Shown piece by piece: positions 1 through 64,000 of a stretch of 64,000 nt of DNA (position 1 is the first letter of the stretch; each line of letters starts with the position of its first letter). The notes beneath the pieces were generated by a model. The model was given only the letters and a program-made list of their open reading frames with translations, did no database searches and was not told where the DNA came from. The stretch is taken from the NCBI GenBank assembly GCA_018662225.1, contig JABJGO010000049.1, positions 1 to 64,000 on the forward strand, given 5' to 3'. This DNA is from Rhodospirillales bacterium. GTDB taxonomy: Bacteria; Pseudomonadota; Alphaproteobacteria; Rhodospirillales; Casp-alpha2. The position numbers and the translations under genes are program-made.

Positions 1-2
1 GC

Positions 3-134
3 ACTGATCTCTCCGTGTTCTCACAGGTCGAACTCAATAAGGTTGCCCGTGAATTGAATGAGAGACCTCGAAAGACCTTGCAATATGAAACGCCAGCAGA
101 GAGATTTAACCAATGTGTTGCAGCGATCAATTGA
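3..134 (+). CDS. IS30-family transposase, C-terminal end (clipped by window edge)
   Basis: Only the last 43 codons lie in the window. Frame 3 reads a basic tail with [12 protein letters not shown], then ETPAERFN, ending in TGA at 132-134. IS30-family DDE transposases close with exactly this block (the LN-RPRK-L and ETPAERF region after the last catalytic Glu), so the assignment is good despite the short length. The catalytic residues would lie upstream of the window, so I cannot say whether the copy is intact. It sits just inside the tRNA-Arg fragment at 297-341, which fits an insertion sequence in the flank of an integrated element. No IS30 terminal repeat could be identified with confidence in the bases after the stop. 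Confidence 0.75.
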
Positions 135-296
135 ATCCGCAGGTCGTAAGCAGATGTCCCGAAAACCGCACTGTGCCCAAAACGTGCCACGCTTACTCCG
201 GGTTAGCTGATTTTAGGTGGTCTTGTGGGCCAAAACGTCGCGACAACGCTCGAACAAGTTATTGATATTACTCTATTTTATTTTCTATAATGTGAT

Positions 297-341
297 CTCC
301 GAAGGCAGAGGTCACACGTTCGAATCGTGTCGGGTGCACCA
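297..341 (+). pseudogene. 3' fragment of tRNA-Arg(CCG), probable attachment site
   Basis: The 45 bases run from an anticodon loop CTCCGAA (297-303, anticodon CCG) through a T arm ACACG-TTCGAAT-CGTGT to an acceptor 3' strand CGGGTGC plus ACCA. The 5' half is missing: the bases before the loop do not pair with the 3' anticodon strand GGCAG, and no GCACCCG occurs upstream. A tRNA 3' end that begins in the anticodon loop is the classic duplicated att site left by tyrosine integrases. The orientation implies that the element lies to the left and the original chromosome resumes to the right. The intact tRNA gene should lie at the far end of that element. Confidence 0.75.
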
Positions 342-375
342 CTTCTCTGAAAATTGCTTGGAATTGCGAACCTGC

Positions 376-903
376 TCAGGCCGTCATCAATTTCAAATAC
401 GTGAACTTGCCGGGTTCTACATCTTCCCATAATTCCGGATGGACCGTTAGTTTGGCCAGCGAGCCGGGCGCGAAATTGGTTGCTGTTTCGCGGAACGCAT
501 TACCTGCCTGATTTTCGCTGAGCCCCATGGCCAGCATCTGCAGGCCTGGATTATGTCCAATAACCATGATGGCGTTGTGGGCTTGTGTGTATTCGGCGAT
601 GGCGGCGCGAATTTCCTCCGGGTGGGCTTCGTATATACGGTCCAGATACTCGACCGGAATGGGCTCATCCCAGGCGCTCATGATCTGATCCAGCGTTTCA
701 CGGGTTCGCGTTGCTGTGGAGCATAGAATGATATCGGGGTGAATGTCGTCTTCGCGAATATTGCTGATGATCTTTTGGCAGGTTTGAATGCCCCGGTCAT
801 TCAGGTGGCGGTCCATGTCTGTTTTACCAGCCGGTGGCGCCCCGGCATCCGCATGCCGTAACAAATAAAGTGAATTCAAAGCAGTACCCCGATTGCAAGC
901 CAT
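376..903 (-). CDS. SixA-type histidine phosphatase (phosphoglycerate mutase superfamily)
   Basis: A 175-residue small histidine phosphatase. The catalytic motif LLRHADAG places Arg16 and His17 near the N-terminus; a second conserved His lies in VIGHNPGL (about residue 117), and CSTATRTRET supplies the conserved Ser/Arg of the phosphate pocket. Length and the LRHA-A-G form match SixA, known in Escherichia coli for acting on histidine phosphotransfer proteins such as ArcB and components of the nitrogen PTS. In alphaproteobacteria the substrate is usually unknown. It stands alone on the minus strand between the tRNA fragment and tRNA-Arg(CCT). The ATG at 903 is the first in frame; a TTG ten codons further in is possible. 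Confidence 0.85.
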   Translation of the reverse strand: MACNRGTALNSLYLLRHADAGAPPAGKTDMDRHLNDRGIQTCQKIISNIREDDIHPDIILCSTATRTRETLDQIMSAWDEPIPVEYLDRIYEAHPEEIRAAIAEYTQAHNAIMVIGHNPGLQMLAMGLSENQAGNAFRETATNFAPGSLAKLTVHPELWEDVEPGKFTYLKLMTA

Positions 904-1026
904 TGTTATGGGCCAAGCCTATCTGGCTGCATGGGTTGCCACAATATAATTTAGCCTGGTTTCGCATAATGGTGGAATTTCGGTGGAGCCCCTGCGGCGT
1001 CCTATGCTATAGCAACGCATCAAGAT

Positions 1027-1103
1027 GCGCCCGTAGCTCAGTCGGATAGAGCACAGGATTCCTAATCCTGGGGTCAGAGGTTCAAATCCTCTCGGGCGCA
1101 CCA
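1027..1103 (+). tRNA. tRNA-Arg(CCT)
   Basis: This is a complete 77-base cloverleaf. The acceptor strands GCGCCCG and CGGGCGC pair perfectly and ACCA is encoded. The D arm is GCTCAGTCGGATAGAGC. The anticodon arm CAGGA-TTCCTAA-TCCTG gives anticodon CCT (decodes AGG), and the T arm is AGAGG-TTCAAAT-CCTCT. It differs from the tRNA-Arg(CCG) fragment at 297-341, so it is not that fragment's intact partner. No T-tract terminator is obvious in the following 60 bases. Confidence 0.97.
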
Positions 1104-1170
1104 ATCTTTTCAAAATTATTTCAGGCCCTCGGGGTGCGGCTGTAACCATCCAACTGAATCGGATTGGGCG

Positions 1171-1785
1171 TTAACCGGCGATAACTTCCCACTCACCGCT
1201 TGTCTCATATGCCCTGAGTTCGCCTCTCTCCAGATCGAACAGCCAGCCGTGTAGCGTCAACTCTCCGGCCTCAACCCTTGTTTTCACCCAAGGGAAGGAT
1301 AGAAGATTATCGAGCGAGATATTTACGGCTTTATGCTCTACATGCCTGAGTTGATCGTCACTCTCGATCTTTTCATCGGTTGCCTGCCTGACAATCGACA
1401 TCCAGCCGTCGATGAATTCACGACTGTTGTCGTCTTTACCGCCCTCGCACAGGCGACGAATACCTCCGCAGTGGGTGTGCCCCAAAATAACAATGTGCTT
1501 AATATTCAGATCGCGTACCGCAAATTCGATTGCGGCACTTGTGCCGTGATAAGTGTTGTCCGGCTCATACGGGGGCACCAGATTGGCAACGTTGCGAACG
1601 ATGAACAGTTCACCAGGATTAGCGCTGGCAATGATGGAAGGATTCACCCTGCTATCAGAACAGGCGATGACCATCACCTCAGGGCTTTGGCCCTCCGATA
1701 CAAGGTTCCGATAAAATTCTGGCTGCTTCTCAAAATACGTTGTTCGGAACGACTTGAAGCCGTCAATTAGGCGATTGATCGTCAT
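1171..1785 (-). CDS. Beta-class carbonic anhydrase
   Basis: A 204-residue enzyme interconverting CO2 and bicarbonate in the cytoplasm. The zinc ligands of the beta class are visible: Cys42 with the Asp44-Arg46 dyad in ACSDSRV, and His103 with Cys106 in GHTHCGG. Length (about 200 residues) and the GELFIVRNVAN and GTSAAIEFAV segments are typical of bacterial CynT/Can proteins. AGAGAGCA precedes the ATG at 1785. No cyanase or SulP bicarbonate transporter is next to it, so a general role in CO2/bicarbonate supply is more likely than cyanate use. It is followed on the same strand by universal stress and Bax-inhibitor-like genes but with its own spacing. Confidence 0.93.
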   Translation of the reverse strand: MTINRLIDGFKSFRTTYFEKQPEFYRNLVSEGQSPEVMVIACSDSRVNPSIIASANPGELFIVRNVANLVPPYEPDNTYHGTSAAIEFAVRDLNIKHIVILGHTHCGGIRRLCEGGKDDNSREFIDGWMSIVRQATDEKIESDDQLRHVEHKAVNISLDNLLSFPWVKTRVEAGELTLHGWLFDLERGELRAYETSGEWEVIAG

Positions 1786-1844
1786 TGTGCTCTCTTAATA
1801 AGGCAAGGTGAACCAGGTAGTAGGCCGTATAGCATATGCTATTT

Positions 1845-2897
1845 TTATCCAACAGCCCGCATTCTCTCACGGTTTTCTACCGTAACTGGCGCGACAAAAC
1901 CCTGTGGCTTGATGGCAAATACAGAACAACTAAGCTGGCCTAAAATGGCTTCGGCGGTGTTCCCGGCGAATACCCCGGGAAGATAGGTCCGGGCTTCCGC
2001 ACCCATGATGATCAGGTCCGCGTCAATTTGTTCGGCGAATGCAGAAATTTGTTTACGAGGGGATCCAATTAGTAATTGTGATTTCAGGTTATCATTCTTT
2101 GGGCCGCCCGATTTGGGTTGATGAATCGTCTTGTCCATAAGCTCCCGCACGCTTCTTCTGTGTTGTTGTACGATGTTTTCTGCAAAGTTATCGAGTGGCT
2201 CATTTGTCGTTGATTCGATATCCATTTTCAGATTGATCTCGCCAATAGACGAATGTGGGTTAGAAGCTTCATACCGGACCGCGGATTGGCCAAAAAGTTC
2301 CAATACGTGCACCACATGCAGCACGCTTGAATCGGATGAAGCGAGAGACCCGGCCACTTCGAGGATTTGGGTATTGAGCCGCCGCTTCGCCTTTAATTCT
2401 TCTGGTGAATAAAATTCCCCCACATCCACAGCGGCCATAATTTGGTAGTGCGTTCTCGGTTTATTGGCATTGACCAGCCACACGGGGCAAGGGCATTTGC
2501 GCAACAAATCTATGTCGCTGTTGCCAAACACCCGTGCGTAAAGACCCGCAGTTTGAGCAGTTTTGATGACCAGGTCATGCCCGTTATTAAGAACCTCTCT
2601 GACAATTTCCAGGAATGGTTTGCCGATAAGGATCTTGATGTCAATTTCGATCTCGTCACGCCAGGGAAGAAAGAGCTCTTCCAGGTCGCGTTGGTGTTTT
2701 GTTATCGTATTCAGATGTATGCCGTCTTGCCCCAGGAGGTGATTAGGGGAGTTGACCACAGGCGGTATTTTTTCAATCACCTTGATAATCGTGAGTTGGC
2801 ACTGATTGTTTCTTGCCAGCGCTGCCGCTCGTTCCAGTGCCACATCGAGAAGGCCATCATCCGGCATGACGCAAAGAATTTTTTTAAATCGTTGCAT
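1845..2897 (-). CDS. Tandem-domain universal stress protein (UspA family)
   Basis: A 350-residue cytoplasmic protein with two Usp folds in tandem: roughly residues 1-145 (start KKILCVMPDDGLLDVALERAA) and 150-335. The second domain ends with MGAEARTYLPGVFAGNTAEAI, a version of the nucleotide-binding G-2X-G-9X-G-N/S loop with one Gly replaced, so ATP binding is uncertain. Tandem Usps of this length resemble UspE, which supports survival under stress and cell-cell interaction in enterobacteria. GGAG lies eight bases before the ATG at 2897. The next gene upstream on the same strand is the Bax-inhibitor-like gene, only 14 bases away, so the two are probably co-transcribed. Confidence 0.9.
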   Translation of the reverse strand: MQRFKKILCVMPDDGLLDVALERAAALARNNQCQLTIIKVIEKIPPVVNSPNHLLGQDGIHLNTITKHQRDLEELFLPWRDEIEIDIKILIGKPFLEIVREVLNNGHDLVIKTAQTAGLYARVFGNSDIDLLRKCPCPVWLVNANKPRTHYQIMAAVDVGEFYSPEELKAKRRLNTQILEVAGSLASSDSSVLHVVHVLELFGQSAVRYEASNPHSSIGEINLKMDIESTTNEPLDNFAENIVQQHRRSVRELMDKTIHQPKSGGPKNDNLKSQLLIGSPRKQISAFAEQIDADLIIMGAEARTYLPGVFAGNTAEAILGQLSCSVFAIKPQGFVAPVTVENRERMRAVG

Positions 2898-2911
2898 TCT
2901 ACGATCTCCTA

Positions 2912-3637
2912 TTACCGACGTTGGCCAAACAGGCGAAGTAATATCAAAAACAAATTGATGAAGTCGAGATAGAGGGTTAGCGCCCCCATCACGGATTTCT
3001 TGGTTGCGGTCTCAGCATCATCTGCCATTTGATATAGATTCTTGATCTTCTGGGTGTCGTAGGCTGTCAGCCCCACAAATACCAAGACACCGAGCACCGA
3101 AATCACAAAATGCATCACGGTGCTTTGCAGGAACATATTGACCACGCTGGCTATGATGATGCCGATCAGCCCCATGAACATGAATGAACCGAGTCCGGTC
3201 AGGTCACGCTTTGTGGTGTACCCGTAGAGGCTCATCGCAGCGAAAGTACCTGAGGTGATGAAGAATACTCGGGTGATCGAGGCGCCGGTGTAGGTGATGA
3301 AAATTGAAGCCAGTGAAAGCCCCATGACGGCCGAGAATGCCCAAAACACTGTTTGAGCGACAGATGCGCTCATACGGTTGATGCCGAATGTCAGCGCCAG
3401 GACAAAAGCCAACGGTGAGAGCATCACAATCCAGACCAATCCTGTTCCAAAGATCATTTGCATTGCTGTCTCAGACGTAGAAACCGCAAAGGCCATGGCA
3501 CCGGTAACGGCCAGTCCACCTGACATGTAGTTGTAGATGCGCAGCATGTAGTCACGCAGGCCGGCATCAACGTCCGAAACGCCCGAGGCGGATGTCGCTC
3601 GCTGTGTATTCAGTGCTATCTGATGATCATGTTTCAA
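2912..3637 (-). CDS. Bax inhibitor-1/YccA-family membrane protein
   Basis: A 241-residue integral membrane protein with about seven hydrophobic segments. The family signature is seen in FVGLTAYDTQKIKNLY and the closing stretch LTLYLDFINLFLILLRLFG. Members related to E. coli YccA and YbhL interact with the FtsH protease or act as pH-sensitive ion leaks; the exact role here is unknown. The first codon is TTG (complement of 3635-3637), with GAGG about ten bases upstream. No in-frame ATG is available before the first membrane segment except one about 30 residues in, so the TTG is preferred. It heads a probable two-gene unit with the universal stress protein. Confidence 0.88.
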   Translation of the reverse strand: MKHDHQIALNTQRATSASGVSDVDAGLRDYMLRIYNYMSGGLAVTGAMAFAVSTSETAMQMIFGTGLVWIVMLSPLAFVLALTFGINRMSASVAQTVFWAFSAVMGLSLASIFITYTGASITRVFFITSGTFAAMSLYGYTTKRDLTGLGSFMFMGLIGIIIASVVNMFLQSTVMHFVISVLGVLVFVGLTAYDTQKIKNLYQMADDAETATKKSVMGALTLYLDFINLFLILLRLFGQRR

Positions 3638-3787
3638 CGTTCTGATGCCTCTTACCTACCAATGTTTACTCAATGCCCTGAGCCGATATCGGCGCTTTAT
3701 GGCTGCCCAACGATCGGCTCTGTGAAACTTCGAGCTTCCTAAGGGCGTAAAATTACTTATAATGACATTCAGAACAAGTCGTATTAA

Positions 3788-3813
3788 ATCGATAATTAAA
3801 TCGTATAAACCGA
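3788..3813. promoter_or_regulatory. Possible autoregulatory operator before nhaR
   Basis: The AT-rich leader of nhaR carries ATCGATA at 3788-3794 and the related ATCGTATA just after it. The same ATCGATA core recurs three times between nhaR and nhaA. LysR-type regulators usually bind and repress at their own promoter, so this may be the autoregulatory site. The inference rests on sequence recurrence only. Confidence 0.35.
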
Positions 3814-3825
3814 AGTAAAAATTAC

Positions 3826-4743
3826 ATGGCACATATCAATTTCAAGCATTTGCGTTACTTCTGGGCGGTTGCAAAGAAGGGAGGTGTCGCGGAAGCCGGA
3901 AAATTTTTGAACGTAACGCCACAAACGATCAGTGGTCAGCTAAAGCTACTGGAGCAAGATTTAGGCGTAAGCCTTTTCAAGAAATCCGGGCGGAACCTGG
4001 TGCTCACGGTTGTTGGGCAAAAAACACTGGGTTACGCAGACAAGGTCTTTCAGCTTGAAGCAGAACTGGAAATGGTGCTTTCCGGCCCTGCGGGTGATCC
4101 GAATTCTGTATTCAAAGTCGGTATTGTGGACGCCATTCCAAAACTGATCGCCTACCAGATGCTGGAACCTGTCCTCACATCCACCGGGCCACAGAGGTTG
4201 GTCTGTCAGGAGGGGGATCTCGACACCTTGCTGGTGGATCTCGCTTTGCACAAACTGGACCTGGTGTTAACTGATTGCCCTGTACCGCCGACAATCCATC
4301 TCGATCTCTTTAGCCATTTGCTTGGTGAATGCGGAACGGTTTTCTTTGGTGTTAAGGAACTGGCAGATCAATTTCAAAAGCATTTCCCTGAGTCACTGAT
4401 CGGTGCGCCGATTCTCATGCAAACAAAGGGGTCCGCATTGCATAGCGATTTGCGACGATGGTTCCACATCCACAATATAGCCCCACAGATCAAGGCCGAA
4501 GTCGAAGACAGTGCGCTTCTGAAAGTATTCGGTGAAAAGGGTTTGGGAATTTTTAGCGCACCTGCCGTTATTGAAGACGAGATCCTTCGCCAATATGGGG
4601 TGCAGGTTGTTGGCAGAGCAGAAGACCTTCGGGTGCGGTTCTTCGCCATATCAACCGAGAACGCGCAACAGCATCCAGGCGTGGCGATGATCACGGATCA
4701 TTTCCGGTCGAAGCTTTCGCACAGCGAAAAATTCACCGCTTAG
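3826..4743 (+). CDS. nhaR: LysR-family transcriptional activator NhaR
   Basis: A 305-residue LysR-type regulator. The N-terminal winged helix-turn-helix reads INFKHLRYFWAVAKKGGVAEAG and continues through TPQTISGQLKLLEQDLGVSLF. The tryptophan-containing HLRYFW, instead of the usual LRYF-AVA, is typical of NhaR. The effector domain covers roughly residues 90-300. In E. coli NhaR activates nhaA in response to intracellular Na+. Here nhaA follows on the same strand after a 333-base leader, which supports the assignment. The ATG at 3826 has only a weak GAAGT purine tract upstream. Repeated ATCGATA-type sites before both nhaR and nhaA are candidate binding sites. Confidence 0.92.
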   Translation: MAHINFKHLRYFWAVAKKGGVAEAGKFLNVTPQTISGQLKLLEQDLGVSLFKKSGRNLVLTVVGQKTLGYADKVFQLEAELEMVLSGPAGDPNSVFKVGIVDAIPKLIAYQMLEPVLTSTGPQRLVCQEGDLDTLLVDLALHKLDLVLTDCPVPPTIHLDLFSHLLGECGTVFFGVKELADQFQKHFPESLIGAPILMQTKGSALHSDLRRWFHIHNIAPQIKAEVEDSALLKVFGEKGLGIFSAPAVIEDEILRQYGVQVVGRAEDLRVRFFAISTENAQQHPGVAMITDHFRSKLSHSEKFTA

Positions 4744-4753
4744 CATCAACTCA

Positions 4754-4832
4754 TATCGCTCGATAAACATTCAGATTTTATCGATATAAATTGCGAAAAA
4801 TGCGACTTTATTTTTACTAAAATATCGATATA
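4754..4832. promoter_or_regulatory. Putative NhaR operator: three ATCG/CGAT elements
   Basis: Three related palindromic elements precede nhaA: TATCG-CT-CGATA at 4754-4765, and two identical copies of TATCGATATA at 4779-4788 and 4823-4832. The identical copies are 44 bases apart start to start, about four helical turns, so they lie on the same face of the DNA. LysR activators commonly bind several sites spaced in this way. The AT-rich run at 4806-4840 probably contains the nhaA promoter. Confidence 0.5.
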
Positions 4833-4904
4833 TATACCGTCTTTCATTGTGGAAATTTCGATACATTCCACGTCCCTTTAGGCGGCTTCCCCCGAGCTGT
4901 CTTG

Positions 4905-4975
4905 TGGCCCCCGTCCGCGAGGGGTATGTGTTTATACATTCCTCTCGCCAATCAGACAGGACGGGGGCCATTTTT
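4905..4975 (+). promoter_or_regulatory. Structured nhaA leader with terminator-like hairpin (candidate riboswitch)
   Basis: A 12-bp perfect stem pairs TGGCCCCCGTCC (4905-4916) with GGACGGGGGCCA (4959-4970) and is followed at once by TTTTT (4971-4975), as in an intrinsic terminator. Inside it lies a second hairpin, GCGAGGGG with CCTCTCGC plus ATGTG with TACAT, closing on a TTTA loop. A competing pairing joins CTGTCT (4897-4902) with AGACAG (4954-4959). It crosses the long stem, so it would be a pseudoknot or an alternative antiterminator fold. TGGAGA (4975-4980) can also pair with TCTCCA (5027-5032). The nhaA start is at 5077. Cation-responsive riboswitches (nhaA-I/Li+, Na+) are known before nhaA genes; I cannot confirm a match. 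Confidence 0.55.
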
Positions 4976-5076
4976 GGAGAACAACGTTCCACCATGTGGT
5001 TTTCAGTAGATATCAGTCGAGTGTGCTCTCCATGCAGCAAACCAGCCAACCGATTTGAGGGATGGAGCCTCCACCC

Positions 5077-6462
5077 ATGAGCGAAGAGCCAACCTTTGAT
5101 GCCTCCGTGAAGAAAGGCGTTTATCAAGCGCGTTGGGAGGCTGGTTTCGACCGAATTCTCACCCCGTTTGATGAGTTCATCAACCGTCAGACTACCAGTG
5201 GCTTTCTGTTGATGTGCATGGCTGTCATTGCTTTGGTCCTGGCCAACGGGCCGCTGGCACCCGCATATGCTTACATCCTGCATACCTCCGTCAGCCTCGC
5301 GGTCGGTAGCTGGGTACTTGAAATGACGTTGCACCACTGGATCAATGATGGATTGATGGTCCTGTTTTTCTTTGTCGTGGGTTTGGAGTTAAAGCGTGAA
5401 CTGGTGGTCGGCGAATTGGCAACGCCGCGCCATGCCGTCTTGCCCATTGCCGCTGCAATTGGCGGTATGGTTGTGCCTGCACTGATTTATTTTGCCATCA
5501 ATCCGAACGGTGATGCCGCCGCCGGGTGGGGCATACCGATGGCGACTGATATCGCATTCGCCATCGGCATCGTTGCTCTGTTAGCGAGCCGTGTCCCCAA
5601 AGCCCTGATAACATTTCTGGTGGCACTAGCCATTGTGGATGATCTGGGTGCCGTGATGGTTATAGCTGTGTTCTATACCGATACCATCGCGCTCGTCCCT
5701 CTGATGGTTTCATTCGGTCTCTTCACCGTGTTGCTGTGTTTCAATCTGGGCGGTATCCGCAATCCTATTCCATACTTCATCGTGTCGGTCTTGATGTGGT
5801 ATGCCTTGCAGCAATCGGGCGTGCACGCGACCCTTGCGGGTATTATGGGCGCTTTGTCGGTGCCGGCGACACCCAAGTATAATCCAACGCGATTCAGCGA
5901 GTATGTTAAAAAGCTAATGGAGCGTTTCGACGCAAGCCACCAGCCTGACCGTAGCATTATGACCAACGACAGGCTTCGCGCTGTGGTGCAGGCGCTGGAG
6001 AACTCGGTCCATAAAGTTGAGGCCCCGTTGCAACGGCTGGAACATGTCTGGCATATGCCAGTGGCCTATCTGGTGATCCCTATATTCGCGTTAGCCAACG
6101 CCGGGATTCCCATAGAAATCGGCTCGCTAAGTGAAACCTTCAGCCACCCTGTATTGCTCGGTGTTTCGTTCGGACTGGTGTTGGGGAAGTTTGTTGGCAT
6201 CACAGGTGCTAGCTGGCTGGTCCTGAAACTTGGTGTGGCCGTGCTACCAAAAGACACCCGGTTCACCCAGATTGCGGGTGTTTCCCTACTGGCCGGAATC
6301 GGATTTACAATGTCGATATTTGTCGCCCAGCTCGGCTTTGGCGAAAGTGAGGAGCTGTTGCTCATGGCAAAAACAGGTATCCTCGCCGCTTCATTGTTCG
6401 CCGGTGTTGCCGGGTTCTTGTGGCTCTATCTGGTTAGCCGACCTGCTGAGGCCGAAGCATAA
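5077..6462 (+). CDS. nhaA: Na+/H+ antiporter NhaA
   Basis: A 461-residue inner-membrane antiporter that exports Na+ or Li+ in exchange for protons. It has about twelve hydrophobic segments, ATDIAFAIG, the ion-binding Asp-Asp pair in AIVDDLGAVMVIAVFYT, and the conserved Lys in LGKFVGI. It is longer than the 388-residue E. coli protein because of an N-terminal extension and a hydrophilic insert of about 45 residues around ERFDASHQPDRS, as in other alphaproteobacterial NhaA proteins. I chose ATG 5077: GGAG at 5064-5067 is nine bases upstream, whereas the in-frame ATG at 5062 has its purines touching the start codon. Regulation is probably by NhaR plus the structured leader. Confidence 0.95.
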   Translation: MSEEPTFDASVKKGVYQARWEAGFDRILTPFDEFINRQTTSGFLLMCMAVIALVLANGPLAPAYAYILHTSVSLAVGSWVLEMTLHHWINDGLMVLFFFVVGLELKRELVVGELATPRHAVLPIAAAIGGMVVPALIYFAINPNGDAAAGWGIPMATDIAFAIGIVALLASRVPKALITFLVALAIVDDLGAVMVIAVFYTDTIALVPLMVSFGLFTVLLCFNLGGIRNPIPYFIVSVLMWYALQQSGVHATLAGIMGALSVPATPKYNPTRFSEYVKKLMERFDASHQPDRSIMTNDRLRAVVQALENSVHKVEAPLQRLEHVWHMPVAYLVIPIFALANAGIPIEIGSLSETFSHPVLLGVSFGLVLGKFVGITGASWLVLKLGVAVLPKDTRFTQIAGVSLLAGIGFTMSIFVAQLGFGESEELLLMAKTGILAASLFAGVAGFLWLYLVSRPAEAEA

Positions 6463-6506
6463 GCGGCCATAGCTTTCTTTCCCATTACTGACCCCGATCG
6501 CGGGTA

Positions 6507-7034
6507 CTATTCAAACAGGCTCGTCGTCGGAATCGAATAGTTGATCATCACGGTTTCTGAACCTGGGTTATTATCGCTGAGGCTGGCGTTGGAATAGTGT
6601 GACACCGACAGGCCCAATCGGGAGCGGTCGTCAAACCGGTAGGCCAGCTCAATCTGAGACCGGAATTCAATTTCATGGCCCAGGTCCTTTTTGGAACTGC
6701 TACCCTCATGATAGTAATGTGGTGCAAAGCTTGGTGTCAGAACCCAGCGATTACCGAAATACAGATCCATCAACACACCGGCACCTACAAAGACACTACC
6801 GTTTGTCGTGCCTGAAATAGCCACAAATGGTTTCAGTTCCCAGATTTTGTGATCAGAACGGTACTCCAGTCGGAGTTCAGCGCTATCATCGGTCTGCCTG
6901 TTAAAGTCGTAGTAGCCGATACCGCCTGTGATAAACGCCGGATCATCAGCCGCAGCCGGTGATGCCGCGAACACACCACAAACAAGTGCAGCAACGGCAA
7001 GACCCTTGCTCAGCTTTTCAAATACGCTCTGCAC
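6507..7034 (-). CDS. pagL: PagL-type lipid A 3-O-deacylase
   Basis: A 175-residue outer-membrane beta-barrel enzyme that removes the 3-O acyl chain of lipid A. The catalytic His and Ser are in SVSHYSNASLS and the conserved acidic residue follows in NPGSE; HEIEFRSQIELAYRFDD is the strand before them. A signal peptide (KLSKGLAVAALVCGVFAA, cleavage after SPAAA) starts the protein. GTG at 7034 is preferred because AGGAG (complement of 7041-7045) is six bases upstream and places the signal peptide at the N-terminus. A longer in-frame version to 7130 would put 32 non-signal residues in front. It converges with nhaA. It fits the lipid A genes near 41-44 kb. Confidence 0.85.
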   Translation of the reverse strand: MQSVFEKLSKGLAVAALVCGVFAASPAAADDPAFITGGIGYYDFNRQTDDSAELRLEYRSDHKIWELKPFVAISGTTNGSVFVGAGVLMDLYFGNRWVLTPSFAPHYYHEGSSSKKDLGHEIEFRSQIELAYRFDDRSRLGLSVSHYSNASLSDNNPGSETVMINYSIPTTSLFE

Positions 7035-7131
7035 TCTGCTCTCCTCGACTTGGCGGTTTAACTCGTTGGGGCGCATTCTAGTAGAATCAGCGATAGATGC
7101 AATAGGCGGATGGATCACCAGCATTGCCACC

Positions 7132-8088
7132 CTATTGATTTATTTGGCGCATCTGATCTGTGGCTTTTACCAGGGCCTTTCGAATGCCGGGCTCGAACGC
7201 TGAATGACCTGCGTCGTTCACCATGACCAGTTCCGATCCCGGCCAGGCGCGGGACAGGCTGTCGGCGGTCCACGGTGGGCAGATCACATCATAACGCCCC
7301 TGCACCATCACGCAGGGCAGATGAGCGATCTTGGCTACATTGTCCAGAATGTAGCGAGGGGCTAAGAACATATCATTGACGAAATAGTGCGCTTCGATGC
7401 GCGACAAGGATAGCGATCCACCCGTGTCACTGTTACCCGATGGTATCAGGCGGGCGCAGGCGGATTCAAAATTGCTCCACGCATCCGCGGCCGGTTGGTG
7501 AATGGTCGGGTCCGGATCGATCAGGCGCTTGTGGTAATTGCCCATGATGTCGTCCCGTTCACCCGAGGGCAGGGCCTCTACAAATTTACGTTTTGCATTC
7601 GGGAAAAAGCGCCCCATGTCTTCCACAAACCATCGCAGTTCTTCTCGTTCGCCCAAAAACACGCCCCGAATAACGAACCCTGTGCAGCGGTCTGAGTGGG
7701 CAATGCCATAAGCCACGGCCAGTAACGATCCCCATGATCCACCAAACACCAGCCAGTCGTTGATGTTCAGGTGGCTGCGGATGGCTTCCATATCGGCGAT
7801 GACGTGCTGGGTGGTGTTGGCTTCAATCCCCGCCGTTGGTTTGGATAGCCCACAACCGCGTTGATCAAACAACACAATGCGCCAATGGCCGGGGTCGAAT
7901 AACCGGCGATGTGATGGGGCGCAACCGGCCCCCGGACCACCGTGCAGAAATACCACAGCAGGACCGTCTGGGTTGCCGCATTCTTCCCAGTAAAGCGTAT
8001 GGCCATCTCCCACATCCAGATTGCCCCGGTTGAAGGGTTCAATCAGCGGGTAAAGTTCGCCGGTGCTCGTCCGTACATCATCAGCCAT
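7132..8088 (-). CDS. pip: Proline iminopeptidase (alpha/beta hydrolase, S33)
   Basis: A 318-residue cytoplasmic aminopeptidase that releases N-terminal proline from peptides. The oxyanion-hole motif FLHGGPGAGC lies at about residues 48-56 and the nucleophile Ser118 is in FGGSWGS. The acid is in GRYDVICPP and the His in NDAGHSAFEPG. FDQRGCGLSKP is diagnostic of the proline iminopeptidase group, and the length is typical. GGAA lies before the ATG at 8088. It follows the Nudix gene on the same strand with a 15-base gap, so the two may be co-transcribed. Confidence 0.93.
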   Translation of the reverse strand: MADDVRTSTGELYPLIEPFNRGNLDVGDGHTLYWEECGNPDGPAVVFLHGGPGAGCAPSHRRLFDPGHWRIVLFDQRGCGLSKPTAGIEANTTQHVIADMEAIRSHLNINDWLVFGGSWGSLLAVAYGIAHSDRCTGFVIRGVFLGEREELRWFVEDMGRFFPNAKRKFVEALPSGERDDIMGNYHKRLIDPDPTIHQPAADAWSNFESACARLIPSGNSDTGGSLSLSRIEAHYFVNDMFLAPRYILDNVAKIAHLPCVMVQGRYDVICPPWTADSLSRAWPGSELVMVNDAGHSAFEPGIRKALVKATDQMRQINQ

Positions 8089-8103
8089 TTGAATTCCTTA
8101 ATC

Positions 8104-8970
8104 TTAGTCGTTCAGGTCAGCCATATCCGTTCTGAGACCCAACAACAGTTCGCTGTAATCGGGGTGATCAGCCTCAATAATGCCATGACGGATCATGAAA
8201 TCAATCACCACCATGGCTGAATCATAGGCAAAGTCGTCTGTGTTTGTTATCCGGTCCAACAGCTTCTCGGCGGGCCACAGGGCGAATTCTTCAACCTCAC
8301 CATCTGTATTTTGCGGCGTGAAATCAGCGGGCAGTTCCAAATCGAAATTGTACTGTATGTATTGCAGCACCCCTTCCGGGCGTTCGGTACGAAAGCTGAT
8401 GCCGCCGACGGAGCGCGCCTGCTGGGCCAATGGCTTAGGGATGTTGGCTTCTTCGCCACATTCCTTGATCAGGTTCTCAACTAACGACAGGCCCGCCGGA
8501 TGGCCGCCGCTGACAATCAGGTCCAGCTTACCCGGAGATGTTTCTTTGGTCATGGATCGCTTGGCGACCCAGAACGAAAGGTCGCTCCCGCTTCGCACAA
8601 ACCCGTTCAGGTTTACCGCATAAATACGAATGCCGAACAGGACCGATGCCGCCCGTTCAATGTGAAACAGGCTGGGTGATTGTAAGCCGCTGCCAACAGA
8701 ATAAGGCTCACCACGCCAGCCGGGGATTTCACCCTTGTCGCGCAAAGCTTCAAGGCACGGTGCAACGGCCCTGGTTCGTTCATCGTGGCCGTTAAGTGAT
8801 GGCGATAACATGACCATGCCGTCGCTGACCTGAAACACATCGGGGAAGGCCGACAGTTCACCCGCAAAATGCGGCATCATCAGGCCCACGCGCATACCAT
8901 CCACCACAAAGGCGATGTAACCTGCCGGATCACAAGGTCGGACTTCCAATAGTCGGTCGGTGAGGCTCAT
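8104..8970 (-). CDS. DUF4743/Nudix hydrolase
   Basis: A 288-residue protein with an N-terminal DUF4743-like region (to about residue 120) and a Nudix domain. The Nudix box is the variant seen in the thiamine-related subfamily: GGHPAGLSLVENLIKECGEE, with the metal-binding core KECGEE in place of REVxEE. Homologues (yeast Tnr3 and plant relatives) are known to hydrolyse oxidised forms of thiamine diphosphate and so clean up damaged cofactor. That role is inferred here from the motif type only. GGAG is 11 bases before the ATG at 8970. It lies upstream of pip and downstream of gcrA, from which a strong terminator separates it. Confidence 0.8.
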   Translation of the reverse strand: MSLTDRLLEVRPCDPAGYIAFVVDGMRVGLMMPHFAGELSAFPDVFQVSDGMVMLSPSLNGHDERTRAVAPCLEALRDKGEIPGWRGEPYSVGSGLQSPSLFHIERAASVLFGIRIYAVNLNGFVRSGSDLSFWVAKRSMTKETSPGKLDLIVSGGHPAGLSLVENLIKECGEEANIPKPLAQQARSVGGISFRTERPEGVLQYIQYNFDLELPADFTPQNTDGEVEEFALWPAEKLLDRITNTDDFAYDSAMVVIDFMIRHGIIEADHPDYSELLLGLRTDMADLND

Positions 8971-9008
8971 GGCGTCTTGTTCTCCGTAACCAACGTACTG
9001 TACCGCGC

Positions 9009-9040
9009 AAAAAAGAAAGGCGCCACTAAGTGACGCCTTT
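9009..9040 (-). terminator. Intrinsic terminator of gcrA
   Basis: On the minus strand AAAGGCGTCACT pairs with AGTGGCGCCTTT (one mismatch), followed by CTTTTTT. The hairpin occupies 9016-9040 and the T-tract 9009-9015, 24 bases past the gcrA stop. It should isolate gcrA from the Nudix/pip pair. Confidence 0.9.
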
Positions 9041-9063
9041 CAATTTGAGTGAAGCTTGCCAAA

Positions 9064-9447
9064 TTACGCTGCGACGATTTTCCGACCGTCCTTGGTCACG
9101 CGCACATAGGCGCGGCGACAATGTTCGGCGCAGTAGGGTTTGTCCTGTACTGAATCTTTACCACAGAAACGGAACTCTTCCGTGCCGGGCTCACCATCAG
9201 GCCAACAGCACATGTTGGCACCCAGTTTGTCCAGCTTGATGATCTCGCCCAAAGGCTTCGCTGCTTTCTCAACAGACCGCCGGATGGGTGATTGCCGTTT
9301 GGGCAGGCCCAGCCGGTGAACTTTTCCCACAACCGCATTTTTGGTGATCCCCAAACGGTTGCCGATTTCACTGGTGGTAAGACCTTCTTCCCACAGCGCG
9401 ATAAGTGCGCTAATTCGTTCCGGTGTCCAATCGCTCGTCGTAGCCAT
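9064..9447 (-). CDS. gcrA: GcrA-family cell-cycle regulator
   Basis: A 127-residue protein of the alphaproteobacterial GcrA family. The N-terminal DNA-binding helices read WTPERISALIALWEEGLTTSEIG and continue LGITKNAVVGKVHRLGLPKR. The C-terminal region holds MCCWPDGEPGTEEFRFCG and CAEHC, which binds the sigma-70 domain 2 in Caulobacter. GcrA recruits RNA polymerase at promoters bearing methylated GANTC sites and drives cell-cycle genes. The protein is shorter than Caulobacter GcrA because the linker (residues 50-75) is compact; both conserved blocks are present. It is monocistronic, with its own terminator and divergent from the methylmalonyl-CoA mutase gene. Confidence 0.93.
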   Translation of the reverse strand: MATTSDWTPERISALIALWEEGLTTSEIGNRLGITKNAVVGKVHRLGLPKRQSPIRRSVEKAAKPLGEIIKLDKLGANMCCWPDGEPGTEEFRFCGKDSVQDKPYCAEHCRRAYVRVTKDGRKIVAA

Positions 9448-9751
9448 GCTTGTTTCCCCTTACGACACAAAACCCAAAAAGTGTGTTTATGTGCTCGCCA
9501 GCTGTTTTTAGTTGTTATTTGGTCTGCGACCACATGATGTCGTCGTTAATACTGTATTTTGTGGTTGGGGGCAACGGGAATGGCACATTTTGTTGTGGAT
9601 AAGGGGATGTCAAGGCCGATTCCGTAAAAATCTGTGGAAAAAACTGACTAAAATCCAGAAAAACCATGAAAAAACACTCTCCATGTTGCAGTGCACAATG
9701 TATACTCCGCCGCAATGTCATACGAATTAACATCGCGCGGAGATAAAGTGC
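9448..9751. promoter_or_regulatory. Divergent intergenic region gcrA / methylmalonyl-CoA mutase
   Basis: These 304 bases contain no convincing gene. They should hold both divergent promoters. A GATTC site (9618-9622, the GANTC methylation sequence that GcrA and CcrM act on) lies in the middle, and GGAG at 9739-9742 is the ribosome binding site of the mutase. TATACT at 9700-9705 is a possible -10 element for the mutase promoter, without a clear -35. No terminator or structured RNA was recognised. Confidence 0.45.
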
Positions 9752-11908
9752 ATGAGCACGGATAATAAAAACGCCACGGTCAACAATTGGCAGGAAGCCG
9801 CCACAAAGGAATATAAGGGCACAGCCCCCGAAGACCGGACGTGGATGACGCCCGAAGGCATTCCGGTGAAGCAGCTTTACACGGCGGCTGATCTGGAAGC
9901 GATGGAGGGTACCGACACCATGCCGGGTTTCGCGCCCTATACGCGTGGCCCACGCGCGACCATGTACACGGGTCGACCGTGGACCATTCGACAGTACGCC
10001 GGTTTCTCCACCGCCGAAGAATCCAACAAGTTCTATCGCGATAACCTGGCAGGCGGTCAAAAAGGCCTGTCGGTTGCGTTCGATCTGGCCACGCACCGGG
10101 GGTATGATTCCGATCACCCGCGTGTTGTGGGCGATGTGGGCAAAGCCGGGGTTGCCATCGACAGTGTTGAAGATATGAAAATTCTGTTCGACGGCATCCC
10201 GCTGGATGAGATGAGCGTCAGCATGACCATGAACGGTGCCGTCCTGCCTGTGCTGGCGGGCTATATCGTGGCCGCCGAAGAACAGGGCGTTGCGCCCGAT
10301 AAACTATCCGGCACCATTCAGAACGATATTCTGAAAGAGTTCATGGTCCGTAACACCTTTATCTATCCGCCCGAGCCCAGCATGCGGGCCGTGGCTGATA
10401 TTATTGAGTACACGTCAACCAACATGCCACGTTTCAACTCCATCTCCATTTCCGGCTATCACATGCAGGAAGCTGGCGCGACCGCGGTTCAGGAACTGGC
10501 CTTCACCATTGCGGACGGGGTTGAGTATGTTCGCGCTGCCTTGTCCAAAGGCCTGGATGTGGACGCTTTTGCGCCGCGCCTGTCGTTCTTTTTCGCGATC
10601 GGCATGAACTTTTTTATGGAGATCGCCAAGCTGCGCGCCGCGCGTTTGTTGTGGGCGGAACAGATGGCCCCGTTCAAACCCACCAACCCGCAAAGCTCCA
10701 TGCTGCGCACCCATTGCCAGACTTCGGGCGTGTCGCTGACAGAGAAGGATCCTTACAATAACGTGGTCCGCACCACCATTGAAGCCATGGCCGCTGTGCT
10801 GGGTGGCACGCAGAGTCTGCACACCAATGCGCTGGACGAAGCCGTTGCGTTGCCGACACCATTCTCGGCCCGCATCGCGCGTAACACGCAACTGGTCCTG
10901 GCCGAAGAAACCGGCATCACCAACGTGATCGATCCGCTCGGCGGCAGCTACTATGTGGAAAGCCTGACCGCGTCCATCGCCAGCGAGGCCCGCAAGCTGA
11001 TTAAGGACGTGGAAGACCTGGGCGGTATGACCAAGGCCGTTGAATCCGGCATGCCCAAACGCGCTATCGAAGAATCCGCCACGCGCCGGCAGGCCCGCGT
11101 GGACCTGGGCGAAGACGTGGTTGTGGGGGTGAACAAGTATCCACTGGATCAGGAAGCCGAGCTGAATATTCTGGAAATCGACAACACGGCGGTCCGCGAA
11201 AACCAGATCGCAAGGCTGAACCATATCCGCGCCACCCGTGACGAGGCCGCCTGTCAGGCCACGCTTGATGCGCTGACCGCAGCGGCGGAAAGTGGCGAAG
11301 GAAATCTGCTGGAACTATCCATCAATGCCTCGCGTGCGCGTGCTTCGGGTGGTGAAATTACCCAAGCGTTGGAAAAAGTATATGGCCGCCATCAACCCAT
11401 CACCACTTCTATTCACGGGGTTTATTCCAAAGCCTACGAAGGTGACGAGGAATTCGAATCCATCCGCAGTGACGTGGCCACGTTTGAGAAAACAGAAGGC
11501 CGCCGACCTAGAATGTTAGTCGCCAAAATGGGTCAGGACGGTCACGACCGCGGTGCCAAGATCATCGCCACGGCCTTTGCCGACATCGGCTTTGATGTGG
11601 ACATCGGTGCGCTGTTCCAGACACCTGATGAGACCGCCCGCGAAGCCATCGAAAACGATGTGCACGTGGTTGGAGTGTCCTCACAAGCGGCCGGACACAA
11701 AACACTGGTGCCGCTACTACTCAAGGCACTGGCCGATCAGGACGCATCCGATATTCTGGTTGTGGTGGGCGGCGTTATCCCGGCCCAGGATCACGAGTTC
11801 CTAAAGGGCGAAGGTGTTGCCGCGATCTTTGGGCCGGGTACGCATATACCGACGGCGGCTCGGGAAATTCTTGGGGTGATTAAGAAGCAGCGTGAGGCGG
11901 CGGCCTGA
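9752..11908 (+). CDS. scpA: Methylmalonyl-CoA mutase
   Basis: A 718-residue adenosylcobalamin enzyme that interconverts succinyl-CoA and (R)-methylmalonyl-CoA, used in propionate and branched-chain amino acid breakdown. The substrate-binding TIM barrel fills the first ~560 residues ([46 protein letters not shown]). The B12 domain follows, with the DxHxxG cobalt-ligand motif in [14 protein letters not shown] at about residue 597 and GGVIP further on. The length matches single-gene (ScpA/McmA, homodimeric) or large-subunit forms; no small subunit, epimerase or MeaB-type GTPase is adjacent. GGAG lies nine bases upstream of the ATG. Its 3' end overlaps the antisense end of the capsid gene by 29 bases. 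Confidence 0.96.
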
Positions 11909-12725
11909 TTGGGACTTGACTGGCATTGCCCGTTAATACAATTGCGAATATATTTGCCTTATGAAAAATGCCACTATTGTTAATGAAATTTGCGGCGCGA
12001 TCACCGTGCCATGTGACGTCCGTTTTGACGTCTGACCCGATGGCGTGACCGATCGCGGTGCGGTGATACCAGTAACAATACCGGATGCTACTTGCTTTGG
12101 TCAGACCAGAATGCGGAATCCACAGGGCACCCAGCCATTTCTTGGCTTGTGTGCCACGCCAGGGAAGTTCGTCTTCTCCCACGTAATCCGCGTTGGCAAA
12201 CTCCTGAATGTTCAGCAGGTCAGACCATTGTTTCCAGCCAACGGCCGCGTACCGTTCACCGTCATCCGGTACATCGGCCTCGCCCAGCATTTCGAACGCT
12301 GTCAGGACTTTGTCCTTGGTCAGGCCGTCGGAGCCATCACCGGCATAGTTGGTTGATGTATCGAACTGGTTAATGATCAGCTCGTCGGTCTTGCGACCCA
12401 GTGCATAAGCACCAGCACGCGCGGTGACTGTCCGCTCATTTGTGTTGGCTTTGAGCTCATCAAGTGAATCCACCCAGTCACCAGCATAAAAATCTGATAA
12501 CTGACATTCCACAGGGGTGTGGTCGATGTTCATGACGGGCACTTTGCCATGGCGTGCTTTGGTGCTGGCGGTCCCTTTTCCAACTTTCTGGAAAGTGGTG
12601 CTAGCGCCGATAATGCTGTCCTTTACACGGACAGTATTTCGCAGTTTTGAGCCCATCTGCTGGTATTGCAAATGAACGTCAGCCTGAAAGTGCTTCACGA
12701 ACGATTGTTCGACGGTTGTCGACAT
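11880..12725 (-). CDS. Phage major capsid protein, probable altered C-terminus
   Basis: A 281-residue protein resembling the major capsid proteins of some podoviruses: [24 protein letters not shown] at the start, then [17 protein letters not shown] and the coat-fold region with [12 protein letters not shown], ending in [11 protein letters not shown]. After that point the last ~30 residues do not look like a capsid C-terminus (basic, with a [10 protein letters not shown] end) and are encoded partly antisense to the mutase gene. A deletion or frameshift at about 11,990 that moved the stop is likely. GGAGAACGGA precedes the ATG at 12725. It is separated from the scaffold gene by the two sensor genes and the peptidoglycan-binding gene. 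Confidence 0.75.
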
Positions 12726-13019
12726 TCCGTTCTCCTATATTGGGTTGATTTGAAGGGTGTGGTGTTATCGAAAGCCTGCGCTGTCTGCAGCAACGGGTGG
12801 ATTCCGGCACCATGGGTTGAAGCGGGCCGGGGATTCCGGTTCTCCGCAACAATTGGTTAATGGGCTTGCCCAAGGCGATGAATCATTGACATCGCTTGGA
12901 AAATCACCATTTGAAAAGATAAGGTTACTCAAAATGTTAGGGTTATTGGGGTGACCGAGCTAATAATTAACTGTCTATGGTGTACACAGGCAGTGTCTAG
13001 TAATGGGGCATGACTAACC
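12726..13019. other. Intergenic region between capsid and chemoreceptor-like gene
   Basis: There are 294 bases without a recognisable gene. The start-proximal part serves the capsid gene on the minus strand (ribosome binding site at 12729-12732). A hairpin of about ten base pairs (CCAAGGCGATG with CATCGCTTGG) lies around 12867-12901 without a T-tract on the plus strand. The AT-rich stretch 12900-12975 probably carries the promoter of the plus-strand sensor genes. Confidence 0.4.
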
Positions 13020-13730
13020 GTGACATTGAGTTCTTCTGTGCAAAATACTGATTTCGAACGCGAAACGAGTGACCTTTTTGGCCATTGTTTGCAGGCGTTC
13101 CACTCTTTTGGCTCGTTGAATGAGCTGGCCGAAGACATGCGCGTTCTATCCCTGAATGCTGAGCTGGCTGCTGGCCGAGCCGGTGAAAGGGGCGCATCCG
13201 TACGGGTGCTGACACAATATACCCGTGAGCTGGTCTACCGGTTAAATTCCACCGAGATGCGCATCAGCGATCTTAAAGGGCAAATGTATGGCCACAGCGT
13301 CAGCGCCATCCGGACACTTCGTCAGAAATCCATCCTTGAACGCACGTCGCGTTCTGTCCAAACGGTTGCGGACGGCTCGGAGACGGCCGCCAGCGCCCTG
13401 GTGCATGTAAACAATGCGCACCACCTGGTGTTTGAAGAAACAATTGTGGCTGTCACAGAGATGGTCGCCTGTGTGAACAATTTATCAGATGCCGCAGAAG
13501 GTGTGACAAACGTTGGTTCACAAGCGGCGAGCATTTCCACGAACATTGCGATCGAAGCGGCGCTTTCTGGCGAATTCGAAGCGGAATTCAGTCAGGTTGC
13601 TCATGCCATGCAGGGCTACGTTGAGCAGCTTCGAAAGATGGCCGACGTCGCAGGTCGGACGATCCAAAATGCCATTTCATTGGGCAGCAACCTTCAACAA
13701 CAAGCGACGAGTAATCTCGGCGCTAAGTAA
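13020..13730 (+). CDS. Cytoplasmic chemoreceptor-like (MCP-type) signalling protein
   Basis: A 236-residue, largely helical protein without membrane segments or a sensor domain. Residues 33-72 read LNELAEDMRVLSLNAELAAG, then RAGERGASVRVLTQYTREL, a degenerate copy of the chemoreceptor hairpin tip (compare ALNAAIEAARAGE-G-GFAVVA-EVR). A second, weaker tip-like stretch is at 160-205 (ISTNIAIEAALSGEFEAEFSQVA). It could couple to CheA/CheW or be a standalone coiled coil. It is followed after 30 bases by the ODP-globin fusion on the same strand, and soluble receptors that rely on ODP sensors are known. The start codon is GTG with no strong Shine-Dalgarno; TTG 13026 and GTG 13038 are alternatives. 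The two plus-strand genes sit inside phage genes. Confidence 0.6.
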   Translation: MTLSSSVQNTDFERETSDLFGHCLQAFHSFGSLNELAEDMRVLSLNAELAAGRAGERGASVRVLTQYTRELVYRLNSTEMRISDLKGQMYGHSVSAIRTLRQKSILERTSRSVQTVADGSETAASALVHVNNAHHLVFEETIVAVTEMVACVNNLSDAAEGVTNVGSQAASISTNIAIEAALSGEFEAEFSQVAHAMQGYVEQLRKMADVAGRTIQNAISLGSNLQQQATSNLGAK

Positions 13731-13760
13731 TTCACCGCTTAATTCAACGGGATATAGACG

Positions 13761-15482
13761 ATGAGATGCCAAACACTCTCCAAAAATGATGGTCATACCT
13801 GGTATGCGTTCGGGCAGGATCCAGGCAAGCATGACAAGATCATTGATACGAACCAGATCGTTCTGAATTCGGGCGGCGAGACGGTGTTGCTTGATCCGGG
13901 TGGGATGGAAGTATTCCCTGCCTTCCTTACGGCACTAAGCGAAAAAGTATCAATCGATTCCATCAAGCACATTTTTCTGTCTCATCAGGATCCTGATATC
14001 TGTTCATCGCTACTTCTTTGGCGCCAAGTTTGCCCGAAAGAGGTAAACATCTATGTGCCGTGGATGTGGCAGGATTTTGTTGCTCATTTCGATGTGGATG
14101 CGAAAACCATTCCTGTGCCCGATGAAGGCATGACCATCAATTTGGCAAATGGTCGCAGCCTCGAAATGATACCGGCGCATTATCTTCATTCACCGGGCAA
14201 TTTGAATCTGTATGACCCGATGGCGAGGTTGCTGTTTAGTGGCGAAATCGGTGCGGCAACCTTGCCCCACAATGATTCTGGTTCGTTCTACGTGAAGAAT
14301 TTCAGTTCACACGTTGAATACATGGAAGACTTCCATAAGCGTTGGATGGTATCAACCGATGCCCGTGATGCCTGGATTTCCCAAGTGCGGCGATTGAAGG
14401 TGGACATGATCGTTCCGCAGCGCGGCCTGGCCTTCAAGGAAGATGATGTTGAAAATTTCCTGACCTGGTTTGCCGAAGTGGAATTGGGTGGCGGTATCGC
14501 TGCCATGCTGGATGAAGGAGCCGTTCGGAGCGCGGCACCAAAAATTGAAGCGGCCAAGCCCGCCCCAAAACCTGAGCCAATAGCGGAAGAACCCAAGAAA
14601 GCAACACCGCCCCCGCCCCCGCCACCACCACCCGCGGAGCCGGAAGGTCCCTTTACGGCCAAACAGATTGAGCTTGTGCAGTCCACGTTCTCAGAAGTAG
14701 CCAAGATCAAGGAGGCCGCCGCCGAGCTATTCTATGGCCGCCTGTTTGAAATGGATCCGAAACTGGAATCCCTGTTCAGCGGTGATTTAAAAGAACAGGG
14801 TAAGGCGTTGATGGGTATGATCGCTGTTGCTGTTAATGGCCTGAACAAACTGGATACCATTGTGCCTGCTGTGCAGGAACTGGGTGTTCGCCATGCCGGA
14901 TACGGTGTGGCAGAAAAGGATTACGACACGGTTGCCGGTGCGTTGCTTTGGACGCTGGAACAAGGCCTGGGTGATTTATACACACCTGAAGTTGCTGAAG
15001 CATGGACCGCTGTTTACGTGGTCTTGGCGACAACCATGAAGGATGCCGCCAAGAATGCAGACACGCCAGCAGACACGCCCGCAGGCCCACAACCCGGGAA
15101 CGCCGATGGATCATTGATCATCAAGAGTGATGCGTCATTGTTTGCCCGACTGGGTGGTGAGCCTGCTATCGATATTGTCGTGGATGCGCTATACACCCGC
15201 GTCGTGGATGACCCACGTTTGTCCAGTTTCTATGACGGAGTGGATATTGCTGCGTTAAAGAAATCATACAAGTCGTATCTGGGCGAGATATTTGGCGGCC
15301 CGGATCAATACACCGGAAAATCTTTGAAAGACGCCCATGCGGCGCTGGGTCTGGACGCTTCGCATGTGGATGCGCTTATCCAGCATTTTCAAAGTGTCCT
15401 AACGGATTTCCAGGTGGACGGTGGTGTGATCGGCGAGATTTCTCAGCTTCTCGATTCCAGTAAATCCGAAGTTCTTGGCTAG
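13761..15482 (+). CDS. ODP-type metallo-beta-lactamase fold / globin / truncated haemoglobin fusion
   Basis: A 573-residue protein with three putative oxygen-binding modules. Residues 1-250 form a metallo-beta-lactamase fold of the ODP (oxygen-binding di-iron protein) type: FLSHQDPDI (His75), PAHYLHSPGNLNLYDP (His143), SGEIGA (Glu162) and IVPQRG (219-222). A Pro-rich linker spans 255-297 with a run of nine prolines. Residues 299-430 are a globin with probable proximal His378 in LGVRHAGYG. Residues 455-568 are a truncated haemoglobin of group 1 type, RLGGEPAIDIVVDALYTRVV, with probable proximal His526 in KDAHAALGL. No signal peptide or membrane segment is visible. It is co-oriented with the chemoreceptor-like gene, suggesting an O2/NO sensor feeding that protein. 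Detoxification is an alternative. Its stop overlaps the convergent phage gene at CTAG. Confidence 0.8.
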   Translation: MRCQTLSKNDGHTWYAFGQDPGKHDKIIDTNQIVLNSGGETVLLDPGGMEVFPAFLTALSEKVSIDSIKHIFLSHQDPDICSSLLLWRQVCPKEVNIYVPWMWQDFVAHFDVDAKTIPVPDEGMTINLANGRSLEMIPAHYLHSPGNLNLYDPMARLLFSGEIGAATLPHNDSGSFYVKNFSSHVEYMEDFHKRWMVSTDARDAWISQVRRLKVDMIVPQRGLAFKEDDVENFLTWFAEVELGGGIAAMLDEGAVRSAAPKIEAAKPAPKPEPIAEEPKKATPPPPPPPPPAEPEGPFTAKQIELVQSTFSEVAKIKEAAAELFYGRLFEMDPKLESLFSGDLKEQGKALMGMIAVAVNGLNKLDTIVPAVQELGVRHAGYGVAEKDYDTVAGALLWTLEQGLGDLYTPEVAEAWTAVYVVLATTMKDAAKNADTPADTPAGPQPGNADGSLIIKSDASLFARLGGEPAIDIVVDALYTRVVDDPRLSSFYDGVDIAALKKSYKSYLGEIFGGPDQYTGKSLKDAHAALGLDASHVDALIQHFQSVLTDFQVDGGVIGEISQLLDSSKSEVLG

Positions 15483-15922
15483 TCGCGCGCGGGCGTAATG
15501 CCGCCTGTCTCTGCTAACAAAGATGCCGCTTCCTGGACCATACCACCAGTCTGTGTATTTGCCCCTGGATGCTCTACGTCCATGGCACGCTTAACCGCAA
15601 CCATGGTGGTGCCCGTTGGCGTGATGCGAGCGGTGGTCGGCAGGCTGGCCCGTTTCTGAAATGCCATAATGGCCTGGCGCAGACGTTCACCATAAAATCC
15701 GGTTGGCCCCTCGGTCTGTTTCAGGTCAAGTTCACCCACATGATCCATCAGTATTTCTACGCGGGCCACATCGTCTGGGGTATTTTCATCGTTTGGCCCG
15801 ACGGGTGATGTGATGTTGAAAACGTCAGACATGCCGCGAAATTTATCCTGGCTGCCATCGTCACTCATGAGCCGTCCAAATGGGTCGGGTCGGTTTTTGT
15901 TGGGCTCTATATGATTTTCCAT
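15479..15922 (-). CDS. Phage-associated peptidoglycan-binding-domain protein
   Basis: A 147-residue protein. The central part (about residues 47-92: VARVEILMDHVGELD, then GFYGERLRQAIMAFQKRASL) matches the peptidoglycan-binding type 1 fold, in which a FQ preceded by ERLRQAI closes the repeat. There is no signal peptide or catalytic domain. In alphaproteobacterial prophages small proteins with this domain sit next to capsid genes and may be virion components. The gene starts at ATG 15922 with AGGAG (complement of about 15931-15935) upstream, and a strong terminator hairpin lies between it and the scaffold gene. Its end meets the convergent ODP-globin gene with a four-base overlap. Confidence 0.6.
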   Translation of the reverse strand: MENHIEPNKNRPDPFGRLMSDDGSQDKFRGMSDVFNITSPVGPNDENTPDDVARVEILMDHVGELDLKQTEGPTGFYGERLRQAIMAFQKRASLPTTARITPTGTTMVAVKRAMDVEHPGANTQTGGMVQEAASLLAETGGITPARD

Positions 15923-15942
15923 TGAAATGATCTCCTGTTATG

Positions 15943-15976
15943 AAAAATGGGGGATCGTGCCCGGGCACAATCCCCC
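15943..15976 (-). terminator. Intrinsic terminator after the scaffold gene
   Basis: On the minus strand GGGGGATTGTGCCC pairs with GGGCACGATCCCCC (one mismatch) and is followed by ATTTTTC. The hairpin occupies 15949-15976 and the T-run 15943-15947. It lies between the scaffold gene and the peptidoglycan-binding gene and should lower expression of the latter relative to the head genes, unless that gene has its own promoter. Confidence 0.85.
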
Positions 15977-16018
15977 ATGCGGTGGGTGCTGCGGAAAGGC
16001 ACGCGCTCACCACCGCAT
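15977..16018. repeat. Second hairpin behind the scaffold gene
   Basis: ATGCGGTGG (15977-15985) pairs perfectly with CCACCGCAT (16010-16018); an inner GTGC/GCAC pair extends the fold. It abuts the terminator hairpin. It has no T-tract of its own on either strand, so it may be an RNA-stability element or part of a two-stem terminator. Confidence 0.6.
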
Positions 16019-16083
16019 ATACGGGTGCCTTTGGTCGTTGGGTAATTTAGATGTTCAGATGTTGTCGGAGGCAGGCTGTTGTC

Positions 16084-16791
16084 TTATCCCGGATATAGCG
16101 TCTTGAAGCCTTGCCGGACCTGATCAATGAACGCCGGATCCTGATCACGCCAGTAACGTGGATCGTGCATCATTCTTTTCAGATCGGTTTCGCTCATACC
16201 AGAAGTGGCTTGCCCTTGATTGGCCAGAATTGCCGGTTCGCCCGAAGACATCATCTGTTGCATGGCGATCACGCCGCCGAAGCTGGATGACAACGCGGTG
16301 AAGGCTTCTGGTGGTAGATTCTTCTGACCCCAGTTACCAATCTCGCGAGACATGATTTGCCATTTTTCCTGCCCACCGAAATGATTTTCCAGCTTGGTTG
16401 CCTCGGCGTTTTTTTCCAGGTTGCCAGACACTGCATCCATCATCGGTAGTAACTTCTCTTTCGCAAGATCATACACCAGTTGGGCCTGCGCCTGTGAAAA
16501 GCCCGCAGCGTGAAGACGGCTGTTGATGTCGGAATCCGCAACAAGGGCCGGGTGGTCAGTGATAACATTATACTGGTCCGGGCTATCGGGAATTTCGGTA
16601 GTCGTTTCGCTCATTCTGCTTTCGAGTTCGCTGTAGGATTTCAACAGGGCTTCGGTTCGGACAGTTCCGAGTTGTCCATCCCAAAACTTATTCGGCACAT
16701 GATCAGGACGAGCGTTTTGTTTTTCCTCGAGGCTGGTTGCACCCGGGTCGGGTGTGTTTGGGGCGCTTTGGGGAAGTTGTTCGGTATCCAT
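16084..16791 (-). CDS. Phage capsid assembly (scaffolding) protein
   Basis: A 235-residue acidic, hydrophilic protein with T7 gp9-type scaffold features: a disordered N-terminus rich in Pro, Glu and Asn, then NKFWDGQLGTVRTEALLKSY, PDQYNV, and the central YDLAKEKLLPMMDAVSG and HFGGQEKWQ segments. It ends in a charged tail (RQGFKTLYPG). In T7-like phages the scaffold sits between portal and capsid and is lost from mature heads. Here it follows the Bbp19-like gene on the same strand and is followed by a strong terminator. The assignment rests on composition, motif and position. Confidence 0.7.
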   Translation of the reverse strand: MDTEQLPQSAPNTPDPGATSLEEKQNARPDHVPNKFWDGQLGTVRTEALLKSYSELESRMSETTTEIPDSPDQYNVITDHPALVADSDINSRLHAAGFSQAQAQLVYDLAKEKLLPMMDAVSGNLEKNAEATKLENHFGGQEKWQIMSREIGNWGQKNLPPEAFTALSSSFGGVIAMQQMMSSGEPAILANQGQATSGMSETDLKRMMHDPRYWRDQDPAFIDQVRQGFKTLYPG

Positions 16792-16821
16792 ATAACAGTC
16801 CTTTTTCAGAGGTTCAGAAAG

Positions 16822-17115
16822 TCAGAGTGTGTGGGCTTCGCCTCGGCCCTTGGCGGCCATGCGTTCCATATAGGCGACGAGCGCTTTTTGGCCTTCGCCA
16901 TACCGCAACACGGCCTCACTTACATCCGGCCCTAAAACCCGGTTTCGGGTAACGGCATGTAAATGGCTAAGTACGGTTTTGGCTTCCGGATAGGCCAGCA
17001 ATCGGGCAAAAGCCTTGTGAAGTTCATGGGAAACCGGCGGCGGTGATACGGTGCGTGCGTCATGTTCTTCAAACCATGCCCATGCGTCATTCTTGTGTGC
17101 CGTATTATTTGCCAT
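16822..17115 (-). CDS. Bbp19-like phage protein
   Basis: A 97-residue protein. The C-terminal half reads VLGPDVSEAVLRYGEGQKALVAYMERM, which resembles the Bbp19 family of small podovirus proteins (a conserved xGxxALxxxI ending). In such phages it lies beside the portal gene, as here. Its function is unknown. The start overlaps the end of the portal gene by 11 bases, so translation is probably coupled. Confidence 0.6.
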   Translation of the reverse strand: MANNTAHKNDAWAWFEEHDARTVSPPPVSHELHKAFARLLAYPEAKTVLSHLHAVTRNRVLGPDVSEAVLRYGEGQKALVAYMERMAAKGRGEAHTL

Positions 17116-18718
17116 GGCGTGGGCCTTCCTCTGCGATTTGTGTTGGTACCGGAAGCGGGGTTATCGGTACCGGAGGTGTCGTCGCTAACGCATCCGCTAA
17201 TGCGGCGCCCAGGACATCACCTGTGTTGTCTGTGTTGTCTGTGCTGTTTGTGTTGTTTCCGGATTTGAGAATGCTTTCTGGTACATCAAACGCTTTGGCG
17301 AGCCACTGAACGGCTGAGACCGTATCGATCTGTGACGTGGCTTCCGGCCCCAGTGTTTTGATGGCTTCCATCCACTGCATGGCTTCGCGGGCTTCGTGAC
17401 GGCTGTAGGACCGTGCCAGCGGCGACCGCCAGGTCATGGCGATGGCGCGACCGTCCAGATTGATTTCCGGGATATCACCACGCCGAGACAGCACGGACAA
17501 TGCGCGGTTCATCAATGGCACCAGAAGCTCAGATTGAAGGCGGCCATAGGTGGCCCCCAACATGCGGGAAATCTCTGCTGATCGTGTCAGGACTTCTGTT
17601 GCTGTCATGGCCGGTGCGCTGGGCTGGCCGAGCTTATCAACCAGCAACGCGCTTTTGATTCTGTTTCTGAGATCATCAAGGACAAGTTGCGACACATCGA
17701 AGCTGCCGGGGGCGGATAAAGGCGTCAGGCCTTGCGACCCCACGGCTTTGGGAATGATGGTGCCGGGGGTCAGTTGAATCGTTGCCGGGTTAAGAACGCC
17801 ATCGTCGTCGGCCTGCCAAATGCCGGTTACGGCGATAGACGCATTTTTCAATACCAGCTCAACAACTTTGTTTGCGGTTTTGATATCGGGCAACGCTTTC
17901 ATTACAGGGGATCGGCCATAAACCTCGCCCGGTGCTTTCAGCCAGCGAAAATTGATGAAGGGCGATTGCTTGAATGTGCCACTGGCTAGAATGTTATCGT
18001 CCGAATTCGTCTTCGCCATGTTTTCGCGAACCGCGCTGTATTCAAAACCGCCATCCTTCGGCCGTACAGATTCGATGACGGCGATTCGCTGTGGATCGGA
18101 TTTGCCGGACGCACTCTGATCAGGTAAGGCGGCGTTCGGAAAACGCTGGACGAACACTTCGGCCGAAAGTTCGGATCGTCGATATGTGGTATCCAGTTTA
18201 CCGCCTTGGCCTTCTTCAAACGCGATCTGTCCCAATGGAATAGCGGTGAACTGAAAGGCGCTGTTGCTACCTGCCGGTGCTTCTTCGAATAACAGGCACG
18301 CTGTGCCGACGGTGACCAGGTCTAGAAAACACTGATGCATTTCGATGGCAAAATTTGATCGCTCGAAATGACCGCGCACCGTATCGCTGACAAATTCCAA
18401 TGCTTTAGCGGCATCGGCGGCGGCCTCGGGGGATGCTTCGCTACCGGCTGTCAGGGAAAACCACCGCCCCCATGGGGGCGTCAGTTCCCCAAGCAGGCTC
18501 GATGCAAGTTGATCCACACCATCCGGCGCGGTGCCATCAAATAGCGTTGCGGTACGAACTTCGCCGGGATTGGATGATTGTGTAACGCCATCGTATTGGG
18601 GCAGGGCATAGGCGTAACACTCACGCCATAGAGCATCCCATTTTGATCGCTTCTCCATCGCCCTTCGAAAGCGATCAGAGATCTGCCCCGAGATTTGCAT
18701 GGTATTTTTCTCGCTCAT
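17105..18718 (-). CDS. Phage head-to-tail connector (portal) protein
   Basis: A 537-residue portal protein of the T7 gp8 type, forming the ring through which DNA enters the head. Diagnostic segments are RSKWDALWRECYAYALPQYDG near the N-terminus, TLFDGTAPDGVDQLASSLLGELTPP, and the core with NFRWLKAPGEVYGRSPVMKALPDIK and TATEVLTRSAEISRMLGATYGRLQSE. The length matches T7-like connectors (about 535). I start at ATG 18718 because GGAGG is six bases upstream (complement of 18725-18729); the reading frame is open to 18889 without further phage motifs. It is preceded by a strong terminator at 18785-18817, so it needs its own promoter. Confidence 0.85.
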   Translation of the reverse strand: MSEKNTMQISGQISDRFRRAMEKRSKWDALWRECYAYALPQYDGVTQSSNPGEVRTATLFDGTAPDGVDQLASSLLGELTPPWGRWFSLTAGSEASPEAAADAAKALEFVSDTVRGHFERSNFAIEMHQCFLDLVTVGTACLLFEEAPAGSNSAFQFTAIPLGQIAFEEGQGGKLDTTYRRSELSAEVFVQRFPNAALPDQSASGKSDPQRIAVIESVRPKDGGFEYSAVRENMAKTNSDDNILASGTFKQSPFINFRWLKAPGEVYGRSPVMKALPDIKTANKVVELVLKNASIAVTGIWQADDDGVLNPATIQLTPGTIIPKAVGSQGLTPLSAPGSFDVSQLVLDDLRNRIKSALLVDKLGQPSAPAMTATEVLTRSAEISRMLGATYGRLQSELLVPLMNRALSVLSRRGDIPEINLDGRAIAMTWRSPLARSYSRHEAREAMQWMEAIKTLGPEATSQIDTVSAVQWLAKAFDVPESILKSGNNTNSTDNTDNTGDVLGAALADALATTPPVPITPLPVPTQIAEEGPRHGK

Positions 18719-18784
18719 GGATGTCCTCCAAACGGCAGCTGGCCTTGCAATGGTGCAATCCACCGACGCTGCGTGATGTTTCAT

Positions 18785-18817
18785 AAAAAAAGCCCGCCGA
18801 GGGTTGTCGGCGGGCTT
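18785..18817 (-). terminator. Intrinsic terminator upstream of the portal gene
   Basis: On the minus strand AAGCCCGCCGA pairs perfectly with TCGGCGGGCTT (hairpin 18790-18817), followed by TTTTTT down to 18785. It ends transcripts coming from the two unknown phage-type genes at 18873-19722 before the portal gene. Confidence 0.93.
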
Positions 18818-18872
18818 TGGACACACGTGTGCCCTGCGCTGAAATGAGTTGTCGCACAAAAATATCAAAAAG

Positions 18873-19319
18873 TCAAGGATTATTTTCACTATTTAGGAAA
18901 TTAGATAGTTGTTTTGGCGTTTGGATCCTGTAGTTATGGATTCCCAAAAGGCGTTTTATGACTTCCACACAGGTCAGCAGAGCCCACGGTGCGGGCCTTG
19001 CGGGGGCTATCCTCTGTTGGGTAATAATCGTTTGATGCCCCTGATCCTGGTACCATTGGGCCAGATCTTCAGCGGAGCACCGGGGGACCGTTAATACATT
19101 GGTGCGGCCGGAAAGTGTATCGATGACAACCCAGGCCGCCCCAATCGCGATCGCCACGAAACAATGTTTGAAGCCGTGGGCCAGCCACCGGGACCACGGC
19201 ATGGAATTGCTATCGGTGAAGACAACGACGGCACACGATACGATTGTCGATGCATTGGCATCGCAATACGCCTGTTTGGTCTTATCGTGTGGCATGATCA
19301 GGGCCCGGCAGCGGTTCAA
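18873..19319 (-). CDS. Unknown phage-type protein
   Basis: A 148-residue protein that I cannot assign. It contains SRWLAHGFKHCFVAIAIGAAWVVIDTLSG and a C-terminal LTCVEVIKRLLGIHNYRIQTPKQLSNFL. A CVE-KR-LGI-TP-QL pattern recurs, as I recall, in short proteins encoded beside portal genes of alphaproteobacterial podoviruses. The HGFKHC and TCVE cysteines could suggest a papain-like fold, but that is speculation. The start overlaps the end of the preceding gene by 38 bases. MPHDKTK (eight codons in) is an alternative start; neither has a strong ribosome binding site. Confidence 0.5.
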   Translation of the reverse strand: MNRCRALIMPHDKTKQAYCDANASTIVSCAVVVFTDSNSMPWSRWLAHGFKHCFVAIAIGAAWVVIDTLSGRTNVLTVPRCSAEDLAQWYQDQGHQTIITQQRIAPARPAPWALLTCVEVIKRLLGIHNYRIQTPKQLSNFLNSENNP

Positions 19320-19722
19320 TCGATGATTCTATCGATGATTCCATCGATTCTGGCATCGCAACAATCCCCTTGATGCGCAGAGGCCCAAGCATTTGATCAA
19401 GGGCTTCGCCCCACACCTGGGCGGCCCGTTGCTGTGCACCGTCTCTGGAATCCGGTGGGTATTCAAGCAAACCGAACGTGGACAGGACGCGTAAATGCTC
19501 GTCGCTCAACTGCCGCTTAAGGTGCAAACGCTTCGCCGTGCAATACACATCGGCTGGATCACAGGGCCGTGGTACGGCATGCAGGGATGGTTGATATTGT
19601 GCACCATCATTGCGGAGCTTCTGGCACCGGATAAACCAGAACCACGCTTCCTCCACCGAACTAAATGGCACGGGTGTCCCTGCATTGTCCTGAGATCGAG
19701 TTTTTATCGAGGGTTGACACAT
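19282..19722 (-). CDS. Unknown phage-type protein
   Basis: A 146-residue protein without a recognised function. Conserved-looking blocks are FSSVEEAWFWFIRCQKLRNDG, RPCDPADVYCTAKRLHLKRQ, LSDEHLRVLSTFGLLEYPPD, and WGEALDQMLGPLRIKGIV. Proteins of this layout occur in alphaproteobacteria beside prophage genes. I start at ATG 19722 because GGAG (complement of 19731-19734) is eight bases upstream; an ATG two codons earlier is too close to it. The C-terminal tail contains a short repeat (ESSIESSIE) from a tandem 12-base unit at 19319-19350. This is the first gene of the minus-strand phage set and lies divergent from the S24 repressor gene. Confidence 0.55.
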   Translation of the reverse strand: MCQPSIKTRSQDNAGTPVPFSSVEEAWFWFIRCQKLRNDGAQYQPSLHAVPRPCDPADVYCTAKRLHLKRQLSDEHLRVLSTFGLLEYPPDSRDGAQQRAAQVWGEALDQMLGPLRIKGIVAMPESMESSIESSIEPLPGPDHATR

Positions 19723-19839
19723 AGGCATATCTCCAAGTAAAAGGAATATAACCATATAATCAATTTCGAGGCAAAACACAACCTATACACGGATAATTTT
19801 CCTAGTGCATTTTATTGTAGGGTATAAGACGATGTTCCC

Positions 19840-20472
19840 ATGTTGAAACATTCAGATGTCTGGTCCGCAATTGACCGATTAGCGCACGAATACGGCTTGT
19901 CCGCATCCGGGCTTGCCAAAAAGGCAGGACTTGATCCTACCACGTTTAACAAAAGCAAACGGATCACGCGTGAAGGAAAACTACGCTGGCCGAGCACGGA
20001 AAGTATATCGAAAGTGCTGACCGCTACGGGTGCCACGTTGGGTGAATTTGTCACCTTCATCGGCACGGCAGATTCGGGTGGCGTATATAGGCACATCCCC
20101 TTGATTGGTTTTGCCCAAGCTGGCGCAGATGGCTTCTTTGATGATGCAGGCTATCCGGTTGGTGGCTCATGGGATGAAGTCCCTTTCCCTGATGTGGGTG
20201 ACCCGCATGCTTTCGCGCTGGAAATCAGCGGCAACAGCATGGAGCCGGTCTTCCGGGATGGTGATACCGTCATCGTCTCGCCGGACTCCAGCATCCGTCG
20301 CGGCGATCGGGTTGTGGTCAAAACAACAGATGGTGAAATTCTCGCCAAGCAACTGCGCCGTCAAACCGCTCGAAAGGTGGAACTGCAATCCATTAACAAC
20401 GAGCATGATGATCGCGTTATTGGCGCTGAAAGTCTTGAGTGGATCGCCCGGATCGTCTGGGCCAGCCAGTAA
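19840..20472 (+). CDS. S24-family (LexA/cI-like) transcriptional repressor
   Basis: A 210-residue repressor with an N-terminal helix-turn-helix (about 7-65, with YGLSASGLAKKAGLDPTTFNKSKR) and a C-terminal S24 self-cleavage domain. The nucleophile Ser133 is in SGNSMEPVFRDGDTVIV, the general base Lys is probably Lys170 in ILAKQL, and an Ala-Gly cleavage site lies in FAQAGADG (94-95). Such proteins either control prophages, with RecA-stimulated cleavage, or are resident alphaproteobacterial regulators. It lies divergent from the phage-type genes, 117 bases away, which would suit a prophage repressor, but it also sits next to a housekeeping aminotransferase gene. Which applies is open. Confidence 0.85.
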   Translation: MLKHSDVWSAIDRLAHEYGLSASGLAKKAGLDPTTFNKSKRITREGKLRWPSTESISKVLTATGATLGEFVTFIGTADSGGVYRHIPLIGFAQAGADGFFDDAGYPVGGSWDEVPFPDVGDPHAFALEISGNSMEPVFRDGDTVIVSPDSSIRRGDRVVVKTTDGEILAKQLRRQTARKVELQSINNEHDDRVIGAESLEWIARIVWASQ

Positions 20473-20506
20473 GCGCCCCACCCCTTTTTAGAGTTGAGAA
20501 TATCCA

Positions 20507-21370
20507 ATGTCCAAGCACGGGCCGACTGGCCGTACAATTACCTATACTGGCGGAGAATGGAAAGACGGGGAAGTGCCTCTCTTGTCGCCCTTCGATGATG
20601 GCGTCTGGCTTGGTCATACGGTGTTCGACGGCGCCCGCTCTTTCGATGGCTGTGCACCTGATCTGGACCGTCACTGCGAACGTTCTATTCGCTCTGCCCA
20701 TATCCTTGGTATGGAACCCACGATCACCGGCCCTGAGATCGAGGCCCTTGCGCGGCAAGGCATTGCCAAGTTTGGCCGTGAAGAGGTCTTGTATATTTGT
20801 CCGCTCTTTTATGTGCGAAACAGTTTCATGGGCCCCGCTGAAGAATCCACTCAGTTTGTGCTGTCTATTCGAGAAGCTCCATTCCCGGAAGTCAGCGGTT
20901 TCTCCGCCTGCCTGACCCGGTACCGTCGCCCATCCCGTGATTCCGCGCCCACGGACGCCAAGGCATCTGGTCTGTATCCCAATGTGACGCGCAGCGTCCG
21001 TGCCGCTAACGAAAAGGGATTTGATACCGCCGTCATGCTGGACCCCAATGGCAATGTGGCGGAGTTCTCGTACACCAACCTGTTTATGGTGAAAGACGAC
21101 GTTGTTCATACCCCGGCTATCAACGGCACGTTCCTGAACGGTATTACGCGCCAACGCACTATCCAGGTTTTACGTGACGCTGGTTTCACGGTGGAAGAAC
21201 GTCAAATTGATTTCGATGAATTGCTGGAAGCAGACGAATTGTTCAGCACCGCCAACCACACCAAAATCATGCCGTGCACCAGGATCGAAGACCGAAACCT
21301 GAACACCGGTCCGATTTCCACTCGTGCACGCGAGTTGTATTTTGACTGGGCGAAAACTCAATCGGTTTAG
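20507..21370 (+). CDS. Class IV aminotransferase (branched-chain type)
   Basis: A 287-residue PLP enzyme. The catalytic Lys152 is in [33 protein letters not shown] and the [18 protein letters not shown] and [17 protein letters not shown] blocks are the class IV signature (branched-chain and D-amino-acid aminotransferases, ADC lyase). The form DAKASG-YPN points to the branched-chain group, transaminating Leu, Ile or Val, though some relatives act on other substrates. It starts 34 bases after the S24 repressor on the same strand and converges with lysK, overlapping it by four bases. Confidence 0.88.
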
Positions 21371-22950
21371 GCTGACAAGTCTTCGCATGCCAGTGCGCGA
21401 CGTATCAGCGTGATCGATTCTTCAATCCCGTAGAGCGCAATGAACGACCCCATACGCGGGCCTTGTGACTGTCCCAGCAGGATTTCATACAATGCTTTGA
21501 ACCAGGCTCGTAGTTCGGGGAATTCGTCACGCTTGCCGATCTCATAGACGATGCTCTGCACATCTTCGGCGCTGGCCGCTGCGTCCAGGCCTTCAAGCCC
21601 GGTCACCAGGTCGGTTAATGCCTGCCGTTCGTCATCTGATGGGCTGCGATATTCTTTTGATGGGCGCACAAAGTCCTGATAGAAGCGAATGGCGTATCCC
21701 ACCAGATCATCCAGAATGGGTGCATTTTCGGCTGTCACACCGGGACGGTATCGGCTGATGAAATGCCACAGCACGGACTTGTCTTCTGAATGGCAAACGC
21801 TGGCCAGGTTCAGCAGAATGTTGAAGCTCATATGGGCGGTTTCGTGTGGTGGGTTACCGGTATGAATATGCCACGCTGGATTGGCGATCTGCTTTTCCAG
21901 TTCCTGACTCGGAAAACTTTCAACAAAGCTCAGGTACTCATCAACGGCTTTCGGAATCACATCAAAGAACAGCCGCTTGGCGGTCTTGGGCTTTTGGAAC
22001 ATGAACAGTGACAGGCTTTCGGGTGGCGCATAGCGCAGCCACTCTTCCACGGCCAGACCGTTGCCTTTTGACTTGGAAATCTTTTCGCCGTTGTCGTCCA
22101 GGAACAGCTCATATGAAAAACCGACTGGTGGGGCACTACCCAACGCGCGCCGAATACGACCCGACTGTTTCACCGAATCAATAAGATCTTTGCCGGACAT
22201 CTCATAATCCACATCCAGCGCATGCCAGCGCATGGCCCAGTCCGGTTTCCACTGAAGTTTACAATGGCCGCCGGTAATAGGTACTTCACCCTTAGATCCG
22301 TCCTCATACTCAAACACAATGGTTCCTGCCTCGGCATTTCGTTCCAGGATGGGCACTTGTAAAACGTGACCCGTTTTCGGGCATACGGGCAAGAAGGGGC
22401 TATAGGTCTTTCGGCGATCTTCACCCAGCGTCGGCAACATGATCGCCATGATTTCGTCATAACAGGCCAACACGCGCATCAACGCATCATCGAACGTCCC
22501 CGCCTTGTACATTTCGGTGGAGCTTTTGAAATCATACTCAAATCCGAAGGAATCCAGAAAAACGCGAAGCCGGGCATTGTTGTGGTGGCCCAGGCTTTCG
22601 TGTGTGCCGAACGGATCCGGCACCTGGGTCAGCGGTAAATTCAGGTGTTCGGCCAGCATTTCCTGATTGGGCAGGTTGGTGGGCACCTTGCGAAATCCGT
22701 CCATATCATCTGAAAACGCAATTAGCTTGGTGGGAATGTCAGAAAGTTGTTCAAATGCATGGCGAACCATCGACGTGCGCGCGACTTCACCAAAGGTACC
22801 AATATGCGGTAAGCCTGATGGTCCATAACCCGTCTCAAACAACACATACCCTTTTTCAGGCGTCGTGTCTTTGATGCGTTTCAAGACCTCGCGCGCCTCG
22901 GCAAAGGGCCAAGCGGATGCATTCTGTGAAAGGTCTCGTAAGTTGCTCAT
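21367..22950 (-). CDS. lysK: Lysyl-tRNA synthetase, class I
   Basis: A 527-residue class I lysyl-tRNA synthetase, the archaeal-type enzyme that most alphaproteobacteria use instead of the class II LysS. The HIGH-type signature is in [17 protein letters not shown] and the KMSKS-type signature in [17 protein letters not shown]; the C-terminal anticodon-binding helices follow. I start at ATG 22950, six bases after AGGTG; an in-frame GTG three codons earlier overlaps that sequence. Upstream lies a short tandem repeat (22962-22991). Confidence 0.95.
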
Positions 22951-22961
22951 GGGTGTCACCT

Positions 22962-22991
22962 GATTAAGGCCAGATTAAGGCCAGATTAAGG
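22962..22991. repeat. Short tandem repeat, 11-base unit
   Basis: GATTAAGGCCA occurs twice in tandem and is followed by a partial copy GATTAAGG. It lies in the leader of lysK. It may be slippage-prone; no regulatory role is evident. Confidence 0.8.
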
Positions 22992-23060
22992 AAGGATAAG
23001 ATTGGCGGGGAACCTAGGCGTGACAGGCCACCGGGTCAACGCCTGATCCTTAAATTTCAG

Positions 23061-24584
23061 CTACTTCCAGATCGGTTTACCACTACCGGGCAAGCCATAG
23101 CTTTCCCATTTGTCGGTGACCTGCTGGATGATGTCTTCGTCCATTCGGATTTTCTGGCCCCATTCCCGGGTGGTTTCGGGCTCCACCTTGGTGGTGGCAT
23201 CGATGCCGACCTTGGACCCCAATCCAGATACAGGTGAGGCAAAATCCAGATAATCGATGGGCGTGTTTTCGATCATGGTCATGTCGCGCGCGGGATCAAC
23301 GTTTGTTGATATGGCCCAGATCACATCGTTCCAGTCCCGGCAGTTGATGTCATCATCCACCACGATCACAAACTTGGTGTACATGAACTGGCGCAAATAG
23401 GACCACACACCCAGCATGATTCGCTTGGCGTGGCCCGCATAGGCTTTCTTGATGGACACCACGGCCACGCGGTAGGAACAGCCTTCGGGTGGCAACCAAA
23501 AATCCACCACTTCAGGAAACTGCTGGGTAAACAGCGGAACAAACACCTCGTTCAACGCTTCGCCCAGCACGGAAGGCTCGTCCGGTGGGCGGCCGGTGTA
23601 GGTAGACAGGTAAATGGGGTCTTTGCGGCGCGTGATGGCCGTGATGGTGAAGACGGGGAAGGGTTCCACTGAATTGTAGTAGCCTGTGTGATCGCCGTAA
23701 GGGCCCTCATCACCATAGTCTTCCAGTGAAACGTAGCCTTCCAGGATGATTTCGGCATGGGCCGGGACTTGCAACGGAATGGTCTTGCAATCGACCAGCT
23801 CAACCTTCTCGCCCCGCAACAGTCCGGCAAACTGGTATTCAGACAGGGTGTCAGGCACCGGCGTGACGGCGGCCAGAATTGTGCCGGGGTCAGCCCCGAT
23901 GACAACGGCGGCCGGAATGGGGTCAGGCCGTTGATCTTTCCAGCGTGCATGATGCTGCGCGCCACCGCGATGTTTCAACCACCGCATATACGTGGTGTTT
24001 GGGCCCGTTACCTGCATGCGGTAAATACCCAGATTATAACCATCACGGCGGTCGCCACCTTTTTTATCCGCATCCGGACCTTGCGTGACCACCAGCGGCC
24101 AGGTGATCAGCGGGGCAGGCTCGCCGGGCCAACAGGTCTGTATGGGCAATTGGCTCAGATCGATGTCATCGCCGGTCAGAACGACGTCCTGACAAGGGGC
24201 GGACTTGACCGTCTTGGGTTTCATGCTCATGACCGTTTTGACCAGCGGCAGCATGTCCAGTGCCTCACGCCATCCATCGGGCGGCTCGGGTTGGCGCAGG
24301 AAGGCTAGCGTTTCACCAATTTCACCCAATTGTCCGGGCTCCCGGTTCATGCCCCATGCGACCCGCTCAACGGTTCCAAACAAATTGGCCAGAACCGGAA
24401 CACCATAGGGGGTTCCATCATCGCGCACGGGGTTTTCAAACAGCAACGCCGGACCGCCCTCGGCAAGCACCCGGGTCTGAATTTCAGTCATTTCCAGGTT
24501 TGGCGAAACCGGTTCGGAAATTCGAACCAATCTACCTTCCCGTTCAAGTCGCGATATGAACTCGCGTAAAGAGGCGTCAGCCAT
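23061..24584 (-). CDS. ubiD: UbiD-family decarboxylase (4-hydroxy-3-polyprenylbenzoate decarboxylase)
   Basis: A 507-residue prenylated-FMN decarboxylase. [19 protein letters not shown] opens the protein, [26 protein letters not shown] lies in the cofactor region, and the catalytic acidic stretch appears as [17 protein letters not shown]. The length fits E. coli UbiD (497). It removes the ring carboxylate of the ubiquinone precursor in the membrane-associated pathway. ubiA, the preceding step, is 3 kb away, with two unrelated plus-strand genes between. The UbiX partner that makes the prenylated cofactor is not in the window. AGGA precedes the ATG at 24584. Confidence 0.92.
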
Positions 24585-24789
24585 GCGGTTTTAATCCTGT
24601 TTTTACGAGAGCATTGATAGCGCGCGCCCGTAAACCGTCAAGGAATATAATAGCTTATGTGCGATTTTGTTGTATGCAGAAATATTCCAATATACCTTAT
24701 TAACAAGTTTGGAGTACCATATGCCAAGTGTCGGTGCGGGAGTACCGGACGGGCTGAATCAGTGCGGCCTGATTTTGATTGAGGGATAC

Positions 24790-26610
24790 ATGACGCAAGT
24801 TGAAGGTGCGGACCAAAAAGCATCAGAGTCGGGTGATGTGGGTGAAGTTAATTTTCAGCGCTTGATCGAGATCGGCATTGCCCTGTCTGCCGAGCGCGAT
24901 AATGCGCGCCTGATGGAGCGAATTCTGCTCGAGGCCAAGGATATCTGTTACGCCGATGGTGGCACACTTTATTTGCGCACGGAAGATGATCGCCTGAAAT
25001 TCGAGATTATGCGCACGGACTCCTTAGGGATTGCGCTGGGCGGGACCACAGGAAAAACGATTACGTTCCCACCGTTGATGCTGCATGACCCGGACACCGG
25101 CGAGCCCAATCACAAGAATGTGGCAAGCTATGTGGCACTATCGGGCGAGGCCATCAACATTCCTGATGCTTATGATTCAAAAAAATTCGACTTTTCCGGT
25201 ACCAAAAAATTTGACGAGGGTACAGGCTATCGATCCAAGTCATTCCTGACGGTGCCGCTCAAGAACAATGAAGGCACAATCATTGGCGTGTTGCAGTTGC
25301 TGAATGCCCGCAGCCGCGAAACCAAAGAAGTGGTGCCGTTCAGCGCGTCCACTCAACCGCTTGTAGAGGCCATGACTTCACAGGCTGCCGTGGCGCTGGA
25401 CAATGCCTTACTGTTGGAAGCGCAGAAAAAACTGTTCCGCTCCTTCATCGATTTGATCTCGTCCGCCATTGACGCCAAATCACCCTATACCGGTGGCCAC
25501 TGTCAACGGGTGCCAGAACTGACCATGATGATGGCTGATGCCGCCGTGGCCTCCACTTCGGGTCCGTTCGCCGATTTCGACTTAACGATGGGTGAACGTG
25601 AAGAGTTGGAAATCTCAGCAGCCCTGCACGATTGCGGCAAGGTCACGACGCCTGAGTATGTGGTGGATAAGGCCACCAAGCTGGAAACTATTTATGATCG
25701 ATTGCATGAAATTCGCACGCGATTTGAGATCGTAAAACGCGATGCTGAAATCGACTATTTGAAGGCTGTCGCGGCGGGTGGTGATGAGCCTGCATTGAAA
25801 GCAAGCTATGACGAGCGCATCGCCAAGCTCGACGATGACTACGCCTTTGTGGCCGAATGCAACGTCGGTGGCGAATTCATGGCTCCCGAACGGATTGATC
25901 GTATTAAGGAGATCGCTGGTATTACGTGGATGCGAACACTGGATGATCGCATCGGCGTTTCCTTCGAAGAAGAAAAGCGAAAAGAACGCACACCTGCGCC
26001 CTCGTTACCGGTAGAGGAGAATCTGCTGGACGATCGCGAAGACCATGTGATGTACCGTGAGAGCGGTGAAGGCAACACGTATGGCGACGACAATGAATTT
26101 GGCTTCAAACTGGATGTGCCCGAACACCGTTTTAACCTGGGTGAGGTCTACAATCTGTGCATCGCGCGAGGAACTTTAACGGAAGAAGAGCGCTTTAAGA
26201 TCAACGACCACATCGTGCAGACCATCATCATGCTGGAACAGCTACCATTCCCCAGGCACCTGAAAAAAGTGCCGGAATATGCCGGCGGCCACCATGAAAA
26301 GATGGACGGGACCGGGTACCCGAAAAAGCTGAACCGTGACCAGATGACGGTACCAGCCCGGATGATGGCCATCGCCGATATTTTCGAAGCACTGTCCGCT
26401 GCTGATCGGCCATACAAGGCCGCCAAGAAGCTGAGCGATTGCATCAAGATCATGTCGTTTATGAAAAAGGATGCCCATATCGACGGAGAGTTGTTCCAGC
26501 TGTTTCTGGAATCCGGCGTGTACAAAGAATACTCGGAACGGTTCCTACAGCCGGAACAGGTGGATGAGGTGGACATAACGCCTTATCTGGAGCAACCGGC
26601 GGCGGAATAG
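24790..26610 (+). CDS. GAF/HD-GYP domain protein (putative cyclic-di-GMP phosphodiesterase)
   Basis: A 606-residue cytoplasmic protein. A GAF domain covers about residues 30-205 (LMERILLEAKDICYADGGTLYL). The HD-GYP domain begins near 215: a His in GGHCQRVPEL (about 237), the HD pair in SAALHDCGK (about 280), then the HHE of GGHHEKMDGTGYP (about 501) with an intact GYP. HD-GYP enzymes hydrolyse cyclic-di-GMP or cGAMP. The ~220 residues between HD and HHE far exceed the usual spacing, so a helical insert of about 150 residues is present. I start at ATG 24790 (GAGGGATAC upstream); the frame is open from 24667. The stop overlaps the GTG of the next gene. Confidence 0.88.
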   Translation: MTQVEGADQKASESGDVGEVNFQRLIEIGIALSAERDNARLMERILLEAKDICYADGGTLYLRTEDDRLKFEIMRTDSLGIALGGTTGKTITFPPLMLHDPDTGEPNHKNVASYVALSGEAINIPDAYDSKKFDFSGTKKFDEGTGYRSKSFLTVPLKNNEGTIIGVLQLLNARSRETKEVVPFSASTQPLVEAMTSQAAVALDNALLLEAQKKLFRSFIDLISSAIDAKSPYTGGHCQRVPELTMMMADAAVASTSGPFADFDLTMGEREELEISAALHDCGKVTTPEYVVDKATKLETIYDRLHEIRTRFEIVKRDAEIDYLKAVAAGGDEPALKASYDERIAKLDDDYAFVAECNVGGEFMAPERIDRIKEIAGITWMRTLDDRIGVSFEEEKRKERTPAPSLPVEENLLDDREDHVMYRESGEGNTYGDDNEFGFKLDVPEHRFNLGEVYNLCIARGTLTEEERFKINDHIVQTIIMLEQLPFPRHLKKVPEYAGGHHEKMDGTGYPKKLNRDQMTVPARMMAIADIFEALSAADRPYKAAKKLSDCIKIMSFMKKDAHIDGELFQLFLESGVYKEYSERFLQPEQVDEVDITPYLEQPAAE

Positions 26611-27332
26611 TGCCTGAACAACTGAACGATCCCGACTACTGTGCAACGCGGTACCCCTATCAGGTCCCTGAACGATCATACGTCATGGATGACAGTGCGC
26701 ATGTGGTGGTTGATCACGATGATCACCTAGCCGATTTAGCGGGGCGTCGACCCGTTCTGGCCGTGGGATCGAACATGTCGCCGCAGCAATTGGGGCGCAA
26801 GTTCCCGCTCGGCTCAATCCCGGTAACACGGGTTCACCTGCATGACTTCGATACAGTTTTTTCCACCCACTTCACCAGTTATGGCGCGATCCCGGCTACC
26901 CTTTTTCATTCACCGGGCACGGTGGTGACGTTGTTTATAAACTGGCTGAATGCGGAACAGGAAGAACACATGCATGGCACAGAGATCGCCAGCGAGAACT
27001 ATCAGTTTTCCCGCCTGAATTCCCTGACCATGGATATAGAGAACGCACCTGCGCTTGATCACGTTTATCTGTATCTATCCAGTCGTGGTGCGCTGAGCAT
27101 CGATGGCAACCCGGTTCCCATGTTGGAAGCATCGGCCCGAAACCGCCGCTGGCAAGCCATGGGGCAGGATGACATTCAGGCCCATGCCAGAACTGAACTG
27201 GCCCCTGAACACACACACGATGACTTTGTTCGTGAGAACATTATGGATGATGAAATCCGTCGCACCCGCACAGACCGCCTTCACCAAAGTGCCGTGCCCT
27301 TTGAGTATGAATTTACAGAACGAGTGCGTTGA
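26610..27332 (+). CDS. Unknown protein with gamma-glutamylcyclotransferase-like motif
   Basis: A 240-residue protein. VLAVGSNMSPQQLGRKF (about residues 49-65) resembles the YGSN-x-x-P nucleotide/substrate loop of gamma-glutamylcyclotransferase-like folds, but the rest gives no match by eye. It begins at GTG 26610 inside the stop of the HD-GYP gene (TAGTG), so it is translationally coupled to it and probably works with it. The last 20 bases overlap the end of ubiA on the other strand. The N-terminus has a His/Asp-rich stretch (VVVDHDDHLADL). Confidence 0.5.
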   Translation: MPEQLNDPDYCATRYPYQVPERSYVMDDSAHVVVDHDDHLADLAGRRPVLAVGSNMSPQQLGRKFPLGSIPVTRVHLHDFDTVFSTHFTSYGAIPATLFHSPGTVVTLFINWLNAEQEEHMHGTEIASENYQFSRLNSLTMDIENAPALDHVYLYLSSRGALSIDGNPVPMLEASARNRRWQAMGQDDIQAHARTELAPEHTHDDFVRENIMDDEIRRTRTDRLHQSAVPFEYEFTERVR

Positions 27333-28248
27333 AGATTATAACGGCCAGTATGCCTATACCAAAATTCCTGTTTGATTTGAACATGGCGAGACAGGCGGGT
27401 GGGTTACTAATGTCCACGGTCACAGCCTGTCGAATCAGATGGGCCGCGCATATGGCTAACCCTGCATAGAAATAAATCTGAGCATCGATCAGGTAACCGC
27501 TCAATCCAAACGACAGAACCGTCGCTCCATAGAATATGAATAAACCGGCCTGCGTCTTGTCACCCAATGCCAACGCCGAGGATTTTACCCCGATCAACAC
27601 ATCGTCTTCTTTATCCTGATGGGCATAGATCGTGTCGTAACCCAGTGTCCAGAATACCCCGCCCACGTACAGGGCAACGGCAGGCCAACCCAGTTCACCA
27701 CGCACCGCCGCCCAGCCTACCAACGCCCCCCAGTTGAAGGTCAGACCCAAAACCAGTTGTGGCCAGTAGGTGAACCGTTTGGCAAAGGGGTACAAGACCA
27801 CCAATCCCAATGACGATATGGCGAGCAGCATGGCGTATGGATTGAACTGCGAAACCACCATCATCCCGATGCTCAATTGCAGCATAAGGAACAACAGCGC
27901 CTGCCGAACGGTAATGTCGCCGTTGGCGATGGGGCGCAGCACCGTTCGTGCAACCTTGGCATCGAAGTTCCGGTCAACAATATCATTGATGGTGCAACCG
28001 GCCCCGCGCATGACGAAGGCACCGATGGCGAATTGTGCCATCAGCGTAAAATCAGGCCAGCCGCCCGTTGCCAATGCCACGCTCCACCAACATGGCAGCA
28101 GCAACAGCCACGTGCCAATGGGGCGGTCCACCCGGGCCAGGCGCAGGTATGGTCGCATGATAGATGGTGCCAGCCATTCAACCCAGCTGTCTGTTCTGAT
28201 ATCACTTGCTGATGTGTTTGGTGTGGTCATATCCATGCTATAGGCCAT
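27313..28248 (-). CDS. ubiA: 4-hydroxybenzoate polyprenyltransferase
   Basis: A 311-residue membrane prenyltransferase that attaches the polyprenyl tail to 4-hydroxybenzoate in ubiquinone synthesis. The first Asp-rich Mg-diphosphate motif is NDIVDRNFD (residues 88-96) followed by VARTVLRPIANG; the second is in GYDTIYAHQDKEDD. About eight membrane segments are present. ATG 28248 lacks a clear ribosome binding site; an ATG six codons in is possible. It pairs functionally with ubiD at 23061. Confidence 0.95.
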   Translation of the reverse strand: MAYSMDMTTPNTSASDIRTDSWVEWLAPSIMRPYLRLARVDRPIGTWLLLLPCWWSVALATGGWPDFTLMAQFAIGAFVMRGAGCTINDIVDRNFDAKVARTVLRPIANGDITVRQALLFLMLQLSIGMMVVSQFNPYAMLLAISSLGLVVLYPFAKRFTYWPQLVLGLTFNWGALVGWAAVRGELGWPAVALYVGGVFWTLGYDTIYAHQDKEDDVLIGVKSSALALGDKTQAGLFIFYGATVLSFGLSGYLIDAQIYFYAGLAICAAHLIRQAVTVDISNPPACLAMFKSNRNFGIGILAVIIFNALVL

Positions 28249-28307
28249 TCGATCATTGAAGGCAAAACCTTACACGCGTTTCGCCACTTGCATTTGGGCG
28301 GCCGGCC

Positions 28308-29081
28308 ATGAACACTCAAATCATGACGACTGCCCGACCCAAAACCAGACTATTTGTGGATGCGACCCTTGAGGCTGGCGCCCAGGTGTCACTGCTAAAG
28401 GATCAGGCACACTATGTGTCGCGTGTCATGCGTCAGGATGTGGGTGCGAGCGCCCTGTTGTTTAATGGCCACGATGGCGAATGGCTGGCGCACATTTCCA
28501 GCATATCAAAGACCCAGTGTCAGTTGAGCCTTGAGGCCCAAACCCGTCAGCAACAATCTGAGCCCGATATCTGGCTGGTGTTTGCACCCATCAAGAAATC
28601 CCGCATGGATTTTATGATTGAAAAAGCAACCGAGCTTGGTGCTTCTCGTTTGTTGCCGGTGTTTACCCGCAACACGGATGTATCGCGCGTCAATGTGGAA
28701 AGGCTACAGGCCACGGCATTGGAATCGGCTGAACAGTGCGAACGCCTGAACGTACCTCAGGTAGACAAGGCTGTTGATCTCGATAATTTAATCAGAGATT
28801 GGGACCCGTCTCGTCAACTTTATATCATGGACGAAACAGGGACCGGGAATCCCGCAATTCCAGCATTTTCTAGCCTATCGCAGCCAGGTAAGCCTGCGGC
28901 CATATTGATTGGACCGGAAGGCGGTTTTACGGCATCGGAACTTGACCAACTGCGTGATCTGGCATTTGTTACACCCGTGACGCTGGGGCCAAGGGTATTA
29001 CGGGCAGAGACCGCCGCCCTAACGGCCTTAGCCAGTTGGCAAGTTTTTCAAGGTGATGGTTGCGCGGCCCGCATGCGCTGA
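28308..29081 (+). CDS. rsmE: 16S rRNA (uracil-1498-N3)-methyltransferase
   Basis: A 257-residue SPOUT-family methyltransferase acting on 16S rRNA U1498. [14 protein letters not shown] marks the N-terminal PUA-like domain; the knotted SAM site shows [13 protein letters not shown] and [17 protein letters not shown]. It is divergent from ubiA. Its end overlaps the open frame of gshA, but the gshA start chosen here is 47 bases downstream. Confidence 0.93.
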
Positions 29082-29128
29082 CCATCTTATGGCGACAACA
29101 GAATTCCGACGATTGGGTGGATACAAAA

Positions 29129-30493
29129 ATGGCAGACTCTCACGAAGCTGGTGAATTGATGACCGATCGTAAGCAATTGGTCGATTATATTGCGTCCGGC
29201 TGTAAACCGCCTGAAAACTGGCGCATCGGTACCGAGCACGAGAAGTTCGCCTATGTGCGCGATGGCCTTGCTCCCATTGAGTATGAAGGACCATCCGGTA
29301 TCCGCGCGTTGCTGGACGGCTTGACCCAATTCGGCTGGGAACCTGTTCTGGAGAAGGGAAACCCTATTGCCCTGTCCAAAGACGATGGCAGCACCATTAG
29401 TCTGGAGCCTGCCGGACAGCTGGAACTATCGGGTGCGCCGGTGGAAAACATTCATCAGACCTGTGGCGAGGTCACCGAACACCTGCGCCAGGCCAAAGCG
29501 GTTGCGGCTGACCTCGGCATTGTATTTTTAGGCCTGGGCTACCGGCCCGAGGCCCACGACGGCAATATTCCATGGATGCCCAAGGGGCGCTACAAGATCA
29601 TGCGCGAATATATGCCGAAGAAAGGCACCCTTGGTCTGGATATGATGCAGAACACCTGCACCGTGCAGGTCAATCTGGATTTCGATTCAGAGCAAACCAT
29701 GATTGAGATGTTCCGCATTGGTTTGGCGTTGCAACCCATTGCCACGGCGCTGTGGGCTAACTCACCATTCTACCATGGCAAACCCAGCGAATACTTAAGC
29801 TTCCGTAGCCATATCTGGACCGACACAGATCCGGATCGCAGCGGCATCCTGCCCTTTGTGTTTGAAGACGGCTTCGGGTTCGAACGATACGTGGATTACA
29901 TTCTCGATGTGCCCATGTACTTCGTATATCGCGACGGTAACTACATCGACGTGTCTGGTAAGGATTTCAAAGACTTCATGGCGGGGAAGCTGGAAGGTTT
30001 TGAAGGCCAGTACCCGACCCTGAAAGACTGGGAAGATCACATGACAACCGCCTTCCCCGAAGTGCGATTGAAAAAATTCCTTGAAATGCGCGGCGCTGAT
30101 GGTGGCCCGTGGGCCAAGATTTGTGCATTACCCGCATTCTGGACGGGCCTGCTTTATGATGATGAAGCCCGCGCTGCGGCATACCATATGATTTCGGACT
30201 GGACCCATGAAGAACACGTGCATCTTCGTGATAGTGTGCCACGTACCGCGTTGCATACGCCGTTCAGAAATCAAACCGTTCGTGATTTAGCTTTGGAAGC
30301 CCTGAACATTTCACACGGCGGGCTCTGTCGTCGCTCAAGGCTTGATGGCATGGGATTGGACGAAACCCACTTCCTGCGCACGTTATTCCAGACCGCCGAG
30401 TCTGGCCTGACACCAGCCGAAGAACTGCTCGCCGCCTATGAAGGCCGCTGGAACAACAGCATCTGTCCAGTATTTCAGGAATACGCTTACTAA
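29129..30493 (+). CDS. gshA: Glutamate-cysteine ligase (plant/alphaproteobacterial type)
   Basis: A 454-residue enzyme making gamma-glutamylcysteine, the first step of glutathione synthesis. [11 protein letters not shown] is the ATP/glutamate motif, [14 protein letters not shown] and [11 protein letters not shown] follow, and the sequence belongs to the form shared by plants and alphaproteobacteria rather than the E. coli GshA type. I prefer ATG 29129 (GGGTGG upstream) over the in-frame ATG at 29159 and the open extension to 29060 inside rsmE. No gshB is nearby. The GFA-family gene at the far end of the window may use glutathione. Confidence 0.93.
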
Positions 30494-30568
30494 AACAGCT
30501 ATCGCCTCTATCAGTTTATACATTCTGATGGATGATATTCGATACAATTGCAAAACATGATGTATCAT

Positions 30569-30601
30569 GCATAGGTCACAAAGTTATTTTGTGGGCTATG
30601 C
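30569..30601. promoter_or_regulatory. Inverted-repeat operator of the hipBA pair
   Basis: GCATAG-GT-CACAAA (30569-30582) and TTTGTG-GG-CTATGC (30588-30601) form a palindrome with 14-base arms, interrupted at two positions and centred on GTTAT. Further GCAT-containing elements follow in 30600-30630 (TGCATAGTGCATTTTGTTGCAT). HipB dimers typically bind several palindromes just before hipB and repress the operon together with HipA. Confidence 0.65.
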
Positions 30602-30672
30602 ATAGTGCATTTTGTTGCATATCTGTCAAAAAACATCATAATGGGCCGGTGAGCAACATTGTGAGTTCCTAG

Positions 30673-31011
30673 ATGCCTAAAACAATTGTCAGAACGTATT
30701 CAAAATATAGCCGGGAAGCTATGAAGCTTCTCGGCAGGATGATTCGCGCAGGACGCAAAGAATCTGCAATGACGGAGCAGGAATTGGCGACGCGTGCTGG
30801 TGTGTCGCGCGGCCTTATTCAACGCATTGAAAAAGGCGATATGAAGTGTGAGGTCGGTATCGTCTTTGAAGCAGCCTATATCGTTGGGATTCCATTATTC
30901 GATGCGAATCAGGCCAGTCTTGCGAATCATGTTCAGCAGACAGAAAGCAAATTGAAGTTGCTGCCGGCCTCGATTCGAAAAACAGGAAAGAGTATTGATG
31001 ATGATTTCTAA
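30673..31011 (+). CDS. hipB: HipB-like antitoxin (XRE helix-turn-helix)
   Basis: A 112-residue DNA-binding antitoxin. The helix-turn-helix spans about residues 22-80: RMIRAGRKESAMTEQELATR, then AGVSRGLIQRIEKGD. The C-terminal tail LLPASIRKTGKSIDDDF is flexible, as in antitoxins. It neutralises the kinase HipA encoded just downstream with an overlap of 14 bases and represses its own operon, probably through the palindrome at 30569-30601. The start ATG 30673 has GAG-like purines ten bases upstream. Confidence 0.85.
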   Translation: MPKTIVRTYSKYSREAMKLLGRMIRAGRKESAMTEQELATRAGVSRGLIQRIEKGDMKCEVGIVFEAAYIVGIPLFDANQASLANHVQQTESKLKLLPASIRKTGKSIDDDF

Positions 31012-32269
31012 TATTCATCATGAGGCGTATGTCTGGATATGGTTGCCAGGCTCGACCGAGCCTGTCGTTGCGGGGAAGCTGGAAAGAGACGGTGAAGATA
31101 CCGTCTTTGCCTATGGTCGGCAGTATCTGGAGCGGCAAGATGCTATTGCTGTCTACCCCCAGGAGCTACCGCTTAAAGGCGGTGTGCAACACCCTATTAC
31201 CGGGCTGAGAATTCCGGGGTGTATCAGAGATTGCGCTCCCGATGCATGGGGCCGCCGTGTCATTATCAATCGTTTGATGGGGGTGGAGAAATCTGGGGTC
31301 GATGTTGTTGATCTAAGCGAGCTTACCTACCTGATGGAGTCCGGCTCTGACCGCGTGGGCGCGTTGGATTTTCAAGCCTCGCCGACCGAGTATATACCCC
31401 GGCAATCCAGGGGGGCAGCGCTTGAAGAACTGTTGGAATCGGCAGAGCGCGTAGAAAAAGGCGTGCCGCTTTCACCTGATCTGGACCAGGCCTTGTTCCA
31501 CGGTAGCGCCATTGGCGGTGCTCGACCCAAAGCGCTCATTGAAACTGACAATACCAAATATCTCGCAAAGTTTTCTACGCGTAACGATCATTATGATGTG
31601 GTGAAAGCCGAGTTTATTGCCATGAAATTGGCAGGCATTGTTGGATTGAATGTTGCCCCGGTCAAACTGGTGACGGCTTCCGGCAAAGACATTTTGCTCG
31701 TTGAACGCTTTGATCGATTGCGGTCAAACGAGGGGTGGCAGCGAAAGATTATGATATCAGCGCTCACCTTGTTTGGCCTTGACGATATGATGGCACGATA
31801 CGCCAGTTACGAAACTCTTGCAGAGATAATTCGGACCCGATTTTCAAAGCCGGAAGAAACGCTGCATGAGCTGTTCTCAAGATTGGTGTTCAACATTCTG
31901 ACAGGGAATACAGACGATCATGCAAGAAATCATGCCGCCTTCTGGGATGGCAGGTCACTGTCTCTTACGCCTGCTTACGATATTTGTCCGCAAGGTAGAG
32001 CCGGTGGTGAGGCCTCGCAAGCTATGCTCATTTCTGGTGAAAATAATTTGAGCCGATTAGCGCATTGCCTGGGCGTGGCACATCACTATTTACTGAATAA
32101 AGAGCAGGCCCATGCCATCATCGACCACCAAAAAATAACAATAGAATCGCATTGGCAGGGCGTGTGTGATGTTGCTGACCTTAGTGAAGTCGGTCGCCGT
32201 TATCTTTGGCGTCGCCAATTTCTGAATCCCTATGCCTTTGAGGGCCTCGGGAAAGATGCCGATGTTTGA
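30998..32269 (+). CDS. hipA: HipA-like serine/threonine kinase toxin
   Basis: A 423-residue HipA-type kinase. The Gly-rich loop reads GSAIGGARPKALIE, then the ATP-anchoring Lys in YLAKFS, the catalytic NTDDHARNHAAF and the metal-binding Asp in LTPAYDICP. HipA of E. coli phosphorylates glutamyl-tRNA synthetase and causes growth arrest and persistence; homologues may target other proteins. The HipB partner is immediately upstream. I start at ATG 30998, seven bases after AGGAAAG; ATG 31001 and TTG 30995 are possible. It converges with tldD. Confidence 0.88.
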   Translation: MMISNIHHEAYVWIWLPGSTEPVVAGKLERDGEDTVFAYGRQYLERQDAIAVYPQELPLKGGVQHPITGLRIPGCIRDCAPDAWGRRVIINRLMGVEKSGVDVVDLSELTYLMESGSDRVGALDFQASPTEYIPRQSRGAALEELLESAERVEKGVPLSPDLDQALFHGSAIGGARPKALIETDNTKYLAKFSTRNDHYDVVKAEFIAMKLAGIVGLNVAPVKLVTASGKDILLVERFDRLRSNEGWQRKIMISALTLFGLDDMMARYASYETLAEIIRTRFSKPEETLHELFSRLVFNILTGNTDDHARNHAAFWDGRSLSLTPAYDICPQGRAGGEASQAMLISGENNLSRLAHCLGVAHHYLLNKEQAHAIIDHQKITIESHWQGVCDVADLSEVGRRYLWRRQFLNPYAFEGLGKDADV

Positions 32270-32308
32270 AACCTGAATACCGGCCTGGCTCGCCTTATCA
32301 CAACCTTG

Positions 32309-33742
32309 CTAAACCGCCGTACCGCCCACGGTAAGTTCGTCGATCAGCATGGTTGGTTGGCCGACGCCCACGGGGACACCTTGACCGTCTTTGCCACAGG
32401 TACCGATGCCGGGGTCCAGTTCCATATTGTTGCCTATGCGTGAGACTTTGGTGAGCACGTCGGGGCCATTGCCGATCAGGGTGGCGCCTTTTAGAGGTCG
32501 CCCGATTTTACCGCCTTCAAGCTCGTAGGCTTCCGTGCAGGAAAACACGAACTTGCCGGACGTGATGTCCACCTGTCCGCCACCAAATGACACAGCATAA
32601 ATGCCTTTATCCACGCTGGCGATAATATCGTCCGGGTTTTCTTCACCGCCCAGCATGATGGTGTTTGTCATGCGCGGGATGGGTGAATGGGCGTAGCTCT
32701 GGCGGCGGCCGTTGCCGGTGGATTTCGTGCCCATAAGCCGCGCGTTCATGCGGTCATGCAGGTAGCCAGTCAGGATGCCGTCTTCAATCAATGTGGTGGA
32801 TTGCGTTGGCGTGCCTTCGTCATCAATGCTGAGCGAGCCGCGTCGGTCATTCATGGTGCCATCATCAATGACAGTGACACCGGGTGATGCAATGCGCTTG
32901 CCCATAAGGCCGGCAAAGGCTGATGTTTCTTTACGGTTGAAGTCGCCTTCCAGACCGTGGCCGATGGCTTCGTGCAACAGAATGCCGGGCCAGCCCGCCC
33001 CCAGTACAACGGGGACTTCACCCGCTGGCGCCGGGATGGCTTCCAGATTGACGCTAGCCTGACGCAAGGCTTCGCCCACCGCGTACTGCCAACTGTCAGC
33101 GCCGACGTATGCATCATAGGAAGCCCGACCACCCGTGCCGTAACCACCAGTTTCCATCTTGCCGTCCTGTTCCAGGACCACGGAAACATTGATCCGAACC
33201 AGTGGCCGCACATCTCCGGCCCGGTAGCCACCGGCCCGAATGATCTGAACCGCTTGCCATTCACCGGACAGATTGACGCTGACCTGTCGGACTCGATCAT
33301 CCGTGTCGCGGGTATAGGCATCGATGTCCTGCAACAGTTTCACCTTGGCGTCGAAGTCCATGGCGGTAAGCGGATTGTCATCCACGTAAAGGCTCTGATT
33401 CGTGCCGATGGGCGCTTCGCTGATCGTACCTGAATGTCCGGCCGATACGGCTTGTACCGTTTTTGATGCACGCTTGATGGCGCCCTCGTCCAGTGACGAC
33501 GCATGGGCATACCCGGTGGCGTCACCGGCAACGGTCCGCAGACCAAAGCCCTGAAGTGTGTCATAGCTGGCATTTTTTAGCTGGCCGTCATCAAAAGTGA
33601 GGCTTTCGCTCTGGCGGTATTCCAGAAACAGTTCGCCGTCGTCGGCACCGGTCATGGAGTCCTCAACTAGGCCCTCCACGCGCGTGCGATTCAGGCCGGC
33701 TTTGCCGAAAAATAGTCCGTCAGTGGTTGTAAGTCCGGTCAT
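32309..33742 (-). CDS. tldD: TldD metalloprotease subunit
   Basis: A 477-residue subunit of the TldD/TldE (PmbA) protease. The zinc-binding HExxxH motif is visible in LLHEAIGHGLEGDFNRK, with FSCTEAYELEGGKIG and GTCGKDGQGVPVGVGQPTM near the C-terminus. TldD/E processes peptides, matures microcin B17 in E. coli and affects gyrase inhibitors. The partner TldE/PmbA gene lies 4.3 kb away on the other strand. AGGA precedes the ATG at 33742. Confidence 0.95.
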   Translation of the reverse strand: MTGLTTTDGLFFGKAGLNRTRVEGLVEDSMTGADDGELFLEYRQSESLTFDDGQLKNASYDTLQGFGLRTVAGDATGYAHASSLDEGAIKRASKTVQAVSAGHSGTISEAPIGTNQSLYVDDNPLTAMDFDAKVKLLQDIDAYTRDTDDRVRQVSVNLSGEWQAVQIIRAGGYRAGDVRPLVRINVSVVLEQDGKMETGGYGTGGRASYDAYVGADSWQYAVGEALRQASVNLEAIPAPAGEVPVVLGAGWPGILLHEAIGHGLEGDFNRKETSAFAGLMGKRIASPGVTVIDDGTMNDRRGSLSIDDEGTPTQSTTLIEDGILTGYLHDRMNARLMGTKSTGNGRRQSYAHSPIPRMTNTIMLGGEENPDDIIASVDKGIYAVSFGGGQVDITSGKFVFSCTEAYELEGGKIGRPLKGATLIGNGPDVLTKVSRIGNNMELDPGIGTCGKDGQGVPVGVGQPTMLIDELTVGGTAV

Positions 33743-33829
33743 GCAATTAAATCCTGAGGTCAGGGCGCGCTAAAAATAGGTAGAAGAAAATACCGAATGA
33801 CACCGTCCAATACAAACTTGATTTGTTTG

Positions 33830-34255
33830 TTATCGCTGGGCCCAGGGCAATCCGGCGACTTTCCAACCGCCTATAGTGCCGCGATGATCTTGCGCGTCCA
33901 TATCGCCTTCAAAGCCTTCCAACACGTTATAGCAGTTGCTGTAGCCGGCGTTTGTCATGGCGATGGCGGCGGCGATGGATCGTTGTCCGGATCGGCAGAT
34001 GAACAGAATGTGTGCATCCGTATCCGGGGCATGGTTTTGTACGGTAGCTACAAAATCAGCATTGCCGGTCATGTTTGGATAAACGATCCATGCGGCGAGG
34101 CACAAATTTTTGCCAAGGCTGCCTAGATCCGGGGTGCCCACAAATGCCCATTCGGCATCGGTTCGAACATCGACCAATACAGCGCCGGAAATTTCCGATA
34201 ACATGGCCCAGGACTCCTCGGGCGTTTTGTCGCCCGCATAACCGAGATCATTCAT
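33830..34255 (-). CDS. Rhodanese-like sulfurtransferase
   Basis: A 141-residue single-domain rhodanese. The active-site Cys is in FICRSGQRSIAAA, preceded by VLVDVRTDAEWAFVG. Such proteins carry persulfide sulfur; the substrate is unknown. It is the first minus-strand gene beside tldD (87 bases between) and lies divergent from the large oxidoreductase gene, which also has Cys-rich clusters. AGGAG is seven bases before the ATG at 34255. Confidence 0.92.
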   Translation of the reverse strand: MNDLGYAGDKTPEESWAMLSEISGAVLVDVRTDAEWAFVGTPDLGSLGKNLCLAAWIVYPNMTGNADFVATVQNHAPDTDAHILFICRSGQRSIAAAIAMTNAGYSNCYNVLEGFEGDMDAQDHRGTIGGWKVAGLPWAQR

Positions 34256-34488
34256 TGAAAGCTCCTGTTTTATTCATATGAGGGGTATGGCGGGCATCCG
34301 ATGTGCTGTAAACCATTTACCGATTCAGAGTCTTTTTTCTTTAATCCGCCTTGATTGCGTTCTATATCAGGATACATATTTATCATAAAATTAGTGGATA
34401 ATATAATAATTTACTAATATAAAATGTATTATACATGCTAACAGATTGATAATAATATATTTCCACCCTGTAATTTAAGAGACGATCT

Positions 34489-37400
34489 ATGACACAAGAC
34501 CTGTCGCTGGCCTATGCCCTGAAATTTGAAGACCTGTATTCACGTGATGGGCTGGTGCGGATTGATGATCTGTTTATGGATTATCTGGGCCAATCTGATG
34601 AGGCGCTGATGGCGGAGCTGGCTGCCGCCCGTCCACGCGCCGCTGAAATAGATGCACCCGACGAATCAGCACTCTTGTTGAAGCTGGCTCCCTATGTGGA
34701 TGATTTCGTGGGTGAGCTGTTTGGTATCTCGAAACCAATTGTGGATCATGCCGAGAAGCATCACGCCCTTGCCCGTGGTTTTGCCTGTCGTCGTTTGTTC
34801 GTGCAACGCGTAGCCCTGAAAAAAATCAAGGCGGACGAGGCGACTCTATTAGACGGCCAAGCGCTTGAACAGGATTTGGTGGCCCGCATGGGCAAGCCAT
34901 TCAGCGAGGCCAACTATACTGACAGCGTTATGGCGTGGATGGATGACGGCGACGCCCACGAAGAAGACCTGAGCATTGCAGCGCAGTATGCCGCGTGGCG
35001 GGTTCATACCAGTGGTCATGCAGGCGGCCATGCAACCAGCGTTCTATTCAAGGAACCGTCGCGCATTGATCCGCAAAACCTGATTCCCGCCATACAGGAC
35101 CAAGCCGTTCATGATGTGCCTGTAAAGGTTATGGACCCCGATCATTTGCGCCAGCGCCCCGGTTTCAAGTTGACCGATGATGGTGGTGATCTGGCCGATT
35201 GTCTCAGCGAAGCCCACTACTGTATTTTTTGCCATAACCAAGGCAAGGATTCATGCTCTACCGGGTTAAAAGACAAGAAGACTGAAACCTTTAAGGAAAG
35301 CGCTTTTGGCGTGGAGTTGGTTGGCTGTCCGCTGGAGGAAAAAATATCGGAAATGCACGTGGCCAAGACCGATGGGCATTTCGTCGGTGCGTTGGCAATC
35401 GCCATCGTGGACAACCCCATGATCGCCGGGACCGGCCACCGCATTTGTAACGAATGCATGAAGGCTTGCATCTACCAGAAACAAGACCCGGTGAACATAC
35501 CTATGGGTGAAACCCGCACCTTGCGCGATGTGCTTGATCTACCCTGGGGATTTGAGATTTACAGCCTGTTCACGCGCTGGAACCCGCTTAATCTGGCCCG
35601 CCCGGTGCCGCGTGCGCCGAGCGGTTACAAGGTTCTGGTGGTTGGCCTTGGACCCGCCGGGTTCACGTTGTCGCATCACCTGATGAATGACGGGCATACG
35701 GTAGCTGCTATTGATGGTGCCAAGATTGAACCCGTCAATGAGAACTATTCAGGGGTCACCGCACTTGGCGAGCGCGCGGCGTTTAAGCCGGTTTACGATA
35801 TCAACGAGCTGCACGAAGAACTTGATGACCGTGTGATGGCCGGGTTCGGCGGTGTGGCGGAATACGGCATCACGGTACGGTGGGATAAAAATTTCCTGAA
35901 AATCATTCGGCTATTGCTGGAGCGACGACAGGAATTCGCCATGTTTGGCGGCACCCGGTTTGGTGGCAGTCTGGCTGAGGATTCCGCCTATGCCATGGGC
36001 TTTGATCATATCGCACTGTGCGCTGGTGCGGGTAAGCCAACGGTCCTGAACATACCGAACGGTCTGGCACCCGGTGTGCGTCAGGCCTCTGACTTTCTCA
36101 TGGGGTTACAGCTCACCGGTGCCGCCAAACCTGATTCCATTACTAATCTACAGGTTCGCCTGCCAGTGGTTGTCATTGGTGGAGGCCTCACGGCTGTGGA
36201 TACAGCCACGGAATCGCTGGCGTACTACGTGGTTCAGGTAGAGAAATTCCTCAGCCGTTACGAAGTTCTATGTGCCGAGAACGGCGAGGCGGACACCCGT
36301 GCACGGTGGACTGATCCTGAAGCTGAGATCGCCGATGAATTCCTGGCCCATGGTAAGGCCATTCGCGAGGAACGTGCCGCCGCCGAGACGGAAAATCGCG
36401 AACCCCGGATTCAGGCACTACTGGATAGCTGGGGTGGTGTGGTGCTGGCCTATCGGCGCCGACTTATCGATGCGCCCAGTTACACGCTGAACCATGAAGA
36501 AGTTGAAAAAGCGCTGGAAGAGGGCATTCGCATTGCCGAACTGGTTTCACCCGTGGCCATAGATGTGGATGCTGCCGGGCACGCCTGTGCCATTCGCCTT
36601 GAGCAACAATCCATTGATGAAGATGGCAAACTGTCTGCTACGGGTGAGCAGATTACCATGCCGGCTCGTACCATACTGGTCGCCGCTGGCACACAGCCAA
36701 ACACAGTTCTGGCGCGTGAGCGCGGCGGCGTGTACCAGCTGGATGGTAAATACTTCAAAGCCATTGATGACGACGGTAATCACGTATCGCCGCAACAGTC
36801 ATCCAAACCCGATGTGCCCTATGTTCTGGCATCGCTGAACGACGATGGTGCCGATATCAGCTTCTTTGGTGATCTACACCCTTCGTTCAGCGGCAATGTG
36901 GTCAGCGCTATGGCCAGCGCGAAGCAGGGCTATCCCGGTATCACGCGTTCATTGGCCCGGCGGAAACCATCACCCGTTTCGTCCACGCAATTGTTTGATC
37001 ATTTGCAACAAAGTCTGCGGCCCACCGTGCATGAGGTGATCAGGCTAACCCCTGAGATCGTCGAGGTTATTGTCCGCGCGCCTCGTGCTGCGCGTAGTTT
37101 CCAGCCCGGTCAGTTCTACCGGCTGCAAAACTTCGAAGCTCTGGCCCCGCGTGTGGATGGTACCACACTGGCTATGGAAGGTCTGGCCATGACGGGCGCG
37201 TGGGTTGATCGGGAACAGGGACTGGTTTCGGTTATTGCGCTTGAGATGGGTGGTTCATCCAATCTGTGTGCGCACCTGAAACCGGGCGAGCCGGTCGTTC
37301 TGATGGGCCCCACCGGTGCACCCACGGAAATACCCCATAACGAGACCGTTATTCTGGCTGGTGGCGGGCTTGGTAATGCGGTGCTGTTTTCTATTGGTCA

Positions 37401-37989
37401 GGCGCTCAGGGCTTCTGGCACGCGGGTGCTGTATTTTGCCGGATACAAGAAATCATCCGACCGATACCACGAACGCAACATCGAAGCCGCCGCCGATATG
37501 GTGGTGTGGTGTTCCGATTCCGAACCCGCGTTCGAGCCCGGACGCCCTCAGGACCGTGTGTTCGTGGGTAACATCGTCGATGCCATGGTGGCCTATGCGA
37601 AAGGCGACTTAGGTCCGACGGGCATCGCGCTCGGCGAAGCTGACCGCATTGTAGTCATTGGCTCAGACGGCATGATGAACGCCGTCGGCCAAGCTCGGCA
37701 TGGCATCCTGAAGCCCTATATGAAAGCCGGTCACGAGGCCATTGGATCAATCAATTCACCCATGCAATGCATGATGAAGGAAATCTGCGCCCAGTGTCTG
37801 CAACGTCACGTTGATCCTGAAACGGGTGAAGAGTCAGTGGTGTTCTCATGCTTCAATCAGGACCAGCCTTTGGACAAGGTAGATTTCGGTAGTTTGCGGG
37901 ACCGGTTGTCGCAAAACGGGGCTCAGGAAAAACTGACCGCGCAATGGATACGACGGTGTCTTGATCACTTGAACATCGCTGCGGAATAA
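34489..37989 (+). CDS. Large multidomain FAD/Fe-S oxidoreductase (GltD-like plus PyrK-like)
   Basis: A 1166-residue protein. Residues 1-230 are an unassigned N-terminal region. A Cys set follows at about 244-255 (CIFCHNQGKDSC) and another at about 320-328 (CNECMKAC), likely Fe-S clusters. A GltD-type FAD site begins near 380 (YKVLVVGLGPAGF), and a second Rossmann motif near 560 (VVVIGGGLTAVDTATES) should bind NAD(P)H. From about 843 a ferredoxin-reductase/PyrK-like module follows (FQPGQFYRL, LAGGGLGNAV near 958), ending in CMMKEICAQCLQR and VFSCF, a PyrK-like [2Fe-2S] site. It probably passes electrons between NAD(P)H and a carrier; the physiological partner is unknown. An AT-rich promoter region precedes it. 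Confidence 0.8.
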   Translation: MTQDLSLAYALKFEDLYSRDGLVRIDDLFMDYLGQSDEALMAELAAARPRAAEIDAPDESALLLKLAPYVDDFVGELFGISKPIVDHAEKHHALARGFACRRLFVQRVALKKIKADEATLLDGQALEQDLVARMGKPFSEANYTDSVMAWMDDGDAHEEDLSIAAQYAAWRVHTSGHAGGHATSVLFKEPSRIDPQNLIPAIQDQAVHDVPVKVMDPDHLRQRPGFKLTDDGGDLADCLSEAHYCIFCHNQGKDSCSTGLKDKKTETFKESAFGVELVGCPLEEKISEMHVAKTDGHFVGALAIAIVDNPMIAGTGHRICNECMKACIYQKQDPVNIPMGETRTLRDVLDLPWGFEIYSLFTRWNPLNLARPVPRAPSGYKVLVVGLGPAGFTLSHHLMNDGHTVAAIDGAKIEPVNENYSGVTALGERAAFKPVYDINELHEELDDRVMAGFGGVAEYGITVRWDKNFLKIIRLLLERRQEFAMFGGTRFGGSLAEDSAYAMGFDHIALCAGAGKPTVLNIPNGLAPGVRQASDFLMGLQLTGAAKPDSITNLQVRLPVVVIGGGLTAVDTATESLAYYVVQVEKFLSRYEVLCAENGEADTRARWTDPEAEIADEFLAHGKAIREERAAAETENREPRIQALLDSWGGVVLAYRRRLIDAPSYTLNHEEVEKALEEGIRIAELVSPVAIDVDAAGHACAIRLEQQSIDEDGKLSATGEQITMPARTILVAAGTQPNTVLARERGGVYQLDGKYFKAIDDDGNHVSPQQSSKPDVPYVLASLNDDGADISFFGDLHPSFSGNVVSAMASAKQGYPGITRSLARRKPSPVSSTQLFDHLQQSLRPTVHEVIRLTPEIVEVIVRAPRAARSFQPGQFYRLQNFEALAPRVDGTTLAMEGLAMTGAWVDREQGLVSVIALEMGGSSNLCAHLKPGEPVVLMGPTGAPTEIPHNETVILAGGGLGNAVLFSIGQALRASGTRVLYFAGYKKSSDRYHERNIEAAADMVVWCSDSEPAFEPGRPQDRVFVGNIVDAMVAYAKGDLGPTGIALGEADRIVVIGSDGMMNAVGQARHGILKPYMKAGHEAIGSINSPMQCMMKEICAQCLQRHVDPETGEESVVFSCFNQDQPLDKVDFGSLRDRLSQNGAQEKLTAQWIRRCLDHLNIAAE

Positions 37990-38045
37990 CTCATAACAGG
38001 GGCGTTCTACCGTTATTTCCCAACACTATTCAGGACGCCCGAACT

Positions 38046-39413
38046 ATGCCCCCAGAGATGCCATCAGAGACGTCGGGTGATGACCGCCTTAATCTGCTTG
38101 ATGACCTGATCAAACGCGCCCTCGCTGCCGGTGCCGACGCCGCCGACGCCGTGTATGTGGAAGGTATTTCTGTGACGCTGGCCTGCCGATTGGGCGAAAC
38201 CGAACACCTTGAGCGGTCCGAAGGATCTGATTTGGGGTTACGGGTTTTCAAGGGCAAACGACAGGCCATCGTCTCGTCATCTGACGTATCGCCCGGTATT
38301 TTTGATGAACTGACCGCCCGTGCCGTCGCCATGGCAGGCTCAGTACCGGAAGATCCCTATTGCGGTATCGCGGATGCTGCGCAGATTATGGCCGATACGA
38401 ATGTAGATCTGGATACGGTCGACCCGGTTGAGCAATCGGCAGACCAGTTGAAGGCATGGTCATTGGAAGCCGAAGATGCGGCCCGCGCCGTTAAAGGCGT
38501 AACCAATTCAGAAGGCGCGCAAGCCAGTTGGTCTCGCAGCAGCGTGGCGCTCATGGCATCCAACGGATTCTCCGGTGTTCGCGCCGGAACGCGGTGCGGT
38601 GGCAGCGTTTCTGTGCTGGCCGGTGAAGGCACAGGCATGGAACGCGACTATGATTACGCCACCGCGATCTATGCCAGCGATCTGCCGCCAGCGGCAGAAT
38701 TGGGGCGATCAGCGGGTGATAAGACGGTTGCACGCTTGAACCCGAGAAAAGTTGAAACGACGCAGGTACCGGTGTTGTTTGATCCCCGCGTGTCGGGATC
38801 CATGCTTGGCCATTTGTCGGGCGCTATCAACGGCTCAGCTATCGCGCGTGGCACCAGTTTCCTGAAAGACCGCATGGGCGAGCAGATTTTTCCGACCTCG
38901 ATCAACATTATCGATGATCCGTTGCGTAAACGCGGTCTTCGATCAAAAGCCTTTGATGGCGAAGGCCTGCCCACGCGGGAACGCAAGATCATTGAAAATG
39001 GTGTGTTGCAGTCATGGACCATGGATTTGCGCTCTGCCCGGCAATTGGGGCTGGAATCCACGGGGAGTGCCGCGCGTGGAACCTCATCCCCGCCGGGTGC
39101 CGGACAGACGAACTTCTACATGGTGGCAGGTGAGATGATGCCAGCTGAGCTGATGGCTGATATTGGAACGGGCCTGTATGTGACCGAGATGATCGGGCAT
39201 GGCGGTAATCCTGTCACCGGTGATTACAGCCGGGGCGCCACAGGTTTTTGGATCGAGAACGGCGAAATCGCCTATTCGGTCAGCGAAATTACCATTGCTG
39301 GCAACCTGAATGACATGTTTGCCAATCTGAGCGCGGCCAATGATCTGGAATTCAAGCGCGGTACCGATGCGCCAACGATCCGCATTGAAGGTATGACCGT
39401 GGCTGGGAAGTAA
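38046..39413 (+). CDS. pmbA: PmbA/TldE protease subunit
   Basis: A 455-residue TldE/PmbA protein, partner of TldD. VTLACRLGETEHLERSEG, DLGLRVFKGKRQAIVSSSD and the C-terminal GTSSPPGAGQTNFYMVAGEMMP and LYVTEMIGHGGNPVTGDYSRGA are typical. PmbA lacks the zinc motif and completes the TldD/E heterodimer. It starts 56 bases after the large oxidoreductase gene on the same strand. tldD is on the opposite strand 4.3 kb back. Confidence 0.94.
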   Translation: MPPEMPSETSGDDRLNLLDDLIKRALAAGADAADAVYVEGISVTLACRLGETEHLERSEGSDLGLRVFKGKRQAIVSSSDVSPGIFDELTARAVAMAGSVPEDPYCGIADAAQIMADTNVDLDTVDPVEQSADQLKAWSLEAEDAARAVKGVTNSEGAQASWSRSSVALMASNGFSGVRAGTRCGGSVSVLAGEGTGMERDYDYATAIYASDLPPAAELGRSAGDKTVARLNPRKVETTQVPVLFDPRVSGSMLGHLSGAINGSAIARGTSFLKDRMGEQIFPTSINIIDDPLRKRGLRSKAFDGEGLPTRERKIIENGVLQSWTMDLRSARQLGLESTGSAARGTSSPPGAGQTNFYMVAGEMMPAELMADIGTGLYVTEMIGHGGNPVTGDYSRGATGFWIENGEIAYSVSEITIAGNLNDMFANLSAANDLEFKRGTDAPTIRIEGMTVAGK

Positions 39414-39445
39414 CCTTAAGGTACCTAGAATACTGGTCGGATTCA

Positions 39446-41293
39446 ATGCGTTATGCTATTGTCCGGCAGATTTTCCGCCTCGAAAGCAAGCCATTGAACA
39501 ACAAGCCTGAATCCAATAAACGGGATTACACATCCACCCGCAGCCTGATGGCTCGTCTCATCAGGGAAAACGTGCGTGATTATAAGGGATGGGTATATAT
39601 CGCGGTCATTTTTATGGCGATTGTCGCCGCGGCAACGTCATTCAGCGCCTATCTGATGGAACCTATGGTCAATAAGGTTTTCATCAGCCAGGAACGCGAC
39701 ATGTTGTGGGTTGTGGGTGGTGCCATCATCGTCACATTCGTGATCAAGGGGGGCGCCAATTACGCCCAGACTGTCATCATGAGCATGGTTGGTCTTAAGA
39801 TCATTGCTGATTGCCAGAATCGTTTGTTTGCTCACCTGAGCAGAATGGATTTGCAGTTCTTTCAGCAACAGGCATCGGGCTCTTTGATTTCCCGCTTCAC
39901 GGTCGATATCAACGCGATCCGTACCGCCGTTTCCACAGCATTGACCAGCCTGGGTAAGGACCTGCTGATGTTCATGGGCCTGGTCGGCGTTATGTTTTAT
40001 CAAGATACGGAACTGGCTTTTGTGGCGCTGTTCGTTTTTCCTTTCGCCATTTATCCACTCGCCCGGCTGGGTAAACGGGTACGAAAGGTGGTGGCCAACA
40101 CACAACATGAAATGGGCCTGTTTACCTCATTGCTGGGCCAAGCCTTTCAGGGCATTCGCCTTGTTAAGGCCTACCGTATGCAGGATTACGAAGCATCGCG
40201 GATCAAGGATATTGTCACCCGTGTTTATAAGTTGAACTTTAAGGCATCAAGGACTCAGGCATTGTCGAGCCCGATTATGGAGACCCTTGGTGGAATTTCT
40301 GTGGCATTGGTTGTGGTCTATGGCGGTTATCGTGTTATCGAAAGCCAGACTGATCCGGGATCTTTCTTTTCGTTTATCACGGCACTACTGATGGCCTATG
40401 AGCCAGCAAAACGGTTAGCCAATCTCAACGCCAATCTTCAGATGGGTCTGGCCGGTGCGGAACGCATGTTTGCCTTGCTGGATACCGAGCCGTCCATTGT
40501 GGAACGCGAGGGTGCAAAAGATGTGTCGGTTTCCAAAGGGGCCGTGCGCCTGAATAGTGTAACATTCCAGTATGAAGCGGACTCGGTCGTGCTCAATGAC
40601 ATCACCATTGATGTACCCGCTGGCAAAACCGTCGCATTGGTGGGGCCGTCCGGGGCCGGTAAGTCGACGGTCTTCAACCTGATCCCTCGTTTCTATGACG
40701 CGGCATCGGGGCAGGTAACAATCGACGGCACCGATGTCCGGGACATGACGTTTTCTTCATTGCACCAGTCTATTGCATTGGTTAGCCAGGAAGTGACCCT
40801 GTTTGATGATACGGTCCGCGCCAATATCGCTTACGGTCGTGCCGGGGCTTCAGATGCCGATATCGAACTGGCCGCGAACCGGGCGGCGGCCCATGATTTT
40901 ATCTCAGCGTTACCCGATGGATATGACACCGTTGTGGGTGAGCACGGTTTGAAGCTATCCGGTGGCCAGCGCCAACGATTGGCCATTGCCCGTGCCATGC
41001 TGAAAGATGCCCCGATCCTGTTGTTGGATGAAGCCACATCGGCCCTTGATACCGAAGCCGAGCGCAAGGTTCAAACTGCACTGGAAGAATTAATCGAAGG
41101 TCGCACCGCCGTTGTTATCGCGCACCGCTTGTCCACCATTATCCACGCTGATCTGATTTATGTGATTGATCAGGGGCGGGTTGTGGAAACCGGCACCCAT
41201 GATGAATTGATGGCGCAGCGCGGTCATTATTCCCGATTGTACGAGTTACAGTTCCGGGAGTCTGATCTCGACTCACCAGAGTCTGCACACTAG
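39446..41293 (+). CDS. MsbA-like ABC exporter (lipid A/phospholipid flippase type)
   Basis: A 615-residue fused exporter. The membrane domain has six segments (about residues 45-340) and the nucleotide-binding domain carries Walker A GPSGAGKS (about 400), the signature LSGGQRQR (about 504) and Walker B ILLLDEATSALD (about 525). It belongs to the MsbA/LptA-lipid exporter branch and heads a run of four lipid-envelope genes: DUF374 acyltransferase, lpxK, LpxL-like acyltransferase. Its likely substrate is lipid A or a phospholipid. ATG 39446 gives a 40-residue hydrophilic N-terminus; a start near 39548 (MARLIREN) is possible. Confidence 0.88.
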   Translation: MRYAIVRQIFRLESKPLNNKPESNKRDYTSTRSLMARLIRENVRDYKGWVYIAVIFMAIVAAATSFSAYLMEPMVNKVFISQERDMLWVVGGAIIVTFVIKGGANYAQTVIMSMVGLKIIADCQNRLFAHLSRMDLQFFQQQASGSLISRFTVDINAIRTAVSTALTSLGKDLLMFMGLVGVMFYQDTELAFVALFVFPFAIYPLARLGKRVRKVVANTQHEMGLFTSLLGQAFQGIRLVKAYRMQDYEASRIKDIVTRVYKLNFKASRTQALSSPIMETLGGISVALVVVYGGYRVIESQTDPGSFFSFITALLMAYEPAKRLANLNANLQMGLAGAERMFALLDTEPSIVEREGAKDVSVSKGAVRLNSVTFQYEADSVVLNDITIDVPAGKTVALVGPSGAGKSTVFNLIPRFYDAASGQVTIDGTDVRDMTFSSLHQSIALVSQEVTLFDDTVRANIAYGRAGASDADIELAANRAAAHDFISALPDGYDTVVGEHGLKLSGGQRQRLAIARAMLKDAPILLLDEATSALDTEAERKVQTALEELIEGRTAVVIAHRLSTIIHADLIYVIDQGRVVETGTHDELMAQRGHYSRLYELQFRESDLDSPESAH

Positions 41294-41312
41294 CCCCGGA
41301 GCATCAGCATAG

Positions 41313-42023
41313 ATGAAACTGATCCGGCCTATCGTCCAAAGTGAAAGCCTTCGCGTGGTCATGTGCTGGCTTGGCGCGCTGTATGTGCGTTTTGTCTACA
41401 CCACCTCACGATACCGGACCATCAATGGTCATATTCCGGCTGAATACTGGGATGCGGGCAAACCATTCATTGTGTGCATGTGGCATGGCCGGATGCTGAT
41501 GTTCCCCTATGCCTGGCCCCGGTCCAAACAGATTTATATGCTCAGGTCGCAGCACCGGGATGGAGAGATTGTCTCTCGTACCATGGGGCATTTTGGTCTG
41601 CGGACAATCTCTGGCTCCAGTAGTAAGGGGGGTACGCAGGCCTTGCGCGCCATGCTGTCCACACTCAAATCCGGTGACTGCATTGGCATAACACCAGACG
41701 GGCCGCGTGGCCCGCGTATGCGGGCAACGGACGGGGTCGTGGCGCTGGCCCGATTATCTGGTGTTCCGGTTATTCCTGTTACCTACAATATTTCTCACCG
41801 CAAGGTGCTTGGTACCTGGGACAGGTTTATTGTTGCGTTGCCTTTCAGTCGAGGTGTTTTCATGTGGGGTGATCCCATTGAAGTGGCGTCTAATGCCAGC
41901 AAGGAAGAGATGGATGCCGCACGTTTGCTCGCCGAAGAAACACTAAACAACATGTGCCATGAAACCGATGATCTGTTTGGTCAAGACCGGATCGAACCTC
42001 ATACCGATGAGGTCGCGTCATGA
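41313..42023 (+). CDS. DUF374/lysophospholipid acyltransferase-like protein
   Basis: A 236-residue protein of the DUF374 family. FIVCMWHGRMLMFPYAW (with a His in place of the classical HX4D box), LRSQHRDGEIVSR and GDCIGITPDGPRGPRM are typical. Members sit next to lipid A genes in alphaproteobacteria and are thought to be acyltransferases or envelope lipid enzymes. The gene follows the MsbA-like exporter by 19 bases and overlaps lpxK by four bases (ATGA), so all are translated from one operon. The usual neighbour waaA (Kdo transferase) is absent here. Confidence 0.85.
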   Translation: MKLIRPIVQSESLRVVMCWLGALYVRFVYTTSRYRTINGHIPAEYWDAGKPFIVCMWHGRMLMFPYAWPRSKQIYMLRSQHRDGEIVSRTMGHFGLRTISGSSSKGGTQALRAMLSTLKSGDCIGITPDGPRGPRMRATDGVVALARLSGVPVIPVTYNISHRKVLGTWDRFIVALPFSRGVFMWGDPIEVASNASKEEMDAARLLAEETLNNMCHETDDLFGQDRIEPHTDEVAS

Positions 42024-43015
42024 AGGCACCAGGCTTTTGGACTGCCGGGCGCGGCAAGATATTGCCCGGACTGCTGTCGCCTTTGGGGCTTCTGTATGGC
42101 ATGGCAACGGCGGCGCGCCTTCGGTTCAAGAAATCCTGGCACTGCCCAATCCCGATCATTTGTGTTGGCAATCTGATCGCCGGTGGTACGGGTAAAACGC
42201 CGCTGGTGCTGGATCTGGCGAAACGTTTACAGGCCAGGCAAGTGTCGGCGCATGTGGTCACCCGCGGTTATGGTGGGCGCGAAAAGGGACCGCTTCGAGT
42301 TTCTAACCAGCGGTATGATGCGCGGCTTGTGGGCGACGAGCCATTGTTGCTGTCTGAAACTGCCCCCACGTGGCTATCGGATGAGCGCCCTGTGGGGTGC
42401 CGCCGTGCCATGACCGAAGGGGCCAACCTGATCTTGTTGGATGACGGGTTTCAGGACCCGACCTGTGAGAAAACTCTGTCGTTGGTGGTTGTTGATGGAT
42501 CATACGGATTTGGAAATGGTCAGTTGATCCCGGCTGGCCCTTTGCGGGAGCCGGTGGCGAAGGGTCTCAAGCGGGCGGATGCTGTCGTGCTGATTGGTGA
42601 CGATACGACCGGTGTGGAAAGCATGGTCGCGGGAAAATGCCCGGTGTTGAAAGCCAAACTTGTACCAGACATGGACGGCCCGTCGCTTGATGGTAAATCC
42701 ATGTTGCCGTTCGCCGGAATCGGTAACCCGGAAAAGTTTTTCGATTCTGTGCGGGCCTGTAAGGCAAACGTGGAGTTTACTAAATCATTCGGTGACCATC
42801 ATCATTTCACGCGGGGTGAAATTGTGACGTTGATTGGTGAGGCTGATCGATTGAATGCAACGCTGATCACCACCACAAAAGATATGGTTCGAATTCCCCC
42901 GGACCTGAGATCAAGTATTGAGGTCCTGACGGTAAATGTGGTTTGGGAGAACGAAGCGGAAATCAGCAACCTTCTGGAGCCGCTGATTACCAGCGTGGCT
43001 AACTATGTCGAATAA
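42020..43015 (+). CDS. lpxK: Tetraacyldisaccharide 4'-kinase
   Basis: A 331-residue inner-membrane-associated kinase that phosphorylates the 4' position of the lipid A precursor. The P-loop is VGNLIAGGTGKTPLVLDLAK (about residues 50-69), followed by VTRGYGG, LLLSETAP and the second motif LILLDDGFQ. The start overlaps DUF374 by four bases and the end overlaps the acyltransferase gene by 11 bases. It is a single-copy, essential step in most Gram-negatives. Confidence 0.95.
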   Translation: MKAPGFWTAGRGKILPGLLSPLGLLYGMATAARLRFKKSWHCPIPIICVGNLIAGGTGKTPLVLDLAKRLQARQVSAHVVTRGYGGREKGPLRVSNQRYDARLVGDEPLLLSETAPTWLSDERPVGCRRAMTEGANLILLDDGFQDPTCEKTLSLVVVDGSYGFGNGQLIPAGPLREPVAKGLKRADAVVLIGDDTTGVESMVAGKCPVLKAKLVPDMDGPSLDGKSMLPFAGIGNPEKFFDSVRACKANVEFTKSFGDHHHFTRGEIVTLIGEADRLNATLITTTKDMVRIPPDLRSSIEVLTVNVVWENEAEISNLLEPLITSVANYVE

Positions 43016-43904
43016 AAATACACGCTCTCTTTTGACCAGGCTGAATCATCTCATTCAGGCCGCCCTGGTGTATGGGCTGTTTGCGGTGGTTCGCCTGTTC
43101 CCGATTGGTGCGTCATCATGGTTTGGCGGGTGGATTGGTCGCACGTTCGGGCCCATGCTTTCGGCCAGCAAAATGGCAAGACGTAATATCAAACGAGCCT
43201 TTCCTGAAAAATCAGAAGCCGATGTCAATGTGATCATGCGGGGCATGTGGGATAATTTCGGGCGCGTGGCTTTTGAATTCCCCAACCTGGACAGGTTTCA
43301 CAATGCGGGCCCAAAACAAAATGTAGAACTGGTCAACGAGTCCATTCTGCTGGATGTGCGCGATGATGGTAAACCGGGCATTATTGTGACCGGGCACTTC
43401 GCCAACTGGGAATTGGCCCATCGCAGCACCATGGGCTATTCCTTTTATCTGCACACAATCTATCGGGAATTCAATAATCCGTTGTTGCGAAATATCCTGC
43501 TGCACCGAACGTCAGGGCTAAGCATCCCCATACCGAAGGGATCAAAAGGCGCGAAGATGGCGTTGCAACTGCTGAAAGATGGCGAGCACATTGCCATTCT
43601 GTCGGATCAAAAGCTGAACGAGGGTATCGCTCTGCCGTTTTTGGGTCGCGATGCCATGACCGCACCGGCGCTTGCACAGTTTGCCTTGCGATATGACTGC
43701 CCCGTTGTGCCGGTTCGCGTGGAGCGCATTAAGGGTGCCAAGTACCGGATTACGTATTATCCGCCTATGTATGCGAAAAATACGGGCGATCGACATGCTG
43801 ACAGTCGCGCTTTCATGTTGGAAATCAACCAGATGTACGAGTCCTGGATCCGTGAGCGTCCTGAACAATGGCTGTGGCTACATCGCCGGTGGCTGGAAAA
43901 CTAA
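43005..43904 (+). CDS. Lipid A late acyltransferase (LpxL/HtrB family)
   Basis: A 299-residue membrane-anchored acyltransferase. The catalytic HX4E motif appears as GHFANWE (His at about residue 131), followed by SIPIPKGSKGAKMALQLLKDGE and LSDQKLNEGIALPFLG. It adds secondary acyl chains to lipid A. The N-terminal membrane anchor spans LNHLIQAALVYGLFAVVRLFP. It closes the lipid A operon, converging with the LytM gene 18 bases away. Confidence 0.92.
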   Translation: MSNKNTRSLLTRLNHLIQAALVYGLFAVVRLFPIGASSWFGGWIGRTFGPMLSASKMARRNIKRAFPEKSEADVNVIMRGMWDNFGRVAFEFPNLDRFHNAGPKQNVELVNESILLDVRDDGKPGIIVTGHFANWELAHRSTMGYSFYLHTIYREFNNPLLRNILLHRTSGLSIPIPKGSKGAKMALQLLKDGEHIAILSDQKLNEGIALPFLGRDAMTAPALAQFALRYDCPVVPVRVERIKGAKYRITYYPPMYAKNTGDRHADSRAFMLEINQMYESWIRERPEQWLWLHRRWLEN

Positions 43905-43921
43905 GGTTGCACGCCTCCTGA

Positions 43922-44752
43922 TTAGCCCTCTGGCATAGGCCCCACAACCAATGCCGGGTCTAGGTGGGTTGAAAACAGCGTGACACCCCAATGCAGGTGC
44001 GGCCCGGTCGCACGGCCCGTTTGTCCGACCTTGCCAATGGCATCCCCTTTACGTACTTCGGTTCCTTCAGCGACCAGTATTTCACTCATATGAACGTAGA
44101 CCGACGTCAGGCCATGACCGTGGTCCACAATGACACTCTTGCCGGTATAGAACATATCCTCATGTACCAGTACCACCCGGCCATCGCCCATGGCGTAAAT
44201 GGGCGTGCCAACAGGGGCGGCGATATCAACGCCATTGTGTGGGCTGCGCGGGTTGCCGTTCAGAACGCGTTGGCTACCAAACACACCGCTGATCCGTCCG
44301 GTTACTGGCCAGGAAAACCCTGACAGAAAAAGGGTTTCACGCAGGTCATTCTTACGGGCGGCTTTGATTAACGTGGATTCGGCGGCTATGCGTTCCTGCG
44401 TATCCGGGTCTGGCGTGACCTGTTTAGGTGGTAACCCATCAATGTGCTGAATGTCGTATTCGCGACTCTCAATAGCATAGTTATAGGTGGTGCTCTCACC
44501 ATCAGGGCTGGTGATGATGACCGTGGTTTTACCCGTCGCGTCACGCCCCAGTCCCAGTAATAAATCGCCCGTGTCCGATACCCGTACGGGAAGACCATCA
44601 TGGGTAACGGTATTGCCCGCTGCTGTTGTGCCAATGATCAGCGCGCCCGGCTCGAACGAGCCCGTAAGCGACAGAGACGTGTCTGCCCAAACGCCGCTGA
44701 TAGGTGCTGCAATGACTACCAGCGCCAGGATCGCTTGACGGTAATTCCTCAT
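43922..44752 (-). CDS. M23 (LytM) metallopeptidase, periplasmic
   Basis: A 276-residue exported peptidoglycan endopeptidase or LytM-type amidase activator. A signal peptide is evident (NYRQAILALVVIAAPISGVWA). The C-terminal M23 domain has HNGVDIAAPVGTPIYAMGDG, the central HGHGLTSVYVHMS and HLHWGVTLF. The zinc ligand positions (H..D..HxH) appear intact, so it may be catalytic. The start (ATG 44752) overlaps the xseA stop, so translation is coupled. Confidence 0.9.
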   Translation of the reverse strand: MRNYRQAILALVVIAAPISGVWADTSLSLTGSFEPGALIIGTTAAGNTVTHDGLPVRVSDTGDLLLGLGRDATGKTTVIITSPDGESTTYNYAIESREYDIQHIDGLPPKQVTPDPDTQERIAAESTLIKAARKNDLRETLFLSGFSWPVTGRISGVFGSQRVLNGNPRSPHNGVDIAAPVGTPIYAMGDGRVVLVHEDMFYTGKSVIVDHGHGLTSVYVHMSEILVAEGTEVRKGDAIGKVGQTGRATGPHLHWGVTLFSTHLDPALVVGPMPEG

Positions 44753-46194
44753 AACAACGTCCCCTGTCGAGTGTCTGTTTTTTTCCTTGTTTTTTTGCCG
44801 ACTTTGTTCGGTTTTTCTTTGGACTTCTCACCGGCCGCCATCACATCTGCATGGCCATCGTGGAATTCGATGGATAGCGCCATGCCTTGTGATACATCGC
44901 TGGCGGCTTTGACGGATGCGCCCTTGCTATCGGTTACCAGCGCGAAGCCGCGTGCCAGCGTGCTTTTGTATGAATAACTTTCCAGCAGAGCACCGGTTTG
45001 CTTCAGGGCCGTAGCACGATCTTTGACAAGCCGCGTTGCCGCTGATTTCAACGACCGGGTTTCGGCACTCAGGCGCTCAACGGCGCGGCGAATGATTGGT
45101 TCCGGGTGCCGAAGCCCCGCCACAAGTACGCTAAATCTGTTCTCGCGTTGTTTCATACCGGCGATCAGGCTGAGGTTCAGCCGTTCCTCCCACTCGTCCA
45201 GCCGTTGGGTGGTCTCGTCAATAATTCGTCGCAGGTTCGGCAATCCCCGGCTGAGGCCGGTCAACTGAGCGCGACCTTCTTCCATCTGCCGGGTAATGCC
45301 GGTCCCCATGCGGCGATCCATATCCGATACCGCGGCCATGATCTCCATCCGTACAGGCACCGCCATTTCGGCTGCGGCCGTGGGTGTGGGGGCTCGTACA
45401 TCGGAGACGAAATCGATAAGCGTGGTATCCGTTTCATGGCCGACAGCCGAGATCACCGGTATGGCGCTTTCGGCCACGGCGCGCGCCACATTTTCTTCGT
45501 TAAAAGACCACAGGTCTTCCAGGCTACCCCCGCCACGGGCTACGATCAGGATATCTGGTCTGGTAACCGGGCCGTTTTCTGGCAAGGCATTGAAGCCCCT
45601 TATCGCTTTGGTTATTTGATCAGCGGCGGTTTCGCCCTGAACAATAACCGGCCACAGGATCACATCGCGAGGGAAGCGATCATTGAGCCGGTGCAGAATA
45701 TCGCGGATGACGGCCCCGGTGGGCGATGTGACAACACCGATGGTATCCGGCAGATACGGTAGTTCCTGTTTCCGGCCGGCATCGAACAGGCCTTCTTCGG
45801 CCAATCGTTTTTTCCTGTCTTCCAATAATTTCAGCAACGCGCCTTCACCGGCCAGTTCCATACTCTCGATAATAATCTGGTACTTGGAGCGTCCGGCGTA
45901 GGTGGTGACGCGCCCGGTGACGATGACTTCCATGCCATCTTCCGGGTTAATAGCCAGTTTGGCGGCTGTACCGCGCCAGCACACACTGTCCAGTACGGCG
46001 GCATCATCTTTCAGGGCAAAATACAGGTGGCCGGAAGCGGCCCGTTTGAAGCCTGATAGCTCGCCCCGCACGCGCACGTGATGAAAGGCACCTTCAACGG
46101 TCTGTTTCACGGCAGATGACAGCTCACCCACAGAAAAAACAGGCAGATTATGGTCGTTTAGGTCAGTCAGGGAATTGTCCACCGTGTCATTCAA
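44749..46194 (-). CDS. xseA: Exodeoxyribonuclease VII large subunit
   Basis: A 481-residue nuclease subunit. The N-terminal OB fold shows HHVRVRGELSGFKRAASGHLYFALKD; the catalytic domain has ILIVARGGGSLEDLWSFNEENVARA and AVGHETDTTLIDFVSDVRAPTPTAAAE. A coiled coil follows and the C-terminus is Lys-rich. The enzyme degrades single-stranded DNA. The start is TTG 46194 (AATGA follows); the only nearby ATG is out of frame. It is divergent from purD. xseB is not present next to it. Confidence 0.94.
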   Translation of the reverse strand: MNDTVDNSLTDLNDHNLPVFSVGELSSAVKQTVEGAFHHVRVRGELSGFKRAASGHLYFALKDDAAVLDSVCWRGTAAKLAINPEDGMEVIVTGRVTTYAGRSKYQIIIESMELAGEGALLKLLEDRKKRLAEEGLFDAGRKQELPYLPDTIGVVTSPTGAVIRDILHRLNDRFPRDVILWPVIVQGETAADQITKAIRGFNALPENGPVTRPDILIVARGGGSLEDLWSFNEENVARAVAESAIPVISAVGHETDTTLIDFVSDVRAPTPTAAAEMAVPVRMEIMAAVSDMDRRMGTGITRQMEEGRAQLTGLSRGLPNLRRIIDETTQRLDEWEERLNLSLIAGMKQRENRFSVLVAGLRHPEPIIRRAVERLSAETRSLKSAATRLVKDRATALKQTGALLESYSYKSTLARGFALVTDSKGASVKAASDVSQGMALSIEFHDGHADVMAAGEKSKEKPNKVGKKTRKKTDTRQGTLL

Positions 46195-46253
46195 TGTATG
46201 ATGTTAAAAATCGTCATGTGATTCGAGCAAGCATAACCGAGGGACACCCCTAA

Positions 46254-47534
46254 ATGAAAGTTCTTGTCGTTGGTTCTGGTGGACGCGAGCACTCTTTGTG
46301 CTGGGCAATAGCCAAATCGCCCAAATGCAAACGGCTGTATGCGGCCCCCGGCAATCCCGGCATGGCCCAGATGGCCGAATGTGTCGCTATTTCCGTGGAT
46401 AAGCATGACGCCCTCGTTCAATTTGCCATGGACGAAGGCATCGAATTCGTTGTGGTCGGCCCGGAAGCCCCGCTGGTTGAGGGTTTGGTGGATAAGTTGG
46501 AAGCCGCGGGTATCAAGGCATTCGGCCCAAACAGTCGTGCCGCGATCCTTGAAGGATCAAAAGGATTTATGAAGGATCTGTGCGCCCGGTACTATATTCC
46601 GACCGCCGAATATCGCCGATTTGATGAACCCGATGCGGCGAAGGAATATATCTATTTGCATGATGTGCCGCTGGTGGTGAAGGCTGATGGCTTGGCTGCG
46701 GGCAAAGGTGTGATTATTTGCCGTAACAAACACGAAGCCAACGCGGCCATTGATCACGTGATGACGGAACTGGCATTTGGTGAACAGGCCGGTGCCGAAG
46801 TGGTTATCGAAGAATTTCTTGTGGGTGAGGAGGCCAGCTTTTTTGCTCTGGTGGATGGCGAGAACGCTGTCCCCATGATTGCGGCCCAGGACCATAAGCA
46901 GGTTTTTGATGGTGACGAAGGCCCCAATACAGGCGGTATGGGCGCCTATTCACCGGCCCCGGTGGTGGATCAAGCCATGACGGACCGGATCATGGCCGAC
47001 ATTATCCTGCCCACGGCCAAAGGTATGGTTGCCGAAGGCCGTCCTTACAAAGGGGTGCTATTCGCCGGGTTGATGATCACAGGGGATGGGCCCAAGCTAA
47101 TTGAGCATAACGTGCGGTTCGGTGACCCGGAATGTCAGGTCATGATGATGCGGCTTAAATCCGATATGCTTGAAGCCTTGTTGGCTTGCGCTGAGGGCCG
47201 CCTGAATAAGCTTAAACTGAAATGGCATGATGATGCAGCGCTGGCTGTTGTCATGGCCAGCAATGGCTATCCGGGGACCTACGAAAAAGGCAGCGTTATA
47301 CACGGCATTGATAAGGCTGAAGAGATCGAAAATGCAGTTGTATTCCATGCCGGCACTGACCGGGAGAATGGCGACTTGATCGCGACCGGGGGACGAGTAT
47401 TAGGCGTCTGCGGGTTGGCAGGCACCGTGGCCAAGGCCAAAACCCTGGCCTACAAGGCGGTTGTAAAGATCGACTGGCCGGGCGGATTTTGTCGCAGCGA
47501 CATCGGATGGAAAGCCATCAAGAGAAAGAAATAG
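46254..47534 (+). CDS. purD: Phosphoribosylamine-glycine ligase
   Basis: A 426-residue ATP-grasp enzyme of purine synthesis: phosphoribosylamine plus glycine to GAR. KVLVVGSGGREHSLCWAI begins the N-domain, VVVGPEAPLVEGLVD follows, the grasp region has PLVVKADGLAAGKGVIIC, and GDEGPNTGGMGAYSPAP and EHNVRFGDPECQ mark the catalytic end. GAGGGA precedes the ATG at 46254. It is followed after ten bases by the DUF1244 gene. Confidence 0.97.
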   Translation: MKVLVVGSGGREHSLCWAIAKSPKCKRLYAAPGNPGMAQMAECVAISVDKHDALVQFAMDEGIEFVVVGPEAPLVEGLVDKLEAAGIKAFGPNSRAAILEGSKGFMKDLCARYYIPTAEYRRFDEPDAAKEYIYLHDVPLVVKADGLAAGKGVIICRNKHEANAAIDHVMTELAFGEQAGAEVVIEEFLVGEEASFFALVDGENAVPMIAAQDHKQVFDGDEGPNTGGMGAYSPAPVVDQAMTDRIMADIILPTAKGMVAEGRPYKGVLFAGLMITGDGPKLIEHNVRFGDPECQVMMMRLKSDMLEALLACAEGRLNKLKLKWHDDAALAVVMASNGYPGTYEKGSVIHGIDKAEEIENAVVFHAGTDRENGDLIATGGRVLGVCGLAGTVAKAKTLAYKAVVKIDWPGGFCRSDIGWKAIKRKK

Positions 47535-47544
47535 GAGCACTGTT

Positions 47545-47862
47545 ATGGATGATCAAACACGATTGGAACTTGAAGCCGCGGCATTTCGCGGACTGGTCGC
47601 GCACCTGCAAAAACGCAAGGATGTTCAGAACATCGATATCATGAATTTGGCGGGATTCTGCCGAAACTGCCTGTCAAAATGGTACATTGCCGCCGCCAAT
47701 GAACGGGGTGAAGAGGTCAGCTACGATGAAGCCCGCGAAATGGTCTATGGCATGACCTACGATGAGTGGAAATCAAACCATCAGGGCCCGGCTAACGAAG
47801 AACAGAAACGCCTGTTCGAAGAAACCAAGCCCCTACACGCCGAGATCAGCGGCCATAATTAA
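47545..47862 (+). CDS. DUF1244 protein
   Basis: A 105-residue protein of the DUF1244 family, common in alphaproteobacteria. The conserved core reads MNLAGFCRNCLSKWYIAAANERG, then EVSYDEAREMVYGMTYDEWK. Structures of this family are small helical bundles with a Cys pair (FCRNCLSKW) of unknown function. AGGAGC is a good ribosome binding site before ATG 47545. It is probably co-transcribed with purD and converges with tadA. Confidence 0.85.
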   Translation: MDDQTRLELEAAAFRGLVAHLQKRKDVQNIDIMNLAGFCRNCLSKWYIAAANERGEEVSYDEAREMVYGMTYDEWKSNHQGPANEEQKRLFEETKPLHAEISGHN

Positions 47863-47865
47863 GCT

Positions 47866-48312
47866 CTAGCGTCGGGCCTTGAAGAAATCCTTCAGGATGG
47901 TTGATGCTTCTTCTTCCGCCATGCCGCCGTAGACCTCCGGTGCGTGGTGGCAGGTGGGCTGGCGGAATATTTGCGGCCCGTGATCGACACCACCGCCTTT
48001 TGGGTCATAGGCGGCGAAATAAACCCGGCGCAGGCGGGCATTTGAAATCGCCGTGGCGCACATGGCGCAGGGCTCCAGCGTCACATATAAATCGCATTGT
48101 TCCAGCCGAGGCGAGCCTTGCGCGGCGCATGCTTCGCGGATCACCAGCATTTCGGCATGGGCGGTTGGATCGTTCAGGTCTTCGGTTCGGTTGCCGTCCT
48201 GGGCCAGAATCTGACCGGACCTGGAATCGACGATAATCGCGCCCACCGGCACCTCGCCCCGGCTCATCGCTTCCCGGGCCTCGCTTAGCGCTATTTCCAT
48301 GAAATCTGTCAT
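47866..48312 (-). CDS. tadA: tRNA-adenosine (A34) deaminase
   Basis: A 148-residue zinc deaminase that converts A34 to inosine in tRNA-Arg(ACG). The zinc and catalytic motifs are PTAHAEMLVIREA (His and the proton-shuttle Glu) and TLEPCAMCATAI (two Cys). I start at ATG 48312 (MTDFMEIALSEAREA, the usual length); the reading frame is open to 48642 but the added residues are low-complexity and antisense to rluB. The gene is divergent from rluB and converges with DUF1244. Confidence 0.95.
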   Translation of the reverse strand: MTDFMEIALSEAREAMSRGEVPVGAIIVDSRSGQILAQDGNRTEDLNDPTAHAEMLVIREACAAQGSPRLEQCDLYVTLEPCAMCATAISNARLRRVYFAAYDPKGGGVDHGPQIFRQPTCHHAPEVYGGMAEEEASTILKDFFKARR

Positions 48313-48412
48313 GTGAGCACCGTGCCCGGCAATGGAAACAGGGTCAAGTATAGCACCATGACAGGGGCATGATGACCTGTTATGGTCCGCGTCCCTTGAG
48401 GAGAATTTTTGA

Positions 48413-49180
48413 ATGAACAAGCGCGCCAATCCACCTAAAGACAGTACGCCGGAAAAAGGTGAGCGAATTGCCAAGGTCATGGCTCGCGCCGGTCTGTGTT
48501 CACGCCGGGAGGCTGAGCGATGGATCGAGGGTGGTCGCGTTGCTGTGGATGGTAACATCCTGGAATCGCCAGCTTTCACCGTCACCAGCGCCAACTCTAT
48601 TGCGGTCGATGGCAAAGTGATAGCAGGACGCACGGAAACCAAGCTGTGGCGTTATCACAAACCGCCGGGGTTGCTGGTCAGCAATAATGATCCGGAAGGC
48701 CGCCCCACCATCTTCGAGCGTTTACCACAGTACCTGCCACGTGTGGTTACGGTGGGCAGGCTTGATATGAATTCAGAAGGCCTGTTGTTGCTCACCAACG
48801 ATGGTGAGCTTGCCCGCTTTATGGAACGGCCTGACACCGGTTGGGTCAGACAGTACCGGGTTCGGGTCAATAGCCGGGTGAACGAGAAATCGCTGGAAAA
48901 GCTGGCGAAGGGCATCACGGTATCGGGTATCCGGTATGGCTCGATCAAGGCGTCGCTGGACCGTCAACAAGGTGCCAATGCGTGGCTGAACATGTCGCTG
49001 ACCGAGGGCAAAAACCGGGAAATCCGGAAAGTTCTTGAACATATGGATATGCCCGTATCACGACTGATCCGCGTAACCTATGGCCCGTTTCAGCTGGGTA
49101 AAATGGAACGGGGTCAGGTGGAAGAAACAGGCCGACGCATGCTGAAAGACAGCGTGCCCAAAGATTTCGACTTGGGCTAA
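48413..49180 (+). CDS. rluB: 23S rRNA pseudouridine synthase, RsuA/RluB type
   Basis: A 255-residue pseudouridine synthase. An N-terminal S4 domain (ERIAKVMARAGLCSRREAERWIEGGRV) is followed by the catalytic motif GRLDMNSEGLLLLTNDGEL with nucleophile Asp118. RluB modifies U2605 of 23S rRNA; without a search RsuA or RluE remain possible. GAGGAG lies eight bases before the ATG. rsmD follows after three bases, forming an rRNA-modification pair. Confidence 0.88.
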   Translation: MNKRANPPKDSTPEKGERIAKVMARAGLCSRREAERWIEGGRVAVDGNILESPAFTVTSANSIAVDGKVIAGRTETKLWRYHKPPGLLVSNNDPEGRPTIFERLPQYLPRVVTVGRLDMNSEGLLLLTNDGELARFMERPDTGWVRQYRVRVNSRVNEKSLEKLAKGITVSGIRYGSIKASLDRQQGANAWLNMSLTEGKNREIRKVLEHMDMPVSRLIRVTYGPFQLGKMERGQVEETGRRMLKDSVPKDFDLG

Positions 49181-49183
49181 CTC

Positions 49184-49747
49184 ATGCGTATCGTGGGCGG
49201 CAATTTAAAAGGACGAACCATCAAGGCACCGGCGGGCGCTGACGTGCGGCCCACGTCGGACCGGGCACGGGAATCCTTGTTCAATGTGTTGCTCAATGGG
49301 CGTAATGCCATTGACTTGAATGGCGCCAGGGTTCTGGACGTGTTTGCCGGTACCGGCGCGCTGGGACTGGAGGCGCTGTCACGTGGAGCGGCGCATGCTG
49401 TGTTTGTGGATAACAACCGACCGTCCATCGCTTGTATCAAAGGCAATGCTGAAACCTTCAACGTCACAGGTGATATCAGCATTATAAGCGGCGATGCCCG
49501 CACGGTCGGAAAGCCTCCGCCTGTTCTGGGTGCGGGTGCGGATGTGGTTTTTCTGGACCCGCCCTATAAACAGGATCTGGTAATACCCAGTCTGGAGCGA
49601 TTGGTGGATCAGGGCTGGGTTAGCGCTGATTGTATGGTTATCGCAGAAACCGAAGCGGATTATGAATTGCCACGGGTAGCAGGATTTGATGACGTGGATA
49701 GCCGCAAGTACGGTGCGGCGCGCATAACATTCCTACGCCGCGTCTAG
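49184..49747 (+). CDS. rsmD: 16S rRNA (guanine-966-N2)-methyltransferase
   Basis: A 187-residue methyltransferase. It opens MRIVGGNLKGRTIKAPAGADVRPTSDRARESLFN, has the SAM motif VLDVFAGTGALGLEALSRGA and the catalytic FLDPPYKQ. It methylates G966 of 16S rRNA. It begins three bases after the rluB stop, and its own stop is the first three bases of the long inverted repeat shared with mutL. Confidence 0.95.
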   Translation: MRIVGGNLKGRTIKAPAGADVRPTSDRARESLFNVLLNGRNAIDLNGARVLDVFAGTGALGLEALSRGAAHAVFVDNNRPSIACIKGNAETFNVTGDISIISGDARTVGKPPPVLGAGADVVFLDPPYKQDLVIPSLERLVDQGWVSADCMVIAETEADYELPRVAGFDDVDSRKYGAARITFLRRV

Positions 49748-49815
49748 AGCCTAGTCCTATCTTATAGGCTCATCTGCCGTCATCAAATGGGCCTATAAGA
49801 TAGGACTAGGCTCTA
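49745..49815. terminator. 29-bp inverted repeat between convergent rsmD and mutL
   Basis: The arms at 49745-49773 and 49787-49815 are identical palindromic partners over 29 bases apart from a single T/G pair (TAGAGCCTAGTCC... at the left). The loop is 13 bases. Each arm begins with the TAG stop of one gene: rsmD on the plus strand, mutL on the minus strand. No T-tract follows on either strand, so it is not a textbook terminator, though such a hairpin could end transcripts in both directions. It may instead be a genomic palindromic repeat (REP/MITE-like). Confidence 0.8.
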
Positions 49816-51633
49816 ACGGCGACCAAACAGCTTTTCAATATCGTGTAATTTCAATTCCACATAGGTAGGGCGGCCGTGGCTGCACTGACCGGAATGGGGG
49901 GTCGCTTCCATTTCACGCAATAGGGTGTTCATTTCGTCACCGTTCAGCAACCGCCCGGCGCGGATACTACTATGGCAGGCCATGGTGGCGCACACGTCGC
50001 CGAGGCTATCTTTCAGGGCCAGCGTTTCATCCGACTCGGCCAGATCATCGGCCAGATTGCGGATCAGGGATTTAATATCCATTTCACCCAGCAGGGCTGG
50101 TGTTTCGCGCACCACAATGGTGCCCGGTCCAAATTGTTCGATCACCAGGCCCAGTTCCGCCAGTTCATCGGCGCGGGCGATAAGTCGGTCCACGGAAGGT
50201 TCATCCAGATCGACCACCTCGGGGATCAGTAATCCCTGACGCGCCACACCGTCTTGTTCCAACGCATTTTTGATCCGTTCATGGACCAGGCGTTCATGGG
50301 CCGCATGTTGGTCCACAATGACGATACCATCGGCTGTCTGGGCGACCACATAGGTGGCGTGAAGCTGCGCCCGCGCGACGCCTAACGGGTATTCGGGCAT
50401 TTCCATTTCATGCACAACGCCATCGGCGTCCACATGTTCCATTGTCCGAGCTGTGGGTGTGGTGCTCAGGTGGGGCAGGGGTTGGTGATATTCTGTGCTG
50501 CGTTCAGCCAGCTGCGGGCTGTAAGAAGCGCCACCACCACTACCCCCAGGCCACGATGCTAAACCGGAGCCGGGTCGGAATGCGCCGAGCGCCGAATTGG
50601 ATACGGTGGTGGAGGCCCGGTGTCCGGCATCCGCGAGGGCGTGTTTCAGGGCGCTAACGATCAGGCCGCGAACCAATCCAGCATCGCGAAAACGAACTTC
50701 GGTTTTGGCCGGGTGCACATTCACATCAACGGCCCCCGGTGGCACGTCTAGAAACAGTGCCACCATGGGATAGCGATCAGACGCCAGAAAATCTCGATAG
50801 GCACCGCGCAAAGCCCCAACCAGCAACTTGTCGCGCACCGGTCGACCGTTTACGAACAGGAATTGCATGGCCGCATTGCCCCGGTTCAGGGTTGGTAACG
50901 ATGCATAACCGGTCAGCTGTACATTCTCTCGCACAGCCTCAATGAGCATGGCATTGTCAGCAAATTCACGCCCCATGATGGCGGTGAGACGGTCCAGCCG
51001 CGCGGCAAACAATTCGCCCTGTTCCCGTCCCTGGGCCGGTGAAAGATTGATAACGGTGCGATTGCCGTCGGATAAGGTGAAGCCAATTTCGGGATGCGCC
51101 ATGGCCAGCCGATTGACGATTTCGACCGCATGGTTTTGCTCTGTTCGAGGCGTCTTCAAAAACTTGAGCCGGGCCGGTGTGGCGTAAAACAGATCGCGCA
51201 CCTCAACCCGGGTGCCCTTGGTACGGCCGGCGGGTTCAGGCCCTTTGCGCGTGCCGCCTTCAACGGAAAGCGCCCAGCCATCATTTGATCCATCGGCGCG
51301 CGATACGATACTCAGCCGCGCCACGCCACCGATTGAAGGCAGCGCCTCACCCCGAAAACCAAGCGTCGCAATATGGATCAGGTCATCATCGGGCAACTTG
51401 GATGTGGCGTGACGTTGTACACACAAGGCGATTTCATCACCCGACATACCGATCCCATCATCGTCGATTGAGATCAACGTCTGGCCACCATCGCGGATAA
51501 CAATATCAATGTTTCTGGCCCCGGCATCGATGCTGTTTTCCACCAGTTCCTTGACCACGGAGGCCGGTCGTTCGACAACCTCACCGGCGGCAATCCGATT
51601 GACCAGCGTTTCGGGTAACAGGCGAAGGGTCAT
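49813..51633 (-). CDS. mutL: DNA mismatch repair protein MutL
   Basis: A 606-residue mismatch repair protein. The N-terminal GHKL ATPase has [16 protein letters not shown] and [13 protein letters not shown]. The C-terminal domain contains [12 protein letters not shown], the DQHA(X)2E(X)4E endonuclease motif, so this MutL should nick DNA itself rather than rely on MutH. The ATG at 51633 overlaps the stop of pgi by four bases. A long inverted repeat lies at its 3' end. Confidence 0.96.
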
Positions 51634-53237
51634 GGCTGTTGGCGGTTTTTCAGAAATCGATTGATGAGCCCGTTGGTGGATGAATCGTGGCGGGTTACCG
51701 TACCACCATGGGTGAAATCATCCATGATGGTGCCGGCTAACTGCTTGCCCAGTTCAACACCCCACTGATCAAACGGGTTGATGCCCCAAACAACACTCTG
51801 CGTAAAAACCTTGTGTTCATATAACGCCAACAGCATGCCCAGGTTTTCTGGATTTAACGATTCTAGCAAAATAGTCGTGCTGGGCCGATTGCCTGGACAG
51901 ACCCGTTCCTCGTGGCCTTCATCATCCGGCGCTTTCCAGCCCAGCATCAGGGCTTCAGACTGAGCAAACAGATTGGCCAGCAGGTGATGATGGTGGATGC
52001 CGCTACCATGGTCATTGCGCAGGCAGCCGATGAAATCAGCCGATACGGGTCGTGTACCCTGATGAACGGCTTGAAAGAACGTGTGCTGTGCATCGGTACC
52101 GGACATGCCGAAAATGATGGGGGCTGTGTCCCATTCCAGCGGGTGACCGCCCCGATCAACGCTTTTACCCGTGCTTTCCATTTCAAGTTGTTGAATATGT
52201 GATGGTAGACCATCCAGCCGGTCGTCGTAGGGCAATACGGCATGGGCAGACATGCCTTGATAATTGGCATTCCAGATACCGACCAGGGCGAGCAAGACCG
52301 GTATGTTGCTTTCCAGCGGTGCCGATCTGAAATGCTCATCCATGCAACGGGCGCCATCCAGAAAGCGATTGAACCGGTCCATGCCGGCGCTCAGCGCGAT
52401 CGGCAGACCCACAGCAGACCATAGTGAGAATCGGCCGCCAATCCAGGGCCAGAATGCCAGAACGTTGTCGTCAGTAATGCCGAACTTCTGCGCCCTGTCT
52501 GGTCTGGCCGTCACGGCGACAAGATGGCGATGTATTTCGTCTTCGGGCAAGCTATCCAACAACCAGAACTTGGTCGTTTCGGCATTGGTCAGCGTTTCCA
52601 GCGTGGTGAAGCTTTTGGAGACAATGATCACGAGCGTCGTTGCCCGGTTCAGACCTCGCAAGGTCGGCATCAAGGCGGCCGCATCCACATTGGATACAAA
52701 ATGAATGTTTGGCCCTAAATCGTCATGCGATCCCAAGGCATGAACCGCTGTGGCCGGGCCTAGAATCGATCCGCCGATACCGATGTGAATAACATCTGTT
52801 ATCGGCTTTCCTGTGGCCCCTAACCACCGGCCATCGCGTATACGGTCAACCATATCGGTCATTTGGTGATGGCTACGCGCGACGGCCTCACGAATATTCT
52901 CGCCGTCAACCATCAGGGCCGGACCCGATGGATCACGTAGGGCCACGTGCAGAGCCGGGCGGTTCTCAGACGTATTCACGATGCCACCCTCAAACATCTT
53001 GTCGCGCCAGGATTCTAGCCCAACACCGTGGGCCAAACTAATAAGCGTACTCAGAACGTCGTTATCAATTTGGTTTTTCGAGAAATCGACGAACAGACCC
53101 TCAAGCGTGTGAGAAAATCGATCGAATCGTTCCGGGTCTTCGTCAAACAGGCTTGTAGTGCGCACGTGGCTCAGGCGCTTTGCGTGTTCAACAAGCAAAT
53201 CCCGGTTCGATTGTGCGCTGGTGCTTTTATGATGCAT
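51630..53237 (-). CDS. pgi: Glucose-6-phosphate isomerase
   Basis: A 535-residue enzyme interconverting glucose-6-phosphate and fructose-6-phosphate. [22 protein letters not shown] and [20 protein letters not shown] form the sugar-phosphate site; [16 protein letters not shown] is the family signature and [15 protein letters not shown] and [15 protein letters not shown] complete the active site. The gene is cotranscribed with mutL (four-base overlap). Confidence 0.97.
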
Positions 53238-53304
53238 TCAAGAAAACTAGCAGAACGAACCTTTGGCAACCACCCCGTGCGCCAAGTGGTTAAAACAAGC
53301 GGGT

Positions 53305-54624
53305 TTATTGACTATCATCAAGGCCTGCCGGTTGCCCAACCACCACAAATGTAAGCGAATCGGGGTTCAGTAACTGTCGTGCGACCCGGTTAACATCGGC
53401 GAGGGTTACCTGCTCGATATAACTGTTACGGCGTTCAAAATAGGTCGAACCCAGGTCTTCCATTTGAATGCCCAGCAACATGTTGGCAATGGCACCGTTG
53501 GATGAGAACCGTAAGGGATATGATCCCGTCAGATAGGTTTTAGCATTTTCCAGCTCTGTGGTGGACAATCCGTTGCTCGCGGCCAGCCGCCATTGATCCC
53601 GAATGACGCTAATGGTCTCAGGCACTCGCTCATTTGCCGTACCTGCCCCACCGACGATCAGCGCGGCATGATCATAGGGCGACAGGTAGCTGTAGGCGGA
53701 ATAAGCCAGCCCGCGTTTTTCGCGAACTTCGTTATATAGCCGTGAGGTAAGCCCGCCACCGCCCAGCACATAGTTCAAAACGTAGGCCGCATAGAAATCC
53801 GGATGCGCGCGATCAAGCCCTTGTTGGGCAAAGATTACCGCACTTTGCGGTACCGCCAGATCGGTTACGTAAACAGTGCCATCCAGACTTGCATCGGCCT
53901 GTGGCAATGCCCACGCACCGGACTGTTCAGGCAGGCCTCCAAAAATATCATCCAGAACCTGTTTCAGTTCACTGGCCGTGATGTCACCGGTGACACCAAT
54001 ATACAAATTGTTCCGGGCAAAACGGCGAGAAACGAAATCCCGCATGGCACCAGCGGTGATGGCAGAAACGCTTTCTGTCGTGCCATCGCTGGCTTTGGCG
54101 TAGGCGTGCCCGGTAAATAATTTCCTGAACAGGGCTTCACCAGCAATGCTATCCGGGTCCTGTGATTTTTGTCGAAGGTTGGCCAGTATCTGGCTGCGGA
54201 TGCGTTCTACAGGCTCGTCATCAAAGCGGGGTTCTGTCAGGGCCAGCCGCAGCATCTGAAAGGCTTCGGCTTTGTTCTGACTTAAGGTTGTGAGGGTGCC
54301 ACGAAAGGTATCCATACCCGAACTGAAGCTTAAGCGGATGGACAAGTCTTCCAGCTGGCCCTGAAACGCCTGGCTATCCATGTCACCGGCACCTTCATCG
54401 ATCAGGCCCGACACCATATTGGCCAGCCCTTCCACGCCATCCGGGTCGAGCGCGCTGCCCCCCCGAAAAGCGATGCGGAAGGCAATGATAGGGTTGGCAT
54501 GATCTTCAACCAGTAACGCCTTGATGCCCGTGGGGCTGACGATTTCCTGTACTTCTACGGCCTTTGCCGGCGTGGCGTTGCTGATCAGCATGGCGGTGAG
54601 GATAAAAGCAAATAGCCTATTCAT
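53305..54624 (-). CDS. M16-family peptidase, non-catalytic partner
   Basis: A 439-residue exported M16B protein. A signal peptide begins the protein (NRLFAFILTAMLISNATPAKA). The position of the zinc motif has no HxxEH (it reads GLANMVSGLIDEG), while the substrate-gripping Arg/Tyr pair is present in LTSRLYNEVREKRGLAYS. This is the usual non-catalytic half of a periplasmic heterodimer. I start at ATG 54624, overlapping the stop of the upstream catalytic gene by eight bases; the open frame upstream to 54828 lies inside that gene. Confidence 0.9.
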   Translation of the reverse strand: MNRLFAFILTAMLISNATPAKAVEVQEIVSPTGIKALLVEDHANPIIAFRIAFRGGSALDPDGVEGLANMVSGLIDEGAGDMDSQAFQGQLEDLSIRLSFSSGMDTFRGTLTTLSQNKAEAFQMLRLALTEPRFDDEPVERIRSQILANLRQKSQDPDSIAGEALFRKLFTGHAYAKASDGTTESVSAITAGAMRDFVSRRFARNNLYIGVTGDITASELKQVLDDIFGGLPEQSGAWALPQADASLDGTVYVTDLAVPQSAVIFAQQGLDRAHPDFYAAYVLNYVLGGGGLTSRLYNEVREKRGLAYSAYSYLSPYDHAALIVGGAGTANERVPETISVIRDQWRLAASNGLSTTELENAKTYLTGSYPLRFSSNGAIANMLLGIQMEDLGSTYFERRNSYIEQVTLADVNRVARQLLNPDSLTFVVVGQPAGLDDSQ

Positions 54625-55996
54625 TGGGCAACTCACTGGACAATAACTTTGCTGACACCGAATTGTTCTTGTTGAATACGAATCCGGCGGCTTTTTGTAC
54701 GTCTGCCAACGCCACTTGCGCAATACGGTCGGGCCAGGATTCCACGTCTTCAATGGTTTGGCCGGATGTGAGTGCCGCACCCAGGACCCTTGGTGCAGTG
54801 GATAGAGAATCGCGTGCATAAATAGCACTGGCCATCATGGATCGCACCGACCGGCTCAATTCATCTTCGGATATGCCCTGGTCGATGACCTTGCTCACTT
54901 CGGCTTCCACCGCCGCAATAAGGGTCGCAAATTCAACGCCGGGTTGGGGGCTGGCATATACAGAGAACCGCCCCGGCCCCAGATTGCCGGGATCGTAGTA
55001 GGCACCCGCGCTAATCGCTAATTTCTGCTCAATCACCAGGGATCGGTACAAGCGACTGGTCGCACCGCCGCCCAACACATCAGCCAGGATTTCCAAAGGA
55101 TAGGCCTGTGACGTATCACCGGTTACATAGCTTGGTGCCAGATAGACCTGTTGCCATGACGGTTGGCGTACGCGGGCATCCCGATAGGTGACGTAGCGTT
55201 CTGCGCGGTGTGGCGGCTCGGTTGGTCGCGCCCGTGCAGGCGTCGCGGCCACTGGAATAGTCCCATAGTATTGTTCGGCCAACGGCTGTAACTCGGCAGC
55301 AGAAATATCACCAGCAACGATGAGGATCGCATTATTGGGCGCGTACCAGCGGCGGTAGAAGCCAATAATGGCGTCTTGATCCAACTGCTGAATTTCGTGT
55401 TCCCAGCCGATAATAGGACGTCGGTAGGGGTGGTTGAGGAACAATGCCGCGTTGACCTGTTCACGTAACAGGGCGGACGGGTTATTGTCTGTTCTTGACC
55501 GGCGTTCTTCCAGAACCACCAGACGCTCCGTATCGATGTCTTCGCTGGATAAAACCAGATTGGTCATGCGATCGGCTTCCATCCCCATCACAAGTTCCAG
55601 CCGGTCACGGGCAACGGTTTGAAAGTATCCGGTGTAGTCGTATGAGGTGAATGCATTTTCCTGGCCGCCATTTCGGGCCAGAATTTTTGAAAATTCGCCA
55701 TTCGGGTACGACGGCGTGCCCTTGAACATCAGGTGTTCCAGAAAATGCGCCACACCGGATTCGCCCGGGCCTTCATCTGCGGCACCGACTTTGTACCAAA
55801 CCATATGGGTGACAACGGGGACGCGAGGGTTGGAGACCACAACCACCTGCATGCCGTTATCCAGCATGAAGGTCTCAGGGCTGAATACGGTGGCTGAGGC
55901 GGTTTGCGTGAACAAGACCAGCCCGGCAATGACGCCCAAGACGAAGCCGATAAGATTACGCCCGCGGGCTATTTTCTGGTGTGCTGATTTCCACAT
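54617..55996 (-). CDS. M16-family zinc metallopeptidase, catalytic subunit
   Basis: A 459-residue periplasmic M16B protease. The catalytic motif is HFLEH (His84 to His88) in GESGVAHFLEHLMFKGT. An N-terminal signal or anchor spans LIGFVLGVIAGLVLFTQTASA. It pairs with the non-catalytic subunit encoded directly downstream and should degrade peptides in the periplasm. In alphaproteobacteria this pair regularly follows lspA and bamF. Confidence 0.93.
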   Translation of the reverse strand: MWKSAHQKIARGRNLIGFVLGVIAGLVLFTQTASATVFSPETFMLDNGMQVVVVSNPRVPVVTHMVWYKVGAADEGPGESGVAHFLEHLMFKGTPSYPNGEFSKILARNGGQENAFTSYDYTGYFQTVARDRLELVMGMEADRMTNLVLSSEDIDTERLVVLEERRSRTDNNPSALLREQVNAALFLNHPYRRPIIGWEHEIQQLDQDAIIGFYRRWYAPNNAILIVAGDISAAELQPLAEQYYGTIPVAATPARARPTEPPHRAERYVTYRDARVRQPSWQQVYLAPSYVTGDTSQAYPLEILADVLGGGATSRLYRSLVIEQKLAISAGAYYDPGNLGPGRFSVYASPQPGVEFATLIAAVEAEVSKVIDQGISEDELSRSVRSMMASAIYARDSLSTAPRVLGAALTSGQTIEDVESWPDRIAQVALADVQKAAGFVFNKNNSVSAKLLSSELPNE

Positions 55997-56099
55997 GATC
56001 CGGACGGTAGGCTGCTATATTGTTTTGGTGAAAGTTTGATCAGGGTGTCCCCACAATGCAGCAAAATTATGGCAAGGCAGCAGGGGGCAGATGGCAGTT

Positions 56100-56654
56100 C
56101 TATTCGAACAGGCCTTCCAGAACGCCATCCTGTTTTTTCTTGATCGTGGGTACTTCGCCGGTATTGATGGGTTGGCCCAAAGCCTGATTTTCCTGAATCC
56201 GCTTTGTTTCTTCATCTGCATCAACGGCAGATCCGTATTCAGTGGGCGTCTGCCAGAAAATAATGGATTCCATTACCGTTTGGTCTTCTTGTGCCAGGAC
56301 AGATGATTCCTGATTGATCAGTTGGCGAATAGACGGGTCGGCATCGTTGGCACCGGTATTCTGCAACAAGGCCTGAATGCCCGGTGTTGTTGGTTGCGCG
56401 GTGCCACTTTGTGATGATGTGGTGCCCAGAATAGCTTGTTCCGCGATATCGCGCGGGTTCACGTCTTGCGGACGTTCACTGCCGGGGGTCGGTACGCTGA
56501 GGTTGTATTCCGGTGGTATGGTCAGGGGGGCGCGGGTATAGACCGCGAACTCATCCGGGGCCTGCTTGCTCGGGATCAGGGCCTCGCGAGCATTGGAGCA
56601 CGCGGTAACCGCGGCTACAGCAAATATTGAAACGATGATACGGGGTACGCTCAT
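56100..56654 (-). CDS. bamF: DUF3035 lipoprotein (BamF-like)
   Basis: A 184-residue lipoprotein. The signal peptide ends in a lipobox with Cys19 (AVTACSNA). The conserved DUF3035 core reads PDEFAVYTRAPLTIPPEYNL. In Caulobacter this lipoprotein is a subunit (BamF) of the outer-membrane beta-barrel assembly complex. Its ATG at 56654 overlaps the end of lspA by four bases, so it is translated right after the signal peptidase that would process it. GGAG is six bases upstream. Confidence 0.85.
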   Translation of the reverse strand: MSVPRIIVSIFAVAAVTACSNAREALIPSKQAPDEFAVYTRAPLTIPPEYNLSVPTPGSERPQDVNPRDIAEQAILGTTSSQSGTAQPTTPGIQALLQNTGANDADPSIRQLINQESSVLAQEDQTVMESIIFWQTPTEYGSAVDADEETKRIQENQALGQPINTGEVPTIKKKQDGVLEGLFE

Positions 56655-57154
56655 GGTGTCTCCGACGTGCTATCACTATTGTCATTGTCCGACTTCGCGA
56701 ACAGGGAATCAAGGACCAGTATTATAGCGCCCACCGTAATCCCTGAATCCGCCACATTAAAGGCAGGCCAGTGGTATCCTGCCACGTGGATATCTATAAA
56801 ATCGTAAACCGCACCATACAGGAGCCGGTCCACCACATTTCCCAGTGCACCACCAATTATCATACCGATGGCCGCAGCCTGATGGCATTTTTCAACCTGC
56901 CACAGCCACCGCACCAAAAATCCGACGATGACAAGCGCAATCAGGGACAAAATCCAGCTCGCATAAGGCGAATCCGAGCCGAACAGGCCGAAACTAACGC
57001 CTCGATTCCAGGCGACAACCAGATTGAAAAAAGGTGTTAGCGAGATGACCTGTGGCGGGTTCATCACGTGCTCCATCATCCACCACTTGGATGCCTGATC
57101 GCCGATCAGGATACCCAATGCCAACAACAGGCCTTTGTGGGACAGTTTCATCAC
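56651..57154 (-). CDS. lspA: Prolipoprotein signal peptidase
   Basis: A 167-residue inner-membrane aspartic protease (four membrane segments) that cleaves lipoprotein signal peptides. The two catalytic Asp lie in GALGNVVDRLLYG and FNVADSGITVG. LGILIGDQASKWWM and WNRGVSFGLF are family motifs. It follows ileS by six bases in the conserved order ribF-ileS-lspA. Confidence 0.95.
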   Translation of the reverse strand: MMKLSHKGLLLALGILIGDQASKWWMMEHVMNPPQVISLTPFFNLVVAWNRGVSFGLFGSDSPYASWILSLIALVIVGFLVRWLWQVEKCHQAAAIGMIIGGALGNVVDRLLYGAVYDFIDIHVAGYHWPAFNVADSGITVGAIILVLDSLFAKSDNDNSDSTSETP

Positions 57155-57160
57155 GTGCTG

Positions 57161-59998
57161 TTAGTCCGTTTTCTTTTCCGGGATATCCATATCCCGAACT
57201 GTATCGGCGCAGCGCCCACAGACCAGCGGGTTTTTCGCATCAACGCCCACATCTGGCAGAATTTTCCAGCAACGGCCGCATTTCTCACCTGATGCCAGTT
57301 CCGGCACCACGACAATACCGGGGATGTCTTCCATTCGGAAACCACTGGGTGGTGCATCACCATCTGCAAACGAGGCAGCAGATGTGATGAACAGGTCGGC
57401 TACCTCTGTGGCGGACAGATCGGCGATGGCATCGCGGTAAACCTGATCCGCATAGATCGTCGGTGCTGCTTGCAGACTGGACCCGATGCGTTTTTCAGCC
57501 CGCTCTACTTCCAGCGCGCCGGTGACAACCCGGCGTAACTGGCGAATGGTTTGCCATTTTTCGTTCAGGGCATCATCACGCCACTCATCCGGGATGTCAT
57601 GGAATGTACCCAGGTGGATGCTGTCGGCGTCTTCCCCATAACGGGCAGCCCAGGCTTCTTCTGCGGTGAAGCAGATGAAGGGCGCAAACCACTTGGTCAG
57701 ACAATCGAACAGGGTGTCGAGCACGGTGCGGACAGCGCGCCGTTGGGTGGAATCGGCGGCGTTGCAATACAGGCTGTCTTTACGGATATCCAGATAGAAG
57801 GCGGATAGCTCAACGGCACAGAAGTTATGCAGTTGGGAAAACAGCGAATGGAATTCAAATGCATCACACGACTCGCGCACCATCTTATCCATTTCCCACA
57901 GCCGGTGCAGAGCCCACCGATCAAGTTCTGGCATATCGGCCACGGGCAGCTTTTCGGCCTCGCTAAAGTCCGTCAGGTTCCCCAGCAAATACCGCAAGGT
58001 GTTGCGCAGGCGGCGATAGATATCGGCGTGGTGTTTCAGAATTTCTGGGCCAATGCGCAAGTCATCGGAATAATCCGATCCCACCACCCACAGGCGTAGA
58101 ATATCCGCGCCGTGCTGGTCGATCACTTCCTGTGGCGACACGATATTGCCAAGGGACTTGGACATCTTCTGGCCGTCTTCGGCCATAACAAACCCATGAG
58201 TCAGAACCGCATCATAAGGCGCCCGACCACGGGTGCCGCAGGATTCCAACAATGATGAGTGGAACCAGCCGCGGTGCTGATCGGTGCCTTCAAGATACAG
58301 CGATGCAGGCGATTGCAAGTCCTCACGGGCTTCCAGCACAAAGCTGTGGGTGGAGCCTGAATCAAACCACACATCAAGAATGTCGGTGACTTGCTCATAG
58401 TCGTCCACATTGTGGTCATCGCCTAAGAAACGCGCAGGATCAGATACGAACCAGGCATCTGCACCTTCGACCTCAATGGCTTCAGCAACCCGGTCGATAA
58501 CGGCCTGATCGCGCAGCGGCTCGCCGGTTTGTTTGGAAACGAATACGGCAATAGGCACGCCCCAGGCGCGTTGGCGTGATACACACCAATCCGGGCGATC
58601 CTGAATCATGCCGCGCAGTCGGGTCCGGCCGCTTTCCGGCACAAACCGGGTCTCGTCGATGGCCTTCAGGGCCACTTCACGCAGGTTGTTGGTCTCCATG
58701 GATATAAACCACTGCGACGTATTGCGGAAAATTAACGGGGCTTTGGAGCGCCAGCTATGGGGATAGCGGTGAACCAACTTGTCCGTGGCAACCAATCCAC
58801 CGGCATCTTTCAGCGTCTGGACAACCTCGTCATTGCATTTATAGACGTGCTTGCCCGCAAACAACGGTACATGCGCGTAGAAGCAGCCGTCTTCGCCCAC
58901 GGTTTGTGGTGCTTCGATACCGTTTTCCAATCCGAGATACCAATCATCCGGGCCATGTCCGGGGGCAACGTGCACGATGCCGGTACCGTCTTCGGTGGTG
59001 GCGAATTCAGCACTTAGTACAGGAACCTCATAATCGAAGCCCTGTCCATTGAGCGGGTGTGCACACTTGGTGCCCACAATGCCTTCCCCTTTCAGGGTCG
59101 CGGATGTCGTATATGTCTCGATCTTCGCGGCGGCGCAGAAATCTTCCAGCAGCAGCGTGGCGATGACCATCTTTTCGCCGACTTTCGCCAACGAGCCTTC
59201 GGCCACGGCGGTGATCTCAATAACGCTGTAATCGATTTCCGGCCCAACGGCTACGGCTCGGTTGCCCGGCATGGTCCACGGTGTGGTGGTCCAGATTACG
59301 ACAGCAGCACCTTCAAGTTCCGCCCTAGACGCGTCTTTGATCGGGAACCGCACGTGAATGGTGGTGGATGTGTGATCGTGATATTCGATTTCGGCTTCGG
59401 CCAGCGCGGTTTTTTCAACGGGCGACCACATGACAGGTTTGGCACCCTTGTACAGAGAGCCATTCATCAGGAATTTGCCCAATTCACGCACGATCTGGGC
59501 CTCGGCGGCGTAGGTCATGGTGGAATAGGGATTGTCCCAATCACCAAGCACACCCAGACGCTTGAATTCCTCGCGCTGGATATCCAGCCATTTTTCGGCA
59601 AATTCCCGGCACTCACGGCGAAACTCAACGATTGGCACCTCGTCCTTGTCTTTGCCTTTTTTCCGGTACTGTTCCTCGATCTTCCATTCAATGGGCAGAC
59701 CATGACAGTCCCAGCCGGGCACATAAACGGAATCGCGCCCCATCATCTGCTGCGACCGGCTGATCACGTCTTTCAGGATCTTGTTCAAGGCATGACCAAT
59801 GTGCAAGTGGCCGTTGGCGTAGGGTGGGCCATCATGCAGGATGAATGGCTCACGGCCCTTGCTCATGGCACGTTGGCGGTGGTACAGGTCATCGGCTTCC
59901 CACTTGGCCAGAACATTGGGCTCGCGCACCGGCAGGCCGGCTTTCATGGGGAAGTCGGTTTTGGGCAAAAGTATCGTCGATTTATAGTCAGCGCTCAT
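57161..59998 (-). CDS. ileS: Isoleucyl-tRNA synthetase
   Basis: A 945-residue class I synthetase. The HIGH signature appears in PPYANGHLHIGHALNK and KMSKS in GQKMSKSLGNIVSPQ. The editing domain (CP1) shows VIWTTTPWTMPGNRAV. A C-terminal zinc finger (CGRCWKILPDV and CGRC) marks the bacterial type. A 325-residue open frame on the opposite strand (59057-60034) is a shadow. A 232-base gap separates it from ribF; it contains no gene or T-box-like element that I can see. Confidence 0.97.
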   Translation of the reverse strand: MSADYKSTILLPKTDFPMKAGLPVREPNVLAKWEADDLYHRQRAMSKGREPFILHDGPPYANGHLHIGHALNKILKDVISRSQQMMGRDSVYVPGWDCHGLPIEWKIEEQYRKKGKDKDEVPIVEFRRECREFAEKWLDIQREEFKRLGVLGDWDNPYSTMTYAAEAQIVRELGKFLMNGSLYKGAKPVMWSPVEKTALAEAEIEYHDHTSTTIHVRFPIKDASRAELEGAAVVIWTTTPWTMPGNRAVAVGPEIDYSVIEITAVAEGSLAKVGEKMVIATLLLEDFCAAAKIETYTTSATLKGEGIVGTKCAHPLNGQGFDYEVPVLSAEFATTEDGTGIVHVAPGHGPDDWYLGLENGIEAPQTVGEDGCFYAHVPLFAGKHVYKCNDEVVQTLKDAGGLVATDKLVHRYPHSWRSKAPLIFRNTSQWFISMETNNLREVALKAIDETRFVPESGRTRLRGMIQDRPDWCVSRQRAWGVPIAVFVSKQTGEPLRDQAVIDRVAEAIEVEGADAWFVSDPARFLGDDHNVDDYEQVTDILDVWFDSGSTHSFVLEAREDLQSPASLYLEGTDQHRGWFHSSLLESCGTRGRAPYDAVLTHGFVMAEDGQKMSKSLGNIVSPQEVIDQHGADILRLWVVGSDYSDDLRIGPEILKHHADIYRRLRNTLRYLLGNLTDFSEAEKLPVADMPELDRWALHRLWEMDKMVRESCDAFEFHSLFSQLHNFCAVELSAFYLDIRKDSLYCNAADSTQRRAVRTVLDTLFDCLTKWFAPFICFTAEEAWAARYGEDADSIHLGTFHDIPDEWRDDALNEKWQTIRQLRRVVTGALEVERAEKRIGSSLQAAPTIYADQVYRDAIADLSATEVADLFITSAASFADGDAPPSGFRMEDIPGIVVVPELASGEKCGRCWKILPDVGVDAKNPLVCGRCADTVRDMDIPEKKTD

Positions 59999-60230
59999 GG
60001 CTTGATTATCATCCGTAAAAAAAATCGGGAATAAGGAATTCGGTTTGAAAAATCGTTTTTTAACCCGCGCTGAACCGCATCGCGGCCCTGAAAGGCGCGG
60101 GTCACATAATTCGTGAAATTATGCCGATATTTGGCGCTCTTTCAGCGCGTATGGAAAAACTGATTTTCATGGCGCGGATAATATCCTTAGCACCCCTGTT
60201 TCCGCAAGACACACGGCGCACAATTCGCAA
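59999..60230. promoter_or_regulatory. ileS upstream region
   Basis: The 232 bases between ribF and ileS hold no gene. A run of A/T (TTTTTTTACGG on the minus strand) and the small hairpin GCGCT-CTTTC-AGCGC near 60136-60150 occur, but no strong terminator is visible. The ileS promoter probably lies here. Confidence 0.4.
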
Positions 60231-61166
60231 TTATTTCAATATGTCCCGCGCCTGGTCACAGTCCTTGGCGATCTGACTTTTCAGCGCATCCAGTCCGTCC
60301 AGCATCAGTTCCGGGCGAAGATATTCCACTAACTGCACCCGCAAGTGGCGATCATACAGGTCTTCGGCAAAATCAAAGATATACACTTCCAGAACAGACT
60401 CAGGCGTCTCGAACATGGGCCGAATGCCAAGATTGGCCACACCATCCAGCCAGACCGGCTCGTCACCCGTATCAATGGCGGCCCTGATCGCGTACACGCC
60501 ACGCGCGGGCTCCATGTAATCTTCTAAATGCACATTGGCCGTGGGGAATCCGATAGTGCGCCCGCGTTTATCGCCGTGGCTGACGCGGCCGGAAATCTCG
60601 AACGGCCGGTCCAGCAGGCGCGCCGCTGATCTGGGGTCGCCCGCCGCCAAATATTCGCGCACCCGTGTGGATGAATAGGGCTTGCCGGTGGAATCGTCGA
60701 TGGCACCCACGGCAGTCATGCCGAACCCGGCTTCCATCCCCATGTGCAACAGCAGTTCGCAATTTCCTGCGGCACCTTTGCCGAAGCTGAAATCATAGCC
60801 GCACACCACGTGATAAACGCCCAGGTTATCCACCAGAACATGCTGAATGAACTGTTCGGCGGCCATGGTTGCCAGGTCTTCGTCGAACCGCAGAACCACC
60901 ATGAAATCCACGTCCAGCGTGCCCACCGCATGGGATTTAGCGCGCAGCGGCGTAATGCGGAATGATGGTTGGCCCGGCTTGAAATACATGCGTGGGTGAG
61001 GCTCGAACGTCATCACGCCCCACGGCACGTTATTGGCCGCCGCAATACGCCCGGCTTCCTGAATAACGCCCTGATGGCCCAAATGAACCCCGTCGAAGTT
61101 ACCAACGGCAATCACCGCCTGCCGGTAGTCTTCGGGCAATCCTTCGTAGTGTCGAAATATCCTCAT
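60231..61166 (-). CDS. ribF: Bifunctional riboflavin kinase / FAD synthetase
   Basis: A 311-residue enzyme that makes FMN and FAD. The adenylyltransferase domain has AVGNFDGVHLGHQGVI and the pattern HPRMYF; the kinase domain has the PTAN motif in TIGFPTANVHLEDY and GVYAIRAAID. It is the first gene of the ribF-ileS-lspA group on this strand, followed by a 232-base gap. Confidence 0.95.
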   Translation of the reverse strand: MRIFRHYEGLPEDYRQAVIAVGNFDGVHLGHQGVIQEAGRIAAANNVPWGVMTFEPHPRMYFKPGQPSFRITPLRAKSHAVGTLDVDFMVVLRFDEDLATMAAEQFIQHVLVDNLGVYHVVCGYDFSFGKGAAGNCELLLHMGMEAGFGMTAVGAIDDSTGKPYSSTRVREYLAAGDPRSAARLLDRPFEISGRVSHGDKRGRTIGFPTANVHLEDYMEPARGVYAIRAAIDTGDEPVWLDGVANLGIRPMFETPESVLEVYIFDFAEDLYDRHLRVQLVEYLRPELMLDGLDALKSQIAKDCDQARDILK

Positions 61167-61267
61167 TGTGTTGAGACAGTGTCAACGCGGGGCTCTTGGG
61201 TCAAGTGCGGAAAATGGCATTGATTTGGGGTCGACGGCATAAAATATCCATTATAAGCATTAATTCC

Positions 61268-61381
61268 TTGACAATGATGTGAGTTTGTGCTTGAGTATCC
61301 TAAGCGCACGGCACCGATGTGCCTGATTTCTAACGTCACACACATAACCGCTGCTCCTTGGTTGGAGGCAGCGGTTTTTTT
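61268..61381 (+). ncRNA. Candidate small RNA (promoter plus intrinsic terminator)
   Basis: TTGACA (61268-61273) is followed after 17 bases by TTGAGT preceded by TG at minus-one position (extended -10 type). A transcript from about 61303 would contain the hairpin GGCAC-CGAT-GTGCC and end in an intrinsic terminator: AACCGCTGC-TCC pairs with GGA-GGCAGCGGTT (61346-61376, one bulge) and TTTTTTT (61375-61381). Length would be about 80 bases. It could be an independent sRNA or an attenuator before the 61414 gene. The -10 match is weak. Confidence 0.5.
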
Positions 61382-61413
61382 GTCTCACCAGCATTCAGAA
61401 AAGGATTTTTCTC

Positions 61414-62880
61414 ATGGCCGCTATCGCTCCTGTAGCAGCACCAAACATTCTCTCCAGCGCACCCGCTGACGTATCATCTGTTCAACGGGTTGCATTCGAT
61501 GCCGGGTTATATACGGACAAGATCGATGGTGTGTACGGCCTGAAAACCAGCAATGCCATTCAGTCTGCACAGCGACAATTGGGTGTAAGAAGCGATGGCT
61601 TGATCAATCCAGGTGGGGCGACCCTTTCGGCCTTTCAACAGCAAGGCGCGTCGAGCCGCTCGCTCCTGGAGAACCGCCCTTCACCACACGGTACCGCCCA
61701 GCGTGATAGCCTGTTACCAAATGAACCGGATAATGCACCCAAGATCAAAACCACAAAGCAACAGGTGGCAAAGGTCAATCGCATGCATAGGGCCAAAGCA
61801 GAAGTGGAAAAGCTGGTAAAGCCTCAAACACGATCACATGCTGAGGACATTAGTGAGATTACAGGAAGAGCAAACAGGCCATTGCCTGAGCTAAGTAATG
61901 CGGCGACCTCCTCCAACCGACGAACTGCGGAGCATCTTCGTAAGATTGCCGGTACAGGTGATCTGTCAACGTTTACAGCCGGCGCCATTGCCAATGGCGA
62001 TGACAAAGCCATAGCCGAAGTCTCTGACCTTATCGAACAGGTTCACGCCAACAACCCATCTCAGGCCAAGGAGTTGTTTGAGAGCACCGTAGCGAAGCTG
62101 CCTGCTAAAAAAGCTGAGGCGTTGAAGGGTACGCTTAGTGCTGGTTCCGATGCCAGTCGGCACCCGTCAACACACGAAACTACATCTGATACCAACGGTA
62201 CCGATACAATTGCGCCAGCATGGCGAGGCCGTCTCGACAAATTGGAAGCTCTGGCGAATGATCCTTATGCCAACAAGGACAAACGGGCTCAGGCCCAAAG
62301 CGAATATGACTCAAGTTTTATCACCAAGGGGCCAGATCGCATTGATGCCATCGTTAACGACAAACCGGGGTTATTTAAAATCCGCACTAACCCTGATGCT
62401 ACAAGTGAGAAGACATGGTACGAATCATCAGGCTTGGGTTGGGATGCGGTTGAAAAGCACAATAAGACAATTGAACAAGCAGCCATAAAACACGGGGTGG
62501 ATCCAGACCTCATTCGGGCCGTCATGTGGGCAGAGAATGCGCGTGGGCACAAAGGAGGGCTCAACGATTTAGCAGATATAACTGGCCTGTCAAATTCCAG
62601 TATGCCGATGAATATGAACAAGGAAACCGGTGCTCGGCTTACTGGTAAGAAACCGGAAGATATGAACGATGCGCAAGCCAATATTGATGCTAGCGCCAAA
62701 TTTCTGAAAGGGCTCACAGAGCGGGTTGCTGGCCCAAAAGATGCTGCCAAGGTAGGGACTGTATGGAACAGTACGTCGAAGGAAAAGACTTCCGACTTCG
62801 GTGAATATGTTGGACGTCTTCATAGGGAAAAACCATGGATAAAACAAAAACCCGATGCGTTTCCACATCTCTATCCATAA
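61414..62880 (+). CDS. Peptidoglycan-binding / lytic-transglycosylase-like protein
   Basis: A 488-residue protein. Residues 20-70 form a peptidoglycan-binding repeat (VQRVAFDAGLYTDKIDGVYG, then LKTSNAIQSAQRQLGV). A long polar middle region follows. The C-terminal part reads AIKHGVDPDLIRAVMWAENA, and this GVDPDLIRA-x-x-x-E pattern, with a Glu, is the signature of SLT/goose-lysozyme-like lytic transglycosylases. No signal peptide is present, so export or a phage/type-III route would be needed. AAGGA is eight bases upstream of the ATG. It is preceded by the candidate sRNA terminator. Confidence 0.6.
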   Translation: MAAIAPVAAPNILSSAPADVSSVQRVAFDAGLYTDKIDGVYGLKTSNAIQSAQRQLGVRSDGLINPGGATLSAFQQQGASSRSLLENRPSPHGTAQRDSLLPNEPDNAPKIKTTKQQVAKVNRMHRAKAEVEKLVKPQTRSHAEDISEITGRANRPLPELSNAATSSNRRTAEHLRKIAGTGDLSTFTAGAIANGDDKAIAEVSDLIEQVHANNPSQAKELFESTVAKLPAKKAEALKGTLSAGSDASRHPSTHETTSDTNGTDTIAPAWRGRLDKLEALANDPYANKDKRAQAQSEYDSSFITKGPDRIDAIVNDKPGLFKIRTNPDATSEKTWYESSGLGWDAVEKHNKTIEQAAIKHGVDPDLIRAVMWAENARGHKGGLNDLADITGLSNSSMPMNMNKETGARLTGKKPEDMNDAQANIDASAKFLKGLTERVAGPKDAAKVGTVWNSTSKEKTSDFGEYVGRLHREKPWIKQKPDAFPHLYP

Positions 62881-63050
62881 CAGAAGCTAATATCGATGAT
62901 AGGTGGCGCGTGAATTTGCTCGCCGCCTATCAATCTGAGATACTCGTAACTACTGCGTTATGATGCCCTGAAAGAACGTCTGCAAAAACAGCGCCAGGGT
63001 TTTTGTTGGAGAAACAATCGGATAACCACATCCATTGGAAAATATAGGAA
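62881..63050. other. Intergenic region
   Basis: No gene, terminator hairpin with T-tract or repeat is evident in these 170 bases. The region precedes a small membrane-protein gene and probably contains its promoter (AATATAGG around 63041-63048). Confidence 0.3.
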
Positions 63051-63377
63051 ATGGCAATGAGAATTACGCGCGCATTCCAAAAACCCATTGTACGAATTGT
63101 CATTCTTGGTTTTGCATTTAGCGCAATGATTTGCATTTGGCTTCTTATAACAACGGAAGGTGTAGAGCCAAAGGGATTTTGTCGATTCGTAACGGGTGAT
63201 TCTGGTCAGCTACCACTTAATCCGTATCCAGATGAGGCCGAGGAGTATTCTTGTCAAGTAACCTGGAATGAAGATTCCATTGGCGAGATATTGTACTACG
63301 CATTCTTGTTCATAATTGCTGTCAATGTATTCCGTTTTGCTCGAGCCCTATGGCGTGGCATTCTTCGCGACCCATAA
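63051..63377 (+). CDS. Small membrane protein of unknown function
   Basis: A 108-residue protein with two hydrophobic segments (about 14-34, VRIVILGFAFSAMICIWLLI; about 81-98, LYYAFLFIIAVNVFRFA) separated by a polar loop containing two Cys (GFCRFV, YSCQV), which may form a disulfide on the outer face. I do not recognise it. The start and the coding nature are less certain than for other genes because no motif supports it; an AGGAAATG sequence precedes the ATG. Confidence 0.5.
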   Translation: MAMRITRAFQKPIVRIVILGFAFSAMICIWLLITTEGVEPKGFCRFVTGDSGQLPLNPYPDEAEEYSCQVTWNEDSIGEILYYAFLFIIAVNVFRFARALWRGILRDP

Positions 63378-63413
63378 CAACTTTCCGGTTAAACAAACCT
63401 AAACCCAGAATAA

Positions 63414-63518
63414 GGGAACAGTTACCGATTTGTCTGTTAAAAGCCGGAAGCTCAACTAGGCCGTTTGCTCACCCGAAGAGACCCGGGCCAAATCCGAAAT
63501 AGTTCGGTAACTGTCCCC
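63414..63518. repeat. REP/BIME-like element with 15-bp inverted ends
   Basis: GGGAACAGTTACCGA (63414-63428) is the reverse complement of TCGGTAACTGTCCCC (63504-63518) except for one base. The core between is 75 bases. Palindromic elements with a GACAGTTACCGA-type end flank REP-associated tyrosine transposases (IS200-like) in many proteobacteria, as far as I recall. No transposase is encoded here, so this would be a solo non-autonomous copy. Confidence 0.6.
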
Positions 63519-63569
63519 GGAGAATTGTAAATTGAATATACCGCATACCTTGATCTGTGTGATTGCTTA

Positions 63570-63992
63570 TCAGCTATCTGTAAATCGAAGGATGCCAGCG
63601 ATCAACGGGCCTTTTGAAGCATCTGATGGGTGATTAATACCGTCGTTAACCACAACTTCTGCAAAATCAAAAGGGCTTACCCCTTCTAGGCAGGCAACGT
63701 TTATGCCAAACTGATTGGGGTTCGATCTGCGTTGGTGATGGGTGTATATGCCGCAAATTGAACAAAAAAAGTGTTTTGCAGTCTTGGTATTAAACTCATA
63801 GAGCGTTAAAAGTTCTTCACCTTTGACAAATTCAATGCCATCCAGCTCCACAGAAGCAGCCACTGCACCACGCATACTACAATAGGAGCATGAACATCGC
63901 CGAATCGTGTTGAACTCGTCCGTCAGGCGAACCTTGAATTCGACTGCCCCGCAGTGGCAGGTGGCACGATGTTGCTTTGATGGGTGGCTCAC
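63570..63992 (-). CDS. GFA-family (CENP-V) zinc protein
   Basis: A 140-residue protein of the glutathione-dependent formaldehyde-activating (Gfa) fold. Zinc-binding Cys occur in ATCHCGAVEFKV, RCSCSYCSMRG and FFCSICGIYTHH. Most members are of unknown activity; the name derives from Paracoccus Gfa, which was linked to S-hydroxymethylglutathione formation. The start codon is GTG at 63992, with only eight bases of window beyond it, so the ribosome binding site cannot be checked and a longer N-terminus is possible. Confidence 0.85.
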   Translation of the reverse strand: MSHPSKQHRATCHCGAVEFKVRLTDEFNTIRRCSCSYCSMRGAVAASVELDGIEFVKGEELLTLYEFNTKTAKHFFCSICGIYTHHQRRSNPNQFGINVACLEGVSPFDFAEVVVNDGINHPSDASKGPLIAGILRFTDS

Positions 63993-64000
63993 CGAACACT

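Follow-up and report, generated by a model that had tools for sequence, protein, structure and literature searches.

The question raised by this locus is whether the structured segment between nhaR and nhaA regulates the antiporter gene and, if so, by what means. The DNA analysed was a single stretch of 64,000 nucleotides (the window). The original prediction had placed a structured leader about 100 bases before an antiporter gene with its own LysR-type activator, and both gene identities were confirmed by profile searches: the NhaR equivalog model scored 233.9 bits against a cut-off of 219 (NCBIfam), which makes the activator a member of that family, and NhaA also scored above its cut-off (Table 1). 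Translation of nhaA would begin at either 5062 or 5077, of which the latter has the better-placed GGAG, and the T-run of the leader is therefore 87-102 nt from the start. A terminator-like hairpin lies 160 nt 3' of the nhaR stop. Elsewhere in the window, an ORF on the minus strand (11880-12725), directly behind a methylmalonyl-CoA mutase gene, resembles a phage major capsid protein by eye only.

The core of the leader is a 12-bp stem followed by a T5 run, and both were found a few bases at most from their predicted positions; the enclosed second hairpin was recovered by folding. The GC-rich stem (4905-4970) is directly followed by TTTTT (4971-4975), which is the sequence pattern of an intrinsic terminator. 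The T-run is present only on the plus-strand side of the stem, the other side having none, and it is short (ATTTTTGG). At -47.5 kcal/mol, the fold of the 96-nt leader is far more stable than those of dinucleotide shuffles (-28.6 +/- 3.3 kcal/mol; z -5.74; equalled by 0 of 200 shuffles). At least this stability was found in only 10 of the 10,652 sliding 96-mers taken from both strands of the window, and those ten come from three places, the nhaA leader and two others at 49.7 and 15.9 kb. A terminator-like leader structure before nhaA, beside a genuine nhaR gene, is supported. On both strands, no fold in the window is more stable than that of the near-perfect inverted repeat at 49745-49815, whose arms measure ~25 bp (TAGAGCCTAGTCCTATCTTATAGGC ... 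GCCTATAAGATAGGACTAGGCTCTA); the strong hairpin at 15925-15980 (ATGGGGGATCGTGCCCGGGCACAATCCCCCAT) has its T-run on the minus strand and is probably a terminator.

Table 1. Features of the nhaR-nhaA region (positions in the window).
Feature	Position	Strand	Description and basis
nhaR, LysR-type activator of nhaA	3826-4743	+	NCBIfam NhaR equivalog; HTH_1, LysR_substrate
Probable NhaR-controlled promoter region, AT-rich (putative promoter)	4755-4866	+	TATCGATATA boxes at 4779 and 4823; TTTCGATACA at 4855
P1 hairpin AGGCGGCTT[CCCCC]GAGCTGTCT	4880-4902	+	9 bp; MFE and centroid fold
5' arm of alternative (antiterminator-like) pairing	4889-4902	+	partner 4954-4967; inverted repeat
Terminator-like element	4905-4975	+	12-bp stem, 42-nt enclosed part, T5 tail
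12-bp stem TGGCCCCCGTCC/GGACGGGGGCCA	4905-4916/4959-4970	+	perfect; loop 42 nt (inverted-repeat search)
Enclosed hairpin GCGAGGGG-T-ATGTG-TTTA-TACAT-T-CCTCTCGC	4917-4948	+	13 pairs; stacked on 12-bp stem (folding)
One-sided bulge CAATCAGACA	4949-4958	+	contains most of the AGACAG partner (folding)
T5 run (TTTTT)	4971-4975	+	directly 3' of 12-bp stem
Weak hairpin CTCTCCATGCAGC.../...GGGATGGAG	5026-5067	+	covers probable ribosome-binding region; inverted repeats, centroid fold
nhaA, Na+/H+ antiporter	5062-6462	+	PF06965 E 9.5e-142; TIGR00773 401 bits vs cut-off 254

A Li+- or Na+-responsive riboswitch had been suggested for this position. No Rfam family reached its gathering score in the window, and a scan of the leader up to E=10 returned no credible match, only unrelated ones at chance level. 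The nhaA-I motif (RF03057, Li+-I) did not reach its gathering threshold in the window or in the organism's own genome, although matches above the cut-off were present in Caulobacter and, within the same order, in 4 of 140 genomes. Neither nhaA-II (Li+-II) nor DUF1646 (Na+-I) was matched in whole-Rfam scans, their models being assumed to be part of Rfam 15, and Rfam searches of 40 nhaA loci (L003-L042, from the order sample and the nearest nhaA relatives) found no riboswitch or other cis-regulatory RNA. The covariance-model scans of window, leader and own genome rule out a known Li+ or Na+ riboswitch; its position before nhaA, and nothing else, speaks for one, and there is next to no chance that the leader belongs to the Li+-I, Li+-II or Na+-I class. 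In PMC9646797, terminator-type expression platforms are described only for variant members of the nhaA-I motif class in Deltaproteobacteria, variants that the paper links to Na+ sensing.

The leader had also been proposed to switch between terminator and pseudoknot forms through a crossing pairing of CTGTCT (4897-4902) with AGACAG (4954-4959). This complementary match exists, but taken alone it is weak, as 7% of random 55-mers also contain a 6-nt crossing match. A longer alternative pairing, CCCCCGAGCTGTCT/AGACAGGACGGGGG (4889-4902/4954-4967), has this match at its end and pairs at 12 of 14 positions. Among 5' regions that were random or shuffled, 1.2-1.5% equalled the energy of that duplex (-24.4 kcal/mol), for a pairing chosen post hoc. 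The P1 hairpin, which lies mostly 5' of the interval first singled out (4897-5032), contains CTGTCT and competes for it. The strand at 4954-4967 is used by both the terminator and the alternative pairing, which makes them mutually exclusive.

Energies and geometry both bear on whether such a switch could operate. The alternative fold (-40.3 kcal/mol) is weaker than the terminator fold (-56.1 kcal/mol) by ~16 kcal/mol; the terminator is therefore the default fold, and unaided switching is unlikely. In an H-type pseudoknot only 2 nt (4903-4904) would separate the 5' strands and 0 nt the 3' strands, with ~17 bp to span. A 2-nt linker cannot cross a continuous helix of that length, and a coexisting pseudoknot is ruled out. 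The competing pairing for the 3' arm of the terminator thus stood, whereas the pseudoknot alongside the full stem did not: on the predicted pairings, the terminator arm and the 4889-4902/4954-4967 duplex can be alternatives at most, never both, and a switch between them is weakly supported. Closer to nhaA, the 5' arm of the weak hairpin at 5026-5067 could alternatively pair with TGGAGAACA at 4975-4983, just past the T-run, and this hairpin might add a translational layer of control.

Whether the hairpin is part of the nhaA transcript depends on where the promoter lies. Three WTCGAW boxes were found in 4744-4880 (span 4779-4862), a number reached by 0.08% of shuffles, and the interval 4881-5061, from the hairpin to nhaA, has none. 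A box of this kind often precedes an nhaR homologue: 18 of 32 have one at most 65 nt from the start, compared with 2.4 expected, and the boxes agree with the E. coli NhaR consensus, TCgaAAAAatCtA (PMC6307784). In other proteobacteria, several nhaR homologues are preceded by two WTCGAW boxes spaced by exactly 31 nt, and such pairs may represent a general NhaR operator. At the present locus, TCGA-type boxes stand before nhaR (3780-3800) as well as before nhaA (4779-4862). A search for sigma-70-like promoters gave no match in the stretch from the hairpin to nhaA, nor any upstream of the hairpin. The restriction of the boxes to the upstream side, and their frequency before nhaR homologues, suggest that the nhaA promoter is likely to lie upstream of the hairpin, in which case the hairpin would belong to the nhaA leader.

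Relatives of the leader were sought with a covariance model built from this one sequence; such a model has little power for distant relatives, and it found only itself in samples of 317 genomes of the order, 385 of the class and 398 of the phylum. Covariance searches of the genomes that hold the nearest nhaA relatives, and of the nhaA loci L003-L005 and L032-L042, returned no homologue, and by eye the 15 nearest nhaA relatives have no similar upstream element; a conserved nhaA leader was rejected on these grounds. The genome has a single occurrence of the stem pattern, and no DNA match was found in 60 relatives, phages or plasmids; a repeat family and a mobile element were rejected on this basis. 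Most of the nearest nhaA genes come from Gammaproteobacteria (~74% identity to Methylophaga). In Methylophaga (L033) and an Ectothiorhodospiraceae MAG (L036), nhaR is directly upstream of nhaA in the same direction and there is no such hairpin.

In G001, the only genome of the same genus, nhaR survives as a broken remnant next to a BI-1 gene fragment (L168/L169, G001:C276), the truncated BI-1 gene being fused to a Usp-like stretch, and no close nhaA was found (no match at E <= 1e-60). The remnant and the truncated gene suggest that the nhaR-nhaA locus has decayed in G001; because the remnant is kept there, nhaR occupied this place before the species arose. About 60 nt past the remnant is a GGCCCC...GGGGGCC ATTTT hairpin, and the sequence downstream of the remnant does not align with the present leader. 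The leader is thus a single-genome feature without comparative support.

The reading that we favour, with a likelihood somewhat short of even, is that an intrinsic terminator within the untranslated nhaA leader acts as an attenuator. The stem, the T-run, the competing complementarity, the identities of NhaR and NhaA and the box positions were shown by the analysis, and the following course of events would build on them. NhaR would activate a promoter at its own TCGA boxes (~4755-4866), and polymerase would next transcribe P1 together with the 12-bp stem, its U-tract and the hairpin that it encloses. In the default course CUGUCU would be held by P1, the long stem would close and much transcription would end near 4975. 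Read-through to nhaA would require closure of the stem to be delayed or prevented, possibly by the 4889-4902/4954-4967 pairing or by occupation of the leader by a ribosome or a protein. A leader peptide was rejected: by eye there is only one 10-codon GTG frame, and it has no evident ribosome-binding site. The attenuator is favoured by the orientation of stem and T5 and the fold strength, and the upstream-only boxes and the exclusive use of 4954-4967 would also fit it. Against it stand the short T-run and the energy gap in favour of the default fold, and the empty homologue searches and the hairpin-free nhaR-nhaA operons of L033 and L036 likewise weigh against it.

A serious rival, second after the attenuator and less probable, is a plain insulating terminator that ends the nhaR transcript, nhaA being transcribed from its own promoter in 4976-5062 with no switching. 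Ordinary stem-plus-T terminators do occur in the window (18789-18818 and 61346-61376), and the GC-rich hairpin with ATTTT after the G001 remnant, whose sequence does not align with the present one, makes a GC-rich terminator behind nhaR unremarkable. However, the NhaR-type boxes, all upstream of the hairpin, would be distant from a downstream start by the usual standards of LysR-type activation, and the region downstream of the hairpin has no promoter-like match. The long stacked rod with its one-sided bulge would also suit an improbable third role, that of a stable rod that is protective or processed (an RNase III site or the 3' end of a small RNA) and not a regulated terminator. A ~100-nt RNA could begin near 4860 and finish at 4975, but the T5 and its orientation suit termination better, and no Rfam sRNA match was above threshold.

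The three mutually exclusive pairings centred on one strand, and the low chance frequency of the alternative duplex, could instead reflect an undescribed, lineage-restricted switch that responds to a ligand or protein and consists of P1, the terminator and that duplex. The post hoc choice of pairing, the large energy gap, the lack of relatives and the absence of a recognisable conserved aptamer-like core argue against this, and we regard it as quite improbable. Very improbable is the more specific idea that nhaA has an additional ion or pH sensor, independent of NhaR, in the form of a lineage-specific leader RNA that adopts either the terminator or the 4889-4902/4954-4967 pairing.

If the attenuator reading is correct, nhaA would be under two layers of control, NhaR activation and conditional termination, and this control would belong to none of the known Li+ and Na+ riboswitch classes; if it is not, the element is an ordinary terminator. 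The Li+-I riboswitch (nhaA-I, RF03057; PMC9646797) is likewise located in the leader of an nhaA gene, but its own covariance model does not match the present leader. Intrinsic terminators and leader attenuators share with the present leader a GC-rich stem, a U-tract, a position upstream of a gene and, on its predicted folds, an overlapping alternative pairing; the present leader differs in its 42-nt enclosed part with a hairpin of its own and in a T-run of only five. As in E. coli nhaAR control, an NhaR-family regulator is encoded beside nhaA and TCGA-type boxes are repeated. The arrangement differs from that of the E. coli nhaAR operon, where ~60 nt separate the genes (PMC4182557), in that nhaR here precedes nhaA across a gap of 318 nt.
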